Below are positions 1 through 64,000 of a stretch of 64,000 bases of DNA, piece after piece. Source of the DNA: Anaerolineaceae bacterium (lineage in GTDB: Bacteria; Chloroflexota; Anaerolineae; Anaerolineales; Anaerolineaceae); assembly GCA_029975475.1 (NCBI GenBank), contig JARKPB010000019.1, positions 62,001-126,000 of the forward strand, in the 5' to 3' direction. The notes under the pieces were generated by a model. The model saw nothing but the letters and a program-made list of their open reading frames with translations. It made no database searches and was not told the DNA's origin. Every line of letters starts with the position of its first letter. Position 1 is the stretch's first letter. A program made the position numbers and the translations under genes.

Positions 1-728
1 CTGCCAAGCAGGTTGAAGAACTGTTAAATGTTGACCGCACCACGGTGTACCGGATGATTAAGGACGGCCGGTTAACGGGTGTGAAAATCGGCCAGCACTG
101 GCGTTTCTCGCTGCAGGATGTGGAGGAGCTGCTCTCCAGCGAAAGCCGGGTTGAGATTAAGCCTCAGCCGGTCAGCCGGGATGTTTTACCGCTTCACTGT
201 ATGCAGCCGGTTCAGGATGTCTTTGGCGAGATCGCCCAGGTGGGGGCGGTGACCGCCGATTGCGAGGGTCAGCCGCTGACGCGCATCAGCAACGCCTGCG
301 ATTTTTGTAAATTAATCCTGGGCAGCCCGGACGGCCGCCAGGCCTGCATGGATTCCTGGCGCAGGCTCGCCCAGCAGGCGGGCGACGCGCCGGAGTTCAC
401 CACCTGCCACGCCGGCCTGCAGTACGCCCGCGCGAAGATCACCGTCAACGGCGATCTGCTGGCGATCCTGATCGCCGGTCAGTTTTATGTCACCGCGCCA
501 GACCCGGAAGAAGAGGAAGAACGCATCCGCGCGCTGGCGCAAAAATTTAACATCGATCCGCAGCTGCTGCAGCTGGCGGCCCGCAAGATCACCGTTCTGG
601 ATGGGCGCAACATCCCCCAGATGAGCAGGTGGCTGGAACGCGTGGCGGGGACTTTTGAACAAATCAGTTCTGAACGCGCTGACTTAATGCAGCGTTTAAA
701 ACAGATCGCAGCCATGAGCGATATCTAA
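1..728 (+). CDS. HTH (excisionase-type) plus PocR sensor regulator, 5'-truncated
   Basis: The reading frame is open from base 3, so the gene starts left of the window; a GTG at 45 is only an internal codon. The first ~40 residues form a MerR/excisionase-type helix-turn-helix (VDRTTVYRMIKDGRLTGVKI, then a W-R-F strand), which binds DNA. The rest matches the PocR sensory domain: a cysteine-rich cluster (CDFCK, later ACMDSW and TTCHAGL) followed by an IAGQF strand. PocR domains sense small ligands, and the cysteines may bind metal or redox ligands. It lies 28 bp before tusA and co-directional with the sulfur/hydrogenase genes, so it is likely the first gene and regulator of that operon. HTH-PocR pairing is known from regulators of anaerobic catabolism; the ligand here is unknown. 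Confidence 0.8.
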   Translation, partial: AKQVEELLNVDRTTVYRMIKDGRLTGVKIGQHWRFSLQDVEELLSSESRVEIKPQPVSRDVLPLHCMQPVQDVFGEIAQVGAVTADCEGQPLTRISNACDFCKLILGSPDGRQACMDSWRRLAQQAGDAPEFTTCHAGLQYARAKITVNGDLLAILIAGQFYVTAPDPEEEEERIRALAQKFNIDPQLLQLAARKITVLDGRNIPQMSRWLERVAGTFEQISSERADLMQRLKQIAAMSDI

Positions 729-756
729 ACTTCCAAAATAACCTCAGGAGGAAACC

Positions 757-993
757 ATGTCCGTATCATTTGATCAAGAGCTGGATTGTAAAAATCTTTC
801 CTGCCCCATGCCGATTTTGAAGACCAAGAAAGCCGTGGATGGGCTGGCGGTTGGCCAGGTCCTGAAAATGGTGGCGACCGATCCCGGTTCGCTGCCCGAT
901 GTGGTCGCCTGGTGCAATAAAACCGGTCAGGAGCTGCTGGCGCACGAAGAAGACGGCGGCGTTTTTACCTTCTACATCAAACGTGCCAAATAA
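757..993 (+). CDS. tusA: TusA-family sulfur carrier protein
   Basis: A 78-residue protein of typical TusA length. It carries the defining Cys-Pro-x-Pro motif (LSCPMP, active Cys16) that holds a persulfide, followed by the usual alpha/beta fold ending in FYIKR. TusA proteins take sulfane sulfur from rhodaneses or DsrE-type proteins and pass it to acceptors in the cytoplasm. The ribosome site AGGAGG lies just before the ATG. The next gene, 17 bp on, is a DsrE2-like sulfurtransferase, and a second DsrE protein and a lipoyl carrier follow. That context points to dissimilatory sulfur trafficking, not tRNA thiolation. A second cysteine (Cys11) is also present. Confidence 0.93.
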   Translation: MSVSFDQELDCKNLSCPMPILKTKKAVDGLAVGQVLKMVATDPGSLPDVVAWCNKTGQELLAHEEDGGVFTFYIKRAK

Positions 994-1010
994 CCCGAGG
1001 AGCAATTAAG

Positions 1011-1490
1011 ATGAGCAAACGACTGGCAATTATTTCCGTTCACGGCAGCATGGATCTGGCTTATCCGCCGCTGATCCTGGCCACCGCCGCGGTCGCTATG
1101 GATATGGAAGCCGCGATTTTCTTCACCTTCTACGGGCTGGAGATCATCCGCAAAGGCAACGCGGATAAGCTGCAGGTCTCGCCGGTCGGCAACCCGGCCA
1201 TGCCACAGCCCATCCCGGGCATCTCGGTCCCCAATATTCTTGGCGTCCTGCCGGGGATGACCGCCGTGGCCACCGGGATGATGAATTCCTGGATGGGGAA
1301 AGCCAAAGTCGCCAAATTGAGCGAGCTGCTGGAAATGGCGCGCGAGATGGATGTGCGCATGATCGCCTGCCAGATGTCGATGGATGTGCTCGGCGTTAAG
1401 AAAGAAGACCTGATCGACGGCATCGAAGTCGGCGGGGCGGCCTCCTTCCTTGAATACGCCAGCAACGACGCCATCGCGCTGTCCTTCTAA
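1011..1490 (+). CDS. DsrE2-like (DsrE/F/H superfamily) sulfurtransferase
   Basis: A 159-residue protein of the DsrE/DsrF/DrsH-like superfamily. The N-terminal strand and glycine turn (LAIISVHGSMD), the FFTFYGLE strand, the central insertion with PNILGVLPGM, and MIACQMSMDVLGV with Cys120 fit DsrE2-type proteins. These pair with TusA and carry persulfide on that cysteine. The protein ends in the family-typical IEVGGAASFLEYA region. In organisms with sHdr or Dsr sulfur oxidation, DsrE2 is almost always next to tusA, as here. Hydrophobic stretches suggest possible membrane association. Operon position: second of the three sulfur-transfer genes. Confidence 0.88.
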   Translation: MSKRLAIISVHGSMDLAYPPLILATAAVAMDMEAAIFFTFYGLEIIRKGNADKLQVSPVGNPAMPQPIPGISVPNILGVLPGMTAVATGMMNSWMGKAKVAKLSELLEMAREMDVRMIACQMSMDVLGVKKEDLIDGIEVGGAASFLEYASNDAIALSF

Positions 1491-1538
1491 CCCGCTGAAA
1501 AGCAAACCCCCGGATTTTGACATCATCAGGAGAGAAAA

Positions 1539-1901
1539 ATGGAAGACAAGATTTTAATCATCATGACCAGCGGGCCAGACACCCCGCGCCGCTGCGCAAC
1601 CCCCTTCTTCTTCGCCACCCTGGCGGCCGCCATGGAATACGATGTGACCATGTTCTTCACCATTGACGGCACGCTGCTGCTGAAGAAGGGCATGGCCGAG
1701 ACGGTTTACCCCAAAGCGGGCGGCAAACCGGTCAGCGATTTCATTCAGGACGCGCTGGACGCCGGGGTGAAATTCACCGCCTGCACGGCTTCCACCGAGC
1801 TGCACGACCTGACACCCGAAGATCTGATTGACGGGGTCAAGATGGTGGGCGGGGCGGCCATGTGGCAGATGGCTGAAGACAGCAAGACCCTCACGTTCTA
1901 A
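1539..1901 (+). CDS. DsrE-family sulfurtransferase
   Basis: A 120-residue DsrE-fold protein, shorter than the preceding paralogue and lacking its central insertion. It shows ILIIMTSGPDTP at the N-terminus, MFFTIDGTLLLKKG, the conserved cysteine in KFTACTAS (Cys82), and the DLIDGVKMVGGAAMW tail shared with its neighbour. Such proteins exchange persulfide with TusA in the cytoplasm. A strong AGGAGA ribosome site precedes ATG 1539. It may correspond to the DsrE3-type partner in sHdr gene sets, but I cannot assign the exact subfamily from sequence alone. Confidence 0.87.
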   Translation: MEDKILIIMTSGPDTPRRCATPFFFATLAAAMEYDVTMFFTIDGTLLLKKGMAETVYPKAGGKPVSDFIQDALDAGVKFTACTASTELHDLTPEDLIDGVKMVGGAAMWQMAEDSKTLTF

Positions 1902-1915
1902 AAAAGGAGGAGCAG

Positions 1916-2362
1916 ATGGCTACCGTCAACGGATGTAACTTACCCGAAGACCTGTATTACCTGATTGAGAAGCACGTCTGGGCGAAGCCGCTGGAAGGCG
2001 GCGTGGTGCGCGTGGGCATGACTTCGGTGGCCGGGAAACTCTCCGGCGGAAAACTGGCCGCGGTCACGGTCAAAGCCAAAGCCATCGGGCAGGAAGTTGC
2101 CCAGGGCAAGAGCGTCGCCACGGTCGAAAGCAGCAAATTTGTCGGGCCGGTGCCGGCGCCGGTGAGCGGGGTGCTGCTGCGCGGCAACGACCGCCTTGCC
2201 AACGAACCCAACCTGGCTGTCACTGACCCCTACGGGGAAGGCTGGATCGCGGAAATTCAGGCTTCGAACTGGGAAGGGGAGAAGGCCAGTCTGGCGGGCG
2301 GCGAGGCAGGCGTGGCGGCTTATAAAGCCAAGCTGGAAGCCGAAAATATCCACTGCGCCTGA
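1916..2362 (+). CDS. GcvH-like lipoyl carrier protein, LbpA-type
   Basis: A 148-residue protein of the GcvH/biotinyl-lipoyl family. The lipoyl hairpin is clear (VESSKFVGPVPAPVSG, with Lys74 as the predicted lipoylation site), followed by the N-DPYGEGW strand typical of GcvH. No glycine-cleavage genes are nearby. It sits between TusA/DsrE genes and a hydrogenase, with a lipoate ligase at the operon end. That is the signature of LbpA proteins, GcvH-like carriers dedicated to sulfur oxidation in sHdr systems. The inference is that its lipoyl arm carries sulfane sulfur or cycles as dithiol/disulfide. AAAGGAGGAG precedes the ATG. An ordinary GcvH remains possible but is poorly supported by context. 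Confidence 0.82.
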   Translation: MATVNGCNLPEDLYYLIEKHVWAKPLEGGVVRVGMTSVAGKLSGGKLAAVTVKAKAIGQEVAQGKSVATVESSKFVGPVPAPVSGVLLRGNDRLANEPNLAVTDPYGEGWIAEIQASNWEGEKASLAGGEAGVAAYKAKLEAENIHCA

Positions 2363-2406
2363 AAGGCGCCTCTGGCGCCTCAGGGCCACCCATGAGAGGA
2401 GGAGAG

Positions 2407-3519
2407 ATGTCGAAAGAGACCATCGAAGAGCATTTGAAGAAGCAGGGTCTTACCCGCCGCGATTTTCTCAAGCTGAGCGGAATGCTGGCAGTGGCGGCGG
2501 GCTTCAAATTCGATGTGCCTGAAGCCACCGCCGGCGGCGCGGTGGCGCGGCGGGCGCGCGGTTACAGCGCGGACCGCAGGGTGCTCAAAGCCATGGAAAC
2601 CCGTCCGCGCGTCCCGGTCATCTGGCTGGAGTTTTCCGACTGCGCCGGCTGCACCGAGGCGATCAGCCGTTCCAATTCGCCCACCCTGGGCAACCTGGTG
2701 TTGAATACCCTGACGATTGAATATCATGAAACGCTTTCAGCCGCGGCCGGTTTCCAGGCGGAACAGGCAAAGCAGGACGCCATGGCGAAATACGCCGGGC
2801 AGTATATCCTGGTGGTGGAAGGCGCGATCCCGGTCGCGGAAGGCGGCATCCACTGTACAATCGGCGGGCGCACCGCGCTGGATATTTTGAAAGAAGCGGC
2901 GGCGGGCGCGGCGGCCATTATCGCCACCGGCAACTGCGCCGCTTACGGCGGTTTGCCGCGCGCCAAGCCCAATCCCACCGATGCCAAGGGTGTCTGGGAA
3001 CTGGTGACCGACAAACCGGTGGTCAACATCCCCGGCTGCCCGGCAATCCCCGAAGCCACCACGGGAACCATCGCGCATTTTGTGCTCTTCGGCGCCCTGC
3101 CGGAGCTGGACGCGCTCGGCCGCCCCAAGCCCTTTTACGGGGTCACCGTCCACGACCGCTGCCTGCGGCGCCCGTTCTACGAGGCGGGAAAGTTCGCCGG
3201 ATCGTATGATGACGAAGGCGCGCGCAAGGGCTGGTGTCTGTATAAACTTGGCTGCAAAGGTCCCACCACCTACAACGCCTGCGCTTCCATCAAATGGGAC
3301 AGCGGCCTTTCCTTCCCGATCCAGTCCGGTCATCCCTGCCTGGGCTGTTCCGAGCCCAATTTCTGGGATGGCGGCGGGTTCTACCAGGGTCAGTCCGCTC
3401 CGTTAGAGCGGCCAGAAGTCACGGCGGTCGCGGCTGCGGCGGCGGTCGGCGCGGCGGCCGGGGTCGGCACGGCCTTGATCAACCGTTCCAACAAAAAGGC
3501 GCATGGAGGTGAAAAATGA
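2407..3519 (+). CDS. hynS: [NiFe] hydrogenase small subunit, Isp-type (group 1e-like)
   Basis: A 370-residue hydrogenase small subunit. ATG 2407 is chosen because GAGAGGAGGAGAG lies directly before it; an in-frame ATG at 2392 overlaps that ribosome site. A twin-arginine signal (LTRRDFLKL, Arg17-Arg18) sends the folded dimer across the membrane. The proximal cluster motif DCAGC (Cys79, Cys82) and the C-terminal cluster region (WCLYKLGCKGPTTYNAC, HPCLGC) are intact. A hydrophobic Ala/Gly/Val segment with a basic tail near the end looks like a C-terminal membrane anchor. The large subunit gene is separated by isp1 and isp2, the hallmark order hynS-isp1-isp2-hynL of sulfur-linked Isp hydrogenases such as those of purple sulfur bacteria and Aquifex. 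Confidence 0.93.
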   Translation: MSKETIEEHLKKQGLTRRDFLKLSGMLAVAAGFKFDVPEATAGGAVARRARGYSADRRVLKAMETRPRVPVIWLEFSDCAGCTEAISRSNSPTLGNLVLNTLTIEYHETLSAAAGFQAEQAKQDAMAKYAGQYILVVEGAIPVAEGGIHCTIGGRTALDILKEAAAGAAAIIATGNCAAYGGLPRAKPNPTDAKGVWELVTDKPVVNIPGCPAIPEATTGTIAHFVLFGALPELDALGRPKPFYGVTVHDRCLRRPFYEAGKFAGSYDDEGARKGWCLYKLGCKGPTTYNACASIKWDSGLSFPIQSGHPCLGCSEPNFWDGGGFYQGQSAPLERPEVTAVAAAAAVGAAAGVGTALINRSNKKAHGGEK

Positions 3520-4193
3520 CCTGGCAATCCGCGCTTGAATTTGCGCGCGGTCCGTTGTTTTACGGCGCGCTGCTGTTCTTTATCGCCGGCATGCTTTACC
3601 GCCTGGTAACCGTGGTTGCCCTGGGCTGGAGCAAAGACCGCGTCCCGGATAAGGGCAGCAAAGCCGGCGGAGTGGTGCGTTCCTTCCTGAAGGGCATCCT
3701 CATCTGGCCGTTTATCCCCTGGGTAAAGAACACGTTTAGCCGCAATCCGCTGATTTACATTGGCGGCGGCCTGTTCCATCTTGGATTGTTTGTTACCATC
3801 CTGCTCGGCACCCCCCACATGCTGGTCTGGAAGAGCCTGCTCGGCTTTGGCTGGCCCACCCTGCCGCTGCCGGTGGTGGACTGGCTGGCGGTGGGCGGGA
3901 TCATCGGGATGCTGATTCTGCTGGTTCACCGGCGGATCAACCCGGTGCTGCGCCTGATTTCCGGTCCGGCGGAATACCTGGCCTGGCTGGTGGTGTTTGT
4001 GCCCATGGTCACCGGTTACATGATGACCCACCACCTGTTCTTCCGTTATGAGGTGCTGTACACCTTCCACATGTTCTCGGTGGATTTCCTGCTGATCTGG
4101 ATCCCCCTGAGCCGCATCTCGCACTTCATGTTTTACTTCTTCTCCCGCGCCATCCACGGCCAGCAGTTTGGCAAGCGCGGGGTGAGGGTATAG
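3516..4193 (+). CDS. isp1: Isp1 membrane cytochrome b (NarI/HdrE/DsrM-like)
   Basis: A 225-residue integral membrane protein with about five transmembrane segments, of the NarI/DsrM/HdrE cytochrome b family. Histidines suited to bind heme b lie in membrane segments (GLFHLGLF, TGYMMTHHLF, YTFHMFSVDF, RISHF). Its ATG overlaps the hynS stop (ATGA), indicating translational coupling. In Isp hydrogenases this subunit moves electrons from the extracytoplasmic hydrogenase through hemes to Isp2 and possibly quinone. The N-terminal helix and the cytoplasmic loop of basic residues fit that topology. The symbol follows the hyn-isp nomenclature. Confidence 0.88.
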   Translation: MTWQSALEFARGPLFYGALLFFIAGMLYRLVTVVALGWSKDRVPDKGSKAGGVVRSFLKGILIWPFIPWVKNTFSRNPLIYIGGGLFHLGLFVTILLGTPHMLVWKSLLGFGWPTLPLPVVDWLAVGGIIGMLILLVHRRINPVLRLISGPAEYLAWLVVFVPMVTGYMMTHHLFFRYEVLYTFHMFSVDFLLIWIPLSRISHFMFYFFSRAIHGQQFGKRGVRV

Positions 4194-4203
4194 GAGGTGG
4201 ATC

Positions 4204-5469
4204 ATGGTCGCGACTGAACAAGGATTGCAAACCCTGGTGCACGAAACCGGCGGATGGGTCGCTTCGCAGCTCGAAGCCTGCACCCGCTGCGGAATGTGCG
4301 CTGAAGCCTGTCATTTTTATCAGGCAACCGGCAACCCGGAATACGCCCCGGTCTGGAAGGTGGAGGTGCTGCGGCGGGCTTACGAACAGCGGTTCACCCC
4401 GGTCGGGCGCTTTAAGAGTCTGATCGGCCTTGAAAAGAAGATCACCGATCAAGACCTGGAACACTGGAGCAAGTTAAACTATTACGCCTGCACGGTGTGC
4501 AACAAGTGCGCGCTGGTTTGCCCGATGGGCATTGACCTGGGGTCGCTGCTGCACGGCGTCCGCGCCGGGCTCTCCGCGGCCGGGGTCGTGCCGGATGAGT
4601 TGATGGCCGCGGTCAACAAGCAGGTCGAAGAAGGCAGCCCGCTGGGCATGACCGATGAGGTCTGGGATTCGCGCCTGGAATGGGTGGCGGATGAATGGGA
4701 AGAAGACATTCCCCGGGATGTCAAAGGCGCGGATACGCTGGTGGTCTTCTCATCCATCGAAGTGATGAAGTTCCCCACCAATATCGCCGCCATCGCCAAA
4801 ATCCTCAACGCCGCCGGCGAAAAATGGACGGTGAGCAGCAAAGCCCGCGAAGTGGTCAATTTCGGCTTCTACGAAGGCAGCGAAGAACACACCAAGCTGT
4901 TCCTCAGCCGCATTCTGGAAGGCGCCCGCGACCTGGGGGTGAAGCGCATCGTGGTCACCGAGTGCGGCCACGCTTACGACGCCCTGCGGTGGCACGCCGC
5001 CAACTGGCTGCCGGAGGCGAACGACTTCGAGATCATTCACATCACCGGCGTGCTGGGCGAGCTGGTCAGCAGCGGACGCATTCAGCTAAAACCCGGTTTC
5101 TTTGATGATAAAGGCACCCTTACCTTCCACGACGCCTGCAAGATTCAACGCAAGGGCGGGCACATCCAGGAGCCGCGCGATATTCTCAATATCCTCGCGC
5201 CAAACGCCTTCAAGGAAATGACCCCCAACCGTGAAGAAGCCATCTGCTGCGGCGGCGGGGGCGGGGTGATCGCCATTAAAGACGCCGACCCGATCCGCTA
5301 CGCGGCCTTCGAACTGAAGATCGATCAGGTCAATAAAGTTGGCGCGAAAACCGTCACCATGACCTGTTCCAACTGCCGGCTGCAGTTCACCAACAGCGTT
5401 GAACACTTCGGCCTGGACTGGAAGATCACCAGCCTGGTTCAGATGGTGGCCGACGCCATGATTGACTAG
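4204..5469 (+). CDS. isp2: Isp2, HdrD-like iron-sulfur protein with CCG domain
   Basis: A 421-residue cytoplasmic Fe-S protein, homologous to HdrD/HdrB-C of heterodisulfide reductase. Two [4Fe-4S] motifs are at the N-terminus (Cys26/29/32/36 and Cys96/99/102/106). A complete CCG domain follows: Cys312, Cys348-Cys349, Cys388-x-x-Cys391, the pattern that binds the noncubane cluster which reduces disulfides in HdrB. The first CCG-like half (around TECGHAYDA) lacks most of its cysteines, so only one noncubane site is expected. AGGAGG precedes the start. Its electron donor is likely Isp1. Given the lipoyl carrier encoded upstream, a lipoyl disulfide or persulfide is a reasonable but unproven substrate. 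Confidence 0.9.
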   Translation: MVATEQGLQTLVHETGGWVASQLEACTRCGMCAEACHFYQATGNPEYAPVWKVEVLRRAYEQRFTPVGRFKSLIGLEKKITDQDLEHWSKLNYYACTVCNKCALVCPMGIDLGSLLHGVRAGLSAAGVVPDELMAAVNKQVEEGSPLGMTDEVWDSRLEWVADEWEEDIPRDVKGADTLVVFSSIEVMKFPTNIAAIAKILNAAGEKWTVSSKAREVVNFGFYEGSEEHTKLFLSRILEGARDLGVKRIVVTECGHAYDALRWHAANWLPEANDFEIIHITGVLGELVSSGRIQLKPGFFDDKGTLTFHDACKIQRKGGHIQEPRDILNILAPNAFKEMTPNREEAICCGGGGGVIAIKDADPIRYAAFELKIDQVNKVGAKTVTMTCSNCRLQFTNSVEHFGLDWKITSLVQMVADAMID

Positions 5470-5479
5470 GAGGTACCTC

Positions 5480-7219
5480 ATGGCAGAACGAATTGTGATT
5501 GACCCTATCACCCGGATCGAGGGGCACCTGCGCATTGAAGCCGAGGTGGATGCCAGCAACACGATCACCAAATCCTACTCTTCCGGCACGATGGTGCGCG
5601 GGATCGAAGTCATCCTGCGCGGCCGCGATCCGCGCGACGCCTGGGCTTACGCCCAGCGCGCCTGCGGTGTCTGCACGACCGTACACTCCTTCGCTTCCAT
5701 CCGCTCGGTTGAAGATGCCCTCAAGATCCAGATCCCGCGCGCGGCCAACCTGATCCGCAATTTAATGATCGCCCAGCAGTACGTCCACGACCACGTGATG
5801 CACTTTTACCATCTGCACGCCCTCGACTGGGTGGATGTGGTCGCCGCGCTGAAAGCCGACCCGGCGGAAACTTCGCGCATTCAGCAAAGCATCTCCGCCT
5901 GGCCGAATTCTTCCCCAGGCTATTTTGCCGATGTGCAGCGCAAGGTCAAGGGAATTGTGGACAGCGGCCAGCTTTCCATTTTCGCCAACGCCTACTGGGG
6001 TCACCCGGCGTATAAACTCCCCGCCGAGATCAATTTGCTGGCGGTGGCGCACTACCTGGAAGCCCTGGATGCCCAGCGCACCTTTACCAAGATTCACACG
6101 ATATTCGGCGGCAAGAACCCCCACCCCAACTTTGTGGTCGGCGGCGTGCCCATGCCGATTGACCTGAATTCAGACACCGCTCTGAACGCCGAACGCCTCT
6201 CGATCATCAAAGACAGCATTGACCGCATGTTAACCTTTGTGGATCAGGTCTATTTGCCCGATTTGCTGGCGATCGCCCCGTATTACCTGGAATACGCCGG
6301 GGTCGGCGAGGGTCTGGGCAACTTCCTGACCTGGGGCGAACTGCCGGATACGGACAACAGCGATGTCTCGAAATACGTTGTGCCGCGCGCGGTGATCACC
6401 GGGCGCGACCTGGGTTCCATTCAGGAACCGGACCCGCGCGATTTCGCCCGCATGCAGGAATATGTGGCGCATTCCTGGTATGAGTATCAAAAAGGCGACG
6501 GTCAGGGGCTGCACCCCTGGGAGGGCGAGACCAGCTTCAAGTACACCGGTCCCAAACCGCCTTACGAGTACCTGGAAGTGGAGCAGAAGTACTCCTGGTT
6601 AAAAGCCCCGCGCTGGGCAGAACAGCCAATGGAAGTCGGTCCGCTGGCGCGGGTGCTGGCGATGTACGCCAGCGGCCACCAGCAGACCAAAGAACTGACC
6701 GACATGGTGTTGAAGACCCTGGGCGCGCCGCTCAGCGCGGTCTTCTCCACCCTGGGCCGCACCGCCGCGCGCGCGATCGAGACCAAGGTGTTCGCTGACC
6801 ACATGCAGAAAACCTTCAACGAACTCGTCGAGGCGATCAAAGCTGGCGACACGCGCACCTTCAATAACGAGCGCTGGGAACCGGCGACCTGGCCGGCCCA
6901 CGCCGAGGGCTTTGGCTTTATGGAAGCGCCGCGCGGCGCCCTGGGTCACTGGATCGTGATTGACAACGGCAAGATCACCAACTACCAGATGGTCGTCCCG
7001 ACCACCTGGAACGGCTCGCCGCGCGATCATCTCGATCAGGCCGGCGCGTATGAAGCTTCGCTGGTCGGCACCAAACTGGCCAAACCCGAATGGCCGCTGG
7101 AAGTGCTGCGCACGATCCATTCCTTTGATCCGTGTATGGCCTGCGCCATTCACATGGTGGATGCCGAAGGCAACGACCTGGGTGAAACCGGGATCGGCCT
7201 GAGCGTGTGCGTAAGTTAA
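5480..7219 (+). CDS. hynL: [NiFe] hydrogenase large subunit
   Basis: A 579-residue large subunit holding the NiFe site. ATG 5480 is chosen over an upstream in-frame codon at 5462 because TAGGAGGTACCTC sits just before it and the protein then begins with the family-typical IVIDPITRIEGH. Both nickel motifs are intact: RACGVCTTVH (Cys62, Cys65) and DPCMACAIH (Cys552, Cys555, His558). All four ligands are cysteine, so it is not a [NiFeSe] enzyme. Twenty-one residues follow His558, the expected peptide removed by an endopeptidase, and the matching protease gene is next. It is the H2-activating partner of HynS, exported with it by the Tat pathway. Confidence 0.95.
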   Translation: MAERIVIDPITRIEGHLRIEAEVDASNTITKSYSSGTMVRGIEVILRGRDPRDAWAYAQRACGVCTTVHSFASIRSVEDALKIQIPRAANLIRNLMIAQQYVHDHVMHFYHLHALDWVDVVAALKADPAETSRIQQSISAWPNSSPGYFADVQRKVKGIVDSGQLSIFANAYWGHPAYKLPAEINLLAVAHYLEALDAQRTFTKIHTIFGGKNPHPNFVVGGVPMPIDLNSDTALNAERLSIIKDSIDRMLTFVDQVYLPDLLAIAPYYLEYAGVGEGLGNFLTWGELPDTDNSDVSKYVVPRAVITGRDLGSIQEPDPRDFARMQEYVAHSWYEYQKGDGQGLHPWEGETSFKYTGPKPPYEYLEVEQKYSWLKAPRWAEQPMEVGPLARVLAMYASGHQQTKELTDMVLKTLGAPLSAVFSTLGRTAARAIETKVFADHMQKTFNELVEAIKAGDTRTFNNERWEPATWPAHAEGFGFMEAPRGALGHWIVIDNGKITNYQMVVPTTWNGSPRDHLDQAGAYEASLVGTKLAKPEWPLEVLRTIHSFDPCMACAIHMVDAEGNDLGETGIGLSVCVS

Positions 7220-7231
7220 TTTTTCCCTGAA

Positions 7232-7270
7232 CGCCTCCTGCCTTCCCGCCTTAACCGGAAGGCAGGAGCG
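7232..7270 (+). other. Intergenic hairpin between hynL and its protease gene
   Basis: Arms 7232-7246 and 7257-7270 pair over 14 bp (CTCCTGCCTTCC against GGAAGGCAGGAG plus a flanking CGC/GCG) with one bulged C and a ten-base loop. No T-run follows, so it is more likely an mRNA stabiliser or processing site, or a weak attenuator setting lower maturation-gene output, than a full terminator. Confidence 0.7.
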
Positions 7271-7288
7271 TATCTACCGGAGCTTCTT

Positions 7289-7777
7289 TTGGAAGAACAG
7301 ACGCCAAGAAACCGCAAAATCGTGCTGGGTCTGGGCAATACCCTGAACCGGGATGAAGGCCTGGGCGTGCACGTCCTGAAAATCATGGAAGCCCGCTTCG
7401 CGCTCCCCGACGGCGAAATCGAATGGCTGGACGGCGGGGTGCTGGGCCTCAACCTGCTGCCGTGGGTTGAAGAGGCAAGCCATCTGCTGGTGCTGGACGC
7501 AGTCAACGCGCGCCAGCCCGGCGGCACGGTCGTCGAGCTAAGTAAAGAGGAAATCCCGCTCTACAGCGGCGTGAAACTCTCCGACCATCAGATCACGTTT
7601 CAAGAGGTGCTCGGCCTGGCGAAATTTCGCGAAAGGCTGCCGGAGCACCTGCATCTGGTGGGCATTCAACCGGAAGACATCACCATCGGGGTGGATGTCA
7701 GCCCGGTGGTGGCGGCCGCCATCCCGGAGATGATCCGGCGGGCTGAGCGGGTGCTGCGCGAGTGGCGTTTAATATGA
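7289..7777 (+). CDS. Hydrogenase maturation endopeptidase (HyaD/HupD family)
   Basis: A 162-residue nickel-dependent protease of the HyaD/HupD/HybD family. It removes the C-terminal peptide of the hydrogenase large subunit after nickel insertion. The N-terminal ILGLGNTLNRDEGLG-like motif (here VLGLGNTLNRDEGLG) and DGG, LDAV and DHQ segments carry the usual Ni-binding acidic and histidine residues. The start appears to be TTG 7289, with CCGGAG about seven bases upstream; no ATG fits. It directly follows hynL, whose 21-residue tail is its expected substrate. Confidence 0.9.
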   Translation: MEEQTPRNRKIVLGLGNTLNRDEGLGVHVLKIMEARFALPDGEIEWLDGGVLGLNLLPWVEEASHLLVLDAVNARQPGGTVVELSKEEIPLYSGVKLSDHQITFQEVLGLAKFRERLPEHLHLVGIQPEDITIGVDVSPVVAAAIPEMIRRAERVLREWRLI

Positions 7778-7797
7778 ATAAACCGCGAGGTTGATCA

Positions 7798-8853
7798 ATG
7801 AAATATTACTTTTTAGATAAAGTCTCCTGGGCGCACAGCCAGGCGCTGTACCACGCAGCGGCTTATTTGCAGCATGAAGCCCTGTTCATTCTGCGGCCGT
7901 CCTCGCCGTATGTGTGCATCGGCTTCCACCAGGACGCGGAGCAGGAGATTGACCTGGCTTTCGCCGCCGAGCATCAAATCCCGGTCTTTCGGCGCGAGGT
8001 GGGCGGCGGAGCGGTCTATCTGGACGGCAACCAGCTGTTCTATCAGCTCATTCTGCGCTCCGACCGTCCGGAAGTGCCAAAAAATAAAGAAGCGGTCTAC
8101 CGCAAGTTCCTCGCGCCGGTGATCGAAACCTACCGCGAGTTCGGGGTGGCGGCCGAGTACAAACCGGTCAACGATATCATCGCCAACGGGCGCAAAGTAT
8201 CCGGCAACGGCGCGGCAGAGATCAATGATATGACCATCCTGGTGGGCAATTTCATCCTGGATTTTGATTATGAAATGATGAGCAAATGCCTGCGCGTGCC
8301 GGATGAAAAATTCCGCGACAAGGTCTTCAAGACTCTTCAGGAGAATTTAAGCACCTTCCTGCGCGAGACGGGCAGCATGCCAACCACCCGCGCCCTCGGA
8401 GACGCGCTCGCCAAACGTTACGAAGCCATGCTGGGCCCGATGGAATGGACGACCGAGGTCGGGGCGGAACTGCTGGCGAAAGCGGATCAGCTGCAGGATG
8501 AACGCCACACCCCGGAATGGCTGCTCGCCAACGACCGCCGCCGCCCGGACGCGCGCAGCGTCAAAATCCGCGAAGGCGTCCACGTGGTCCAGAATATGCT
8601 CAAAACCCCCGGCGGTCTGGTGCGGGTCACGGCCGTAAATGAAGATGGTCTGCTGCGCGACGTGCATATCTCCGGGGATTTCTTTATCTACCCGGCTGAA
8701 GCGCTGAACCGGCTGGAGCAGGCGCTGGAAGGCAGCCCGGCGGAGATCGAAGCGCTCACCCGCCGCATCGAAGCGTTTTACAGCGGCGGTCTGGTGGAAT
8801 CCCCGGGAGTGGCGCCGGCCGATCTGGCGCGGGTCCTCGTCCCAACCGCATAA
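7798..8853 (+). CDS. lplA: Lipoate-protein ligase with C-terminal accessory domain
   Basis: A 351-residue lipoate-protein ligase. The catalytic domain shows the lipoate-binding FRREVGGGAVYLD motif (Arg65-Arg66, Gly69-71) and NDIIANGRKVSGNGAAE with the conserved Lys133. Residues from about 250 on form the accessory (LplB-like) domain needed for lipoate activation, so the enzyme looks complete as a fused A-B ligase. It lies 20 bp after the protease gene with a GAGG ribosome site, last in the operon. Its position strongly suggests it lipoylates the LbpA-like carrier encoded upstream, as dedicated sLpl ligases do in sHdr clusters. A general lipoate salvage role cannot be excluded. Confidence 0.9.
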   Translation: MKYYFLDKVSWAHSQALYHAAAYLQHEALFILRPSSPYVCIGFHQDAEQEIDLAFAAEHQIPVFRREVGGGAVYLDGNQLFYQLILRSDRPEVPKNKEAVYRKFLAPVIETYREFGVAAEYKPVNDIIANGRKVSGNGAAEINDMTILVGNFILDFDYEMMSKCLRVPDEKFRDKVFKTLQENLSTFLRETGSMPTTRALGDALAKRYEAMLGPMEWTTEVGAELLAKADQLQDERHTPEWLLANDRRRPDARSVKIREGVHVVQNMLKTPGGLVRVTAVNEDGLLRDVHISGDFFIYPAEALNRLEQALEGSPAEIEALTRRIEAFYSGGLVESPGVAPADLARVLVPTA

Positions 8854-8890
8854 CCGCCGCGGCGGTGGACCGCAAGGCGGCTTAACGCAT

Positions 8891-8923
8891 ACCGCGGCTG
8901 ACCCGATCCGGGTCAGCCGCGGT
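8891..8923. terminator. Bidirectional terminator hairpin
   Basis: A perfect 14-bp stem (8891-8904 with 8910-8923) and five-base loop, followed by TTT. It lies between two converging genes, the ligase and the AIM24-like gene, and would end the sulfur/hydrogenase operon. Confidence 0.8.
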
Positions 8924-8942
8924 TTACTCTCCGGGAAAACGC

Positions 8943-9629
8943 TCAGCTTCCGCTGGACTGCTTGGGGATCTTGGGCAGCAGCCACTCCAGGAAGGCGCCT
9001 TCGCTGCGAGTCTGCAGCAGCACCTTGCCGGGTCCCTGCAGGTCGACCACCAGGCCCTCGCCGCCCAGCAGGGTGGATTTCAGCCCGCCGATGGCGCGCA
9101 CCTTGAAGGGCATGTTCTCGCTGAAAGCCACCAGGTGGCCGGTATCCACGGTGTAGGTTTCGCCGGGGCTGAGGGTCATCTCGTGGATCGCCCCGTAAGA
9201 AGACAGCACCAGTTCGCCCGTCCCCGAGCAGCGCAGCATGATCAGCCCTTCGCCGCCGAAGAAAGTCTTGGCGCCTGACCACTTGGTGTCGACGCTGATT
9301 GTTTCGGATGAAGCCAGGTAAGAGCCGGACTGCACCAGGTAGGTCTCGCCGCCTGAAAGGGTCAGGTTGAAGACATCCCCGACCAGGGTGGGGGCGAGCA
9401 GCAGCTCGCCGCCGCCCGCCGGGGCGCGGAAGGTGTTGATGAAGAGCGATTCGCCGCCCAGCACCGAGCGCGCCAGCGACTTGAGGAAGCCGCCCTGCAT
9501 TTTGGTCTCGACCTGCATCCCGGCGGACATGCCGACCATCGCGCCCGCCTCAGCCTGCACGCCTTCGCCCGCGCTCAAAGCGATTTTGGCGATCGAATAA
9601 GAAGGGCGGTAAAGAATTTCAATTTTCAT
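8943..9629 (-). CDS. AIM24/TIGR00266 family protein
   Basis: A 228-residue protein of the AIM24 superfamily (TIGR00266 type): a double beta-helix-like fold with the repeated glycine turns seen here (LGGESLF, GGGELLLAP, FGGEGLIML, LGGEGLVVDLQGPG). The N-terminal region (AEAGAMVGMS) is typical. Bacterial members are soluble, often linked to stress, but have no established reaction. It is monocistronic in appearance, with AAAGGAGAG before the ATG and a shared terminator downstream. Confidence 0.85.
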   Translation of the reverse strand: MKIEILYRPSYSIAKIALSAGEGVQAEAGAMVGMSAGMQVETKMQGGFLKSLARSVLGGESLFINTFRAPAGGGELLLAPTLVGDVFNLTLSGGETYLVQSGSYLASSETISVDTKWSGAKTFFGGEGLIMLRCSGTGELVLSSYGAIHEMTLSPGETYTVDTGHLVAFSENMPFKVRAIGGLKSTLLGGEGLVVDLQGPGKVLLQTRSEGAFLEWLLPKIPKQSSGS

Positions 9630-9734
9630 CGAGTCTCTCCTTTGGTTGCCTGAATGGATGAATTATCCCACAAATCCTGGGCCGCTCCCGCCGTCCGCCG
9701 CGGCGGCGGAGGCAATTCCCCGCGAGCCGGCGGG

Positions 9735-12089
9735 TCACGACGGGCGTTCCGTTCCTAAGATGCCCGTCGCGCGGTAATATCCTACCTTCAGGCGGTCAAT
9801 CACCAGCATGGCCGCCAGGGTGACCGCCAGCAGGATCAAGATGGACCGGAGCGAAACCGCGGCCATCAGCCAGCCAAAGCCAGCCATCAGACTCGCCGCC
9901 AGAATGTTGACGGCGATCATGGCGGCGACCCATTTGGAAGGCGCGAATGACCAGAATTGATCCCGGGTGCGCGTCATCAGGATGGTCGCCATGGCTGAAT
10001 AGATCAGATACAGGAACATCAGGGAACTGATCTGCTCAGGGCTGATCTGTTCAACCTGCAGATAAAACCAGAGCAGCCCGAGGCCGAGTGCCAGCCAGCT
10101 AGCGGTAAAGATGGCGGATATTTTCGCCAGCAGGGGCATGTTCCAGTTTTCCGGCACGCGGGTTGGCCAGGCTTTATCCGTTCCCAGGGTCAGGGTAACC
10201 ATATCATTCATGACCACGATAAACACGATCAGGCTGAGCGAGACCGGGAAGAATCCGCTGAAGATAAAGCCAAAGGTCAACAGCGCGGCCAGCTCGGCCG
10301 TGCGCGCCAGCTTGGTAATGGTCCAGGTCATCATGCGCCGATAAACGCGGTGACCGCTGGCGATGACTTTGGTAATGTCCGATAATCTGGGCTCGGTTAG
10401 AACCACTCTGGCGGCGGATTTGGCGACGTCTGTCGCCGTGCTGACCGCGATGCCCACATCCGCCTGTTTCAGCGCCGGGGCGTCGTTGATGCCGTCCCCG
10501 GTCATGCCCACCACCATGCCAAGTTTTTGCACCGTCTGGACAATCCTGTATTTATCCTCTGGGTACACATTGGCGAATCCATCGAAATCAAGCGGGCGCG
10601 ACAGCGCGTCCTCCAGCGTGCCAATGCGGCTGCCAATGCCCACCTGCGCGGCGATCGCTCTGGCGGTCCCCGGTGTGTCCCCGGTCAGCATGAACACGCG
10701 GATCCCCAGCTCTTTGATCTTTTCAATCGATTCTCTCGCGTCTTCGCGGGGTGAGTCCGCCAGGGCGATCAAGCCCTGGCAAACCAGGGTTTCGTTTTCT
10801 CCGCTGGCGACCGCCAGAACCCTGGAGCCTTTTGAACTCAGCCATTCCACCCGCTCGAGAAAATCCTCCGGGACGGCGGCCATCTTGCCGATCACGGCCG
10901 GTGAACCGAGGACGATGTTTAACAGCCGGTCGTTTTCTCTGATCCGGGCTGTGGAGACTTTGCGGACGGGGTCAAAGGCGGTAAAAGCCGTGCGCTGCGG
11001 CGCGGTCAACTTTCGGGCGGCGAACGCCGCCAGGATCGCCCTGCTGATCGTGTCGTTCGAGGTGTCGTCGCTGGCGGCCGCGGCCAGCCTCAGAAGGTCA
11101 TCCGCGCTCAGACGGGCAAACGGGACCAGTTCGGCGATCTCAGGGCGGTTATTGGTCAGCGTCCCGGTTTTATCAACCAGTAAAACATTCATGCTGGCGG
11201 CCTCCTGAATACCGGTCAATCCGGTGACCAGGACGTGCTCTCCGGCTAAATGTTTCGCTTCCAGCGAATTCGCCACGACAAAGGAGGAAGGCATGGAAAT
11301 GGGGATGGTCGCGATGAAAAGAATCACCAGGAAAGGCAGCAGCTCCTGCCAGGGCGCAGACCGCAGTACCGCCGTGACCGCCAGGATCCCGGCCAGAACC
11401 AGGTCAACATAGGCGAGGTAGCGGACGATGGTGAACAGCAGGGTTTGCAGCCGCCCCGGCGCTTCCGCGCTGCGGACCAGCGCCGCGGTCTTGCCGTATG
11501 AGCTTTGAGCGCCGATCGCGGATACGCGCGCGATCACTTCGCCGTGTCGAACCGTAGATGCCGAAAACACGCTTTCGCCGGCCTCTCGGGTCACTTCGAC
11601 GGATTCACCCGTCAGCGCGGATTCGTCCACGCTGACCGTCCCGCTGAGGATTTCCAGATCAGCCGGCACAATATCCCCGACATTGATGTGGACAATGTCT
11701 CCGGGGACCAGTTCGCGGGCCGGCAGGGTCAACCACTGCCCGTTTCGCAGGGTGCGCGTACTGATCTGGAGCTGCTGATGCAGATAGCCGATGGCTTTCT
11801 TCGCCCGGCTCTCTTGAATTTGCCCCACGACCGCGGAGAACACCAGCAGCAGGAACACAACCGCGGCCTGAACCGCTTTGCCGAGGATAAGCTCAAAGAT
11901 CATGGCTGCTTCGAGCAGCCAGGGGATTGGACCCCACATGCGTTTGAATATACCCTCCAGCGGGCCAACCTGTTTTTCAGGAATTTCGTTGTAGCCGAAC
12001 TGCGCTTGTTTTTCCCGGACTTCGGCCGCCGATAAACCAGCCCCTTGATAGCTGTTCTCAATACCCGCGGTATCGTTTGTGTGCGGCAT
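9735..12089 (-). CDS. Plasma-membrane proton-type P-type ATPase (P3A)
   Basis: A 784-residue P-type ATPase. The order is a short N-terminal cation-ATPase domain (LSAAEVREKQAQFGYNEIPEK), two membrane spans, the actuator with LTGES, two spans, the phosphorylation motif DKTGTLT (Asp about residue 305), the hinge GDGINDAPALKQ and six C-terminal spans. The length and layout match P3A proton pumps of archaea and bacteria, which expel protons using ATP. The fourth-span motif is PISMP where PVAMP is common in P3A pumps, so ion choice should be treated with care. It is divergent from the methyltransferase gene, sharing a ~180-bp upstream region. Confidence 0.88.
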   Translation of the reverse strand: MPHTNDTAGIENSYQGAGLSAAEVREKQAQFGYNEIPEKQVGPLEGIFKRMWGPIPWLLEAAMIFELILGKAVQAAVVFLLLVFSAVVGQIQESRAKKAIGYLHQQLQISTRTLRNGQWLTLPARELVPGDIVHINVGDIVPADLEILSGTVSVDESALTGESVEVTREAGESVFSASTVRHGEVIARVSAIGAQSSYGKTAALVRSAEAPGRLQTLLFTIVRYLAYVDLVLAGILAVTAVLRSAPWQELLPFLVILFIATIPISMPSSFVVANSLEAKHLAGEHVLVTGLTGIQEAASMNVLLVDKTGTLTNNRPEIAELVPFARLSADDLLRLAAAASDDTSNDTISRAILAAFAARKLTAPQRTAFTAFDPVRKVSTARIRENDRLLNIVLGSPAVIGKMAAVPEDFLERVEWLSSKGSRVLAVASGENETLVCQGLIALADSPREDARESIEKIKELGIRVFMLTGDTPGTARAIAAQVGIGSRIGTLEDALSRPLDFDGFANVYPEDKYRIVQTVQKLGMVVGMTGDGINDAPALKQADVGIAVSTATDVAKSAARVVLTEPRLSDITKVIASGHRVYRRMMTWTITKLARTAELAALLTFGFIFSGFFPVSLSLIVFIVVMNDMVTLTLGTDKAWPTRVPENWNMPLLAKISAIFTASWLALGLGLLWFYLQVEQISPEQISSLMFLYLIYSAMATILMTRTRDQFWSFAPSKWVAAMIAVNILAASLMAGFGWLMAAVSLRSILILLAVTLAAMLVIDRLKVGYYRATGILGTERPS

Positions 12090-12203
12090 GTTTCTTCCTT
12101 TTCGCGTTGATTTTACAGATCTTAAGTATATGCCCGCCGCGGTTTTTCGGCGCGGCCAACTTTTCCCGCGCTCTCCAGGCGCGCCCCGACCTTTCCCGGC
12201 CGC

Positions 12204-12232
12204 TTGACGGCGGATTTTGCGCAGAAAATGAT
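12204..12232 (+). promoter_or_regulatory. Sigma70-type promoter for the methyltransferase gene
   Basis: TTGACG at 12204-12209 and AATGAT at 12227-12232 are 17 bp apart. Transcription would begin near 12239, which favours the internal ATG 12269 as the real start of the gene. Confidence 0.5.
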
Positions 12233-12268
12233 AGAATCATGAAAAATCAACGAGGAAGGCAGGCAGGT

Positions 12269-13087
12269 ATGGAGGAACGAAGCCGGGCGAACCGGGCGCT
12301 GTGGAATGAGTTGACGGCGGTGAACGCGCGTTCGCCGCTCTACCGGCTGGAGCAGTTCAAGGCAGGCGAGATTAAACTCAACCCGCTGGAACGCGGCGAG
12401 GTGGGGGACGTGCGCGGCAAGAAGCTGCTGCACCTGCAGTGCCATTTCGGCATGGATACCCTCTCCTGGGCGCGCCTTGGGGCTGATGTCACCGGGGTTG
12501 ATTTTTCCGAAGAAGCGATCGAGCTGGCGCGCAGCCTGAGCGAAGAGCTGCAAATCCCGGCGCGGTTCATCTGTTCGGATATCTACGAACTGGAACAAAT
12601 TCTGGATGAAGAATTTGACCTGGTCTTTACCTCCTACGGCGTTCTTGCCTGGCTCCCGGATCTGCCGCGCTGGGCTGCGCTGGCGGCCCGCTACGTCCGC
12701 CCGGGTGGTTTCTTCTATATGGTCGAGTTCCACCCCTTCGCGATGGTCTTTGATGATGAGTCAGCCGACCTGCGCGTGCGCTATCCGTATTTTCTGGAAG
12801 ACGCGCTCGAACTGCCGGTCAAAGGATCGTACGCGGACCCCGAAGCCCGGCTGGAAACGCGCGTGGCTTATGAGTGGCAGCACACCCTGGGCGACATCGT
12901 GACCTGCCTGGTCAACAGCGGGCTGCGGCTCGAGTTTTTGCATGAGTTCCCTTACACGGTGTACCAGCAATTGCCCATGCTGGAACCGCTGGATGAACAT
13001 TACTGGGGCCAGCCGGACGGGCGCACGGACCTCCCGCTGATCTTTTCACTGAAAGCCAGCCGGCCGGAAATTTGCCCGGAGGCGTAA
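12269..13087 (+). CDS. Class I SAM-dependent methyltransferase
   Basis: A 272-residue Rossmann-fold methyltransferase. Motif I is a variant (LLHLQCHFGMDTLSWA) followed by the acidic GADVTGVDFS strand end; FICSDIYEL and DLVFTSYGVLAWLPDL are motifs II and III. The substrate is unknown. The reading frame is open far upstream, to 12077, but GAGGAAGG before ATG 12269 and the predicted promoter support the short form; ATG 12239 is the alternative. It is divergent from the proton ATPase and ends at a strong hairpin shared with the YceI gene. Confidence 0.82.
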   Translation: MEERSRANRALWNELTAVNARSPLYRLEQFKAGEIKLNPLERGEVGDVRGKKLLHLQCHFGMDTLSWARLGADVTGVDFSEEAIELARSLSEELQIPARFICSDIYELEQILDEEFDLVFTSYGVLAWLPDLPRWAALAARYVRPGGFFYMVEFHPFAMVFDDESADLRVRYPYFLEDALELPVKGSYADPEARLETRVAYEWQHTLGDIVTCLVNSGLRLEFLHEFPYTVYQQLPMLEPLDEHYWGQPDGRTDLPLIFSLKASRPEICPEA

Positions 13088-13096
13088 AAAAACAAA

Positions 13097-13122
13097 CCGC
13101 CGGAGGGCTTTCCCTCCGGCGG
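13097..13122. terminator. Bidirectional terminator
   Basis: Perfect 11-bp stem (13097-13107 with 13112-13122) and CTTT loop between converging genes. An A-rich tract at 13086-13096 gives a T-run on the minus strand, so it is best suited to end the YceI gene. Confidence 0.8.
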
Positions 13123-13143
13123 ATGCTTTACCGTCCGCGGGGG

Positions 13144-13863
13144 TTAAGGCTGCGCCAGGGCGGTGAACTCAATCTCCAGGAGCACATCGTCATCCACGCT
13201 GGTGACCGAAGCCACTTCGGGGATGAAAATGCCAAAGTCTTTGTACAGCACCGTGGCGCTGGCGTACGCGCTGATCTCGGATTGCGAGAGGGCGGTGACC
13301 CGGGCTTTGAAAGTGACCGGGCGGGTCTGACCGATGATGGTCAGGTCGCCGCTGATTTCAAACTCGAACGGCTGGCCAATTTCCACGCGCTCGGGCAGCC
13401 CCTGAACGCCGGTCGGCTGGAAGGTGATGAATTCGTGCTGGTCGGTGAGCAGGATGCGGTTCTTGATCGCGCGGTTGCGGAATTCGTTATCGGTGGCGAA
13501 GGCGCGCGCGTTGACGCGGAACTCGCCGATCTGAACGCGGCGGTAGTCGGACAGGTCAATACTGATCTGGCCGCCCACCTGATTGGAGATGCCAACCACC
13601 GTCTTCGGGGCGCCGTTCAGCACTTCGTCAATCGTGAAGCGCGCCTGCGAACGGGCGGGGTCAATCTGAAAGACTCGCGTCCCGCCGGATTCCGGGGCGG
13701 CGGGAGGCGCGGCCTGATCCGCGCCGGCCGGGGAGGGGCTGGCCAGCGGGGCGGGCGGGTTCGCCGGCTGGCTGGGCGCGGCGGGGGGTTTGAGGTAGAG
13801 GTAAGCCACCAGCGCGGCAGCGGCAGCGGCCAGAAGGGCCAGGGTCAGGGCGATTTTTTTCAT
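13144..13863 (-). CDS. Membrane-anchored YceI-family protein
   Basis: A 239-residue protein. Residues 4-24 form a single N-terminal membrane segment, followed by a Pro/Ala/Ser linker to about residue 60, then a YceI lipocalin-like beta-barrel (FQIDPARSQARFTIDE, later FEISGDLTIIGQTRPVTF). YceI proteins bind isoprenoid-type lipids, for example polyprenoid quinones, on the outer face. The C-terminal part (DFGIFIPEVASVTSVDDDVLLEIEF) is typical. It appears monocistronic with its own terminator. Confidence 0.87.
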   Translation of the reverse strand: MKKIALTLALLAAAAAALVAYLYLKPPAAPSQPANPPAPLASPSPAGADQAAPPAAPESGGTRVFQIDPARSQARFTIDEVLNGAPKTVVGISNQVGGQISIDLSDYRRVQIGEFRVNARAFATDNEFRNRAIKNRILLTDQHEFITFQPTGVQGLPERVEIGQPFEFEISGDLTIIGQTRPVTFKARVTALSQSEISAYASATVLYKDFGIFIPEVASVTSVDDDVLLEIEFTALAQP

Positions 13864-13985
13864 GGGAAATGCTCCTCAGCGGTCATCGTGATTAAGAATG
13901 ATTATAACAATTAAGATAAATAATATATGAATTTTTGTCTAACCTGAAAGGGGCGGGGAAAACAGGAAGAATGGCAGCCGAAAAC

Positions 13986-14015
13986 TTGAATAACATACCT
14001 ATCGTTAGGTATAAT
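13986..14015 (+). promoter_or_regulatory. hypB promoter with embedded palindromic operator
   Basis: TTGAAT (13986-13991) and a consensus TATAAT (14010-14015) are 18 bp apart. An 18-base near-perfect palindrome, ATACCTATCGTTAGGTAT (13995-14012; seven-base arms around TCGT), fills the spacer and overlaps the -10 box. That placement is typical of a repressor operator. The regulator is not identifiable here. Confidence 0.72.
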
Positions 14016-14067
14016 ATGAGGGTATCATCAAAAGCGCGGCCGCGAAACGGCGGCGGGATGGTTTCAG

Positions 14068-14730
14068 ATGAAAGTGATCGAGATCAAACAACAGGTCTAC
14101 CAGCAAAACGACCGCATTGCGAGCGAGCTGCGGGCGGAAATGAAACAGCGCGGGACGCTGCTGATCAACCTGATGTCCTCGCCGGGGGCGGGCAAGACCA
14201 CCACGCTGGTGCGCACGCTGGAAGCCCTGCGCGGGGAGATGCGTATAGGCATAATCGAGGCGGACATCGATTCGGATGTGGACGCGCTCACGGTCGCCCG
14301 CGCCGGCGCGCAGGCCGTTCAGCTGCATACCGGCGGGATGTGCCACCTGGACGCCTTCATGACCCGCGAAGGTCTGAAAGCCCTTAACCCCGCCGGGCTT
14401 GACCTGATTTTCCTCGAAAATATCGGCAATCTGCTCTGCCCGGCCGAAGTGGACACCGGCGCGGCAAGAAACGTGATGATCCTCAGCGTGCCGGAAGGCG
14501 ACGACAAGCCGCTGAAATATCCCCAGATTTTCAGGGTCGTTGATCTGGTCCTGGTCAATAAAATCGACGCCCTGCCGTTCTTTGATTTTGACCTGACCGT
14601 CTTCCGCCAGCGGGTCAGCGCGCTGAACCCGTCGGCGCAGATTCTGCCGTATTCAGCCCGCACCGGCGAAGGCCTGGGCGCCTGGACCGACTGGATCCGC
14701 GCCGCCGCGGCGCAGTGGAAACGGGCTTAA
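14068..14730 (+). CDS. hypB: Hydrogenase nickel-insertion GTPase HypB
   Basis: A 220-residue HypB, the GTPase that with HypA delivers nickel to hydrogenase large subunits. The P-loop is SSPGAGKTTT (near residue 37), followed by IEADIDSDVDA, the metal-binding GGMCHLDA (Cys-His), ENIGNLLCPAEVD and NKID. The histidine-rich nickel-storage N-terminus of some HypB proteins is absent. A consensus promoter with a palindrome lies upstream. It is followed 30 bp on by the flavin/Fe-S oxidoreductase and then hypA, forming one operon. hypC, D, E and F are not in the window. Confidence 0.95.
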   Translation: MKVIEIKQQVYQQNDRIASELRAEMKQRGTLLINLMSSPGAGKTTTLVRTLEALRGEMRIGIIEADIDSDVDALTVARAGAQAVQLHTGGMCHLDAFMTREGLKALNPAGLDLIFLENIGNLLCPAEVDTGAARNVMILSVPEGDDKPLKYPQIFRVVDLVLVNKIDALPFFDFDLTVFRQRVSALNPSAQILPYSARTGEGLGAWTDWIRAAAAQWKRA

Positions 14731-14760
14731 TTTTTATTTTCCCCTGAAGAGGTGCTCAAC

Positions 14761-17436
14761 ATGGCCGTCAAATACAAAGTGCTCGAATTCGCCAACAAAG
14801 TCAGCCGCAAGAAAATGGGCTCGAAAGGCGCGGTCCAGCCTGACGACCCGGAATACCGCATCCTGGAACCGGTGGTCAGCGACGAGATGGCAGAAGTGGC
14901 TCTGGCGCTCGAAATGCGCCGCCCGCAAAGCGCGGCGGAAGTGGCTGCCCGCTGCGGCAAACCGCTGGCGGAAACCGAACGCCTGCTCTGGGAACTGGCG
15001 GTGGCCGGGGTGTGCTTCGTCAACCAGATTGACGGGGTGGACCGCTACTGGTACGACACCTGGGTCCCCGGCATCATGGAGATGATGACCAATAACCGCG
15101 AGAACGTTCGCAAATACCCCCAGATCGCCGAAGCCTTTGAGGCATACGGCCGGGTGCGCGGCCGGCAGACCGCCGGCGCCTTCCCGCCGGGGGTCGGTTT
15201 GATGCGGGTCATCCCGATCGAAACCGCGATTGACGGCAACTCGCGCCGCGCCTCGTACGAGGAAGTATCAAAATACCTGAACGAGAACAGCGTCTTTTCG
15301 GTATCGGATTGTTCCTGCCGCACCGCGCGCGAGGTGATGGGCGAAGGCTGCGGTCACCTGAAAGAGGATATGTGCATCCAGCTGGGTCACGCCGCCGAGT
15401 ACTACATCCGCACCGGCCGCGGACGGCAGATTACCCGCGAGGAAGCGTTTGAGATCATCCGCCGGGCGGAAGAAAACGGCCTGATGCATCAGATCCCCAA
15501 TGTGGACGGGGTGGGGAAGACCCACGCCATCTGCAACTGCTGCGGGTGTTCCTGCCTCTCCCTGCGCAGCGCCGAGATGTTTATTAACACCGACATGGTG
15601 CGCTCGAACTATATCGCGCGGGTGGAGCGCGAGAAGTGCGTGGCCTGCGGCGAGTGCGTTGAGATCTGCCCGACCAACGCGGCCCGCCTGGGACAGAAAA
15701 TCTGCGGTCGCACCCCGCTGGTGATCCCGCCCACCGAAACCCCGCGCGACAACGAGTGGGGACCGGAAAACTGGAACCCGGACTACCGCACCAACCGCAA
15801 AGAGACCCTGGAAACCGGCACCAGCCCGTGTAAGAGCGCCTGCCCGGCCCATATTGGCGTTCAGGGCTACATTCAGCTGGCGGCTCAGGGACGCTACCGC
15901 GACGCGCTGGAATTGATTAAGAACGAAAACCCGTTCCCGGCGGTTTGCGGCCGGATCTGCCCGCGCAAATGCGAATCGGAATGCACCCGCGCCGGGATTG
16001 ACGACCCGATCGCGATTGACGAAATCAAAAAGTTCATCGCTGACCAGGAGCTGCGCGCTGACCGGCGCTATCTGCCGCGCATCCGGCACCAGTACGACCA
16101 GAAGATCGCGGTGATCGGGTCCGGCCCGGCCGGGTTATCCTGCGCGTATTACCTGGCGGTGGAGGGCTACAAAGTCACCGTTTTTGAGAAAGAAAAAGTC
16201 CCCGGCGGCATGCTCGTCCTGGGGATTCCCTCCTTCCGCCTGGAAAAGGACGTGGTCAGGGCTGAAATTGACATCATCCGCGAACTGGGGGTCGAGTTCC
16301 GGCTGGGCGTGGAAGTGGGGAAAGACCTCAGCCTGGATGATCTGCGCCGCCAGGGTTACCAGGCGTTCTACCTGGCGGTTGGCGCGCAGGGCAGCCGCAA
16401 ACTGGGTATTCCGGGCGAGGACGCGAGCGGGGTGATCCCCGGGGTGGATTTTGTCCGCGCGATTAACCTGGGCGAAGGGGTGACCCTGACCGGTAAAGCC
16501 GTGGTCATCGGCGGCGGCAATGTCGCCATGGATGTGGCCCGCAGCGCGGTGCGGGTGGGGGCGCAGTCCACCGCGCTCTTCTGTCTGGAAAGCCGCCGGC
16601 AGATGCCCGCCCTGGAAGAAGAGATCCTTGAAGCCGAGGCTGAAGGGGTTGAAATCAATAACGGCTGGGGCCCGGCGCGCATCCTGACCCGCGAGGGGCG
16701 CGTCTGCGGGGTGGAATTCAAACGCTGCCTGTCGGTCTTTGACGCCGCCGGGCGCTTCAACCCGACCTTTGATGAGGGCGAAACCATTCAGGTCGCGGCC
16801 GACAGCGTGCTGGTCGCCATCGGCCAGGCGGTCACCTGGGGCGGGCTGCTGGACGGCTCCGCAGCCGTGCTCAACCCAAACCAGACCATTCAGGCTGACC
16901 CGCTGACCTATCAAACCGGCCAGGCGGATGTCTTCGCCGGTGGAGACGCCTACAGCGGGCCAAAATTCGCGATTGACGCCATCGCCGCCGGCAAGCAAGC
17001 CGCGATTTCCATACACCGTTTCGTCCATCCCGGTCAAAGCCTGGTGATCGGCCGCAGCCGGCGCGAGTTCACCCCGCTGGATAAATCCGATCTCGACCTG
17101 GAATCCTACGACCGCATGCCGCGCCAGCAGGCCGGCCACACGCGGGCTGAAAAGGCTTTCCGCGATCCGCGCCAGACCTTCACGGAAGAACAGGTGCGCC
17201 AGGAGACGGCCCGCTGTCTGGGCTGCGGGGCGACCTACGTGGATGAAGCCCTGTGCGTTGGCTGCGGGCTGTGCACCACGCGCTGCAAGTTTGACGCGAT
17301 CTCGCTGGTGCGGGTTTACGACAGCCCCGGGGTGGCGTTTGAAGATCTCAAACCGGTGGTGGTGCGCACGATCTTGAAGCGCAAGGTGAAGATCGCCGCC
17401 AAGAAAGCCCGCCGCGCGCTGGGCCTGCAGCGCTGA
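14761..17436 (+). CDS. Multidomain Fe-S/flavin NAD(P) oxidoreductase (GltD-like)
   Basis: An 891-residue protein. The first ~120 residues look like a winged-helix segment. A cysteine-rich region follows (SDCSCRTAREVMGEGCGH; ICNCCGCSCLSL), then a [4Fe-4S] motif CVACGECVEICP from Cys293. A GltD-type bis-cluster domain (SPCKSACPAHIGVQGYI; CGRICPRKCESEC) precedes the FAD fold (GSGPAG, residues 453-458) and the NAD(P) fold (VVIGGGNVAMDVA from 581). A last ferredoxin motif (CVGCGLCTTRCKFD) is near 830. It probably moves electrons between NAD(P)H and ferredoxin-like partners. It lies between hypB and hypA, so a hydrogenase link is likely. ATG 14761 is chosen with GAAGAGGTG upstream. Confidence 0.85.
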   Translation: MAVKYKVLEFANKVSRKKMGSKGAVQPDDPEYRILEPVVSDEMAEVALALEMRRPQSAAEVAARCGKPLAETERLLWELAVAGVCFVNQIDGVDRYWYDTWVPGIMEMMTNNRENVRKYPQIAEAFEAYGRVRGRQTAGAFPPGVGLMRVIPIETAIDGNSRRASYEEVSKYLNENSVFSVSDCSCRTAREVMGEGCGHLKEDMCIQLGHAAEYYIRTGRGRQITREEAFEIIRRAEENGLMHQIPNVDGVGKTHAICNCCGCSCLSLRSAEMFINTDMVRSNYIARVEREKCVACGECVEICPTNAARLGQKICGRTPLVIPPTETPRDNEWGPENWNPDYRTNRKETLETGTSPCKSACPAHIGVQGYIQLAAQGRYRDALELIKNENPFPAVCGRICPRKCESECTRAGIDDPIAIDEIKKFIADQELRADRRYLPRIRHQYDQKIAVIGSGPAGLSCAYYLAVEGYKVTVFEKEKVPGGMLVLGIPSFRLEKDVVRAEIDIIRELGVEFRLGVEVGKDLSLDDLRRQGYQAFYLAVGAQGSRKLGIPGEDASGVIPGVDFVRAINLGEGVTLTGKAVVIGGGNVAMDVARSAVRVGAQSTALFCLESRRQMPALEEEILEAEAEGVEINNGWGPARILTREGRVCGVEFKRCLSVFDAAGRFNPTFDEGETIQVAADSVLVAIGQAVTWGGLLDGSAAVLNPNQTIQADPLTYQTGQADVFAGGDAYSGPKFAIDAIAAGKQAAISIHRFVHPGQSLVIGRSRREFTPLDKSDLDLESYDRMPRQQAGHTRAEKAFRDPRQTFTEEQVRQETARCLGCGATYVDEALCVGCGLCTTRCKFDAISLVRVYDSPGVAFEDLKPVVVRTILKRKVKIAAKKARRALGLQR

Positions 17437-17456
17437 TTGTCCGCCCGGGTGAAGCC

Positions 17457-17798
17457 ATGCATGAACTGGGAATCCTCTTTAACGTGGTTCGCACGGTTGA
17501 AGACATCGCCCGCCAGAACCAGGTGACGCGCATCGCCGCGCTGGTTTTACAGGTGGGCGAGCTGTCGCCGGTCGTGCCGCATTACCTCCAGGCCTGTTAC
17601 CCGGCCGCGGTGGACGGCACGCTGCTGGAAGGCGCCGAGTTAAAAATAGAGGTGACCCCGGGGAACGCGCTCTGCGAACCCTGCCAAAAAGTATTCAACC
17701 TGCGCGCCAGCCGGGGAAAATGCCCCCGCTGCGGGCGCAGTCAATATGAAATCCTCAGCGGCCAGGAGTTTCTGATCAAAGAGATCCTGGCCTGCTGA
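17457..17798 (+). CDS. hypA: Hydrogenase nickel chaperone HypA
   Basis: A 113-residue HypA. The N-terminal MHELGI has the nickel-binding Met-His-Glu, and the zinc site is intact as two Cys-x-x-Cys pairs (CEPC and CPRCG). The tail GQEFLIKEI is family-typical. HypA hands nickel to HypB and the hydrogenase large subunit. It lies 20 bp after the large oxidoreductase, at the end of the hypB operon. No clear terminator is seen before the converging mannosidase gene. Confidence 0.95.
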   Translation: MHELGILFNVVRTVEDIARQNQVTRIAALVLQVGELSPVVPHYLQACYPAAVDGTLLEGAELKIEVTPGNALCEPCQKVFNLRASRGKCPRCGRSQYEILSGQEFLIKEILAC

Positions 17799-17842
17799 GG
17801 CGCGCTTCGATCGATCCAGATTCCCGGGGCAGCCAGCCCGCT

Positions 17843-20614
17843 TTATTCCAGCCGCAAGGTGAGCACTTCGCCGGCGCGCACCGCCAGTCTCAGCCGTCCG
17901 CCGTTCAGGGGGACCTCTTCCAGCGGGCTTTCATCCAGCCGGCAGCGGGTAACCCGCGCGAAAGTCAGCGGGGTAGACAGCCCCGCCTGGCCGTCCTGCG
18001 AAACCCAGCCGCGCAGGATCAGCCCCCGGCCGTCCTGCGCCTTCTTCAGGCTGGAGAAATGCCAACCGCTGAGGGTGAAGAAAGACGCCTCCGCGGGCAG
18101 CTCACCGCGCCCGCCCGGACCGGCCAGCGCGCGCGGCGGCAGGTCAAAACTTTCCGCCAGCGGCCAGGCTTCCTGCCACGCGCCGGAATGAGGGATCAGC
18201 GCCAGACGGAAGGTGTGGCGGCCAATTTCCTGCGCCGCGGGGGTCGCCAGGCTGGGCCCGGCGCCGCCCTGGCGGTTGCTCAGGTCGGGTTTGGAGAGCA
18301 TCCCCACGCAGCGCAGCAGGGTCAGGGCAAGATCGCCGCCTTCGGCGGTTTTCGCCAGCTCGACCTCGTAGATCCCCGGCGCGGCGGCCGCCAGACCGCC
18401 CTCGGCGGAGAGCAGACCGCTGAACAGGCGCTGCGGCAGTTCCGGGCGCGGCTGCTCGGACCAGCCTTCCTGATAGGGCAGCGGAACGCTCAGCGCGCGC
18501 GGGTAGGTGTGGTAATGCCCGCCGGTGTAGCCGCTTTGCGCGCCGCGCAGGGGGAAGTGCAGCCGCAGGCGGTGGCCGCGGGCCTGATTATCCACCTCGA
18601 TGTCCAGTTCCAGCCGGGCGGCTTTGAGCGGCAGGTGGGCGCGCAGGCTGGCGGTGATGCGCTCCTCCCCGCGGGTGATTTCCAGCAGGTAGCGCAGGGC
18701 AGGCCCAAAGGGGCCGTTTTCGCGCCGCGCGGACAGCAGGCGCGCGGCGAGGGGGAGATCGCCCTCGGCGGGGGTGAAGTTGTAGGTGTCTCCCAGGTCG
18801 CGTTCGTCGCTCAGGCGCGCCAGGCCGTCAAACACGCGCCCATCCAGTTTATCGGTCAGGCGCAGGGTGGCATCCGGCAGCAGCTCGAGGCGGTAGCGGT
18901 TGGTTTCAATCTGGGTGCCTTCAGCGGGCGTTTCGGCGCGTTGCTCGGGCGGGGCGGCCGGGTAGAGTTGAAAGGTGCGGTAGCCCAGAGCGGGCAAATC
19001 TTCAGCCAGCCAGGTCAGGGTAAACTGCTGGGGGCTGCGGGCGGTCACGGAGAAATTCTCGATGCGCTCGTCCGCCAGCAGGTCGTTGAGGCGGGCTTCC
19101 CAGGCGGCGATCTGAGCCTCTTCCGGATGATGTCCGGGCGCGAGGATTAAATCCACCGCGGCCTGCCCGCCGGCGGCCTGAAAGGCTGCGTCCAGCAGCC
19201 CAAGCCCGAAGACCTGGCCGCCCTGCAGCATGGCCGCCGCGGCGCGCATCTCGGCTGGAGACAGCTGCACGGCCTGAAACACCTGGCGTTCGCCCGCTTC
19301 GCCCTGGCAGATCATCGTCCGGCCGTCCGCGCGGGCTTCCAGCCAGTCTGCGCCGGCCGGCAGAAATAGGCTCAGCCTCACCGGCGTGCTCTGGCGGCTG
19401 GCGGCGGGGTTAAACACCACCGCCGTGGCCGCGGCGCCGTCTTCAGCGCGCGTATCGGCGCGTTCAGCCAGCGCTTCCAGCGCCTGACGGGTCAGTTCTT
19501 CGCCGATCTGATCCGCCTGATCAAAGCGCGGGCGCATCTCTTCGTGCACCTGGTCAATTGAGCAGCCGCAGATTGAATCGTGCGGCTGATTTTGCAGCAG
19601 CAGCTTCCAGGCGCGGCGCAGCGGCGCTTCCGGGTGCGCCAGGCGCGGCGAGGTCAGGGGATCAGCCGGCGCCAGGCGGTCCGCCAGGGCGCCAAACGGC
19701 TCGGCCCAGCGCTCCAGCAGGCGCTCGCTGGCGTGATTGCGCTGCTTGATCCAGGCGCGGGTGGAAAGCACGCCGGGCAGCAGGTGGTGTTTGCGCGGAT
19801 CGCGCAGTTCGCCAGAAACGGTCGGCGCGGTGAGCGTCCCGGCTTCCACTTCGGCGCGCAGGGCGTTAAAGTAAGCCGGCAGGGTCGAATGCAGAATGCG
19901 GTCTTCCTCCCAGACGCGGTTGCAGTAGGCGACCGCGGAAGGGGTCGCCGCGGAAGGCTCAAGGTGGTCGGTGCCCTGCATCAACAGCAGGTGCTGCGAA
20001 GCGCTGACCGCGCGCAGCGAATCCGCCAGGCGCTGCATTTCGCGCGCGAAAACCTCCGGGTTGGCGGCCGGAGCCCAGGCGGCGTTGTCATACCCGTCGC
20101 GCAGATACGCCGCCAGCACGCGGCTGCCGTCCGGCGCCTGCCACCAGACTTCGGGCGGTTCGGTCGAAAGGCCGCGGCGGAAGGCGGCGGTTTCGATCCC
20201 GAATCCGAGCAAAATCTGCGGCAGCTGGCCGATCTGTCCGAAGGGATCGGGGACGTACCCGATCTCCATCCGCCCGCCAAAATCCCGGCAGAGGGCCGCG
20301 CCTTCCAGCAGATTGCGCACCAGCGCCTCAGGGCTGACCAGAAAAAGGTCAGGCAGCACATACCACGGGCCGATTAAAATCCGCCCGCTGCGAATGTGTT
20401 CTTCCAGTTCGCCGCGCCGCTCGGGGCGCACTTCCAGATAGTCTTCAAGAACGATGGTCTGGCCGTCCAGCATGAAATGGCGGTAAGCCGGGTCGGCGGC
20501 CAGCACGGCGAGGAGTTTATCCACCAGGTGAACCAGGCGCAGACGAAACTGCTGAAAGGTCTGATACCACTCGCGGTCCCAGTGGGTATGAGAAACAAGG
20601 TGCAGGGTTGACAT
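17843..20614 (-). CDS. Glycoside hydrolase family 38 alpha-mannosidase
   Basis: A 923-residue GH38 enzyme. The zinc ligands are in HTHWDREW (His9, His11? and Asp13 in the H-x-H-x-D-like start) and in NQPHDSICGCS. The predicted nucleophile is Asp123 in GYVPDPFG. A middle three-helix domain and the long C-terminal beta-sandwich half of family 38 are present. No signal peptide is seen, so it acts in the cytoplasm, probably on mannosyl oligosaccharides or mannosylglycerate-type substrates. It stands alone, convergent with hypA, with a GGAG about 11 bases before ATG 20614. Confidence 0.9.
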   Translation of the reverse strand: MSTLHLVSHTHWDREWYQTFQQFRLRLVHLVDKLLAVLAADPAYRHFMLDGQTIVLEDYLEVRPERRGELEEHIRSGRILIGPWYVLPDLFLVSPEALVRNLLEGAALCRDFGGRMEIGYVPDPFGQIGQLPQILLGFGIETAAFRRGLSTEPPEVWWQAPDGSRVLAAYLRDGYDNAAWAPAANPEVFAREMQRLADSLRAVSASQHLLLMQGTDHLEPSAATPSAVAYCNRVWEEDRILHSTLPAYFNALRAEVEAGTLTAPTVSGELRDPRKHHLLPGVLSTRAWIKQRNHASERLLERWAEPFGALADRLAPADPLTSPRLAHPEAPLRRAWKLLLQNQPHDSICGCSIDQVHEEMRPRFDQADQIGEELTRQALEALAERADTRAEDGAAATAVVFNPAASRQSTPVRLSLFLPAGADWLEARADGRTMICQGEAGERQVFQAVQLSPAEMRAAAAMLQGGQVFGLGLLDAAFQAAGGQAAVDLILAPGHHPEEAQIAAWEARLNDLLADERIENFSVTARSPQQFTLTWLAEDLPALGYRTFQLYPAAPPEQRAETPAEGTQIETNRYRLELLPDATLRLTDKLDGRVFDGLARLSDERDLGDTYNFTPAEGDLPLAARLLSARRENGPFGPALRYLLEITRGEERITASLRAHLPLKAARLELDIEVDNQARGHRLRLHFPLRGAQSGYTGGHYHTYPRALSVPLPYQEGWSEQPRPELPQRLFSGLLSAEGGLAAAAPGIYEVELAKTAEGGDLALTLLRCVGMLSKPDLSNRQGGAGPSLATPAAQEIGRHTFRLALIPHSGAWQEAWPLAESFDLPPRALAGPGGRGELPAEASFFTLSGWHFSSLKKAQDGRGLILRGWVSQDGQAGLSTPLTFARVTRCRLDESPLEEVPLNGGRLRLAVRAGEVLTLRLE

Positions 20615-20678
20615 AGGCGCTTGCTCCGGAGAAAAAGGGTGCTGGTTTGATTGTACATCAGGCCCGCCGCGGCGGACG

Positions 20679-20707
20679 TTGTAAACGCGGCCCGGGTTTT
20701 ATATAAT
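20679..20707 (+). promoter_or_regulatory. Sigma70-type promoter
   Basis: TTGTAA (20679-20684) and consensus TATAAT (20702-20707) with a 17-bp spacer, upstream of the membrane-protein pair beginning at 20769. Confidence 0.7.
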
Positions 20708-20768
20708 GAAACCATCAGGATGACCACCTGAACAGGCCGGATTGCCATAGATGAGAAAAGGAGGAAGG

Positions 20769-21287
20769 ATGAACGGGAAATGGCGGTTAGGCTTAATGGT
20801 AAGCAGCATTTTAATGGCGGTCATCAGTCTGTTTTTACCGTGGTCGCGCATGATGATGGTGATGCGCAAATACGGTCCCAACGGAAAACTGCTGGAGACA
20901 AAAATTGATATTCAGGGCGGTTTCTGGGAGGGATACAGTCCGTTTGAAATGGAATCCCTGCTGGGGATCGGGCTGCCGCTGGTCGCGGCCGGCCTGCTGA
21001 TCTGGCTGGGGGTGCGCACGCTGCTGGCGTGGCAGCGGCTGCCGGTGGAAGGCGGCCTGCCCGACAAGATCCGCGCCGGCTGGTCGAACCCGCAGTATTA
21101 CCGTGAGAGTCCGAAACTCATCCTGCTGGCCAGCGGTCTGGGCGCGTTGGCGCTGGTGATCTGGGCTTACTGGTGGGCGGGCTTTCGCGGGGTCCCGGCT
21201 TACGGCTTCTGGGTTATGCTGCTGGCGCAGGCGCTGGCGGCTTGCTCCGCCTGGTTTGCTCGGGCTGAACCGGCGCAGGCCGGTTGA
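20769..21287 (+). CDS. Four-span membrane protein of unknown function
   Basis: A 172-residue protein with four predicted membrane segments (for example LGLMVSSILMAVISLFLPW and LLASGLGALALVIWAYWW). I do not recognise the family. ATG 20769 is preferred to ATG 20751 because AAAGGAGGA lies between them and serves as its ribosome site. A strong promoter lies upstream. The next small membrane-protein gene begins 19 bp after its stop, so the two are likely cotranscribed. Confidence 0.72.
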   Translation: MNGKWRLGLMVSSILMAVISLFLPWSRMMMVMRKYGPNGKLLETKIDIQGGFWEGYSPFEMESLLGIGLPLVAAGLLIWLGVRTLLAWQRLPVEGGLPDKIRAGWSNPQYYRESPKLILLASGLGALALVIWAYWWAGFRGVPAYGFWVMLLAQALAACSAWFARAEPAQAG

Positions 21288-21306
21288 GCCCGCCAGTGAG
21301 GCACAA

Positions 21307-21636
21307 ATGAGTGAGGACGCGTTAAGGGAAGCGGAGGATGCGAAAGCTGCGGCGGATGCGCGCCTGCGCGCGGTCAGCCAGCGCGGCTGCGTGATCTACC
21401 TGGTGGGTATGGCCGGTTTGATGCTGACGGCTTTTACCCTGAACCTGATTATGGAAGATGGAAACTTTCTGCCGGCGGGCATCGGGCTGCTGATTGGACT
21501 GGGTTCGCTGATCGTCGGCGCCCGCGCGCGCAGGGAGTTTAATGAAGCCCGCGAGGCAGCTGAACAGGCGCGGCAGCGCGTGGAAACACTGCGCGCGCCG
21601 CGAGACCCGCTCCAGCCGCCCGAAGCGGATTCCTGA
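21307..21636 (+). CDS. Small two-span membrane protein with coiled ends
   Basis: A 109-residue protein. An Ala/Glu-rich helix (residues 1-30) precedes two membrane segments (CVIYLVGMAGLMLTAFTLNL; GIGLLIGLGSLIVGA), followed by a charged helix of about 25 residues likely to be coiled. The family is not recognised. GTGAGG lies just before ATG 21307; the frame is open further upstream but would overlap the previous gene. Confidence 0.62.
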   Translation: MSEDALREAEDAKAAADARLRAVSQRGCVIYLVGMAGLMLTAFTLNLIMEDGNFLPAGIGLLIGLGSLIVGARARREFNEAREAAEQARQRVETLRAPRDPLQPPEADS

Positions 21637-21780
21637 GCCAGTCCACCTGCTCCGCCAGCGCTTCCCGGCCGGCGCTGGCGGAAGCGCGTCTGGACCGCGC
21701 CCGCCAACCGCAGGGCGGCCTGACCCTGATTTGCCAGCCTGCGCTGGCATTTTCTTTTCCAGTGTCAAAGCGCCGCGGGC

Positions 21781-21789
21781 TGTTATAAT
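21781..21789 (+). promoter_or_regulatory. Extended -10 promoter
   Basis: TGTTATAAT fits an extended -10 element (TG-N-TATAAT), 25 bp before the hydrolase ATG. No good -35 box is seen, which is normal for this promoter type. Confidence 0.5.
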
Positions 21790-21813
21790 ACTGCCCAGTT
21801 CAAGGAGTATTGC

Positions 21814-23727
21814 ATGAAACGCTTTCTGATCCTCATCCTGCTGGCCAGCCTGCTGGCTGCCTGCCTTCCCGCCCAGGCGCCGGCCAGCACCGCCGTGCCG
21901 CGCTTTGAAAAGGCTGAATGTCCGTTCATTAAACCCGCCGGCGCAAAAGTGGAATGCGGCTATCTGGTGGTGCCCGAAAACCGCGCCAAAGCGGACGGCA
22001 AAACCATCCGTCTGGCGGTGGCGATTTTCAAGACCGCCAACCCCAACCCGCGCCCTGACCCGATCCTCTATCTCGAAGGCGGCCCGGGCGGCAGCCCGCT
22101 GCGCGCTTATCCGGAATATTATTCGCTCCTGCTCGAACCGCTGTTAAAAAACCGCGATCTCATCCTGCTCGACCAGCGCGGAACCGGTTATTCCGAACCC
22201 GCCCTGGATTGCCCGGCTGCCAATCAACTGAACTTTGACCTGCTCGATTCGACCAAATCCCCGCAGGAAAAAGAAAAAGAACTCAACCAGGCTTTTATCG
22301 ACTGCCGCAACGATCTTGCCGCCCGGGGGATTGACCTTTCCGCCTACAACAGTCATGAAAACGCCGCCGATGTCGCCGACCTGCGCAAGACGCTGGGCTA
22401 CGCCGAGTGGAACCTGTACGGAATTTCCTACGGCACGCGCCTGGCGCTGACGGTGATGCGCGATTTTCCCGAAGGCACGCGCAGCGTGATCCTCGATTCG
22501 GTTTACCCGCCCGAATACAGCCTGACGATTGACCCGCCGCGCAACGCGGACCGCGCCTTTGACCTGATGTTCGATACCTGCGCGGCTGATCCGGCCTGCG
22601 CGGCGGCTTACCCGAACCTGCGCCAGACGTTCTTTGACTTCGTCAAAGAACTGGACGCCAGCCCGGCACGCGTGCCGGTGACCCTGCCGGACGGCACGCG
22701 CAAGGAAATGGTCTTTACCGGCGCGGACTTGATCAACTTTGTGTTTCAATCCATGTACGCCACGACCATCCTGCCCTCCCTGCCGCAGATCATCACCGCG
22801 GCCCGCCGGGGGAACTTTGTCGTCGTCAGCAGCATCAACAGTCAATTCCTCAAAAGCGCGGCGGATATGAGCCGCGGGATGTTCTTCTCGGTGGAGTGCG
22901 TTGAAGACGTGCCGTTTGATGATCCCGGCGAGGTGCGCAGGGTGCTGGAAAGCCTGCCGGAGTACGGCGATGCTTTTGGCAGCCCGGAAGGCACTTTTGA
23001 AATCTGCAAAGCCTGGGATGTTCAAAAAGCCGGCGAGATCGAGACCCGCCCGGTCGCTTCGGATATCCCCACCCTGGTCTTTGGCGGCCAGTTTGACCCG
23101 ATCACCCCGCCCGCCTGGGCAAAAGAGACCGCCAGCCGCCTGAGCCGCAGTTTTTATTTTGAGCTGCCGGGCGCGGGCCACGGCGCCAGCCTGACCGAAA
23201 CCTGCCCGCGCGAGATGCTGCTGGCGTTCCTGGATGACCCGACCCGTTCCCCCGACGCGGGCTGCATCGCCGCGCAGATGGCTGGCTTCGCCTTCTTCAC
23301 CCCGCTGTCGTCGGTGGAAGTGCGCCTGATTCCTTTTGAAGACCCCACCTTCGCTCTGGCCGGTAAACGCCCCGAAGCCTGGTCGCCGGCGATGAGCGGG
23401 GTTTATTCCCCCAGCGGTCAGCTGACTGACAACACCCAGCTCTTGATCCAGGCCGCGCCGCAGCCGATCGAGACTCTGCTCAACAGCCTGACCGCCAACC
23501 TGCGCTCGCAGGGCATCAGCCTGGAAAAGGGCGAGGCGGCCCGCACGCTGAACGGGATTGAATGGTCCTTCTACACAGCCGACGCCGGCACCGCCTATAT
23601 TGACCTGGCCCTGGGCAAGTATGGCGATCGCACGTTCCTGGTGCTGCTTCAGGTCCCCGCCGCCAGCCGCGATGCCTACCGCAGCGCGGTCTTCCTGCCG
23701 GTGGTGGAATCGATTCAACCGCGGTAA
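21814..23727 (+). CDS. Secreted alpha/beta hydrolase lipoprotein (TAP-like peptidase)
   Basis: A 637-residue protein with a lipoprotein signal (LLAAC, Cys17). The alpha/beta-hydrolase fold contains EGGPGGSPL and LDQRGTGYSEP (prolyl-aminopeptidase-type oxyanion region), the nucleophile elbow GISYGTR (Ser about residue 206), the acid in FGGQFDPITPP (about 427) and the base in GAGHGAS (about 455). This matches tripeptidyl-aminopeptidase-like (S33) exopeptidases. The last ~150 residues form an extra domain of unknown role. It is likely surface-tethered and used in peptide scavenging. CAAGGAG lies before the ATG and a strong terminator follows. Confidence 0.85.
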   Translation: MKRFLILILLASLLAACLPAQAPASTAVPRFEKAECPFIKPAGAKVECGYLVVPENRAKADGKTIRLAVAIFKTANPNPRPDPILYLEGGPGGSPLRAYPEYYSLLLEPLLKNRDLILLDQRGTGYSEPALDCPAANQLNFDLLDSTKSPQEKEKELNQAFIDCRNDLAARGIDLSAYNSHENAADVADLRKTLGYAEWNLYGISYGTRLALTVMRDFPEGTRSVILDSVYPPEYSLTIDPPRNADRAFDLMFDTCAADPACAAAYPNLRQTFFDFVKELDASPARVPVTLPDGTRKEMVFTGADLINFVFQSMYATTILPSLPQIITAARRGNFVVVSSINSQFLKSAADMSRGMFFSVECVEDVPFDDPGEVRRVLESLPEYGDAFGSPEGTFEICKAWDVQKAGEIETRPVASDIPTLVFGGQFDPITPPAWAKETASRLSRSFYFELPGAGHGASLTETCPREMLLAFLDDPTRSPDAGCIAAQMAGFAFFTPLSSVEVRLIPFEDPTFALAGKRPEAWSPAMSGVYSPSGQLTDNTQLLIQAAPQPIETLLNSLTANLRSQGISLEKGEAARTLNGIEWSFYTADAGTAYIDLALGKYGDRTFLVLLQVPAASRDAYRSAVFLPVVESIQPR

Positions 23728-23749
23728 GGAAAAAAGATAACCTCTTTCC

Positions 23750-23783
23750 GCCGGTCAGCCGGAAGCGCTGGCCGGCTTTTTTT
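23750..23783 (+). terminator. Rho-independent terminator
   Basis: Ten-bp stem with one G-U pair (23750-23759 with 23767-23776), seven-base loop and seven Ts. It ends the hydrolase gene. Confidence 0.88.
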
Positions 23784-24014
23784 AACCGCTTTGCCATTTT
23801 CTTCATGAGATGAGGCTTGAACATCAAGGCGCCCGGATCCGCTGCCTGAGCGCCTCCTTTGGGGTCAGCGCGCCTTCCATTTGCCCGGGCGGGATCAAGG
23901 GGCTGCCCACCAGCGCGGATCAAGCCCTCTTTCGCACCCGGCGTACCGATTGAGAACCGCGGCCGGTTTCATGGTATCATCTGGATATTCCCGCCGGTGG
24001 AGACCTACGGAGCG

Positions 24015-25958
24015 ATGTCCCAGTTAACTTCCCGCGCAGAACAGGCGATCGGTTCAGTGTATGCCAGTTTGCTGGCGGTCTTCTGGTACCTGGCGGCCGG
24101 GCAGGTCGCGCAGAGCGCTGCTACGCTCGGCATTTTGGAGACCAGCGCCCGCTGGCGGGCGGCCGCGGCCGCGGCCCCCTGGCTGGCGCTGATCCCCCTG
24201 GCGCTGGCCGGGCTGATCCTCAGCCCGCTCTGGCCGCGCCTGCGCGCTTTGGGCGTGCGCCTGTTCGAGCGCCTGCGCCGCGCGCGCGCCTTTAGCCTGA
24301 CCGCGGCGCTTCTGGCCTGGGCGGCTTTCTTTGCGCTGGTCTTTGCCCTGGGGAAGTACGACCGCCTGCTCAACCAGGCCTGGATGCGCGCTTTCGCCGG
24401 GCTGCTGCTGGGCGGGACTTCGGGGGCTCTGCTGTGCGCCTTCTGGCCGCAAAAGCAGCGGCTGGCGCTCTGGCTGGTCGGGCTGCTGCTGCCGCCAGCC
24501 CTTTATGAACTCCTGCATGTGCTGCCGATGATTTCGACCTACCCCTTCTCGCTGGAGTGGTCGGAAGGCACCTGGTATTACTACGCGTCCACCCTGTTTG
24601 GCCGGCGGTTGTACGGCCTGGATTTACCCCTGCCGTACAGCCACCTGACGCGCAGCCTGCTGCAGGCTATTCCGTTTATCATCCCTGGGCTGCCGCTGGT
24701 GGTTCACCGCGCCTGGCAGGCGCTGCTGTGGGCCGGGCTGCCGCTGCTGGCGGCGGGTTTTCTGGTGCGGCGGCTGCGCCTGCCCGCGCCGGAATGGCGC
24801 GCGGCCGCGTTTTTGGGCGGCTTTTTGTTCATCAATCTGGGCCCGGTGCTGTATCACCTCCTCCCGCCGGTCATCCTCCTGCTGGCGCTGTTTGACCCGC
24901 GCCGGCCGCTGCGCACGCTGCTGGTCACCGCGCTGGCGACCGCCTGGGGCGCGCTCAGCCGCATCAACTGGATCCCGGTGCCGGGCATGCTCGCTTTGGT
25001 GCTCTATCTGCTCGAAACGCCGCGCAGCGCTTTCCCCACCCTGCGCGCCTACCTGCGCCTGCCGCTCCTGCTGGGCGGCGCGGCGCTGATCACCGCCGCG
25101 GGGGTCTTCGCCGTCTACACAGCCCAGCCGGGCAGCAACCCGCTCACCAGCCTGTCCTCGCCGCTGCTGTGGTACCGCCTGTGGCCCAACCCCAATTTGA
25201 GCGGCGGGCTGGTCTTGAACATCCTCCTGGTCTCGCTACCCTTCGCCGCCGCAGCGGGCGGCTCCTGGCGCGGGCTGGGCGGGCTGCGCGCCGGCCTGAT
25301 GCTGCTGATGACCCTGGTGCTGCTGGCGGGCGGAACGCTGGTCAGCCTGAAAATCGGCGGCGGCAACAACCTGCACAACTACGACGCCTATCTAACCCTC
25401 CTGCTCATCTGGGGCGCGTACGCCCTCAGCGCGGCGCTGCGCGCGGAAACGCAGCGGCCGGCCTTGCGGGCGGATCTTCGCGGCTGGCTGTGCGCCGCGG
25501 CGGCCCTGATCGTGCTGCTTTCAGCCCTTCAGCCCGGCATCTCTGTGAAACCGCGCAGCACCGCCCAGGCCAACCTCGACCTGCTGACCCTCAATGGGCA
25601 GATCGAGCGCGTGCTGCAAAACGGCGGGCGGGTGCTCTTCATCAGCCAGCGCCACCTGCTGACCTTTGGCCTGACCCCCCGGACGCCGCTGGAGAGCAAA
25701 TACGAACTGAACGAATTGATGGAAATGGCGATGGCTGGCAACCGCGCCTATCTGGATGAATTTCATGCAGAGATCGCCAGCCTGACTTACGACCTGATCA
25801 TCGTTGACCGGCTAAAAATTTACCGCCTGCCGCTCACCAGCCGCTTCGCGGAGGAAAACAACGCCTGGGTAAAAGAAGTCGCCGCTCCGCTCAACCGCTA
25901 TTACCGCCCGGCGTTCAGCCTGCCGGAAAGCGGGCTGGATTTGCTGATCCCGAAATAA
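24015..25958 (+). CDS. Polytopic membrane protein, GT-C-like
   Basis: A 647-residue protein with roughly a dozen hydrophobic segments and a C-terminal soluble tail of ~130 residues (YDLIIVDRLKIYRLP). The overall layout resembles GT-C glycosyltransferases that use lipid-linked sugars, but I see no clear catalytic acidic motif in the first loop, so this is tentative. The start is ATG 24015 with GTGGAG and GGAG nearby; the frame is open to 23859, but that extension overlaps the intergenic region and has no membrane-like start. The lipoprotein gene begins 14 bp after its stop, so both are probably cotranscribed. Confidence 0.65.
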   Translation: MSQLTSRAEQAIGSVYASLLAVFWYLAAGQVAQSAATLGILETSARWRAAAAAAPWLALIPLALAGLILSPLWPRLRALGVRLFERLRRARAFSLTAALLAWAAFFALVFALGKYDRLLNQAWMRAFAGLLLGGTSGALLCAFWPQKQRLALWLVGLLLPPALYELLHVLPMISTYPFSLEWSEGTWYYYASTLFGRRLYGLDLPLPYSHLTRSLLQAIPFIIPGLPLVVHRAWQALLWAGLPLLAAGFLVRRLRLPAPEWRAAAFLGGFLFINLGPVLYHLLPPVILLLALFDPRRPLRTLLVTALATAWGALSRINWIPVPGMLALVLYLLETPRSAFPTLRAYLRLPLLLGGAALITAAGVFAVYTAQPGSNPLTSLSSPLLWYRLWPNPNLSGGLVLNILLVSLPFAAAAGGSWRGLGGLRAGLMLLMTLVLLAGGTLVSLKIGGGNNLHNYDAYLTLLLIWGAYALSAALRAETQRPALRADLRGWLCAAAALIVLLSALQPGISVKPRSTAQANLDLLTLNGQIERVLQNGGRVLFISQRHLLTFGLTPRTPLESKYELNELMEMAMAGNRAYLDEFHAEIASLTYDLIIVDRLKIYRLPLTSRFAEENNAWVKEVAAPLNRYYRPAFSLPESGLDLLIPK

Positions 25959-25972
25959 TCCTGGAAATCCGC

Positions 25973-27196
25973 ATGAAAGCGCTTATTGCTTGCCTCTCCC
26001 TCTTGCTGTTGATGGCCGCCGGCTGCGCGCCGGCGGTTGACCCATCCCTGCCGACCCCCACCTGGACGCTGGCATATCCCAGCCCGGTGCCGCCGGGGAC
26101 CGGGCTGCCGCCGGCTGGCGGCGGGTTTACCCCGCTGGCGAATCTGGGCGCGCTGGACAGCGCGTCCGTCGCCGGGCTGGCTTTTGGGCCGGATGGGGCT
26201 GCCTGGGTGCTGCTGGTGGACGGCGCCCTGCGCTGGGACGGCGCCGAATGGCAGGCGGCCCCGCTGTTCGACGGCCTGCTGGTCGGGCTGGACGCGCGCG
26301 GCTGGTTGTGGGCCAGTCCGCTGGACGGGCGCTCGCTCTTCGCCTGGGACGGCGCGGCCTGGCGCGTCTTTGGCCCCCCTTCAGGCTGGTCGCCGGTCGC
26401 CGATTTTGTCCTCATCCCGGTGCCGCAGGGCTTGCAGACCGACCCCGACGGCAGCCTGTGGCTTTCCACCGCTCAGGATGTGCGCCGCTTTGACGGCCAG
26501 ACCTGGCGGGTTTTTCCCCAGTCCGACTGGGGGCTGCCCGAAGCGGAGAGTTTTGATTTCAAACCCATTATCACCCTGGCGCTGGATCAGGACGGCGCCC
26601 CCTGGGTGGGCGTTTGCGACTGGGGCGGGCCCGGTCCGCTTTCCGGGCGCGCTCTGCGCCGGCTGGACGGCGCCGCCTGGGTGGATCCCGGGCTGCCGCG
26701 CGAGCGGCCGTGCGTCACCGCGCTTACCGCCGGTCCCGGCGGGCAGATGTGGGTGGGGGTAGAGCAAAGCCTGTGGCACTACGCCGGCGGCGCCTGGAGC
26801 GAGCTGTTCCTGCCCGCGCCGGAGGATCTGCCGGCTGACCGCCGCCCCGGCTACATCAGCCGCATCTGGCTGGACAACGCCGGCCTGCCCTGGGTCAGCC
26901 TGACGCTTTGCGGCCAGAGCTCGTGCGACAACGGCCAGGTGCTGTACGCCTGGCGCAGCGGAGTCTGGCAGCCGCAGAGCCGCGTCAGCCCCACCGCCGC
27001 CTGGACGCTGCTCTTTGACCGCAGCGGCGCTGCCTGGCTGTTCAGCCCTGAGGGGGTTTACCGCCCGAAAGACGGCCGGCTGGAACCCGTGCCGGGCGCC
27101 CCGCGCCCGCTGGCGGCCGCGCGCGATTCGCAGGGCAGCTTGTGGATGGTCGGCAGCCTGGACGGGCAAACCGCGCTCTACCGCCTGACGCCCTGA
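25973..27196 (+). CDS. Beta-propeller lipoprotein
   Basis: A 407-residue secreted lipoprotein (signal peptide ending MAAGC). After a Pro/Thr linker it consists of repeats of about 40-50 residues such as GPDGAAWVLLVDGALRWDGAEW, LDARGWLWASPLDGRSLFAWDG and DPDGSLWLSTAQDVRRFDGQTW. These are the periplasmic propeller repeats seen in two-component sensor ectodomains, but here without any kinase. The role is unknown; binding of extracellular ligand is plausible. It is coupled to the preceding membrane protein. Confidence 0.75.
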   Translation: MKALIACLSLLLLMAAGCAPAVDPSLPTPTWTLAYPSPVPPGTGLPPAGGGFTPLANLGALDSASVAGLAFGPDGAAWVLLVDGALRWDGAEWQAAPLFDGLLVGLDARGWLWASPLDGRSLFAWDGAAWRVFGPPSGWSPVADFVLIPVPQGLQTDPDGSLWLSTAQDVRRFDGQTWRVFPQSDWGLPEAESFDFKPIITLALDQDGAPWVGVCDWGGPGPLSGRALRRLDGAAWVDPGLPRERPCVTALTAGPGGQMWVGVEQSLWHYAGGAWSELFLPAPEDLPADRRPGYISRIWLDNAGLPWVSLTLCGQSSCDNGQVLYAWRSGVWQPQSRVSPTAAWTLLFDRSGAAWLFSPEGVYRPKDGRLEPVPGAPRPLAAARDSQGSLWMVGSLDGQTALYRLTP

Positions 27197-27292
27197 GCGC
27201 CGCGGGAACAAATCCGCCCCCGCGCCGTCTTATCCCGGTTGAAAGTTGTACTAAAATATAGATGAGGGAAAGAGATCCTCGCGGAGGGAAAG

Positions 27293-28396
27293 ATGAACCC
27301 ACAAGTGTACTGCCAGTATTGCGGTGCGCCGCACAACACGGACGCAGCCTTTTGCCCGCGCTGCGGCCGGCCTACCGGCGCGCAGGGCGGTTCAACCCAG
27401 CCTTCTCCCTATCAGCAGCAGCGCCCCGCGCCGCCCGCGCCGAACTATGCGCCCGTGCCGCCCGTGCCGAGCTACGGCCACGTGCCGCCCGTGCCGCCCA
27501 TGCCGCCAGCGCGCTCCTCCAGCAGCACCCTGCTGATCGTCCTGGGGGTGCTGGTCTTTCTCGGACTGGGCATGATTATCGCCGGTGCGCTCCTTTTCGG
27601 CGTTTCGACCAGCCGCAGCGGAGGAATGCCCGCCGCGCAGCCAACCGGCGTTCCGGCGGCTGTGATCACCGAAGGCGCTGCCCCCAGCCTGGTGCCGCCG
27701 GTGCCGGTCGGACCCGCTGCCAACATGGTCTACAACGGCACCAGTTTCTACCTGGACCAGACGGTGGCTGCCGGAGCCAGCGCTCAGACCCCGGCGGCCG
27801 TCCCGCCATCGCCGGACAGCGTCCCCTGGGAAGTCATGCCGGCACATGATGAAATCAGCCTGAACGGGTATGTCCTCTGGAACACCTTTCATCAACCGAA
27901 GATCATGATCATCCCGGTGGATGCCTACACCGCCATGGATGACAACGTCGCGGCGAGCATCAATCAGCTCAAAACCCTGCTGGCTGCCCGGCCGGCCAGC
28001 GTCAACGGCGCGATCCCGCGCCTGCCGTTCTGGAACGCGGGCGAAGTGTTTCATGCCAAACTGCGTTACATTGATTTTGCCGGCGGCAGCGGCATCGGCT
28101 ACCTGTGCCAGTACGCCCAGGGGATTGTGCCGATCAACAACTACGAATTGTTCTACTCGTTTCAGGGCTTGACCAGCGACGGGCGCTGGCTGATCTCGGC
28201 GGTTTTACCCGTCTCTCACCCGGATTTGCCGGCCAACATCAATCTGAGCCAGGCCGAGTACGACAGCCTGCTCAACGATTACGCCGCCTACCTGGAATCC
28301 GCCGTGGCTGACCTAAACGCCAAAGCCGATAACAGCTTCACCCCCAGCCTGGAAAAGCTGGATGAACTCTTCCGCTCGCTGAGTGTTCAGAAATAA
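27293..28396 (+). CDS. Zinc-ribbon membrane protein with Pro-rich linker
   Basis: A 367-residue protein. The N-terminus is a double-CxxC zinc ribbon (CQYCGAPHNTDAAFCPRCG), followed by a Pro/Gln/Ala-rich low-complexity linker, one membrane segment (LLIVLGVLVFLGLGMIIAGALLF) and an extracellular domain of ~250 residues that I do not recognise. Such zinc-ribbon plus single-span proteins are common in Chloroflexota and Firmicutes. The GGAGGG ribosome site is before ATG 27293, and a good terminator follows. Confidence 0.8.
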   Translation: MNPQVYCQYCGAPHNTDAAFCPRCGRPTGAQGGSTQPSPYQQQRPAPPAPNYAPVPPVPSYGHVPPVPPMPPARSSSSTLLIVLGVLVFLGLGMIIAGALLFGVSTSRSGGMPAAQPTGVPAAVITEGAAPSLVPPVPVGPAANMVYNGTSFYLDQTVAAGASAQTPAAVPPSPDSVPWEVMPAHDEISLNGYVLWNTFHQPKIMIIPVDAYTAMDDNVAASINQLKTLLAARPASVNGAIPRLPFWNAGEVFHAKLRYIDFAGGSGIGYLCQYAQGIVPINNYELFYSFQGLTSDGRWLISAVLPVSHPDLPANINLSQAEYDSLLNDYAAYLESAVADLNAKADNSFTPSLEKLDELFRSLSVQK

Positions 28397-28420
28397 GCTT
28401 CAGCGCCGCTTTGTCGATCC

Positions 28421-28452
28421 GCGCCGCGCCCGTTTCGGGGCGGCGCTTTTTT
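28421..28452 (+). terminator. Rho-independent terminator
   Basis: GC-rich stem (28421-28431 with 28437-28446, one bulge) followed by six Ts. It ends the zinc-ribbon protein gene. Confidence 0.82.
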
Positions 28453-28802
28453 GGCAGACGGCGTTTCCTGTCACCAGCTTGGGGGCCGCCGGCGCGGCCT
28501 CCTGCGCCCGTCAGCCAAAATTCAGCCTGTTCCTTTATTCATGTGAATTATAATTAAGCCAAAGGGAGGAAAGCGCGCGGAAAAGCCACCAGAACCTTAG
28601 AGTCCGGGCGTTCAACTCGAACGTCAGAATCAATCAATGCCCTCACGGGCATAAATCCTTTGCGGGGAGGGCTCAGTCTTGCGGACGCGCGCAGGGGGTA
28701 TCCTGGCCTGTTGTCTGCGTTAGAGCCAGACGGGGAAGTCCCAGAGTGGATTTCCGATAAAATTGCAGCTGACTTTCCGGGTGTTCCCGGGGGAGGGATG
28801 CT
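28453..28802 (+). other. Intergenic region without a gene
   Basis: No supported coding frame. It contains an AT-rich patch with a TATAAT (around 28550) and a short hairpin, TGCCCTCACGGGCA (28636-28649). It is likely the untranslated leader and promoter region of the following orphan gene. I recognise no known RNA family. Confidence 0.4.
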
Positions 28803-29201
28803 ATGAAAAAACGGGATTCTTCCGCTAAGGTGTTTATCCTGCTCGATATGCGCGCTGATGGCGATGCCACTGGAAAATTTGGTGTATTTTCGGGGACGTC
28901 TCGTGTTCCCCCGTCGTGGTTCGCGGGGAACGAAGCCACGCCAGACATGGATGACCCTTTATACGGTCGGCTGATTGAACTGGAGGACGGCTCGGCGATT
29001 TGGGAGTTGGATTGTTATTGGATGAAGCTTTCTAAGAGAGAGGCTGAAAACGCCGATTATATTGAAAAATTGAAGAAACGGGCAGAAAAGATTAAATCCA
29101 TCATGGATAATCTGGACAATGCGTCGGAAAGCGAATTTGAGTTGGTAAGTCAGATTATGGATGATGGTGAGATTGATTTGGATGATGAAAGATGGGGTTG
29201 A
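28803..29201 (+). CDS. Orphan acidic protein of unknown function
   Basis: A 132-residue soluble protein of no family I recognise. The C-terminal half is highly charged and helical (KLSKREAENADYIEKLKKRA; then an acidic tail rich in Asp and Glu), suggesting a coiled segment. The gene uses more A/T-ending codons than its neighbours. It sits alone between poorly coding stretches, which hints at recent acquisition. GGGGGAGGG lies six bases before ATG 28803. Confidence 0.6.
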   Translation: MKKRDSSAKVFILLDMRADGDATGKFGVFSGTSRVPPSWFAGNEATPDMDDPLYGRLIELEDGSAIWELDCYWMKLSKREAENADYIEKLKKRAEKIKSIMDNLDNASESEFELVSQIMDDGEIDLDDERWG

Positions 29202-29516
29202 AGCCTAGGCAGTTGCGCGGCCGAATCTTTCGGGCTGCATTGGGTAAAAACGCCGTTCTTGCGAAAACGTTGACTTTGTGTCAAAATTTAATCTGTGCCT
29301 TCAAGGGCATTTCGAAGCATCAGGGCGGTTATTGCGCAGGACCCACACCAAACCGGTCACAACCAGGGAAAGCCCTCGCGGGCGTTCCTACCGCGGGATG
29401 CGCACAGGCGGGCGCCGGGCGGCGGCCGCTGGCGATATCCATCTGGCTCGAACCGGGTTGCGGCGGCTGGATCGGGGGATAGATTTCGCATCTCACCGGA
29501 AAAGGAGGAGCAGAAA
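29202..29516 (+). other. Intergenic region, no convincing gene
   Basis: About 315 bases with only a low-quality frame (29192-29482) that has no ribosome site and an unlikely composition. Two short GC inverted repeats (near 29294 and 29373) resemble the hairpin at 28636. Nothing else is visible. Confidence 0.4.
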
Positions 29517-29654
29517 ATGGACGACTTAGCGGAACTGATCTGGCAAATGATTTGTTTAAGCGTCGGCGCGGTGCTGCTCTTTTTTGTGGTTATGGTGAGC
29601 ACCTTTTTCGCCGTGTGCCTTCTGCCGGTTCTCCTGCTTTTCCTCTTCTTGTGA
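29517..29654 (+). CDS. Small single-span membrane protein
   Basis: A 45-residue protein, nearly all one or two hydrophobic helices (LIWQMICLSVGAVLLFFVV, then a Leu/Val-rich end). It is preceded by a very strong ribosome site, AAAGGAGGAG, six bases before ATG 29517, which is the main evidence that it is real. The function is unknown; small membrane proteins of this type often modulate larger complexes. Confidence 0.6.
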   Translation: MDDLAELIWQMICLSVGAVLLFFVVMVSTFFAVCLLPVLLLFLFL

Positions 29655-29832
29655 GGTTTGGGGGCGGGCAGCCCGGCGGCAGCAGCACGAATTCGCCTTC
29701 AGCATCCATCCTTCCCCTCACGACGATCCTCCGCCGCGCCGCGGGCGCTCGGCCGTCCGTCCACGTCCGCGCATTCGTTCCGCGGCGGTATAATCGAAGC
29801 CGTCTCAAAACCGTCTCATCCGGAGGAACGCA

Positions 29833-30636
29833 GTGAAAACAGCCGATCTTCGCGGGCAAACCGCCCTGATTACCGGCGCTTCCAGCGGGTTGGGAGAAGC
29901 CTTCGCGCGCCTGCTGGCGGCGCGCGGCTGCCGCCTGATCCTCACCGCGCGGCGCGCCGACCGCCTTGAAGCCCTGAAAACCGAACTGCAGGCCGCTTAC
30001 GGCGTTGAGGCGGCCGCCCTCCCGGCTGACCTGGCGGCTGAGGGCGGGCCGGCTGATTTATTCCGGCGGATAGAAGCCCTCGGCTGGCCGGTCGAAATCC
30101 TGATCAACAACGCCGGGCGCGGCGCCTGGGGACCGCACCGCGCGCTGGACTGGGCGGACGACCGCCAGATGCTCGCCCTGGATATCCTGGCGCCCGCCGA
30201 ACTGGTGCACCGCTGCCTGCCGGGCATGCTGGCGCGCGGCCGCGGGTATATCCTCCTGGTGGCTTCGGTGGCGGCATACCAGCCCACACCTTACTACGCC
30301 TCTTACGCGGCGGCGAAAAGCTACCTCTTGAACTTCGGGGTGGCGCTCCACCGCGAACTGCGCGGCAGCGGGGTGAAGGTCTGCGTGCTTTCTCCCGGGG
30401 TCACCCGCACGGGCTTCTTTGAAGCCGCCGGTCAGCAGCAGTTCAGCCTCTACCAGCGCCTCACCATGATGAACGCGGAGCGCGCCGCTGCCGTTGGCCT
30501 GAAAGCCCTCCTGCGCGGCCGGGCTTCGGTGGTGGCCGGCGTCCGCAACGGGCTTATCGCCTGGGCGGCGGCCAGAATCCCGCGCGCCTGGGCGGCTTTC
30601 TTCACTGAATTTTTCCTCACCTTTGACCGCCGCTAA
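29833..30636 (+). CDS. Short-chain dehydrogenase/reductase (SDR)
   Basis: A 267-residue classical SDR. The cofactor motif is TGASSGLGEAFA, with an Arg pair after the second strand (TARRADR) pointing to NADP(H). NNAGRG and the catalytic YxxxK (YASYAAAK) are present. It uses a GTG start at 29833 with CCGGAGGAA just upstream, and a TATAAT lies about 40 bp before. The substrate is unknown; members of this subgroup act on carbonyl lipids or similar compounds. It stands alone. Confidence 0.88.
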   Translation: MKTADLRGQTALITGASSGLGEAFARLLAARGCRLILTARRADRLEALKTELQAAYGVEAAALPADLAAEGGPADLFRRIEALGWPVEILINNAGRGAWGPHRALDWADDRQMLALDILAPAELVHRCLPGMLARGRGYILLVASVAAYQPTPYYASYAAAKSYLLNFGVALHRELRGSGVKVCVLSPGVTRTGFFEAAGQQQFSLYQRLTMMNAERAAAVGLKALLRGRASVVAGVRNGLIAWAAARIPRAWAAFFTEFFLTFDRR

Positions 30637-30760
30637 CCTTACCGCCGCCTTTCTATTTTGTTAGGAGAGTGAAGGGCAACGCGGCCGCGATAGCCGTTAG
30701 AATGAGAACAGAGGCGCTGTCTCTGCGCTGATTTTATTGGATCTGAAATGAGGTAGTCCC

Positions 30761-32404
30761 ATGAAGGTAAAATTCTTCTCCCTGGTCATCACGGCGGTCT
30801 TCGCCCTCTCCGCCTGCGTCCCTTCCGCGCCGGCGTTCACCCGCGCCATGGGCCTGGACGTGCCGGCCCGCCCGCAGCTGTCGGATGCTGTTGTGCCCAC
30901 CCCCACGCCGACCCCGCCCGCCGGCCAGCTGGGTCCCAACCCGGAAGATTTTCCCCCCGGCGTCAACCCGTTAACCGGTTTGCCGGTCGAAGATCCCGCC
31001 AACCTGGACCTGCCGGCGATTTTAATGTCGCTTTCCAACTTCCCGCCGTCGGTGCGCCCGCAGACCGGGCTCTCCTTCGCCCCCCAGGTGTATGAAATCT
31101 ACATCACCGTCGGCATGACCCGTTTTCTGACCGTGTTCTACGGCGATTACCCGCGGGTCAGCCTGCCGGTGCTGGGCGATCAACCGCCGCTGGAAGGCGC
31201 CGCCCAGGTGGAAGGCACGCTGATTTCCGACCGCGTCTGGCTGGATGAAAACCAGGACGGGCTGCAGGATCAGCGCGAACCCGGCGTGGGCGGGGTGGAA
31301 GTGATCCTGCGCGATGAGGGCGGCAAAGAGCTGGCCCGCACCATCACCAACGCTTCGGGCTATTACGCCTTCGGCGCCGAAAGCGGCAAGTCTTACCAGA
31401 TCGAATTCGTGCGCCCTTCGCGCTTCGCCTTCACCCGCAGCGATCAGGGTCCCTCGGATGAGCTGGACAGCGACGCCGATCCCATCAGCGGGCGCACGGC
31501 CGTCTTCACCCTCGATAAGGATACCCGCGCCTGGGATGCCGGGCTGACCGCCAGCCAGGGCGGGGGAGAAGTTACCCCGACCCCCGGCCCGACCCCTGAA
31601 TCGCCGGTTCCGACCGAAGAACCTCCCGTGATCCCGACCCCGGAGGATGAAATCTCCGGCGTGCGCTCCGGCCGTCAGGCGTACGCGCCCATCCTGGCTT
31701 CGTTTTCCTTTGGCTGTCTGATCGCCGGCAGCAAAGCCCCCAACGTCAAGATCAATATCTGCCAGAACGTGTTTGAAAAAGACCCGAACAACATCAATTC
31801 CGCGGGAATGAGCATTGACCGGATCAAACAACTGGCTGTGATCAACAAAAACCCGAACAAAGACCTGAACTATTCCGGCAACGTGTTTGACCCCGTTCCC
31901 CCGGCGGGCGGCGCGGATGCGCTAAGGCTGAACGTCTTTTACAGCGCGCTGAATCAGAGCCAGTGGGTTTACGACCCGGCCGGCGGCGCGTACATGCGCT
32001 TTGAAGATTACGGGCGCGAGGATATGATCGGTCAGTTCAAAATGTCAGTTGACCGCCTGACCCGCCAGCCGCTTTATTTCCAGAATGTGGTCGTGATCTT
32101 CGTGGAGCACACCGTGGTGGCGCCCACCATCCTGGATCTGAACATGATCGGCGGCCGGGAAAAGGCGATCGTCTTCCGCGACGGCAAGGTTTACGACAAC
32201 CTGCGCTGGAGCATGCGCAACGGCGACTACGAGCGCAAATCCGGCATGCTGCGCCCGGTGCGCATCGAGTACCCGGACGGCACGCCCTTCCCGCTGGCGC
32301 CCGGCCACACCTGGTTCCTGGTGGCCACGCCCTATTCGCGGGTCTGGCAGACCGCCGCGGGCATCTGGAATTACCGCTTTGTGCCGCCGGCGGGCGCGAA
32401 GTAA
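30761..32404 (+). CDS. DUF3048 (YerB-like) lipoprotein with SdrB-like insert
   Basis: A 547-residue lipoprotein (signal ending LSAC). The DUF3048 N-terminal part (NPLTGLPV; TRFLTVFYGDYP) is interrupted near residue 150 by a ~110-residue SdrD-B/Cna-B-like beta domain (DRVWLDENQDGLQDQREPGV; NASGYYAFG) and a Thr-Pro linker. DUF3048 then resumes with SGVRSGRQAYAPIL and ends with the C-terminal subdomain (SGMLRPVRIEYPDGTPFPL; PGHTWFLV). DUF3048 proteins are secreted and likely act on the cell wall. The insertion makes the protein about 200 residues longer than usual. A clear terminator follows. Confidence 0.82.
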   Translation: MKVKFFSLVITAVFALSACVPSAPAFTRAMGLDVPARPQLSDAVVPTPTPTPPAGQLGPNPEDFPPGVNPLTGLPVEDPANLDLPAILMSLSNFPPSVRPQTGLSFAPQVYEIYITVGMTRFLTVFYGDYPRVSLPVLGDQPPLEGAAQVEGTLISDRVWLDENQDGLQDQREPGVGGVEVILRDEGGKELARTITNASGYYAFGAESGKSYQIEFVRPSRFAFTRSDQGPSDELDSDADPISGRTAVFTLDKDTRAWDAGLTASQGGGEVTPTPGPTPESPVPTEEPPVIPTPEDEISGVRSGRQAYAPILASFSFGCLIAGSKAPNVKINICQNVFEKDPNNINSAGMSIDRIKQLAVINKNPNKDLNYSGNVFDPVPPAGGADALRLNVFYSALNQSQWVYDPAGGAYMRFEDYGREDMIGQFKMSVDRLTRQPLYFQNVVVIFVEHTVVAPTILDLNMIGGREKAIVFRDGKVYDNLRWSMRNGDYERKSGMLRPVRIEYPDGTPFPLAPGHTWFLVATPYSRVWQTAAGIWNYRFVPPAGAK

Positions 32405-32420
32405 ACGCTGGATTGAGAAC

Positions 32421-32453
32421 GCGGGCAGCCGTAAGGCTGCCCGCTTTGATTTT
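32421..32453 (+). terminator. Rho-independent terminator
   Basis: Perfect ten-bp stem (32421-32430 with 32435-32444), GTAA loop, then TTTGATTTT. It ends the DUF3048 gene. Confidence 0.88.
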
Positions 32454-32537
32454 AACGGGCGGCCGCCGCGGACGGGTTGGAAGGGTTCGCGGCGCCAGCG
32501 TAGGGAATCTGTAATCTTCTACAGAGAAACAGGGGGC

Positions 32538-32566
32538 TTGAAATGGGGGAAAAAACCCTATACAAT
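32538..32566 (+). promoter_or_regulatory. Sigma70-type promoter of first beta-helix gene
   Basis: TTGAAA (32538-32543) and TACAAT (32561-32566) with an exact 17-bp spacer, in an AT-rich patch. It gives an untranslated leader of about 80 bases before ATG 32656. Confidence 0.75.
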
Positions 32567-32655
32567 ACTGTAATATGACTAAAATTATCTAATTACACTG
32601 GCGGGGAATCGCGCGCACCGCACCTGGCCGCCCCTCTCAAAAAAGGAGTTGACCT

Positions 32656-35600
32656 ATGAACAATCACCGTTTCGTTCGCTGGCTGCGGCCGCTCACCCTG
32701 CTGGTGGTGCTGGCGCTGGCTTTCTCGCTCACCTCGCCGGTGCGCGCGGAAGGGGAGGTTCCCGCCGCGCCGCCTGACGCGGCAGCGGGTGAATCGTCTC
32801 CGCCCGCCGACTCGGGCGGTGTACCCGCCGCTGATCCCGCCGCTGATCCCGGCGGTGAAGCCCCGCTGCCCGGCAAACCGGAGGCGGGCTTGCCTGCGGC
32901 CGAATCCGCCCCACCGGATCTCAGCCAGGTGGTGGACACGCTGAATGAAAATAACCTGATGCTGGAAAACAGCGCCGGCGAAGCGGTTCCCCTGGCTTCC
33001 GAAGAAGCGGCGGCGCTGCTGGCTGAGCCGGACCCGTGGTTCATCTCCGGGACGGTGAAGTACCGGTTTGTCGGCGGAGCCTGCCCGCCGCCCGACCCAG
33101 CGCCGGCCCTGACCGAAGTGTGCACCGGCAGCCTGGGCAACCCGATCCAGGCGGCCGTGAATTATATTCAGACCACCGGGCGCGTGCCGAACAACGGCAC
33201 CATCTATGTGGACAGCGGCACTTTCTCCGGCCCGGTCACGATTAACGGCTCGCTGGCAAACCTGAACGCGATCAAAGCCCTGGTTGGCAAAGGACCGAAC
33301 GCCACCACGATCAGCAACAGCGTCAGCGTGCTGAATCTTTCCGGCGGTTTCCGCCTGGAAGGTTTTCTCATCAGCGCGACTCTGGGAACCCCGCTGGTGA
33401 CGTTTAACAACATCGGCGGAAAACTGGTTTTGAAAGATCTGGTGGTCAAGAACAACGGCGCAGGCGGCGGCATCCGCGTGGAGAACAGCAAAGCCAGCCT
33501 GGAAGCTCAGAATGTCAAATCCAGCGGCAACGGCGGGGTAGGTCTGTACGTGGATAACACCGCCGGCAGCGGCAACGTTTCCATTTTGAGCGCCGATTTC
33601 TCCAACAACAACAACACCGGCCTGCAGGTCTTTACCAACGGCGCGGTGCTGTTAAACGGGGTCAGCACGCGCTTCAACCTCGGCGACGGCGCCCTGCTGG
33701 TATCGCAGAAAGGCGTGACCGTTCGCAACGGGGTCTTCGGCGGCAACGCTGTCGCCGGCGCGCTCGGGAACGGCCTGGTCCTGGGGGATCTCAACCGCGG
33801 GAACGTGGTCCTCGACTGGGTTTACGCCAATTCCAATGATGAATACGGTCTGGTCCTTTATACCCGGGCTGGAAGCATCACGCTCTCCAATATTGACGCC
33901 AATTTCAACAACCGCGACAACCTGTTGATCGACAACTGTTATGACGCCGCCGGGGTTTGCACGTCGCCCGCCGCCCCCGTCAGCCTGACCAATGTCAGCG
34001 CTACCTATTCCGCCAACGGCAACGGGATCGATCTGGTTGCCAGCGGCGCGGTCACCCTGACCAACGTGAACGCCAGTTTCAACAAGTTTGCCAGTTTTGT
34101 GGATAACTCATACGCCGTCGCGGCTGCCCCGGTGACCATCATTAAAAGCACCTTCAGTTACACCGTGTCGGGGGCTGGCCTGGAAGTGTATTCAAAGGGC
34201 AGGGTGGTGCTCAACAGCGTTACCGCCAGCAACAACAGTCTCCGCGGCGTGTACATTTACAATGAATACCCCACCGGTTCGGTAACCCTGCTGGCAGGCC
34301 AGGGCAACAACACCTTCTGGGGCAACGGCAACACTGGCCTGGAGATTACCGCTCTGGGACCCGTCTCACTGGCGATGGTGGACAGCTCCTTTAACGGCAG
34401 CAGCAGCACCCACGCCGGGGCTTTGATCACCACCAACGGCAACGTAACCGTCAGCGGCTCGGAGAGCCAGAGAGCCCGCTTTGATTCAAACTTTGGCAAG
34501 GGGCTGGATATTGTTACCCGCGGCACGGTGTCGCTCAATTTTCTTCAGGCCTCCGGCAACGGCCAGACCAACCTGAGCGTGAATAACACCTCCGGCAGCG
34601 GCAACGTGGCCATGAATTCGGTATTCACCAGCACCAGCACGAACGGCAGCGGCATCAGCATCCTGTCCACCGGTTCGGTGGCGCTGCGCAATGTCTCTGC
34701 CGTGGGCAACAAAATGCTGGGCGCGATCATCAACAACGCCAGCCCGCGCAAACTGGGGGTCAGCATCACGGGCGGCCGCTTTGACTCCAATAAAGACATC
34801 GGGCTGCAGATCAACACCTCCGGCCCGGTCGCCCTGAACAACGTCAGCGCCAGTGACAACAGCGCCGCCGATTCCAGCATCTTGTTTGGCAGCAAACTCC
34901 GCGATGTGCTCTTCGGCGGCACGGATATCTGGCGCTTTAACCTCGCTGCCACCACCACCACCACGGTCAAGGTCAGCCACCTGGCCGGCGGTCAGGTGAC
35001 CGTGCGGATCTATAACCCCAGCAACGCCCTGGTCTCTACCCTGGGCCCGAGCGGGACGGTTACCTTTGGCCCCACCTCCTTGACCATGCTTGGCACCTGG
35101 CGCGTGGAAGTCAGCGGGACAAACGGCGCTTATTTCATCTTCCTCGGCGCCGGCGCCTCGCCGAGCGAACCGGGCGGCTCTGGAACGCCGCAGGTCTTCG
35201 CGCCGGGCCTCTTGATCGACAACACCTTTAACGCCTCGACCGCCCCGGTCTCGATCATTAACAGCGATCCCGCTGTGTACCGCTTCTGGGGCAACGCCCT
35301 CCACGGCGTGTATATCACCACCAAGGGCAACCTGACCCTCACCAATGTCTCCGCCGGGCAGAACGGCGGCTCCGGCATCACCGCCTTCAATCTCACTAAC
35401 CCGCGCACCTACACCCTGCGGAACATCACCTCTTTCAATAATTTTGGTTCCGGCCTGGAGCTTGGCAGCGGCGGTTCCATCCTGTTGACCGGATTTGATA
35501 TCTCCAACAATACCAATTACGGCATTTACTTCAACACCGCCAGCCTGGTCACCATCCAGGGCTTGAGCAAAGGCAGCCCCGGCGTGGCATCTGGCAACAC

Positions 35601-37281
35601 CACCGTCGGCATCTGGGTCTCCACCAATAAATCGGTAACGATGCGGTTTGTCAACGTCAACGGTTCCGGCAACAACCAGGTCATGTTCACCGTCTTGAAC
35701 GGCGGCAGCGTGCAGGTCAGCGACGTGAACATCAATAACGGCGGCAGCTCCGGCATGGTCCTCAACACCTTCGGGCCGGTTCGGATTGTCAACGCCACCA
35801 TCCAGAACAGCGTCTTCAACAACCTGAGTATTGACAATTCCTTCGCGGTCAGCGGCAACCCCGGGGTGATCCTGGATAATGTGTCGGTTGAAGGCGGCGG
35901 CGGCATCCTGATCTCTACCAAAGGACCGGTCACGGTCAGCAGAATCACCGCCCAGAATCTGACTTACGGCAGCGGCGGGCTGCGCATTCAGCAGCTGACG
36001 GGCAGCGTCGGCGCGGTCAGCGTTCGAGACAGTAAATTCCTCAACGCTGCCAGCCAGTCGGGCGCTTTCATCCTCGCCAAAGGCAACGTCAGCCTGATCA
36101 ATGTGACCGCCAGCGGCAACGGCCAGTCGGGTGTGGAGATTGACGCGGCTGTGCTGCCCGTGCGCACCGTCACGGTCACCAACAGCCAGTTTAACGGCAA
36201 CGGGCAAGAAGGCCTCTACGTCTTCACCAACGGCAATATCCTCGTGACCAACAGCTCTGCCTTCAGCAACAGCGGCGGTTCGGGTATGCTCCTGGCTAAC
36301 GACGGCCCGGACGGCGCCGGCACGATTACCGTGACGGCCACCGGCAGCAATTTCACCGAGGCGAGCAGCAACAGCAGCTACGGGTTGAACCTGCTTTCAA
36401 AGCGCTCGATCATCGTCAGCCGCGTCCGGGTGATGGAAAACGGAGTCGGTCTGCGGCTGGTCAATGACGATCCGGCCGCGGTCGGCAACATCACCCTGAC
36501 CAATATCCTGGCGTACTACAACAACTCCGGCGGCACGGTGTCAAGCCGCGGAGCGGTCTTTGGCGACCGCCTGGACTTCACCGATAACTTTGGCCCCGGT
36601 CTGCAAATCAGCATCCCGGACAACTCTGAAAAGGGAACGGTCATCCAGCGTTCGACCTTCTTCAGCAACTCCGGCCTGGGCCTCTCCCTGGTCGTGGATG
36701 GTCCGGTGACGCTGAACACCATTAACGCCAGCGAGAACACCCAGCACGGCGTGTTCGTGGACAACCGCACCAGCAGCACCGCGCCGGTCATCGTGGCGGC
36801 CGCTTTTGGTCCCAACTTCTTCAATGAGAACGGCTGGTCCGGATTGCGCGCCCTGAGCCGCAGCCCGATCAGCGTCACCAACGCCACCGCCAATAAGAAC
36901 GGGTACAACGGGATTTCGCTGAACAACTACTACATTGGCGCCGGCACGGGCAACATCATCCTGAACAATGTAACCGCCAGCCAGAATGTGGGCTTTGAGG
37001 GCGGCATCGCCGCCGGAATCTCGGCCGAGACCAACGGCCAGGTGATCGGGAACAACCTGCGCGCCATGCTCAACGGCGTCGGCACGGCTGGCTACGGCAT
37101 CTACATCAAGACCACCAACAACAACGCAACCCTGAGCAACAGCGTCTTCAGCGCCAACCGCAACAGCGGCATCTACGCCTACCTGCAGACCAGCGGTCTG
37201 CTGACCCTCAACAACGTCTTCTACTACGGCAACGACACGGGCGGCGGTGGGGTGGATCCGGAAGTGCGCGTGATCAATTAA
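32656..37281 (+). CDS. Giant secreted parallel beta-helix protein, copy 1
   Basis: A 1,541-residue secreted protein. A signal peptide (ends near SPVRAEG) is followed by a Pro/Ala/Glu/Gly linker to about residue 85 and a head domain (SQVVDTLNENN; DPWFISGTVKYRFVGG; then IQAAVNYIQ). From about residue 180 it is made of ~20-residue right-handed beta-helix turns rich in Asn, Ser, Gly (LTNVSA-x-N-G style). Residues ~743-832 form a beta-sandwich-like domain reminiscent of bacterial pre-peptidase C-terminal (PPC) domains, then the helix resumes to the end. No sorting signal or membrane anchor is visible. Likely role: surface or extracellular adhesion or polysaccharide interaction. It is paralogous to the proteins at 37468 and 44721. 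Confidence 0.85.
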   Translation: MNNHRFVRWLRPLTLLVVLALAFSLTSPVRAEGEVPAAPPDAAAGESSPPADSGGVPAADPAADPGGEAPLPGKPEAGLPAAESAPPDLSQVVDTLNENNLMLENSAGEAVPLASEEAAALLAEPDPWFISGTVKYRFVGGACPPPDPAPALTEVCTGSLGNPIQAAVNYIQTTGRVPNNGTIYVDSGTFSGPVTINGSLANLNAIKALVGKGPNATTISNSVSVLNLSGGFRLEGFLISATLGTPLVTFNNIGGKLVLKDLVVKNNGAGGGIRVENSKASLEAQNVKSSGNGGVGLYVDNTAGSGNVSILSADFSNNNNTGLQVFTNGAVLLNGVSTRFNLGDGALLVSQKGVTVRNGVFGGNAVAGALGNGLVLGDLNRGNVVLDWVYANSNDEYGLVLYTRAGSITLSNIDANFNNRDNLLIDNCYDAAGVCTSPAAPVSLTNVSATYSANGNGIDLVASGAVTLTNVNASFNKFASFVDNSYAVAAAPVTIIKSTFSYTVSGAGLEVYSKGRVVLNSVTASNNSLRGVYIYNEYPTGSVTLLAGQGNNTFWGNGNTGLEITALGPVSLAMVDSSFNGSSSTHAGALITTNGNVTVSGSESQRARFDSNFGKGLDIVTRGTVSLNFLQASGNGQTNLSVNNTSGSGNVAMNSVFTSTSTNGSGISILSTGSVALRNVSAVGNKMLGAIINNASPRKLGVSITGGRFDSNKDIGLQINTSGPVALNNVSASDNSAADSSILFGSKLRDVLFGGTDIWRFNLAATTTTTVKVSHLAGGQVTVRIYNPSNALVSTLGPSGTVTFGPTSLTMLGTWRVEVSGTNGAYFIFLGAGASPSEPGGSGTPQVFAPGLLIDNTFNASTAPVSIINSDPAVYRFWGNALHGVYITTKGNLTLTNVSAGQNGGSGITAFNLTNPRTYTLRNITSFNNFGSGLELGSGGSILLTGFDISNNTNYGIYFNTASLVTIQGLSKGSPGVASGNTTVGIWVSTNKSVTMRFVNVNGSGNNQVMFTVLNGGSVQVSDVNINNGGSSGMVLNTFGPVRIVNATIQNSVFNNLSIDNSFAVSGNPGVILDNVSVEGGGGILISTKGPVTVSRITAQNLTYGSGGLRIQQLTGSVGAVSVRDSKFLNAASQSGAFILAKGNVSLINVTASGNGQSGVEIDAAVLPVRTVTVTNSQFNGNGQEGLYVFTNGNILVTNSSAFSNSGGSGMLLANDGPDGAGTITVTATGSNFTEASSNSSYGLNLLSKRSIIVSRVRVMENGVGLRLVNDDPAAVGNITLTNILAYYNNSGGTVSSRGAVFGDRLDFTDNFGPGLQISIPDNSEKGTVIQRSTFFSNSGLGLSLVVDGPVTLNTINASENTQHGVFVDNRTSSTAPVIVAAAFGPNFFNENGWSGLRALSRSPISVTNATANKNGYNGISLNNYYIGAGTGNIILNNVTASQNVGFEGGIAAGISAETNGQVIGNNLRAMLNGVGTAGYGIYIKTTNNNATLSNSVFSANRNSGIYAYLQTSGLLTLNNVFYYGNDTGGGGVDPEVRVIN
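32679..33155 (+). repeat. Direct repeat, copy 1 (5' cassette of beta-helix genes)
   Basis: 477 bases match 37491-37967 at a constant offset of 4,812, without gaps. By hand count there are about 14 mismatches (~97% identity), several silent. It encodes the signal peptide, linker and head domain; similarity falls sharply just after it. Confidence 0.88.
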
Positions 37282-37298
37282 GCGTCAACCAGAGGAAA

Positions 37299-37328
37299 AT
37301 ACCGGCGCTCCGCAGCGAGCGCCGGTAT
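37299..37328 (+). terminator. Hairpin after first beta-helix gene
   Basis: Perfect 12-bp stem (37299-37310 with 37317-37328) and six-base loop, 18 bp after the stop. The T-run is weak, so termination may be partial. Confidence 0.7.
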
Positions 37329-37360
37329 CCATTAAACAGTTTGCAATTTGCCTACGCTGG

Positions 37361-37389
37361 TTGCAAAAAGGTTAAATATCGATTAAAAT
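37361..37389 (+). promoter_or_regulatory. Sigma70-type promoter of second beta-helix gene
   Basis: TTGCAA (37361-37366) and TAAAAT (37384-37389) with a 17-bp spacer in an AT-rich tract. A second TTGCAA lies at 37341. The gene therefore has its own transcription start. Confidence 0.6.
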
Positions 37390-37467
37390 CAACCTTGTAA
37401 TAAGAGTATTTACACCAAATTACACATATATAAGGCGACGTTTTTTTTCTAACCTGGAGGAAACCGC

Positions 37468-40400
37468 ATGTTGAACCCAAAATTGATGAACTGGCTGCGG
37501 CCGCTCACCCTGCTGGTGGTGCTGGCGCTGGCTTTCTCGCTCACCTCGCCGGTGCGCGCGGAAGGGGAGGTTCCCGCCGTGCCGCCTGAGGCGGCAGCGG
37601 GCGAATCGTCTCCGCCCGCCGACTCGGGCGGTGTACCCGCCACTGATCCCGCCGCTGATCCCGGCGGTGAAGCCCCGCTGCCCGGCGAACCGGAGGCGGG
37701 CTTACCTGCGGCCGAGTCCGCCCCGCCGGATCTCAGCCAGGTGGTGGACACGCTGAATGATAATAACCTGGTGCTGGAAAACAGCGCCGGCGAAGCGGTT
37801 CCCCTGGCTTCCGAAGAAGCGGCGGCGCTGCTGGCTGAACCGGACCCGTGGTTCATCTCCGGGACGGTGAAGTACCGGTTTGTCGGCGGAGCCTGCCCGC
37901 CGCCCGACCCTGCGCCAGCCCTGACCGAAGTGTGCACCGGCGGCCTGGGCAACCCGATCCAGGCGGCGATTGACTATGTCAGAGACAACGGCACGATCCC
38001 GGTTGGCGGCGCCATTTACGTGGACACGGGCACCTTTTCCGGCTCGGTTTCGATTAACGGTTCGCTGCCCAATCTGAACAGCCTGAAAGCGCTGATTGGC
38101 AAAGGCTCGGATATCTCCGCGGCGGAGTTCTCGCGCATTAACAACAACGTGTCGATCACCAACCTGCCCGGCGGTTTCACCCTGCAGGGCTTTTACATCG
38201 CCGCCAGCAGCGCGGGCACCCCGGCGCTCTATTTCTCCAACATCGGCGGCAAACTGGTGTTAAAAGACCTGAACGTCAGGAATGCCAGCGCGGGCGGCAA
38301 CATCAAAGTGGATACCTCAACCGCTTCCATCGAGATCCGCGATGTGGAAGGAAGCAACGGCGCCGGCTATGGCCTGCTGATTGATACGCCCGCGGCGGTC
38401 GGCACGATCTCCATCGTCAATTCCGAGTTCTCCTCTAACGCCGGCGGCGCGGGCATCAACATCTTAACCAACGGCAGCATCCTGCTCAACGGGGTCTCGG
38501 CTTCTTACAATAACAACGACGGGGCGTTTCTGACCTCGGGGAAAGGCATCACCATCCGCAACGGCGTCTTTTCCTATAACACCAACGCCGGGGTGACCGG
38601 CCATGGCATCCGCGTCGGCATCACCAGCCGCGGCAACATCCTCATCGATTCGGTCTTTGCCAACCAGAATGACGAAGACGGCATCCTGATCGAAAACGTG
38701 GGCGGCAACGTCTCCCTGGCCAATATCCAGGCGCTGTACAATGACACCGGCGTGTACATTGACAACTGTCTGGAAATCCTGGGCGTGTGCTCCAACCCGA
38801 CCAGCACGGTCACGCTCACCAACATCACCGTCAATCACAACTCGGTCGAAGGCATCCGCGTGATTTCCAACGGCGCCGTGAACGCCAGCGGGATTACCAG
38901 CCGGACCAATATCGGCGGCAGCGTCTTTGATAACTCGACCGCCAAAAGCCCGGCAAACATCTCCATCGCCAGCGGGTCCTTCACCAATTCTTCCGGCGGC
39001 ACCGGTTTGACCATCCGCTCAAAGGGCAGCGTGACTCTCAATAATGTCAGCGCGACTTCCAATAACCAGCGCGGCGTTTCCATCACCAACACCTTCGGCA
39101 GCGGGTCGGTGACCTTCCTGTCAACCCTGGGCGTCAATGACTTTGGCGGCAACCAGGGAACCGGCATTTACATCGACACCAACGGCGCGGTCAATCTCTC
39201 GCGCACCAGCGCTGCCAATAATAACGGCACGGCCTCCAGCTACGGGGCTTATATCCTCGCGCAGGGCAACGTGACCATCAGCGGAACGGCCGCGGAAGTC
39301 GGCTATTTTGGAAACAGCGGCTATATCGGTCTGGGAATCTCCACCAAAGGCACCATCACCCTGAATTTCATCGATTCCAGCGCCAACCCGGCCGATAACA
39401 TCATCGTGGATAACTCCACCGGCACGGGAAATGTGGTGATGAACTCCATCATCGCCAACGACAGCGCGAATGGGATGGGCATCTGGATTATCTCCACCGG
39501 TTCAGTAAACCTGAAGGAGATCTACGCGACCAATAACGCTTTCAGCGGGGTTACCATCAAGAACGACAGCACCCGCCGCCTGCCGGTCAGCGTCTCCGGC
39601 GGAACCTTCAACAACAACCGCAATTACGGCCTCAATATCGAGAGCTCGGGGGCGGTGAATTTGAAAGACATCAATGCCACGGGCAACAGCGCGACCCTGA
39701 GAAATATCAGTTACGGCAACAAAATCCAGGACACGATCTATTCAGGTCTGGATGAATACCGCTTCGCCATCGCCGCGCCGACCAATACCACCATTATCGC
39801 CCGCAGCGCGGTTAACAGCCCCCTGATGATGTACATCTACCGCCCCGGGGACGTCTCTCCCTGGCAGACCATCGGCCCCGCTTCGGTGGTGACCTTCCCG
39901 CTCACCTCGCTGACCATCCTGGGGACGTACCGGGTGCAGGTCACCGGTTACGGCGCCTACACCATCTTCCTGGGCAGCGGCGGTCCCGAACCTGTGTCTC
40001 CAACCCAGACCTCCTTCAGCGTCGGGGTGTACGTGGTGAACACCAGCAACGGCTCGAGCGCGCCGGTCAGCCTGATCAACCGGTCGAAAGATTACTATGT
40101 GGACGGCAACGGCCGCTACGGCCTGCAGTTCGTGACCAACGGCGCGGTTACCCTGACCAACGTCAGTGCCAGTTACAACGGGGCTGAAGGGATTTATCTC
40201 AGCAACGGCGGCGCCGCCAGGCCGTACGTCCTGCGCGGGATCAGCGCCGGTTATAACAACGCCACCGGCGTGTTTGTTGACAACAACAGCAGTGTCAGCG
40301 TCACGGACTTTTACACCGCCTTCAACAACAACCACGGCATCCTGATTGACGCCGGCGGAACGGTGACCCTCTCTGGCCAGAACGCGAACGACATGCGCGC

Positions 40401-42111
40401 CAGCGCCCGCTACAACCAGGGCGCCGGGGTGTATGTCATCACCACCGGCCAGACCAACCTCAAGTGGATCGATGTGGAAAACAACCAGCAAAGAGGCATT
40501 TACGTCACCAACGGCGGAAGCAGCGGCGGCCTGAATGCCCAGGATCTTAACGCTTACTACAACCAGGGTGAAGGGTTAATGGTGAGCGTCCCGGGCGCGG
40601 TCGTGCTGACGAAAGGCTATTTCACCAACAATACGACGGGCAACGTGCTGCTGAACAATAACCTTTCGCTGGTCGCGCCGGTCACTGTAGCGGATGTGAC
40701 CAGTTACAGCGCCCCGATCGGGATCAACATCTCCACCAACGGCGCGGTCACGTTGCGCAATACCGTGGTTTCCGGGACCACCGGCGGCGGTGCGGGGTTG
40801 TACATCTTGCAGTTTGGCACAGGCAGCGGCGCGGTCGCGGTCACTGGCGGCAGCTTCACCGCCAACCCCGGCTCGTACGGAATCACCATCTTCGCCATTG
40901 GCAATGTGACCATCACCAATGTTAACGCCAGCAATAACGGCAAAGACGGCGTGAGGGTCGATTCCACCGCCGCCGCGGCTCCGCGCACGCTGACCGTCAA
41001 CGGCGGCACGTTCTTCGGCAATGCCTGGTCAGGTCTAAACGCGGATACGCGCGGCGCGATCACGGTTACCAACGCCCGGGCTTTCTACAACCTCCAGAGT
41101 GGTTTCGACCTTCAAAATGACGGCGCCGGCGGAGTTGGCACCATCACGGTTACCGCCAGCGGCTCGAACTTCACCACTGTCTACGGGAATTCCTTGGACG
41201 GCATCCGCGCTTTCTCCAACCGCAACATTCTCATTAACCGGGTAAGTGCGACCGCGAATTTCGGCAGCGGGGTCTTCCTCTCCAATGGTGACCCGACCTA
41301 CGGCACGGGCAACGTGACCGTGACCGGCAGCAAATTGGTGAACAACATGACCGGCATCACCGTCAGCACCCGCGGCAGCGTGCTGGTGGACCGGGTCAAC
41401 TCGGACGATAACTTTGGCCGCGGGTTGAATATCAACGTGGATAGTTCCGTGGTCAAGCCGGTCTCGATCTTCCGCTCCACCTTCATCAGCAACAGCAGCG
41501 ACGGCATCCAGGTCGTCTCGGCTGGCCCGGTGGTCCTCAACGGAATCACCGCGGATGAAAACAGCGGGTACGGCGTCGCGGTCAACAACAACATCGGCAC
41601 CGCCCAGGCGATCACCGTCCTTTCCAGTTTTGGCGCCAACAGCGCTTCGCGCAACGGTCTGACAGGCATGCTGCTGCTCAGCAACGGTCAGATCAGCATC
41701 AGCAACGTGACCGCCAATAACAATTTCGGGGTCGGCATCCAGTTGAACAACTACGACAGCGGCACCGGCAGCGGCAAGGTGATCATCAACGGCGCGCTGG
41801 CGCAGAACAACAGCGGCACGGATAGCGCCGGACGCTACGGCGGCGTGACGGTGTACTCCAACGGCCCGGTGGAAGTCAACAACCTGCGTTCCTTCCAGAA
41901 CGGCGCGGGCTCGGCGGGCTTCGGGATTTACATCGAGACCTACAACAATAACAACGCCCGGATCAGCAACAGCAGCATCATCGGCAACAACAACACCGGC
42001 ATCCGCGCTTCGCTGGTCACTACCGGGGTCCTGATCCTGATCAACACCAATTACTTTGGCAACGATTTCGCCGGCGGCGCCGCAGACCCCGACGTGCTCG
42101 TGACCCATTAA
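37468..42111 (+). CDS. Giant secreted parallel beta-helix protein, copy 2
   Basis: A 1,547-residue paralogue of the preceding protein with the same layout: signal peptide, Pro/Ala/Glu linker, head (VVDTLNDNN; DPWFISGTVKYRFVGG), beta-helix, a PPC-like beta domain at about residues 748-838 (YGNKIQDTIYSGLDEYRF; YRVQVTGYGAYTIFLG), then a second beta-helix to the C-terminus. The head is almost identical to copy 1 in DNA, while the beta-helix body has diverged widely. TGGAGGAAA precedes ATG 37468. No anchor is visible. A strong terminator with a GCAA tetraloop follows. Confidence 0.85.
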   Translation: MLNPKLMNWLRPLTLLVVLALAFSLTSPVRAEGEVPAVPPEAAAGESSPPADSGGVPATDPAADPGGEAPLPGEPEAGLPAAESAPPDLSQVVDTLNDNNLVLENSAGEAVPLASEEAAALLAEPDPWFISGTVKYRFVGGACPPPDPAPALTEVCTGGLGNPIQAAIDYVRDNGTIPVGGAIYVDTGTFSGSVSINGSLPNLNSLKALIGKGSDISAAEFSRINNNVSITNLPGGFTLQGFYIAASSAGTPALYFSNIGGKLVLKDLNVRNASAGGNIKVDTSTASIEIRDVEGSNGAGYGLLIDTPAAVGTISIVNSEFSSNAGGAGINILTNGSILLNGVSASYNNNDGAFLTSGKGITIRNGVFSYNTNAGVTGHGIRVGITSRGNILIDSVFANQNDEDGILIENVGGNVSLANIQALYNDTGVYIDNCLEILGVCSNPTSTVTLTNITVNHNSVEGIRVISNGAVNASGITSRTNIGGSVFDNSTAKSPANISIASGSFTNSSGGTGLTIRSKGSVTLNNVSATSNNQRGVSITNTFGSGSVTFLSTLGVNDFGGNQGTGIYIDTNGAVNLSRTSAANNNGTASSYGAYILAQGNVTISGTAAEVGYFGNSGYIGLGISTKGTITLNFIDSSANPADNIIVDNSTGTGNVVMNSIIANDSANGMGIWIISTGSVNLKEIYATNNAFSGVTIKNDSTRRLPVSVSGGTFNNNRNYGLNIESSGAVNLKDINATGNSATLRNISYGNKIQDTIYSGLDEYRFAIAAPTNTTIIARSAVNSPLMMYIYRPGDVSPWQTIGPASVVTFPLTSLTILGTYRVQVTGYGAYTIFLGSGGPEPVSPTQTSFSVGVYVVNTSNGSSAPVSLINRSKDYYVDGNGRYGLQFVTNGAVTLTNVSASYNGAEGIYLSNGGAARPYVLRGISAGYNNATGVFVDNNSSVSVTDFYTAFNNNHGILIDAGGTVTLSGQNANDMRASARYNQGAGVYVITTGQTNLKWIDVENNQQRGIYVTNGGSSGGLNAQDLNAYYNQGEGLMVSVPGAVVLTKGYFTNNTTGNVLLNNNLSLVAPVTVADVTSYSAPIGINISTNGAVTLRNTVVSGTTGGGAGLYILQFGTGSGAVAVTGGSFTANPGSYGITIFAIGNVTITNVNASNNGKDGVRVDSTAAAAPRTLTVNGGTFFGNAWSGLNADTRGAITVTNARAFYNLQSGFDLQNDGAGGVGTITVTASGSNFTTVYGNSLDGIRAFSNRNILINRVSATANFGSGVFLSNGDPTYGTGNVTVTGSKLVNNMTGITVSTRGSVLVDRVNSDDNFGRGLNINVDSSVVKPVSIFRSTFISNSSDGIQVVSAGPVVLNGITADENSGYGVAVNNNIGTAQAITVLSSFGANSASRNGLTGMLLLSNGQISISNVTANNNFGVGIQLNNYDSGTGSGKVIINGALAQNNSGTDSAGRYGGVTVYSNGPVEVNNLRSFQNGAGSAGFGIYIETYNNNNARISNSSIIGNNNTGIRASLVTTGVLILINTNYFGNDFAGGAADPDVLVTH
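37491..37967 (+). repeat. Direct repeat, copy 2 (5' cassette of beta-helix genes)
   Basis: Near-identical partner of 32679-33155 (about 97% by hand count, no gaps). The sharp boundary inside the coding region suggests gene conversion or recent duplication with fast divergence of the rest. Confidence 0.88.
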
Positions 42112-42134
42112 TTGGTTCCATCCTTTCAACCTTT

Positions 42135-42167
42135 CCGGCGCTCCGCAAGGGGCGCCGGTTTGTTGTT
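42135..42167 (+). terminator. Rho-independent terminator
   Basis: Ten-bp stem with one G-U pair (42135-42144 with 42149-42158), GCAA tetraloop, then TTTGTTGTT. It ends the second beta-helix gene. Confidence 0.85.
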
Positions 42168-42271
42168 CGCCGTGCCGGAGCGCGGCAGCCCTCCGCCAGA
42201 GCGGACGGGGAGGAAAAAGCGGCGGCGTTTGCGGGTATAATCTTTACCAGATCTCGCCCATCGAGGTGCGC

Positions 42272-44242
42272 ATGTTGATTCCCGCCGGTTTAACCGTTCT
42301 CGCCTTCGCCTGGCTGAGCGCCAGCCTGTTTCGGCTGCGCAGCCTGCCGGCGCACCTGACCGCAGTCTACCTGCTGGCGTTTGGCGAGGTGGCTTTTCTC
42401 GCGCAGTGCGCCCACTTCTTCAACCTCCTCAACAGCCCGGCGTTTTTCCTGACCGGGCAGATCCTTCTGCTGCTGGCGGTCGGGCTGGCCTGGCGGCTGC
42501 TTGGCCGCCCGGACTGGCTGGGTCCGCTGCGCCCGCTGCTGGCTGGCGCTTCGCTGCGCGGACTGCGCCGCTGGCCCGATCTATCCCTGTTTGCCCTCCT
42601 GGTGCTGGCCGGGACGCTGGTGGCCGCCTGGCTGGTTTATGCTGTCCCGCCCAACAACAACGACAGCATCTCCACCCACATGTCGCGGGTTGGATACTGG
42701 CTGCAGTACGGGTCTTTTCACCCCTGGCCCACCCAGAAATTATGGCAGATCATCTATCCGGTCAATGCCCAGGTGCAGATCCTCTGGCTGGTGCTCTTTA
42801 CCCGCTCCGACCGCCTGGTTGGCCTGGTTCAGTGGTTTTCCCAGTTCGCCGCCGCGGTTTCCGTCTTTGGCCTGGCGCGCCTGCTTAAGGCTGACCGCGC
42901 CCAGTCAGCCTTCGCGGCTCTGGTCTTCCTGACCTTTCCCATCGTCAACCTGCAAAGCAGCACCACCCAGAATGATCTGGTCACGGCGGCGCTCTTCGCG
43001 GCCGCTTTTTACCTGTTTTTTTATGCCGCCCGCCAGCGCAGCACCCCCGCCGCGCTGCTTTCCGGTCTGGCGCTCGGGCTGGGCATCGGCACCAAGCAAA
43101 CCGTGATCCTGATGCTGCCCGGGTTCGGGCTGGGCATCTTGCTGGCCTGGCTGGGCTTCCGCCAGGTAGATTTCCGCCGCCTGCTGGCTTTTTCGATCAG
43201 CACCCTGGTCAGCTTCCTGCTGGCCGGTTCAGCCATCTTTTTTATCAACTTCGCCGAATACCGCAACCCGCTCGGTCCGCCGGAAAAGGTGGCCGAGTCC
43301 ACCGCCAGTTTTCAATCGCCGCTGACCTTCTTGCTGGTCAACAGCTCGCGGTTTCTTTACCAGGCCGCCGATCTGGGCGGGCTGCCCGAGTCGCTGGTCA
43401 AGAGCGGGATTCAGCTCAAAGCCGCCATCGCCCGCCCGCTGTTTGACCTGCTCGGGCTGCCGCTGGAATCTTCCGCCGCGGTGGCGCACCAGCACGTATT
43501 TCAATATGAAATGCGCCAGTATTTGCAGGAAGAACAGGCCTGGTACGGGCCGATCGGCTTCCTCGTTCTGGTTCCGCTCACCCTGTGGGGGTTGATCAGC
43601 GGGATCCGCCGGCGCGACGCGCTGCGCTGCGCCGTCTTCTTGGCCGCGGTCGGGTTTCTTGTCACCATTGTCCTGTTCAAAAAAGGCTGGTCGCCCACCC
43701 AGGGGCGGTACTTCATGCCGGTCGCGGCGGTTTCCACCCCGCTGCTGGCTTTCTGGCTGCGGCGCGGCTGGCAGCGCGGGCTGGGCTGGCTCTTGATGGC
43801 GCTGGCGCTGGGGGTGATGTTCCGGGCCACCTTCACCAACCCGGCCAAACCGCTCCGCGACATCCGCGCCATTTACCCGCCCAACCCGAATATCGAGACC
43901 ATCTACAAACTCGACCGCGTTCAGCTGATCACCCTGCAATCCGGCGGCACCGCCGGCCTGTGCCGTCTGGTCGAGCGGGATGTGCCGCCGGACGGCAGCC
44001 TGGGAATCGCCACCCAGGATGAGTATTACCAGGAATATTGCTTCTTTGGTGAGCACTTCACCCGCCATCTCACCGCGGTTTATCCGCCCGAGCGCGTTTC
44101 GGACAGCGCCTGGCTGCGCGAACAGGGGGTCGAATACCTGCTGGTGCATGAAGCTCAGGGTTACCCGGCCTATCTCGACCCGGCGTTTCAAGCCCTGGAT
44201 CGCAGCGGCGAATGGTTGCTTTACCGCTGGCGCCAGCCCTGA
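42272..44242 (+). CDS. GT-C-like polytopic glycosyltransferase-type membrane protein
   Basis: A 656-residue protein with about twelve hydrophobic segments. The first large loop has PPNNNDSISTHMSRVGYWLQYG, resembling the acidic first-loop region of GT-C (family 39/PMT-like) enzymes, which move sugars from lipid donors outside the membrane. The C-terminal ~120 residues form a soluble domain. It sits between beta-helix genes, so glycosylation of those Asn/Ser-rich proteins is a tempting but untested idea. ATG 42272 is chosen with GAGG upstream; a TATAAT is near 42235. Confidence 0.7.
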   Translation: MLIPAGLTVLAFAWLSASLFRLRSLPAHLTAVYLLAFGEVAFLAQCAHFFNLLNSPAFFLTGQILLLLAVGLAWRLLGRPDWLGPLRPLLAGASLRGLRRWPDLSLFALLVLAGTLVAAWLVYAVPPNNNDSISTHMSRVGYWLQYGSFHPWPTQKLWQIIYPVNAQVQILWLVLFTRSDRLVGLVQWFSQFAAAVSVFGLARLLKADRAQSAFAALVFLTFPIVNLQSSTTQNDLVTAALFAAAFYLFFYAARQRSTPAALLSGLALGLGIGTKQTVILMLPGFGLGILLAWLGFRQVDFRRLLAFSISTLVSFLLAGSAIFFINFAEYRNPLGPPEKVAESTASFQSPLTFLLVNSSRFLYQAADLGGLPESLVKSGIQLKAAIARPLFDLLGLPLESSAAVAHQHVFQYEMRQYLQEEQAWYGPIGFLVLVPLTLWGLISGIRRRDALRCAVFLAAVGFLVTIVLFKKGWSPTQGRYFMPVAAVSTPLLAFWLRRGWQRGLGWLLMALALGVMFRATFTNPAKPLRDIRAIYPPNPNIETIYKLDRVQLITLQSGGTAGLCRLVERDVPPDGSLGIATQDEYYQEYCFFGEHFTRHLTAVYPPERVSDSAWLREQGVEYLLVHEAQGYPAYLDPAFQALDRSGEWLLYRWRQP

Positions 44243-44257
44243 TCCGTATTCAAAGCA

Positions 44258-44283
44258 AAACAGCCAGAGACTTCTGGCTGTTT
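44258..44283. terminator. Bidirectional terminator
   Basis: Perfect 11-bp stem (44258-44268 with 44273-44283), GACT loop, A-run before and T-run after. It lies between converging genes. Confidence 0.87.
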
Positions 44284-44311
44284 CATTTAAAATGGTTGCT
44301 TATTCCGCTGC

Positions 44312-44554
44312 TCAGACCGCGGGGAACTGCGGCGGCTGGGGCGGGTCTCCGGGTTTGACAATCAACACAGCCAGCGGACCGGCCACCGGTAACAGCAAAA
44401 CGATCAGCACCCACAGGATCTGCGCGATCGGCGCTGACTTTAATTTCCGCAGCTGCAAGAGCGCCAGAACCGCCAGGGTAACCATCGCCGCGAACAGCAC
44501 CAGCATGATCACCGTCTGCACAGGACCCATGCCGTAATAATTGTAACGCATCAT
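44312..44554 (-). CDS. PLDc_N-like small membrane protein
   Basis: An 80-residue protein with two membrane segments (VQTVIMLVLFAAMVTLAVLALLQL; IAQILWVLIVLLLPVAGPLAVLIV) and a short Pro-rich tail. The WVLIVLLLPVAGPLAVLIV pattern is typical of the phospholipase D-nuclease N-terminal (PLDc_N) small membrane proteins, whose role is unknown. AAAGGAGC lies before the tandem ATGs. It is probably monocistronic. Confidence 0.78.
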   Translation of the reverse strand: MMRYNYYGMGPVQTVIMLVLFAAMVTLAVLALLQLRKLKSAPIAQILWVLIVLLLPVAGPLAVLIVKPGDPPQPPQFPAV

Positions 44555-44679
44555 TTTATCGCTCCTTTCGCGTTCATCATACCATATCCCCGCGCCAAGC
44601 GGGTATGACCCGGGTAAGGTCTGGCAGCGCCCACCTGTGCGCCTTTTCCGGGGGACACGCGGTCCGTTTGGTTAAACAA

Positions 44680-44706
44680 AAACCGGCGGGGAGCACCCGC
44701 CGGTTT
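44680..44706 (-). terminator. Terminator of third beta-helix gene
   Basis: Perfect 11-bp stem (44680-44690 with 44696-44706) and GAGCA loop; the minus strand continues with TTTGTTTAAC. Confidence 0.85.
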
Positions 44707-44720
44707 GAGCCCCTGAGGGT

Positions 44721-47700
44721 TTAATGCTTGTAGATGTTCTGGTTGCTGTTGCCAAAGTAGGTCGTGTTGTTCAGCGTCAGGACGCCTGACCCCAGAACCG
44801 CTTCGATCCCGTAGACGTTGTTGGCGCTCAGCGCGCTGTCTTTCACCGTGACCCCGGCATTGTTCGTGGTCACCGTCAGGCCGCTGTGGTTGTAGAAAGC
44901 CTGCAGTCCGCTCACGCTCACCGGGCCGCTGGAGACAATCTCCACTGCGCTGCCCCCGCTGTTATTCTTCGCCACCACACCGCTCACTGCCACCCCCAGC
45001 GGGTTGTCGGTTTCCAGCGTGATGCCCCTGACGGTGTTTTCGTTCGCAATGATGCGCGCGACCGAGATGCGCCCCCCGGATTTAATCCTCAACCCGGTAT
45101 TCCAGTTGTTGCTGAAGGTGTTTTGTCCAAAACTGCCCAGCAGGGTGACGGGCTGGAGGCTGCCGCCGCCGCTGTTATCCACCCACACGCCGTCGGTGCT
45201 GTTATTGAAAGCGCTCAGGTTATTCAGGGTCACCGGGCCGCTGGTGACCACTTTCAACCCGAATGTACCGCAGTATTCGAACAGCGAACGGCTGACCGAC
45301 ACCGCCTTCACCAGGTTGTCTTCCACCATCAAATCCACGCCCGAAGTGGAAGAAGACTGGCGCGCCGTGATGCGGTCGGCGCTGATCGCGCCTTTGGTGC
45401 GCACCTGCGCCTGCTGGTAATTGCTCTCAAAGGTCAGGTTGCTCAGGGTGACATTGCCCGCCCCGCCGGTGTTGTTGACTTTCAGCGCCAGCGCCCCGCT
45501 ATCGTTGTGGCGGTTGAAAGCCGCGTTGCTCAGCGCCACCGCCCCGTTGGTGTTGGCCGACAGGCCGCCACTCTTGTTGTTTTCAAAGGTGTTGAGCGCG
45601 CTGCCGCTGGTATTGACCGTGATCTTTCCGAGGCCCCAGGTGTTATTGAGCACCAAGCCCCAGCCGCCGGAGTTATTTGACGCGGTGATATTGGCGGCGC
45701 TGATATCGCCCTTGGACTGCACTGACCCGCCGTGTCCGCCGCTCATATAGTAAACCTGCACCCCGCGCAGCACAACCGGCCGCGGACTGGCAGCGGCGGA
45801 ATTGTCCAGGCTAAAACCGCCGCCCGCCGAATTGCTGTACAGTCTGGCGTTGGTCAGGGTGATCGGACCGGCCGAGTAAGCCCACAGGACGTATTGTTTC
45901 ACCGGGTTGAACGATAAGTTCAAATTGCTCAGGGTGATCGCGGCGCTGCCGGCGGAATTGTCAATGCTCACCGCGTAAGCGTCGCGCCCCGATACACTCG
46001 CCTGGCCGTATTCGGCGGTCAAACCGGTGATGGTGACCGCTCCGGCGGACAGGATGCGCAGCGCTTCGGCTTTGCTGTTGTTCACGGTCACATTGGTCAG
46101 CGTTACCGGCCGCAGCAGGGTCGCGGCGTTATCAATATCAATGCCGGTTCTGCCGCTCTGATTGCCGAAAAGATTGCGCAGCACCACCGCCCCGTTGGTT
46201 TGAATGGCGATCCCGTCGTTTTGGTTGTTCTCAAAGATGATCTCGGTCAGGCTGACCGCGCCGCTGCCGCCTCCGGTGCGGTTGTTAAGGATAAACCCGT
46301 TTTCAAAGTTGTTGCTGCTGATCAGGTTGGCAAGGGTGATGTTGCCGCGCGTCTGGATAAATACCCCGCTGCCGCTGGCTGAACTGTTATAGTTCGTCAC
46401 CCCTTTGATGCCGGTGATGCTCACCGCGCCTTCCGTGGTCACCGCCAGGTTGGTGCCCCCGTTATTATAGGAGGACACGCTGCTCAGGGTAACCGCGCCG
46501 GAGGATTGCACCCGAATGCCTTCCCCGAAATTACTGGCGGTGTTCAGGTTGCTCAGGGTAACGCTGCGGCCGGGAACATCGCTGTTGATCAACTGGGCGA
46601 ACACATCCCCGTTGAAACCGCCGCGCATGTCCTGGGCGCGAATATTGCCCTTAGACCGGATGAAGAGCGCCGCGGTCGCGTTGTAATTCAGGCTGTTTTC
46701 CGCATTGTTCCCGCTGAAGGTGACCGCCGCGCCGCCGTAGCTGTTGTCAATGTATACGCCGTGGACATTCACGCGCTGGAAATAGGTGTCAGATGCCGGA
46801 TTCGAAGCGTTTTCCAGCTTGAGCTGGTAGCGCCCGCTGCCGCTCACCATGATGCAGTAATCGCCAATCTCGCTCAGCGTATTGGAATAGGTGAACTCAT
46901 ACCGCTTGGTCATTGAGTTGTAGCTCGCGTATTGATATTGAAATTCATAGCTCGCATCCGGCGCGCGCAGGCTGACCGAGAAAGACTGTTCGCCGCGGAT
47001 GGTGATGGTCGTGGTTTCCAACCCGTTGTTTTCGAAGTACCAGTAATCACTGCCGTGCAGGAAATCCGCGCGGTGCTCGCCGTAATTCATTTCATTGGTC
47101 ATCAGGTCATACTGAGCGTAATCGTTGTAAGCAGCGCTGACTTTGCTGACCGCCACCGCCCCCTGCGATTCAATCCGCAGCCCGTCAAACAGGTTGCGGT
47201 TAAAGCTGCCGGTGGTAACGGTGACACCCTGCAGGCGCGCGCTGACGTTGTTAATATACACGCCGTAGCCCTGGTTGTTCTCGGCGCTGACATTGGTCAG
47301 AAAGACCGCGCCCTGGGTCCGGATCGTGTACCCGTCGCCCTGGCTTCCATACGCCTTGCTGTTGGTGATGCGCACCACGCCGGTCTTGTCCGCGTTTTCC
47401 AGGTTGAAGCCGGTGCCCTCGTTATTAACCGCGTCCACGCTGGTCAGGGTGATGGCGCCGCTGGTTCTGATTTTAATCCCCCAGCCCTTATTCCCATCAC
47501 TTGTGCTGCGCTCCGCTGGCGACTTGCCGTTGATCGTCACCGGCCCGCTGGTGGTGATTTCGATGCCGTTGGATTTGTTGCTGTTCGCGCTGATCCAGCC
47601 CACGCTGACCGCGCCTTTGGAGAGGATCTGCAGCCCGTAGAGCAAATTACTTTGAACCTGGTTCTGGCCCAGGGTTGCGAGCAGGTTGACCGCGCCTGTT

Positions 47701-49304
47701 CCGGCGTCGTTCTGAATCACAATCCCGCTGCCGTTACTGCTGCTGTTCGCCCAGACTTTGTTCAGAGTGACCGCGCCGCGGCTGTTGATCTCGACATTGT
47801 TCTGGTGATTCCCGCTGGCCGTGGCGTCGCTCACCGTCACCGTTGAGACCGCGCGGGCCGGCTGGTTGGACAGCTGAATACCCGCGCCCTGGCTAGAGGA
47901 GCTGGCGTTTATCCCGCTCAGGCTGACCGCTCCGTTTGCCAGCACCCAGATATTGCTGCTTTTGTTGGATACCGTCTCGATCCCGCTCAGCGTGACCGAG
48001 CTGGCGATCAGGTTCCCGCATAACGGTCCGCCGCCCAGATTGCAGGAATCAATCCAGATGCCGTAGCCGTTGACGTTGGAACTGGCGCGGACATTGGTTA
48101 ATTTAACCGCTCCCCCGCGGGTGAAGAGGACAATGCCCGATGACTGGTTGCTGCTGGCAAAGACCGTGTCCAGCGTCACCGCGCCCAGACTGGTCTCGGT
48201 CAGGTATAAACCGTGGACATTGTTGCCGTCAAACACGCTGTTGCGTGCGTTTAACCCTTTCTGGCTGGTCACGACGGCGCCGCTGCCGCTGGCTGAAAAA
48301 CCATTGCTGGTGGTGATCACCCCGTTGAACACCACCGTGCCCTTGCTGTCAATGGCCGCGCCGTTGTTGGCGTTGCCGGCCGCGTTGACATTCACCAGGG
48401 TAACATTGCCGCTGCCGGCCGTGTTGGAAATATAGATGCCGTCTCCGCCGGTGTTGCGCACATCCACCTCGCGCAGTTCAACCGCCCCGCGCGCGTTGCT
48501 GATGCGGATCCCCGCGGTGGCGGTGTTGGCGTTGGTAATCTTGACATCTTCAATCTTGATTGTCCCGCCAATGGCGTCCAGCGCGAGAACCGGTTTGGCG
48601 TTGTTCGGGCTGCTGAAAGCCATCCCGCGGATCAAAAACCCGCCGGCGAAATTTTTGATGTTGAAATACGTGTTGGTGAACACCGTGCTGCCGCTGCCGG
48701 TGCCCACAATGCCGGCCAGCGTGCCGAGATTGGCGCGGCTGCCGTCCAGTTCCAGGTCCTGTTCATTGTTGCCCGTTCCGTCCACGTAGATCAGCCGGTC
48801 GCTGGGCAAAATGCCTTTGATGTTGATGAATTCGATCACATCCTGCATGGCGTTGCCGGTCGGGTTAAACCCGCCGGACGGCGGGGTGTCGGCGTCAAAA
48901 CAGGTCGTCCCCTGTTCGCCCGGATAGGCGTCGCAGCCGGACGGGCTGGGGAAGAAGCGGTAAGTGACCCCGCCGGCCACAAACCACGGGTCGGCGCTGA
49001 GCAGTTCCGCCGCCTGAGGGCTGCTCAGCGGAATCGCCTCTCCATCCGGGCCGGTCAGGCTCAGGTTGTTTTCCGCCAGGGTGTCCACCACCTCGCCCAG
49101 CTCGGGCGCGGCGGGGGTTTCGCCGTCCGCGGGCGCCGGTGGCTCACCCGGGTCGCCTTCCTGCGGCGCGCCCTCCCCAGGGGCGGGTTCAGCCGGCGGG
49201 ATTTCGCCTTCGGCGTGTGCCGGGCGCGCCAGCCCCAGGGATAATGCCAGCACGAGCACCAGGCTCAGCAGGCGGAACACCATCCAGTCGCGTTTTGCGT
49301 TCAT
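44721..49304 (-). CDS. Giant secreted parallel beta-helix protein, copy 3
   Basis: A 1,527-residue paralogue in inverted orientation. The signal peptide (ends near ARPAHAEG), Pro/Glu/Gly linker and head (VVDTLAENNLSLTG; DPWFVAGGVTYRFF) are clearly related to copies 1 and 2 but divergent in DNA, so it is an older copy. A beta domain with the same location (about residues 740-835; HGSDYWYFENN; GDYCIMVSGSGRYQLKLE) interrupts the Asn/Ser/Gly-rich beta-helix. The C-terminus ends with a helix turn and no anchor. CTGGAGGG precedes the ATG. It is divergent from the metallopeptidase gene. Confidence 0.85.
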   Translation of the reverse strand: MNAKRDWMVFRLLSLVLVLALSLGLARPAHAEGEIPPAEPAPGEGAPQEGDPGEPPAPADGETPAAPELGEVVDTLAENNLSLTGPDGEAIPLSSPQAAELLSADPWFVAGGVTYRFFPSPSGCDAYPGEQGTTCFDADTPPSGGFNPTGNAMQDVIEFINIKGILPSDRLIYVDGTGNNEQDLELDGSRANLGTLAGIVGTGSGSTVFTNTYFNIKNFAGGFLIRGMAFSSPNNAKPVLALDAIGGTIKIEDVKITNANTATAGIRISNARGAVELREVDVRNTGGDGIYISNTAGSGNVTLVNVNAAGNANNGAAIDSKGTVVFNGVITTSNGFSASGSGAVVTSQKGLNARNSVFDGNNVHGLYLTETSLGAVTLDTVFASSNQSSGIVLFTRGGAVKLTNVRASSNVNGYGIWIDSCNLGGGPLCGNLIASSVTLSGIETVSNKSSNIWVLANGAVSLSGINASSSSQGAGIQLSNQPARAVSTVTVSDATASGNHQNNVEINSRGAVTLNKVWANSSSNGSGIVIQNDAGTGAVNLLATLGQNQVQSNLLYGLQILSKGAVSVGWISANSNKSNGIEITTSGPVTINGKSPAERSTSDGNKGWGIKIRTSGAITLTSVDAVNNEGTGFNLENADKTGVVRITNSKAYGSQGDGYTIRTQGAVFLTNVSAENNQGYGVYINNVSARLQGVTVTTGSFNRNLFDGLRIESQGAVAVSKVSAAYNDYAQYDLMTNEMNYGEHRADFLHGSDYWYFENNGLETTTITIRGEQSFSVSLRAPDASYEFQYQYASYNSMTKRYEFTYSNTLSEIGDYCIMVSGSGRYQLKLENASNPASDTYFQRVNVHGVYIDNSYGGAAVTFSGNNAENSLNYNATAALFIRSKGNIRAQDMRGGFNGDVFAQLINSDVPGRSVTLSNLNTASNFGEGIRVQSSGAVTLSSVSSYNNGGTNLAVTTEGAVSITGIKGVTNYNSSASGSGVFIQTRGNITLANLISSNNFENGFILNNRTGGGSGAVSLTEIIFENNQNDGIAIQTNGAVVLRNLFGNQSGRTGIDIDNAATLLRPVTLTNVTVNNSKAEALRILSAGAVTITGLTAEYGQASVSGRDAYAVSIDNSAGSAAITLSNLNLSFNPVKQYVLWAYSAGPITLTNARLYSNSAGGGFSLDNSAAASPRPVVLRGVQVYYMSGGHGGSVQSKGDISAANITASNNSGGWGLVLNNTWGLGKITVNTSGSALNTFENNKSGGLSANTNGAVALSNAAFNRHNDSGALALKVNNTGGAGNVTLSNLTFESNYQQAQVRTKGAISADRITARQSSSTSGVDLMVEDNLVKAVSVSRSLFEYCGTFGLKVVTSGPVTLNNLSAFNNSTDGVWVDNSGGGSLQPVTLLGSFGQNTFSNNWNTGLRIKSGGRISVARIIANENTVRGITLETDNPLGVAVSGVVAKNNSGGSAVEIVSSGPVSVSGLQAFYNHSGLTVTTNNAGVTVKDSALSANNVYGIEAVLGSGVLTLNNTTYFGNSNQNIYKH

Positions 49305-49431
49305 TTGACCCTCCAGTTATTCAATGGTTCTCAATCCATCTCATTGTAGGAAAAGGGTGTCAAATCAGCGTCAAATTTTCGCCTTGCGGGAACCGCTGTG
49401 GCGCATAACCGGGCCCGGCAGATTCTCTAAT

Positions 49432-49460
49432 TTGACCATTAATGATAATTTAGGTAATAT
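49432..49460 (+). promoter_or_regulatory. Sigma70-type promoter of the metallopeptidase gene
   Basis: TTGACC (49432-49437) and TAATAT (49455-49460) with a 17-bp spacer, in an AT-rich divergent region. Transcription would start about 25 bases before ATG 49494. Confidence 0.65.
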
Positions 49461-49493
49461 TTATCTAAATATTAATCATCAAAAGGAGAACGC

Positions 49494-52337
49494 ATGAAAA
49501 ACGCTGCTTCCTGGTCTAAGGCAGCCCTTTGCCTGGCTCTGCTCGTCTTCCTGGGCACGCTGTTGCTTTCCACCCCGGCCGCTGCCCAGACCGGGGAGTG
49601 CACCCCCGGGCCGACTGGCGGCTGCGAAACTGCCAGTCCCACCCCGCCGGCGATCGCCGTTCCCCCCACCGCCACCCCACCGGCGGTCAAACTGCCGCCC
49701 GCCCCCACCGCGTCACCTACACCGCTGACCCTCGGCTACCCCCCGCCGCCGGAAGAAAACCCCTTCCGGCCAACCCCCTTTGGCTTCAAAGCCAAGGCGA
49801 CCCTCACCCCGACCCCGACTCTGATGCCTGAAGGCGGTCTGCCCTTCCCGGACCTTTCCATCTGGGCGGTGGAAGTCACCCAGGGGCTGCAGAATCTGGC
49901 AAACGATATGCCGTTAATTGAGGGGCGCGGTACCGTGGTGCGCGTTTACGTAAAAACCGATAAAGGTTCCCTGCCGGATGTGCGCGCCTTTATGGAAGGC
50001 TACCGTAACGGTCAGAAAATCAGCGCCCAGCCGCTGCAGTCCAGCAACACCGTCACCGCCCGCCCGGACGGCGGGGACCGCATCAAGGTCGAGGACACCC
50101 TCAATTTTTACCTGCCGGCTGAATGGCGGAAAGGCGATGTCCGCTATCACATCTTCGTTTACGCCGCCCATCCCCAGACCCCCTACAAATCTGAACCCAA
50201 CGCCGAAAACAATTTTTGGTGGACCGGTGAAGGTGAGATTTCCTATCAACCCAAACTTTACCACCGCGTGGTGATGGTGCCGGTTCATTTTCACGACTAT
50301 GACAATAAAGGCAACATCTCGGACATCCCCAAAACCTATTTCTTCAACAATAACCCAGATGCCTTCCGCATTGTAGTCTCGCTGACCCGCTATTTGCCCA
50401 TCACCGAACTGATCTGGGTCTCTGCGGTCAACACCATTTACCCCGAAGAGCACACCGAAACGGTGCATAAAAATGACTGGCACCTGGCGAATAATCAAGA
50501 AGATAGCTGGCGCATCCTCGAGCGAATTAAAAACGCCCGCGACAACAACAACGTCCTCAAAAACTACCAGTGGTACGGCATGATGGATTCCAGCCTGCCC
50601 TGGTGGCACTGGATAGATAAAAATGAAGACGGCGATTTCAAAGATCCGGTCGATTACATCTTCTATTCCGGCGGCATCGCGGCGTACGGCGTCTCCTTTG
50701 GCAAGATGACCGCCACTTACGGCGGAACGCCCTGGTTTATTCCTGGAGTTACCAACATCGCCCATGAAACCGGTCACAACCTGGGGCTGGGTCATTATCT
50801 CTGCGCGGGCAATGAGGAGGACGGCGGCAGCCTGGAAGCCGATTCGCCCTATTCACTCCAGAACTGCAACATTGATCCCATCACACCGAAAGATAAAGCC
50901 GGTTTCTTCGGTTTTGACTGGTATTACCACCTCTGGCCGCACCTCTCCGCTCCGACGGTGATCACCTCCATGGAAGGATACAGCAAGCCGAATCTTGGCT
51001 ACCCGCTGATGGGGTACAAGTCTCCGCAGTGGACGGATGTGTTCACCTACTGCAGCACCATGAACGCCCTGGGCGGAACATGCGATCTGGCCGATCTGGG
51101 CCTGGCTTCGCGTTTCTCCCGGGTGGCGGCAAGCGATACCCTCTTCCTCAGACACGCCGAAACGGATAAAGAATTCAAATTGCCCCCCGCGGATGCCTAT
51201 CTGCTGGTCAACGGGACCGTCAGCAGCGATGCCCCCAGCGCCAGATTCCTGCGCGCGGCGAAGATTTTACAGCCCACCGACAACATGATCGCCTCGGCCG
51301 CCTGGGAAGATGAGCAGGTCAAACACCTTTATCAGGTTCTGGGCGATTCACCCTTCAGCCTGACACTTGAAACCGCGGCCGGCGAACCGCTCTACGCTGT
51401 CCAGCTCTTTGACGTCAGCTCGCCGCACGTCGGGGACGGCGAGGCGAACCCGACTTTTCTCTTCTCCAAGATCATTCCCTATGCGGAAGACGCCCGGTTC
51501 ATCCGCGTCCGCGCCGGGGATAAAGTTTTGGCCGAGCGGCGCATCAGCGCCAACCCGCCGGTGGTGGAACTGCTCACCCAGAACGATGGCGGCGCCCTGA
51601 GCCTGCCGCTTGAAATCACCTGGAAAGCCAGCGACCCTGACGGCGACCGGTTGAGCTATATGCTCGAATACAGCCCCGACGGCGGCCAGACCTGGACCGC
51701 CCTGGAGACCGAGCTGTACACCACCAACGTCCGCCTGGAATCCTTCGCGCTCATGCCCGGCAGCAGCAGCGGCCTGTTCCGGGTAACCGCCAACGACGGG
51801 ACGCTGACCGCCAGCGATGTCAGCGATATGCCCTTCACGGTGCCCGACAACCCGCCGTCGGTGTTAATCTTTGGCCCCCTGCCCGAAGCGGTTTTCGCCA
51901 CCAATGAAGTGGTCATCCTCTGGGGACAGGCGTATGACTGGGAAGACGGCCTGCTCGAAGGCGACAGCCTGGTGTGGGAGTCCAGCCTGGACGGCGAGCT
52001 GGGGCGCGGAGCGCAGCTCGTCACCCGCGATCTGTCTCCCGGCTTCCACATCCTGACCCTCACGGCGACCGACAGCCAGGGTCAGCGCGCGCGCATGCAG
52101 TCAGCCGTTTACATTGACCCGGAGATCGTCCTCACGCGCGCCTCCGCCGAAGAAGAACAGTTCGCGGCCATGGCGCTGGCGGGAGAGTTAAAGGTTGAAA
52201 AACCGGCGGAGGATCCCGCCGCGCAGCCAGCCCCCGCCGCGGTCAGCCTGCCGTTGTGGGCGCTGCTGGCTGGCGGGGCGGCCATCCTGGCGCTGGCAGC
52301 TGCCCTGCTTCTGGCGCTGCGCGCCCGCAGGCGCTAA
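49494..52337 (+). CDS. Membrane-anchored zinc metallopeptidase (zincin)
   Basis: A 947-residue secreted protein. After a signal peptide comes a long Pro/Thr linker (to ~120) and an N-terminal beta domain (PDLSIWAVEVTQGLQN). The catalytic site is HETGHNLGLGH (His424, His428, His434), a metzincin-type HExxHxxGxxH motif. A methionine downstream (GYPLMGYKSPQW) is a possible Met-turn. Ig-like domains follow (SDPDGDRLSYMLEYSPDGG; SGLFRVTANDGTLTASD). The last ~25 residues are a hydrophobic span plus Arg tail that anchors it in the membrane. The family is close to gametolysin- or pappalysin-like zincins; exact assignment is uncertain. It is divergent from a beta-helix gene, which could be its substrate. 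Confidence 0.82.
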   Translation: MKNAASWSKAALCLALLVFLGTLLLSTPAAAQTGECTPGPTGGCETASPTPPAIAVPPTATPPAVKLPPAPTASPTPLTLGYPPPPEENPFRPTPFGFKAKATLTPTPTLMPEGGLPFPDLSIWAVEVTQGLQNLANDMPLIEGRGTVVRVYVKTDKGSLPDVRAFMEGYRNGQKISAQPLQSSNTVTARPDGGDRIKVEDTLNFYLPAEWRKGDVRYHIFVYAAHPQTPYKSEPNAENNFWWTGEGEISYQPKLYHRVVMVPVHFHDYDNKGNISDIPKTYFFNNNPDAFRIVVSLTRYLPITELIWVSAVNTIYPEEHTETVHKNDWHLANNQEDSWRILERIKNARDNNNVLKNYQWYGMMDSSLPWWHWIDKNEDGDFKDPVDYIFYSGGIAAYGVSFGKMTATYGGTPWFIPGVTNIAHETGHNLGLGHYLCAGNEEDGGSLEADSPYSLQNCNIDPITPKDKAGFFGFDWYYHLWPHLSAPTVITSMEGYSKPNLGYPLMGYKSPQWTDVFTYCSTMNALGGTCDLADLGLASRFSRVAASDTLFLRHAETDKEFKLPPADAYLLVNGTVSSDAPSARFLRAAKILQPTDNMIASAAWEDEQVKHLYQVLGDSPFSLTLETAAGEPLYAVQLFDVSSPHVGDGEANPTFLFSKIIPYAEDARFIRVRAGDKVLAERRISANPPVVELLTQNDGGALSLPLEITWKASDPDGDRLSYMLEYSPDGGQTWTALETELYTTNVRLESFALMPGSSSGLFRVTANDGTLTASDVSDMPFTVPDNPPSVLIFGPLPEAVFATNEVVILWGQAYDWEDGLLEGDSLVWESSLDGELGRGAQLVTRDLSPGFHILTLTATDSQGQRARMQSAVYIDPEIVLTRASAEEEQFAAMALAGELKVEKPAEDPAAQPAPAAVSLPLWALLAGGAAILALAAALLLALRARRR

Positions 52338-52364
52338 ATTTCCTTGATCAATGGATGAAAAACG

Positions 52365-52394
52365 CGCACCCCCTGGATTGCTCCGGGGGGTGCG
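52365..52394. terminator. Bidirectional terminator
   Basis: Thirteen-bp stem with one G-U pair (52365-52377 with 52382-52394), TTGC loop, between converging genes. Confidence 0.8.
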
Positions 52395-52401
52395 TTCTGA
52401 T

Positions 52402-53490
52402 CTAGTTGCCGGGGTAGGGCCCGGTGTAGATGCTCGCCCCGATGTTCAGATACTCGTGCGGGTTAACCCGCGCGCCGTTGTACATCATTTCGAAGTGCAG
52501 ATGCGGCCCGGAAGAGCGCCCGGTGCTGCCCAGTTCGCCCAGGTAGCTGCCCTGCGCCACGGACTGACCGCAGACCACCGAGATGCTGTTCAGGTGCGCG
52601 TAGAGCGTCTGCCAGCCGTTGCCGTGGTCAATCACCACCACGTTGCCGTACCCAAAATTGTTCCAGCCCGAGTACACCACCACGCCCGCGTCCGCGGCCA
52701 CCACCGGGTTGCCCAGCTTACCGGCAAAATCAACGCCCCAGTGGTTGCCGCCCGGCGAGTAATCGTAACCCGAAAGCCAGGTTTCGGTGGTCGGGTTGAC
52801 GAATGTGCCCGTCCCGACCGCCCCGTACGCGATCGTTCCGCAGGCGCCCGGACCCACCAGCTTGGCCACCCCCGGATTTTCGCGCCGGATGACCAGCGAA
52901 GTCCAGGAGATAAATTCGCGCTTCCCGCCGGGGATGAACAGGTACGTCCCGGGTTTAATATTCGGGTTGGCGTAATCGCCGATCGTGTCGCGGCTCAGGT
53001 TGTTCCCCGGCCAGTCAATAATATCTTCCGGCTTTACCCCGTAATATTCCGACACCTTGTTCAGGCCCTCTCCCTCGCGCCATAAATGATACACGCCGTC
53101 TTCCGGCAGGATGTTCAGTTCCATGCCGATCCGCAGGTTGTGGGGGTTGTCGCCCAGGATTTCCAGGTTGCCCCACAGCACCGAAGACGGGTCGAGGTGA
53201 AACTTTTCGCCGATGCTCCAGATGGTGTCGCCCGCCACGACCGTGTACTTGGTAATCGAAAAGCGCGGGCGGTCGGGCAGTTTGGTGTGCAGCTCGCGGG
53301 TGCGCGGAATACCGTTCTGGTACAGGGCGGCGGAAAGGTTGGCCAGCGGCGGCAGATCCAGCATTAACCGAACCGGGGCTTCGGCGGTGGTGAGGGCTGT
53401 TTCTCCTCCCGCCGGGCTGTCCGGCGCGGAAGCGGGCTGGCCAGGCAGGATCAGTAAGACCAGCCCGGTCAGCAGACCAAAGGTTAACAC
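52402..53490 (-). CDS. LysM plus M23 peptidoglycan endopeptidase
   Basis: A protein of at least 362 residues: one N-terminal membrane segment (LTFGLLTGLVLLILPG), two LysM domains (YTVVAGDTIWSIGEKFHLDP; YHLWREGEGLNKVSEYYGV) and a C-terminal M23 zinc endopeptidase (HWGVDFAG; GPHLHFE). It cleaves peptidoglycan cross-links outside the membrane. The nominal start is GTG 53490. The same frame stays open for 33 codons upstream (to 53589) and reads like real protein (LELFHQLKKIPIPPLRDW), but no ATG, GTG or TTG exists there, and an ATG at 53596 is out of frame by one base. A non-AUG start or a one-base frameshift is likely. Confidence 0.88.
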   Translation of the reverse strand: MLTFGLLTGLVLLILPGQPASAPDSPAGGETALTTAEAPVRLMLDLPPLANLSAALYQNGIPRTRELHTKLPDRPRFSITKYTVVAGDTIWSIGEKFHLDPSSVLWGNLEILGDNPHNLRIGMELNILPEDGVYHLWREGEGLNKVSEYYGVKPEDIIDWPGNNLSRDTIGDYANPNIKPGTYLFIPGGKREFISWTSLVIRRENPGVAKLVGPGACGTIAYGAVGTGTFVNPTTETWLSGYDYSPGGNHWGVDFAGKLGNPVVAADAGVVVYSGWNNFGYGNVVVIDHGNGWQTLYAHLNSISVVCGQSVAQGSYLGELGSTGRSSGPHLHFEMMYNGARVNPHEYLNIGASIYTGPYPGN

Positions 53491-53622
53491 ACCGCCGGCG
53501 ATCTTCTGCCAGAGCGGCCAGTCGCGCAGCGGCGGAATCGGTATTTTCTTGAGTTGATGAAAGAGTTCCAGAAGTACCTCGATCAGGCGCTACCATTAAT
53601 TGGATTGAGGGCGCTTTTCGGT

Positions 53623-53653
53623 ATTATAGCATGAAGCAAACCCCTGCTGACAA
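53623..53653 (-). promoter_or_regulatory. Promoter of the LysM-M23 gene
   Basis: Consensus TATAAT on the minus strand (53628-53623) with TTGTCA (53653-53648), spacer 19. Predicted transcription start near 53616, only about 20-30 bases before the N-terminal extension of the reading frame. Confidence 0.6.
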
Positions 53654-53763
53654 GGGTATTGTCCATACATTTAATCAACACTTAACCGCCGGGCTTTCGC
53701 CGCCCCGGACGGTCTGGCGGGGTGCGGAAGGGCGGGCGGGCGTCCTTCGCCGCCGGCGGCCGC

Positions 53764-54342
53764 TTACATCACTTTGCGGCCGGGTTTGGGTTCGCGGCGC
53801 TGCGCGGGGGTAAAGCCTTTGATGTATTTTTCCTCGCCCCAGGCGCCCAGCACCTCGCCGTAATACACCCGGTCGTAGTCCTTCTTGGGGAACTTGCGGT
53901 CCAGGCTGGGATCGAGGAAGTTTTTCGGATTGATGTCCGCCCAGTACATCTTCCGGCAGGCCACAATCAGCTCCGCCTCGGCGATGGCGGGCGCGGCCAC
54001 CTTTTCACAGGCGATCGGCGTCAGCCCGGCGTGGATGAACTTGTCCTGGTCGCGGCCGGATTCCGTGCCCAGGTATTCCAGCGCCGGCCGGTACGATTCA
54101 GGGAAGGCGGTCAGCGTGAAGGTGTCAAACGAATCAATCAGGTCGTAGGTGTAACGCGAGGGCCGCACCACGATCATGGCAAAATGGCGTTCCCAGATCG
54201 AACCAAAGGCGCCCATGCCGACCGTCATGGTGTTGTACACACCGCGGGCGAAATCCCCGGCTGTCAAAAGCATCCACTGATCGTGCCAGATGTCAAACGG
54301 CCGCAGGCACAGTTTGGCGGTATCAATCGGTTGCAGAGACAT
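53764..54342 (-). CDS. Flavin reductase family protein
   Basis: A 192-residue protein of the flavin-reductase-like split barrel (WMLLTAGDFARGVYNTMTVGMGAFGSIW; VVRPSRYTYDLIDSFDTFTLTAF; then SGRDQDKF). These proteins bind FMN and reduce flavins or act as small flavoprotein reductases. ATG 54342 is preferred over GTG 54348, which lies inside the GAGGTG ribosome site. It appears monocistronic. Confidence 0.85.
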   Translation of the reverse strand: MSLQPIDTAKLCLRPFDIWHDQWMLLTAGDFARGVYNTMTVGMGAFGSIWERHFAMIVVRPSRYTYDLIDSFDTFTLTAFPESYRPALEYLGTESGRDQDKFIHAGLTPIACEKVAAPAIAEAELIVACRKMYWADINPKNFLDPSLDRKFPKKDYDRVYYGEVLGAWGEEKYIKGFTPAQRREPKPGRKVM

Positions 54343-54442
54343 ACGCACCTCGAAACGCGGTTGGAATGCTTAAATCTTACCATGATTTGAGCCGCCGGGC
54401 AGTTGGTCGGGCGGGAAGAAATGCCGGCCGCCCCGTTCGAGG

Positions 54443-55837
54443 TCATTCGCAGGCTGGAAATTCAATTGTAAAGACGGTGCCAGCCCCGGGGGTGGATTCC
54501 GCCCACACCCGCCCGCCCTGCAGCTCCACCAGCGTGCGCACGATCGCCAGCCCCAGGCCGCTTTCCCCGTGATCGGCGTGGCGCGATTTATCCGCCCGGC
54601 GGAAGCGGTCGAAGATATACGGCAGGTCGGCCGGGTCAATCCCGCTGCCGGTGTCGCGCACGCTCAGGCGCAGCTGACTGTCCGCGCCAGCCGCCGCGAG
54701 GGTGATGGTTCCGCCCGCGGGGGTGTAGCGCAGCGCGTTGCTGATTAAATTATCCAGCACCTGCATCATGCGGTTTTCATCCAGCCGCGCGAAAGGCAGC
54801 GGTTCCGCGGTTTCAACCTCCAGGGTCACGCCCGACCGCGCCGCCGTGTGCTGAAACAGGCTGTGCGCGCGGGTCAGCAGCTCGCGCGGATCGAGCCGCT
54901 CGAGATGCAGGCTCAATTCGCCCGAATCCGCCTGCGCGAGCATGCGCAGGTCGTTGACCATTTTCTGCAGGCGTTCAATTTCTGCGTAAATCAGGTTCAA
55001 CCGCTCCGGCGTGGGTTTCAACACCCCGTCGCGCATGGATTCGATATACCCGCCGATCACCGTCAGCGGCGTGCGCAGATCGTGGGCGATGTCAGCCGTC
55101 ATCTGGCGGCGCTGCTGATTGACGCGCGCCACCTCGCTGCTCATGGTGTTAAAAGCGGCCGCCAGGTCGCCGATCTCATCCCGGGCGCCCGTCTCGACCC
55201 GCTGTTCCAGTTCGCCGCGGGCGATGCCCTCCGCCGCGCTGGTCAGCGCGCGCAGCGGCCGGGTGAGGGTGCGCGCCAGCCAGTAACCCAGCACGGTGGA
55301 AAGCAGCAGCGCGGCAAAAACCGCCAGCAGCAGGGCGTCGTTGGTCTGCTGCAAATAGCGCTGCTCCTCGGCGGACAGTTCGCTCAAATTGGCCGGCAGC
55401 AGGATCGTGCCAATCTTCACCCCGTCCAGCAGCACGACTCGTCCGCGGTTCAACAACGGCGCCGGGGCAGGGCTGCCAGCCGGGCCGCTGCCCTCCATCG
55501 GCACGATCACCACCCCGTTCTGATCCGCGAAGCCGAACTGTGAGATCCGCCCGCGCATCGGGCGCATCTCCCCCTGGGGACCCATGCCCGGGTCGCGGTT
55601 AAACGGCGCGTCCATGCTGCGCCAGGTTTGCGGCAGGCCGTCCCATGAGCCGTTCAGGCGGTAATAGGCGCCCAGATACTCCTCGATGCGGCTGACCTGC
55701 TGATCGATCAGCAGTTCGTTCAGGCGCGCCGGGCCTGAAAAACGGATCACCAGCGCCACCAGCGCGGCGGTCAGCAGCGCCACCAGCAGGATCGCCAGGG
55801 TCAGTTTGAAAAATAGCGAGCGTCCCAGCCGTTTCAT
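54443..55837 (-). CDS. Sensor histidine kinase
   Basis: A 464-residue membrane kinase. One membrane span at 9-31, an extracytoplasmic sensor of ~135 residues (no known domain), a second span near 165-190, HAMP, HisKA with HDLRTP (His252) and a HATPase_c domain with N (NLISNALRY), G1 (DTGSGI) and G2 (ESGLGLAIV) boxes. Its ATG overlaps the stop of the response regulator gene (TGATG), so the pair is translated together. The signal is unknown. Confidence 0.93.
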   Translation of the reverse strand: MKRLGRSLFFKLTLAILLVALLTAALVALVIRFSGPARLNELLIDQQVSRIEEYLGAYYRLNGSWDGLPQTWRSMDAPFNRDPGMGPQGEMRPMRGRISQFGFADQNGVVIVPMEGSGPAGSPAPAPLLNRGRVVLLDGVKIGTILLPANLSELSAEEQRYLQQTNDALLLAVFAALLLSTVLGYWLARTLTRPLRALTSAAEGIARGELEQRVETGARDEIGDLAAAFNTMSSEVARVNQQRRQMTADIAHDLRTPLTVIGGYIESMRDGVLKPTPERLNLIYAEIERLQKMVNDLRMLAQADSGELSLHLERLDPRELLTRAHSLFQHTAARSGVTLEVETAEPLPFARLDENRMMQVLDNLISNALRYTPAGGTITLAAAGADSQLRLSVRDTGSGIDPADLPYIFDRFRRADKSRHADHGESGLGLAIVRTLVELQGGRVWAESTPGAGTVFTIEFPACE

Positions 55838-56520
55838 CAGCTTTTCACCATGCGGTAACCCACGCCGAACACGGTTTCGATGTAGCGCGGTTTTTCCGGG
55901 TCATCGCCCAGCTTGCGGCGCAAATTGCGAATATGCACATTCAGCGTGTTTTCAAGCCCGGTAAAGCCCGAATCGGCCAGGCGGTCCACCAGGTCTGCGC
56001 GGGTAAAAACCCGCCCGGGCGAGCGCATCAGCGCCGCCAGCAGGTCGAATTCCAGCGGGGTCAGATCCACCGCGCTCTGGCCGACCCGCACGCTGTGCTC
56101 GCGGCGGTCGAGAATCAAATCGCCGACATGCAGGATTTCGTCTTTTCCCGGGGCTTCCTCTTTCCGCCGCAGGGCCGCGCGGATGCGCGCGTGCAGTTCG
56201 CGCATGCGGAACGGCTTGATCACGTAATCATCCGCCCCCAGGTCGAGCCCCAGCACGGCGTCGGTCTCTTCTTCGCGCGCGGTCAGAATGATCACCGGCG
56301 TGGCGCGTTCCTGGCGGTACTGGCGCAGGAACTGATAGCCGTCCATATTGGGCATCATAATATCCAGCAGGATCAGGTCGGGTTCGTAATGGCGCGCGTT
56401 GTACAGCGCGTTCTGCCCGTCGGTGGCGGTGATCACGCGGTACCCCTGCTCGGTTAAATATTCTTCCAGCAGGCGGCGCACGCTGGACTGGTCATCCACA
56501 ACAAGAATTGTTTCTGCCAT
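55837..56520 (-). CDS. OmpR/PhoB-type response regulator
   Basis: A 227-residue regulator: receiver with Asp9-Asp10, the phospho-acceptor Asp53 (LLDIMMPNMDG) and Lys near 104, followed by a winged-helix Trans_reg_C domain (LTPLEFDLLAALMRSPGRVFTR; NVHIRNLRRKLG). It is the partner of the overlapping kinase gene. A 30-base element just upstream is also found at the ABC-transporter promoter, which it might control. Confidence 0.94.
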   Translation of the reverse strand: MAETILVVDDQSSVRRLLEEYLTEQGYRVITATDGQNALYNARHYEPDLILLDIMMPNMDGYQFLRQYRQERATPVIILTAREEETDAVLGLDLGADDYVIKPFRMRELHARIRAALRRKEEAPGKDEILHVGDLILDRREHSVRVGQSAVDLTPLEFDLLAALMRSPGRVFTRADLVDRLADSGFTGLENTLNVHIRNLRRKLGDDPEKPRYIETVFGVGYRMVKS

Positions 56521-56533
56521 ACACTGCTCCCAT

Positions 56534-56563
56534 CATTAACTGCCTGCAGAATACCACCGCTTG
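56534..56563 (-). promoter_or_regulatory. Regulator-operon upstream element shared with ABC transporter
   Basis: These 30 bases match 60361-60390 at 23 of 30 positions by hand alignment (shared core on the minus strand: CAAGCGGT-R-GTAT-W-CTGC). The element includes the -10 region (TATTCT) of the response-regulator gene, which has no good -35 box. Confidence 0.5.
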
Positions 56564-56664
56564 ATAAAGATTTGGTGTAGGGCGAACCGTCAGGGCCGGG
56601 CAAACGGCGGCGCCGGCGGGACCCGGGCGGGGAGAAAGAGCGGGCGTTAAATTGCGCGTAGCCA

Positions 56665-57126
56665 TTATTCTTCCTCCGGGCCGGTGATCCCGGGCGGCAG
56701 CAAACGGTCTTCCACAACCTCCTCGGGCACGTCCCGCCCGGAAAGCGCCCATCCAGCCACCGAATGACCCGTACGCAGGGTCGAATACGGGTCGCCGCTG
56801 CGCAGCGGGTGCCAGTCGGGCAGGGGACGCCCCAGAGCGACGCGGCGGTAGGCGCAGCTTTCCGGCAGCCAGTCGAGCAGGCGCACCCCGGCCGCGTCCA
56901 GGCGGATGCAGCCGGGCTCGAGCGCGAAGCGGTTGGCGTAATCCGCGCAGCGGCACAGGTTAAGGTCCAGCAGGCGGCAGGCCACATCGGTGTAAAGCAC
57001 CTCGCCGCTGTCCGCGTCGCGGAATTTATACAGGCAGCAGCGCCCGCATCCGTCGCACAGCGCTTCCCATTCTTCGGCGGTCAATTCCTCCAGGCTTTTT
57101 CGCTCCCAGAAAGGCTTTTCATCCAT
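56665..57126 (-). CDS. YcgN/UPF0260-like cysteine-rich protein
   Basis: A 153-residue protein of the YcgN (UPF0260) family. The typical N-terminus FWERKSLEELTAEEWEALCDGCGRCC has the CxxCxxCC cluster, with further conserved cysteines (YTDVACRLLDLNLCRCADY; SCAYR). The cysteines probably bind zinc or an Fe-S cluster. The biochemical role is unknown. It stands alone between the two-component system and the ABC transporter. Confidence 0.88.
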   Translation of the reverse strand: MDEKPFWERKSLEELTAEEWEALCDGCGRCCLYKFRDADSGEVLYTDVACRLLDLNLCRCADYANRFALEPGCIRLDAAGVRLLDWLPESCAYRRVALGRPLPDWHPLRSGDPYSTLRTGHSVAGWALSGRDVPEEVVEDRLLPPGITGPEEE

Positions 57127-57160
57127 GTCTGTATTGTACCGGAAAGAGCATAATATGAAA

Positions 57161-57183
57161 CGCCGCCGGGAATTCCGGCGGCG
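57161..57183 (-). terminator. Terminator of the ABC transporter operon
   Basis: Perfect nine-bp GC stem (57161-57169 with 57175-57183), five-base loop, followed on the minus strand by TTTCATATTATG. Confidence 0.7.
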
Positions 57184-57191
57184 GGTCTGTT

Positions 57192-58499
57192 TTATTCTGC
57201 ATCGGCCAGCGCGTTTTCCAGATACAGTTTCTCCGACTGGTCGTCGTAAGCGATCAATTCCGCGTAGCGGCCCCAGTCAATTAACACATCCAACTGGGCT
57301 TCAACGTCATCCGGCGGAAATTCCTGCTCCAGCGCGGCCTTCACCAGATCCCAGTCCATTTCGTGTTTGCCGGCGCGCTGCAGCATATCCAGCAGCCAGC
57401 GAACCAGCGGCAGGCGGCGGATGCGCGTGGCGAAAATTTCCTTGCGCGCCAGGATGCTGGCTTCCGCGAACGTCTCGCCCAGCGCGGTCAGGCGGATATC
57501 ACCTTTCTCCACCGTGGCGAAGCCGAGCAGTTCGGCGGTTTCTACCAGGCTCAAGACCATATCCGAATCGATTTTCAGTTCTTCGCTCAGGCGGAAGATG
57601 TCGTCCTGATCGCCGGCTTTTTCGCTCAGATATTCCAGCAAACCGCTCAAATCGGCGATGCTGACCGCCGGCAGCGCCCGCGTGCGCCCGGGTTCGCCCG
57701 GCATCGAGCCCAGTTCAAGCGCTTCTTCCTGGGTTTGCCCGGCCAGCAGCGCGTACACCTGGTCCACCACCGCGCGGAAACCGTCCGTCTGTCGCTGACG
57801 CGGATAGGCCAGATCAATTTTCATGTCCGCGATCACCCGCCCCGGGTCTTTATCCATCACCACCACCCGATCCGCCATCAGCACCGCCTCTTCAATATTA
57901 TGGCTGACCATCAGAATCGCCCGGGTGGGAATGCTGCCGCTGATCCACAGTTCCATCAGCTCGTTGCGCAGCGACTCGGCTGAAAGCACATCCAGGGCTG
58001 AGAAAGGCTCGTCCAGGCAGAGCAGCTCCGGCTCTACCGCCATGGCGCGGGCGAAGCCCACCTTTTGGCGCATACCTCCCGACAGTTCGCGCGGAAACGC
58101 GTTTTCAAAACCGTCCAGCCCGACCCGGTCAATCAGGTCGGTCGCCCTGGCGGTGCGTTCTTCGGCCGGCACACCGCGGGCTTTCAACGCCAGTTCCACG
58201 TTTTCCAGAACGGTCAGCCAGGGGAACAGCGCGAACGTCTGAAAAACGATTGTGGCGTAGGGGTTGACCCCGCGCAGTTCCTCGCCGCGGTACAGCACCC
58301 GGCCTTCAGAGGGCTTCTGCAGCCCGGTCAGGATGCGCAGCAGGGTGCTCTTCCCGCAGCCCGAAGGGCCGAGCAGGGCCACGAATTCCCCTTCCTTCAG
58401 GGTCAGGTTAATATCCTGCAGAGCGGTGAAGCGCCGCGTCCCGCTGGTGTAAATCTGCTGGATGTGCTGTAATTCAAGGAGTTTTCCGTTCTCGTTCAT
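57192..58499 (-). CDS. NitT/TauT-type ABC transporter ATPase with AAA-associated domain
   Basis: A 435-residue ATPase. The N-terminal half has Walker A GPSGCGKST, the Q-loop, signature LSGGMRQ, Walker B LLCLDEPFSALD and the H-loop (MVSHN). The C-terminal ~150 residues match the AAA-associated C-terminal domain (ADLSGLLEYLSEKAGDQDDIFRLSEEL and winged-helix-like segments) that follows some nitrate/sulfonate-type ATPases. It lies 3 bp after the permease gene. No substrate-binding protein is encoded nearby. The transported compound is unknown. Confidence 0.9.
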   Translation of the reverse strand: MNENGKLLELQHIQQIYTSGTRRFTALQDINLTLKEGEFVALLGPSGCGKSTLLRILTGLQKPSEGRVLYRGEELRGVNPYATIVFQTFALFPWLTVLENVELALKARGVPAEERTARATDLIDRVGLDGFENAFPRELSGGMRQKVGFARAMAVEPELLCLDEPFSALDVLSAESLRNELMELWISGSIPTRAILMVSHNIEEAVLMADRVVVMDKDPGRVIADMKIDLAYPRQRQTDGFRAVVDQVYALLAGQTQEEALELGSMPGEPGRTRALPAVSIADLSGLLEYLSEKAGDQDDIFRLSEELKIDSDMVLSLVETAELLGFATVEKGDIRLTALGETFAEASILARKEIFATRIRRLPLVRWLLDMLQRAGKHEMDWDLVKAALEQEFPPDDVEAQLDVLIDWGRYAELIAYDDQSEKLYLENALADAE

Positions 58500-58502
58500 T
58501 TT

Positions 58503-60218
58503 TTACTCCATTCGGAATTTTTCTTCAGCCAGGCGGTAAAGCGGGCGCCAGACCAGGCGGTTGATCAAGACCACCGTCAGGACCATGCTTAACGTGGCGG
58601 CGAGCAAAAAGGCAAAATCGCCGCTCGCGGTTGAGCGGGCGATCAGCGCGCCCACACCGGTGGTGAAAACCGTCTGACCGCCAAACTGGATGTACTCAGC
58701 CACGATGCTGGCGTTCCAGGCGCCGCCGCTGGCGGTGATCGCGCCGGTGATGATATACGGGAACAGCGCCGGCAGAATCAGCGTGCGCCAGCGCGCCCAG
58801 CCGGTCAACTGCATCAGGGTAGAAGTATATTTCAAATCCTGCGGAATGGCTGAAGCCCCGGCGATGATGTTGAACAGCAGGTACCACTGCGTGCCCATCA
58901 ACATCAAAATCACCGCAGCCAGGTTTAACCCGCCCGTCAGGTGCACCAGGTAAAGCACAAAAACCGGGAAGATCGCGGTGGCGGGCACCGACGCGGCCAC
59001 CTGGACCACCGGCTGCAGCACCGCGGCCACTTTGCGGTTGGTGCCGATCGCCACCCCCACCGGGATGGTCCACAGCAGGGCGATCGCCAGTGAGATGCTC
59101 ACCCGCAGCAGGGTCGCTCCCAGCCCGACGGCGATCTCGCCCCACTGTGCCAGCGGCACCCCCGCCAGCATCGACCCCGCGCGCACGCCCCCGTAAATCA
59201 GCCCCAGCCCGAGCAGCCACACCGGCAGGCGGCTGAGCCAGCCGCCGCCTTTGAGCATTTTCTCCTCCGCTTCCATCGGGCGCGAACGCACCTGCCAGGC
59301 ATCCAGCTTTTCGCCCGCCGTCCTCATCAGCCGCCCGAATGTCCTCGCCAGCAGCGAGTTGTGAAAGAGGTCGTAAAACCAGGAGGAAGGCGCGTCGTCG
59401 CTTTCCACCATTTCGACCTTAAAGCGGGTCGACCAGGCAAGCAGCGGCCGCCAGATCAGCTGGTCGAGCGCGATGATGGTCAGAATCAGCGTCAGCAGCC
59501 CCCAGAGGATCGCGCGCGTGTCGCCCTGACTGGCTGCTTCGTGCAGGTAAGCGCCCAGCCCGGGCAGGCGGAAGTCGCGCTCGCCCACGGTGAAAATCTC
59601 CGCCGCCATCAAGAAGAACCAGCCGCCCGCCCACGACATCATGCTGTTCCAGATCAGGCTGATCATGCCGAACGGCAGTTCCAGCTTCTTGAAACGCAGC
59701 CAGGTGTTCAGGCGGAAAATCTTCCCCGCTTCCTGCAGTTCCTTCGGGATGGTGGTCAGCGATTGATACCACCCAAAAGTCATGTTCCAGACCTGGCTGG
59801 TAAAGATCAAAACAATCGAGGCCAGTTCAACCGCCAGCGACTGCGGCAGAACCGCACTCAGGCTGAGCAGCACCACCGGCAGGAAGGAGAGAATCGGCAC
59901 GCTCTGCAGGATATCCAGCAGCGGCATGAGGATGCGCTCGGCGCGCGGGTTGTATGCCGCCGCCCGGCCGTAGAAAATGGTGAACAGCAGCGAGAGCAGG
60001 TAAGCGCTGCCCATGCGCCCCAGGGAGAGCAGCGTGTACCACGGCAGCGCGCGCGGATCGCTGGTAATCACCGGCGCGGAGACCTCCGCCGGGGCGTTGA
60101 ACGCCAGGCGAACACCGCCGTACATCAACACGGTGATGATCAGCAGAACAACCGCGTCACCCCAGGTAAAGCGCTGTTCCAGCCTGGCTTTTGGCAGGTT
60201 GTTTTGAAAGATTCCCAT
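58503..60218 (-). CDS. Double-length ABC transporter permease
   Basis: A 571-residue permease with two fused BPD_transp_1 units, about residues 60-280 and 340-560. Each has the family spans and a cytoplasmic EAA-like loop (ELQEAGKIFRLNTWLRFKKLELP and DLKYTSTLMQLTGWARWRTLILP). A single polypeptide thus supplies both halves of the channel. It is partnered with the ATPase directly downstream. The start codon is ATG 60218 with AAGGAGACAGC before it, and that ribosome site can be masked by an upstream complementary sequence. Confidence 0.9.
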   Translation of the reverse strand: MGIFQNNLPKARLEQRFTWGDAVVLLIITVLMYGGVRLAFNAPAEVSAPVITSDPRALPWYTLLSLGRMGSAYLLSLLFTIFYGRAAAYNPRAERILMPLLDILQSVPILSFLPVVLLSLSAVLPQSLAVELASIVLIFTSQVWNMTFGWYQSLTTIPKELQEAGKIFRLNTWLRFKKLELPFGMISLIWNSMMSWAGGWFFLMAAEIFTVGERDFRLPGLGAYLHEAASQGDTRAILWGLLTLILTIIALDQLIWRPLLAWSTRFKVEMVESDDAPSSWFYDLFHNSLLARTFGRLMRTAGEKLDAWQVRSRPMEAEEKMLKGGGWLSRLPVWLLGLGLIYGGVRAGSMLAGVPLAQWGEIAVGLGATLLRVSISLAIALLWTIPVGVAIGTNRKVAAVLQPVVQVAASVPATAIFPVFVLYLVHLTGGLNLAAVILMLMGTQWYLLFNIIAGASAIPQDLKYTSTLMQLTGWARWRTLILPALFPYIITGAITASGGAWNASIVAEYIQFGGQTVFTTGVGALIARSTASGDFAFLLAATLSMVLTVVLINRLVWRPLYRLAEEKFRME

Positions 60219-60219
60219 G

Positions 60220-60284
60220 CTGTCTCCTTGTGCTCAAAAGTTAATGGAACAGCCCGCGCCAGTCCGCGCGGGCCGAGGAGACAG
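60220..60284 (-). promoter_or_regulatory. Leader structure able to mask the permease ribosome site
   Basis: In the mRNA, CUGUCUCCU (60284-60276) is a perfect nine-base complement of the ribosome site AGGAGACAG (60228-60220). Between them an eight-bp GC hairpin (60273-60266 with 60259-60252, six-base loop) would bring the two together. Pairing would hide the permease ribosome site. Confidence 0.7.
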
Positions 60285-60297
60285 ACCGCCGTCTGAC

Positions 60298-60354
60298 TCA
60301 GTCCATGCGAACTGGAATGGGAAGGTTGGTAGCGTAAGGGTCTAGATCAGTCAT
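60298..60354 (-). CDS. 18-residue leader peptide upstream of ABC transporter
   Basis: ATG 60354 to TGA 60298 encodes MTDLDPYATNLPIPVRMD. It begins only ~14 bases after the predicted transcription start and ends 14 bases before the anti-ribosome-site strand, so ribosomes on it could decide whether the masking structure forms. The peptide is Pro-rich near the end and uses many A/T-ending codons (CTA, CCT, CTT, CCA, ACT), unlike the GC-rich genes around. Its function as a regulatory leader is inference. Confidence 0.6.
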   Translation of the reverse strand: MTDLDPYATNLPIPVRMD

Positions 60355-60374
60355 ATCCGTCTTAAACCGCAGGC

Positions 60375-60403
60375 AGTATACTACCGCTTGTGAGGATCGT
60401 CAA
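60375..60403 (-). promoter_or_regulatory. Sigma70-type promoter of the leader/ABC operon
   Basis: TTGACG (60403-60398) and TATACT (60380-60375) on the minus strand with an exact 17-bp spacer. The -10 box and downstream bases belong to the 30-base element (60361-60390) that is shared with the response-regulator upstream region. Confidence 0.8.
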
Positions 60404-60408
60404 TAATG

Positions 60409-60435
60409 AAAACCGCCGGTACCCCCGGCGGTTTT
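60409..60435 (-). terminator. Terminator of the peroxiredoxin gene
   Basis: Perfect 11-bp stem (60409-60419 with 60425-60435) and five-base loop just after the peroxiredoxin stop; flanking A/T ends give a T-run on the minus strand. Confidence 0.85.
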
Positions 60436-60439
60436 GCGG

Positions 60440-61201
60440 TTATGCTTTCAATCGGTCTTTCAACACTTCGCGCAGCCGCGCTTCATCAAACTTGATAATA
60501 ATCGTGTCGTCAATATCGAAGGTCGGGGTGGTCTTGACCCCGCCGGTCCACTTCATCACCTGCTCGGCCGCTCCCGGCACGGCGTAGATATCCACTTCGG
60601 TGTACGGCAGCCCGTGTTCCTTCAGCCACAGGCGCGCCCGGCGGCAGTCCGGACACCAGGTGGTGCAGTACAATACAATCCCGCCCTTGGGTAGCGGCGC
60701 CGGCGCGGGTTTTTCCTCTTTGGGTTCGCGCGCCGCCGCGATCGGGTCAATCCGCCGAATTTCTTCCCGCAGCACCTCGTTATCCGGCTGCAGGTCAATA
60801 TCGTGGATGTCAATATACTGAATGATGCCGTAGCGGTCTATCACAAACAGAGCCCGTTCGCTGAACCCCTCCGGCCGCAGCACCCCGTACAAATCTGCCA
60901 CAGCCCCGTGAGGGTAAAAATCGCTCAGCAGCGGATAGCTGATGCCGTTGAAGGAATCAGCCCAGGCTTTCAGCGATGCAGTCGAATCAACCGAGATACC
61001 CAGAACCTGGGTATTTAACCCTTCAAACTTGGCTTTCTCCGCCTCGTATGAAGGGATCTGCGCCGTTCAGACCGGGGTCCAGGCCAGCGGAAAGAAGGCC
61101 AGGACCACGTTTTTGCCGCGAAAGTCGGAAAGGGTTACGTTGCTGCCAAGATGGCTGGGCAGGGTGAAATCCGGAGCCATCATACCGACTTTGAGTTTCA
61201 T
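60440..61201 (-). CDS. Selenocysteine peroxiredoxin fused to glutaredoxin domain
   Basis: Read through one TGA, this is a 253-residue protein from ATG 61201 (AAGGAGGTGCCT upstream). Residues 1-155 are an AhpC/TSA-type peroxiredoxin ([55 protein letters not shown]). The TGA (61069-61067, codon 45) stands exactly at the peroxidatic cysteine, so it is almost surely selenocysteine. After an Ala/Pro/Lys linker, residues ~170-253 form a glutaredoxin-like domain ([10 protein letters not shown]), likely the built-in reductant. The enzyme would reduce peroxides. No obvious SECIS hairpin was identified by eye. A standard annotation would call it truncated at 60901. Confidence 0.88.
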
Positions 61202-61297
61202 AGGCACCTCCTTGAAGACTTTGAACAATTGTAAATCAAAACCCGTCAGATGGGAAAAGGATATGCAAGGTTCGTCAATCCCCCGGGCGGTGCGCGC

Positions 61298-61723
61298 TCA
61301 CCAGCCGTCTCCCCGCGGCCCCCAGGCGCTGAAATCCCAGCGGGTGAGCAGCATGCGCAGTTCCTGTTTGCTGTGCAGGTTGTACTTGACCAGAATCTGA
61401 CGCACATACCCCTTAACCGTGTCGGGGGCGATGTGCAGCCGGGCGGCGATCTGCCGGTTGGTGTAGCCCAGGCAGGTCAGCGCCGCCACGTCCTGCTCGC
61501 GCGGCGAGAGCGCCTCCCAGCGGCGCCGCAGCAGCAGCTGGCCCTGCTGCTGTTCAAAAGCCTGCTGCAGCAGCAGCCCGGTCTGCACATCCAGCGGCGC
61601 GCGCAAATCTTCGCCGTCCAGCCCTTCCAGCAGGGCGTAGAAATCCGCGTCCAGCGCGTAAACGCGCGGCGGGCGGGGACCAAGTCCCAGACGGGAGAAA
61701 AGACGCCGGAAGATGTGCAGCAT
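61298..61723 (-). CDS. LuxR-type transcriptional regulator
   Basis: A 141-residue protein with a short N-terminal region of unknown fold and a C-terminal LuxR helix-turn-helix (LSPREQDVAALTCLGYTNRQIAARLHIAPDTVKGYVRQILVKYNL, here split by eye into its four helices). No receiver domain is present. The ATG lies only 8 bases after a consensus -10 box, so the mRNA is probably leaderless. A LexA-like palindrome sits in the promoter spacer. Confidence 0.85.
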   Translation of the reverse strand: MLHIFRRLFSRLGLGPRPPRVYALDADFYALLEGLDGEDLRAPLDVQTGLLLQQAFEQQQGQLLLRRRWEALSPREQDVAALTCLGYTNRQIAARLHIAPDTVKGYVRQILVKYNLHSKQELRMLLTRWDFSAWGPRGDGW

Positions 61724-61731
61724 ACAACCAG

Positions 61732-61760
61732 ATTATACAGAACAAATGTTCATAAGTCAA
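61732..61760 (-). promoter_or_regulatory. Consensus promoter with SOS/LexA-like box
   Basis: TTGACT (61760-61755) and TATAAT (61737-61732) on the minus strand with 17-bp spacing. The spacer holds the palindrome GAACATTTGTTC (61740-61751), matching the Gram-positive-type LexA box GAAC-N4-GTTC. It is placed to block RNA polymerase. Confidence 0.75.
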
Positions 61761-61799
61761 GCGCCGCCCGCCCCCGCTGCTGGCGCGCGAATTGCCGCT

Positions 61800-62330
61800 T
61801 TAGCCCCGCCCGCTCAGCCGCCTCCCCGCCCAGACCAGCCCCAGCCCGATCCACACCCCCAGCGCGTTCAGCAGCATATCATTGACATCCGCCACGCGCA
61901 GCGGGCTGCGCAGCAGCAGCGAGAGCGCCAGCTGCCCGCCTTCCAGCGCCAGCCCGACCAGCGGCGCGAGCCACAGCCAGGCTCCCCGCCGCAGCCGCGC
62001 CAGCAGGCTGATCCCCGCTCCGAAGGGGATGGTCAGCAGCACGTTCTGCGCCGCCTGAATCACGCACAACCGGGTGACAAAACACCCGCCCCAGGAAAAC
62101 AGGCGCAGGTTCATGCTCGGCCGGAACGGCGCCAGACTCTCCGCTTCGCCCGGCGGCGGCAGGTACAGCGGGAAGTAAACCATTCCGATCACCGCCAGCA
62201 GGTACAGCCCGAACAGCCCGGCCAGCGCCAGATATCCCCAGCGCCTGCCGCGCCGCCAGAGCCAGGCTAGCCAGAGCGCCAGCGCTGCCAGTCCGGCCCA
62301 CAGGGCCGCGCCTTCAAAATAGATCAGCAT
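61800..62330 (-). CDS. VanZ-like membrane protein
   Basis: A 176-residue protein with four or five membrane spans. The VanZ-typical segments NVLLTIPFGAGISLL, LVGLALEGGQLAL and RVADVNDMLLNALGVWIGL are present. VanZ-like proteins are linked to envelope stress or glycopeptide tolerance, but the mechanism is unknown. Its ATG overlaps the stop of the PRPP synthetase gene (TGATG), so it is translationally coupled to it. Confidence 0.87.
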   Translation of the reverse strand: MLIYFEGAALWAGLAALALWLAWLWRRGRRWGYLALAGLFGLYLLAVIGMVYFPLYLPPPGEAESLAPFRPSMNLRLFSWGGCFVTRLCVIQAAQNVLLTIPFGAGISLLARLRRGAWLWLAPLVGLALEGGQLALSLLLRSPLRVADVNDMLLNALGVWIGLGLVWAGRRLSGRG

Positions 62331-63325
62331 CAGCCGCCGGATTCCCCCAGCGTGCGGTCGCTGAAGGCGAAGTAATCTTCAATGGATTGATGGTGGTAAT
62401 TGCGCAGGATCGATTCCCCGAACACCTCGGCCATGCACAGCACTTCCAGCTTGGGGTGGCTGATCGGCTGCGGCACCGTGTCGGTGGTGACCACTTTGGT
62501 AACAAAGGGCAGGCTGACCAGGCGTTCAAACGCCCCGCGCACAAAGACCCCGTGGGTGCAGGCCACCCAGACTTCCTCGATTCCCTGGCGCGCCAGCACC
62601 TCGGCCAGCTCCATGATTGTTCCGCCCGTGGCGATCTCGTCATCGTATACCAGCGCGCGCCGCCGCCCGCCCACCTGCCCGCCCACCAGGCCGGTGATCT
62701 CCACGCGCGTATCCGAGATGCGCTCCTTGTTGCCCGCCGTGATCGGCAGCCCCAGTTCCTTGGCGAAGCGCGCCGCCGATTTCGCCCCGCCCAGGTCGGG
62801 AGAAACGACAATCGTGTCGCTCAGGTCAAACTGCTTGAAATATTCCACAAAGACCGGCCGGCTGGTCAGGTGATCGGTGGGCAGGCTGAAAAAGCCGTGC
62901 ACCTGCGGCGAATGCAGCACCATCGTGGTGATGTGCGTGGCGCCGGCGGTCTGCAGCAGGTCAGCCACCAGCCGCGCCGTGATTGAAATCCGCGGGGCGT
63001 CCTTTTTATCCGAGCGCGCGAAGGAGAAATACGGGATGACCGCGTGGATCTCTTTGGCGGCCGAAGCCCGCGCGATGTCCAGCATCATCAGCAGTTCCAC
63101 CAGGTGGTCGTTGACCGGCGGGCAGAGACTCTGCACGATGTACACCCGCCGCGAACGCACGGTGGCGCGCAGCTGAATGTATAAATCATCATTGCTGAAG
63201 CGCTTGATCGACGTCGGGTCAAGCGCCACACCCACATAGCGGGCGATCGCTTCCGCCAGTTTCGGGTGGGAGCTGCCGCTGAAGAAGCGCACTTCAGCCG
63301 GGTCGAGCGTACGTTGGTTGGTCAC
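62330..63325 (-). CDS. prs: Ribose-phosphate pyrophosphokinase (PRPP synthetase)
   Basis: A 331-residue PRPP synthetase, making the activated ribose used for nucleotides, His and Trp. The N-terminal FFSGSSHPKLAEAIA, the ATP-binding PYFSFARSDKKDAPR region and the PRPP-binding VYDDEIATGGTI are intact. The RSDKKDAPR form differs from the RQDRK of the best-known class I enzymes. GGAGG precedes ATG 63325. The VanZ-like gene is coupled downstream. Confidence 0.92.
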   Translation of the reverse strand: MTNQRTLDPAEVRFFSGSSHPKLAEAIARYVGVALDPTSIKRFSNDDLYIQLRATVRSRRVYIVQSLCPPVNDHLVELLMMLDIARASAAKEIHAVIPYFSFARSDKKDAPRISITARLVADLLQTAGATHITTMVLHSPQVHGFFSLPTDHLTSRPVFVEYFKQFDLSDTIVVSPDLGGAKSAARFAKELGLPITAGNKERISDTRVEITGLVGGQVGGRRRALVYDDEIATGGTIMELAEVLARQGIEEVWVACTHGVFVRGAFERLVSLPFVTKVVTTDTVPQPISHPKLEVLCMAEVFGESILRNYHHQSIEDYFAFSDRTLGESGG

Positions 63326-63532
63326 GCCTGCCTCCTGAAATTGGTCTGCACAACCCGATTGTAGCGGAAAACTGCCCGCGGGGACAGGGCAGAGGAATGA
63401 ATCATCACACTTGCTTTGGTTGCCGCGCTCTTGATCTACCGTTAAAAAAAAAACACCGCGTTTACGCTACCCTTCCCCGCTGGCCTGGCTATAATCATTC
63501 TAATATGCCACAATCTCATGAAAGGCGGGGCT

Positions 63533-64000
63533 ATGTACGAAAACGAAATCGCCCATTTATCACCGGTCTGGTCGCACCTGACCGACATCATCATTGACCG
63601 TGCCAAAGGCAGCGAACTGTTCGCCACCGGCGGCAAGCGCTACCTGGATTTCACCTGCGGCATCGGTGTGACCAACACCGGCCACTGCCACCCCAAAGTC
63701 GTCAGGGCGGTGCAGGCGCAGGCTGAAAAGGTGCTGCACGCCCAGGCAAACCTCTACTACCACCAGCCGATGCTCGAGCTGGTGCGCGAGCTGCTGCCGG
63801 TCTGCCCGCCCGGGCTGGATTCTTTCTTCTTCTCCAATTCCGGCGCCGAAGCGCTGGAAGCCGCGGTCAAGCTGGCAAAACACGCCACCGGCCGCACCAA
63901 CGTGATCGTCTTCTCCGGCTCCTTCCACGGCCGCACCCACCTGACCATGGCGATGACCACCAGCAAAACCGTCTACCGCGAGCGCTACCAGCCGCTGGTG
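63533..64000 (+). CDS. Class III aminotransferase, 3'-truncated by window end
   Basis: The first 156 codons from ATG 63533 are open to the last base. They show a class III PLP aminotransferase: LFATGGKRYLDFTCGIGVTNTGHCHPKV, SFFFSNSGAEALEAAVKLAKHATGR and VIVFSGSFHGRTHLTMA. The pattern resembles 4-aminobutyrate/acetylornithine-type enzymes. The PLP lysine lies beyond the window. A TATAAT lies at 63490-63495; AAAGGCGGGG is the likely ribosome site. Confidence 0.88.
   Translation, partial: MYENEIAHLSPVWSHLTDIIIDRAKGSELFATGGKRYLDFTCGIGVTNTGHCHPKVVRAVQAQAEKVLHAQANLYYHQPMLELVRELLPVCPPGLDSFFFSNSGAEALEAAVKLAKHATGRTNVIVFSGSFHGRTHLTMAMTTSKTVYRERYQPLV

Follow-up and report, generated by a model that had tools for sequence, protein, structure and literature searches.

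The window, that is, the whole 64,000-nucleotide stretch of an Anaerolineaceae genome analysed here, carries on its minus strand a gene in which an AhpE-type peroxiredoxin is fused to a glutaredoxin-like domain and in which the codon at the peroxidatic position is TGA (Table 1). Taken as a whole, the explanation that we consider probable is that the gene encodes a selenocysteine (Sec) peroxidase with its reductant fused to it, that SelB docks on the distal one (HP2) of two hairpins following the UGA, and that the proximal one (HP1) serves as a bypass. At the level of sequence, this is based on the reading frame, the conservation of the TGA, the Sec genes of the genome, the selection on the hairpins and a similar hairpin apex in three gene families. 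Sec peroxiredoxins are already known, whereas the fusion and the two-hairpin signal are apparently new. The fusion would add to the selenoenzymes an architecture in which a Sec peroxidase has its likely reductant attached, with Sec predicted in every member found, and which ordinary gene calling truncates.

Table 1. Features of the fusion gene and its surroundings in the window (hairpin positions are counted with the U of the UGA as 0).
Feature	Position	Strand	Basis and remarks
Sec-peroxiredoxin/glutaredoxin fusion gene (predicted)	60440..61201	-	253 codons and TAA; translation, Pfam, TGA in 48/48 fusion loci
In-frame TGA, codon 45, peroxidatic position, predicted Sec	61067..61069	-	translation, alignment of homologues, Sec genes in the genome
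Shine-Dalgarno sequence AAGGAGGT	61206..61213	-	read from the sequence; ATG at 61201, 4 nt further on
AhpE-type peroxiredoxin domain, residues 5-130	60812..61189	-	Pfam; M. tuberculosis AhpE is the best PDB match by sequence and fold
Glutaredoxin-like domain, residues 175-234	60500..60679	-	Pfam; invariant residues in 43 aligned fusions
CPDC redox motif, C183-x-x-C186, in the glutaredoxin domain	60644..60655	-	sequence and fusion alignment
HP1, proximal hairpin, +14 to +50	61019..61055	-	folding; proposed bypass hairpin, or classical SECIS in the rival reading
HP2, distal hairpin AUACCCAG-GUU-CUGGGUAU, +55 to +73	60996..61014	-	proposed SelB-binding hairpin
Terminator-like inverted repeat AAAACCGCCGG..CCGGCGGTTTT, after the stop	60409..60435	-	spotted by eye

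The gene and its UGA codon

Translation of the minus strand bears out what the initial annotation had read at 60440-61201, namely a frame that is intact apart from one TGA, at codon 45, and that begins at 61201 with an ATG and a ribosome site (AAGGAGGT) 4 nt before it. The fused glutaredoxin domain proposed there is likewise recognised by Pfam (Glutaredoxin, residues 175-234, E 3.5e-14), next to AhpC-TSA at residues 5-130 (E 7.3e-39). It was also correct that the first 100 residues are lost to ordinary gene calling, since the sole ORF listed for the gene is one of 153 amino acids with a GTG start (60440-60901). The inverted repeat after the stop codon is not among the sites listed by a consensus terminator scan. 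The assembly around the window has 3.15 Mb in 20 contigs and is 98.9% complete.

We regard it as highly probable that the UGA at codon 45 is decoded as Sec. The Sec machinery that the initial annotation had expected in the genome is all there: SelA (E 2.2e-128), SelB (329.8 bits, cut-off 242.25), SelD (358.8 bits, with an in-frame TGA of its own) and tRNA-Sec (69.5 bits, cut-off 47; ARAGORN anticodon TCA). It is this SelA/SelB/SelC/SelD system that would recode the UGA and insert Sec. In the alignment, Cys stands at the same codon in the homologues, such that the codon is either TGA (79) or Cys (57) in all 136 loci, and among the fusion loci it is TGA in 48 of 48 and Cys in none. The 48 loci correspond to 45 distinct proteins, with L106, L114 and L194 repeating L023, L031 and L039, and one of them, L041, is cut by a contig end. 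Because of this conservation, chance or a sequencing error is very unlikely. At the genome level, SelA (E < 1e-40) is found in 24 of the 25 genomes with the fusion, compared to 25 of the 36 without it (Fisher p 0.019). Together with the RNA structure after the UGA (see below), the Sec genes and the conserved TGA lend support to the view that this is a real selenoprotein.

Two other explanations of the TGA were considered, and we reject both on the conservation and the Sec gene set, giving each a negligible probability. In the standard code TGA means stop, and if the gene were a pseudogene with a nonsense mutation or a wrongly sequenced codon, about 100 residues would be lost; however, the same codon is TGA in all fusion loci, the conservation extends across genera, which argues strongly against this scenario, and both the protein and the RNA structure are conserved. 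Decoding as another amino acid, for example Trp through a changed code or a suppressor, would also leave the frame open, and an open frame under such a code is by itself no evidence for Sec. Here, however, the genome has the complete Sec gene set, all 57 homologues without TGA have Cys at the aligned position, and the downstream hairpins accompany the TGA genes.

One genome, G001, has the fusion and a selD gene with TGA, yet neither SelA nor a tRNA-Sec over the cut-off. Its assembly consists of 770 contigs with 9% contamination, and the gap could be due to the fragmentation, to the contamination or to a decaying Sec system.

Protein, proposed chemistry and distribution of the fusion

The AlphaFold2 model of the window protein has a mean pLDDT of 91.8 and a pTM of 0.80. 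Foldseek ranks 1xxu first (M. tuberculosis AhpE, 1-Cys; 39% identity, rmsd 1.4), and AhpE entries are also on top in the PDB sequence search (7.6e-28), while Mrx1 (2lqo) is among the PDB matches of the glutaredoxin domain (1e-6). Two specific family models score below their cut-offs, namely NCBIfam PrxU (NF040737) with 81.1 bits against 270 and, for the glutaredoxin domain, Mycoredoxin (TIGR02200) with 46.6 against 89.5 bits. The protein has the PxxxTxxU motif, with the UGA aligned to the peroxidatic Cys, and contains no Cys before residue 179. Invariant positions in the alignment of 43 fusions are residue 45 (Sec, represented as C), C179, W182, C183, C186 and T225-P226.

From these features we infer that the gene product is an AhpE-type Sec peroxidase with a fused reductant. 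In the proposed chemistry, Sec45 would attack the peroxide to yield a selenenic acid, and in the window protein it would most likely be the tethered CxxWCxxC glutaredoxin domain that reduces Sec45, since the peroxiredoxin domain has no other Cys. This direct relay may not be the rule for the family, as residue 76 (60976-60974), which is Ser in the window protein, is Cys in 31 of the 43 aligned fusions. Cys76 is found in 0 of 31 unfused Sec genes; the site is located 31 residues past Sec, in a predicted helix, and we consider it a candidate resolving Cys that was gained with or after the fusion. In the fusions that have it, a Sec45-Cys76 bond could form first and then be opened by the glutaredoxin domain.

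The hybrid Prx5-glutaredoxin of Haemophilus influenzae is also a single chain, with a Prx5-type peroxiredoxin that uses Cys; the window protein would differ from it in its predicted Sec and probably in being AhpE-type, AhpE entries ranking first by both sequence and fold. In the Sec peroxiredoxins with a TxxU motif, such as Eubacterium acidaminophilum PrxU, Sec is likewise at the peroxidatic position within P-x-x-x-T-x-x-U, but the window protein is of the AhpE type and fused to a glutaredoxin-like domain. The closest parallel to the proposed reduction is M. tuberculosis AhpE, whose sulfenic acid is, according to the portion of PMC4360819 consulted, reduced directly by mycoredoxin-1, and by analogy the reduction in the window protein would be intramolecular, a relay within a single chain. 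In both systems a peroxiredoxin of the same fold, 1-Cys in M. tuberculosis and probably of that kind in the window protein, would be recycled by a glutaredoxin-like partner; the mycobacterial one, however, uses Cys and two proteins and is mycothiol-linked, while the window protein has a predicted Sec and a single chain. A search by title and abstract among open-licence PMC papers gave no Sec peroxiredoxin-glutaredoxin fusion.

The fusion is present in 25 of 61 genomes (the own genome and 60 relatives), with TGA in each; the contig scan kept the best 80 of 104 relatives. The 21 named fusion loci all carry the name Anaerolineae, Anaerolineales, Anaerolineaceae or Chloroflexi, and among 400 evenly drawn Chloroflexota genomes 4 have the fusion, all 4 with TGA (E 1e-20). 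Among the unfused relatives, some have TGA and others Cys. A quick tree of 132 rows, in which 60 of 128 inner branches are open, needs one change to the fusion (SH-aLRT 94) and 6 Sec/Cys changes, and a single origin of the fusion would thus be required by this tree. L041 was left out of A2 and the trees and kept in A1, while L194 was left out of the fusion-only tree and kept in the 132-row tree and in the peptide counts below.

Some further observations on the loci can be mentioned. The match at L122 has an additional TAA close to its end. In G034 (L127:340-1331), a Cys peroxiredoxin gene overlaps by 4 bases with a separate gene for a glutaredoxin-like protein, which has LWCGA, that is, one Cys of the CxxC. 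We regard the pair as a natural split form of the fusion, although its peroxiredoxin is on a very long branch. For the window and the fusion loci L022-L042 (n = 21, some with short flanks), no generally conserved neighbours were found; the widest neighbour cluster comprises 4 loci and most are common to 2-3. One ABC-ATPase ORF is common to the window and L029. In the window itself, an ABC transporter permease with two BPD_transp_1 stretches (58503-60218) and an ATPase ORF that is considerably extended at its C-terminus (57192-58499) lie downstream on the same strand as the fusion, and a relative of this ATPase ORF is found near the fusion in L029.

Selection on two hairpins after the UGA

The textbook bacterial SECIS is one hairpin. 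The initial annotation had suggested a search for such an element just after 61067, and a stable RNA structure is indeed present there; it consists, however, of two hairpins, which had not been foreseen, and the usual single-hairpin description may not fit it. From the UGA on, the window RNA folds into HP1 and HP2 with −28.5 kcal/mol and a z of −3.38. Rfam gives nothing at the gathering score in the window and nothing up to E 10 over the signal.

Shuffles were made such that the protein and the codon use of the gene are kept. In the 44 fusions, the mean z is −3.03 for HP1 (39 at p ≤ 0.05) and −2.84 for HP2 (35), and in 21 unfused Sec genes it is −2.88 (19) and −2.75 (14), compared to −0.36 (2) and −0.52 (2) in 41 Cys homologues; these means are not independent tests, because the sequences are related, but the pair 57-71 of HP2 has nevertheless switched between AU and GC 7 times on the fusion tree. 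On well-supported branches, 3 of 3 independent pairs go together, which is too few for significance. L106 and L114 were left out of the hairpin sets. Three control stretches have z values of −0.65 to +0.38, the strongest being the upstream stretch of the unfused Sec genes, where 5 of the 21 reach p ≤ 0.05. In a sliding scan, the peaks at HP1 and HP2 stand well above the remainder, where the strongest means are about −1.1 (45-nt windows, unfused Sec genes, near +110). For HP2, a later, separate set gave a z of −3.1 over 10 Sec genes, 9 of them at p ≤ 0.05, and of −0.18 over 16 Cys genes, 1 of them at this level, with HP1 being weaker (−1.87); L088, which has a run of N, was left out of the later Cys counts.

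The pairing of HP2 points in the same direction. Over the 44 fusions 95.7% of the cells are paired, and 20 cells have changed on both sides compared to a shuffled mean of 6.3 (0 of 500 shuffles), although the gain in pair types is not above that of the shuffles (123 of 500; 44 fusions). Two of the 44 fusions, L120 and L122, have a weak HP2 and have kept the TGA.

It could be argued that the hairpins simply follow from the codons used for a conserved peptide, since QVLG/QVVG (residues 65-68) is encoded in 66 of 77 Sec genes, as compared to 5 of 56 Cys genes. We consider this very improbable. Namely, the shuffles preserve both the peptide and the codon use, and among the genes that code for QVLG/QVVG a fold of −6 kcal/mol or lower is found in all 66 Sec genes but in none of the 5 Cys genes. 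The uneven occurrence of the peptide in Sec and Cys genes looks as though its amino acids were dictated by the RNA hairpin. Judged from the sequences, both hairpins are under selection in the Sec members; they are absent from the Cys homologues as groups, and the 5 Cys genes with this peptide have no HP2.

Loop rules, related hairpins and the roles of HP1 and HP2

According to the legend of Fig. 2 in PMC13188914, a bacterial SECIS has a G among its first two loop positions, usually as G[G/U], 16-37 nt after the UGA. As in this model, HP2 is a hairpin following the UGA whose small loop has G[G/U] near its start; 42 of the 44 fusions and all 21 unfused Sec genes show this pattern (63/65), while for HP1 the numbers are 6 of 44 and 0 of 21 (6/65). 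In 43 of the 44 fusions HP2 conforms to the loop rule; it departs from the distance rule, its loop beginning 60 nt past the UGA, behind a second hairpin. The invariance of the GU in this loop proves nothing alone, because GU also starts a Val codon. The HP1 loop departs from the loop rule in 13 of the 44 fusions and is highly variable, with 35 distinct loops in the 44.

The apex of HP2, GGU/GU, resembles that of the hairpin which follows the UGA in fdhA. The fdhA genes of related genomes (n = 8) have one hairpin each, with a GGUCU loop and its base at +14 (3 genes) or +15 (5), and the mean codon-preserving z of these 8 genes peaks at +12/+15. For selD, 27 of the 43 located genes have CAG-GUN-CUG at +33, with the hairpin base at about +29, and among 21 genes (3 of them near-type) G[G/U] occurs in the proximal loop in 9 and in the distal loop in 19. 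Anaerolineae selD genes (e.g. L140 and L145) seem to come in two layouts, with the hairpin either close to the UGA or some 12 nt more distant, behind a small extra hairpin. The near type comprises L138, L139, L140 and L147, in which a GU-apex hairpin lies around +16 to +18; the other 39 are taken as far-type. The mean codon-preserving z peaks at +12 and +27/+30 for the 39 far-type genes and at +18 for the 4 near-type ones. Of the 39 far-type genes, 34 have a proximal hairpin of at least 4 pairs and 38 a far hairpin of at least 5 pairs, and among the 4 near-type genes the numbers are 1 and 2, respectively; for several far-type genes (e.g. L018, L228, L250), the automatic search gave no unbroken hairpin or favoured another one. 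The selD genes thus seem to be split into two layouts, although the division is not perfectly clean.

As a control, E. coli fdhF has GCAGGUCUGC with GGU at +21, and the consulted portion of a review (PMC8659212) gives for it an apical stem-loop 11 nt from the UGA, with constrained sites U17, G23 and U24. The bulged U of E. coli was not seen in the hairpins described here.

Once the intervening hairpin is removed, the distal hairpin would start (median) at +13 in the fusions, +17 in the unfused Sec genes and +15 in selD (n = 21, 3 near-type), and HP2 of the window at +18. In the proposed mechanism, SelB would most likely dock on HP2, and HP1 would fold away some 37-40 nt, which would place HP2, in effect, about as far from the UGA as the fdhA hairpin. 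This bypass role of HP1 appears to us rather likely.

The main rival is that HP1 is the SelB-bound SECIS of the standard model and HP2 an accessory element that improves the recoding of the UGA, for example by slowing the ribosome. HP1 is at the standard place, and in the window gene it has a stable stem and the loop GGAGAAA 26 nt after the UGA, in agreement with the looser published loop rule and with the distance rule. At least one of its first two loop bases is a G in 44 of the 65 Sec genes as compared to 14 of 40 Cys genes (p 0.001), an enrichment that weakens the bypass reading, as does, slightly, the less than clean contrast within selD. The retention of the TGA in the two fusions with a weak HP2 is also in favour of the rival. 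On the other hand, the HP1 loop is as variable as described above and has the commoner G[G/U] pattern in just 6 of 65 genes, the CAG-GUN-CUG apex of HP2 recurs in selD at +33, and four selD genes have a GU-apex hairpin closer to the UGA. In particular, the view of HP1 as the sole SECIS is weakened by the existence of a second hairpin that resembles those of selD and fdhA, and we consider the rival unlikely on balance.

Docking of SelB on HP2 with HP1 as the bypass is thus the reading that we prefer. The more general proposition, that a bacterial SECIS can consist of two parts, a SelB hairpin far from the UGA and a bypass hairpin that folds the distance away, we hold to be only somewhat better than even. 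If true, the distance would have to be counted along the folded RNA, which would explain why some selenoprotein genes are missed by the 16-37 nt rule and would provide a testable rule for atypical bacterial SECIS elements. The layout would then be common to Sec peroxiredoxins of several phyla and to much of Anaerolineae selD. No bacterial SECIS with two hairpins or an additional hairpin was found by title or abstract among open-licence PMC papers, and neither the fusion nor the two-hairpin signal appears in the consulted portions of PMC13188914 (a 2026 review), PMC1088965, PMC1794560 and PMC12013277.

A hairpin model (R1) built on rows chosen to fit was also used to search the own genome, with 150 of 1277 candidates scored. 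It gave 14 matches, with HP2 of the window as the best one, a rank to be read with the fact that an identical HP2 sequence (L036) is in the training set. Two matches have a TGA that passes a mechanical frame test, the fusion gene and L253; the latter was judged spurious as a selenoprotein gene because of its weak context. The selD gene of the genome, whose hairpin is bulged, was not recovered by the model, and the best-scoring formate dehydrogenase gene of the genome has no TGA. A3 left out the peroxiredoxin rows L120, L122 and L092 and the selD rows L018, L141, L143, L228, L236, L248 and L250, as their hairpin is broken or bulged or they fit a different one, used 4 of 8 fdhA genes and merged repeats; since the non-fitting rows were left out, its pair counts lean towards structure.

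Finally, L132-L137 and L222 match the selD family without a TGA, in a frame of about 735-796 codons, and seem to encode SelD fused to another domain. Some of these genomes carry in addition a selD gene of the TGA type.
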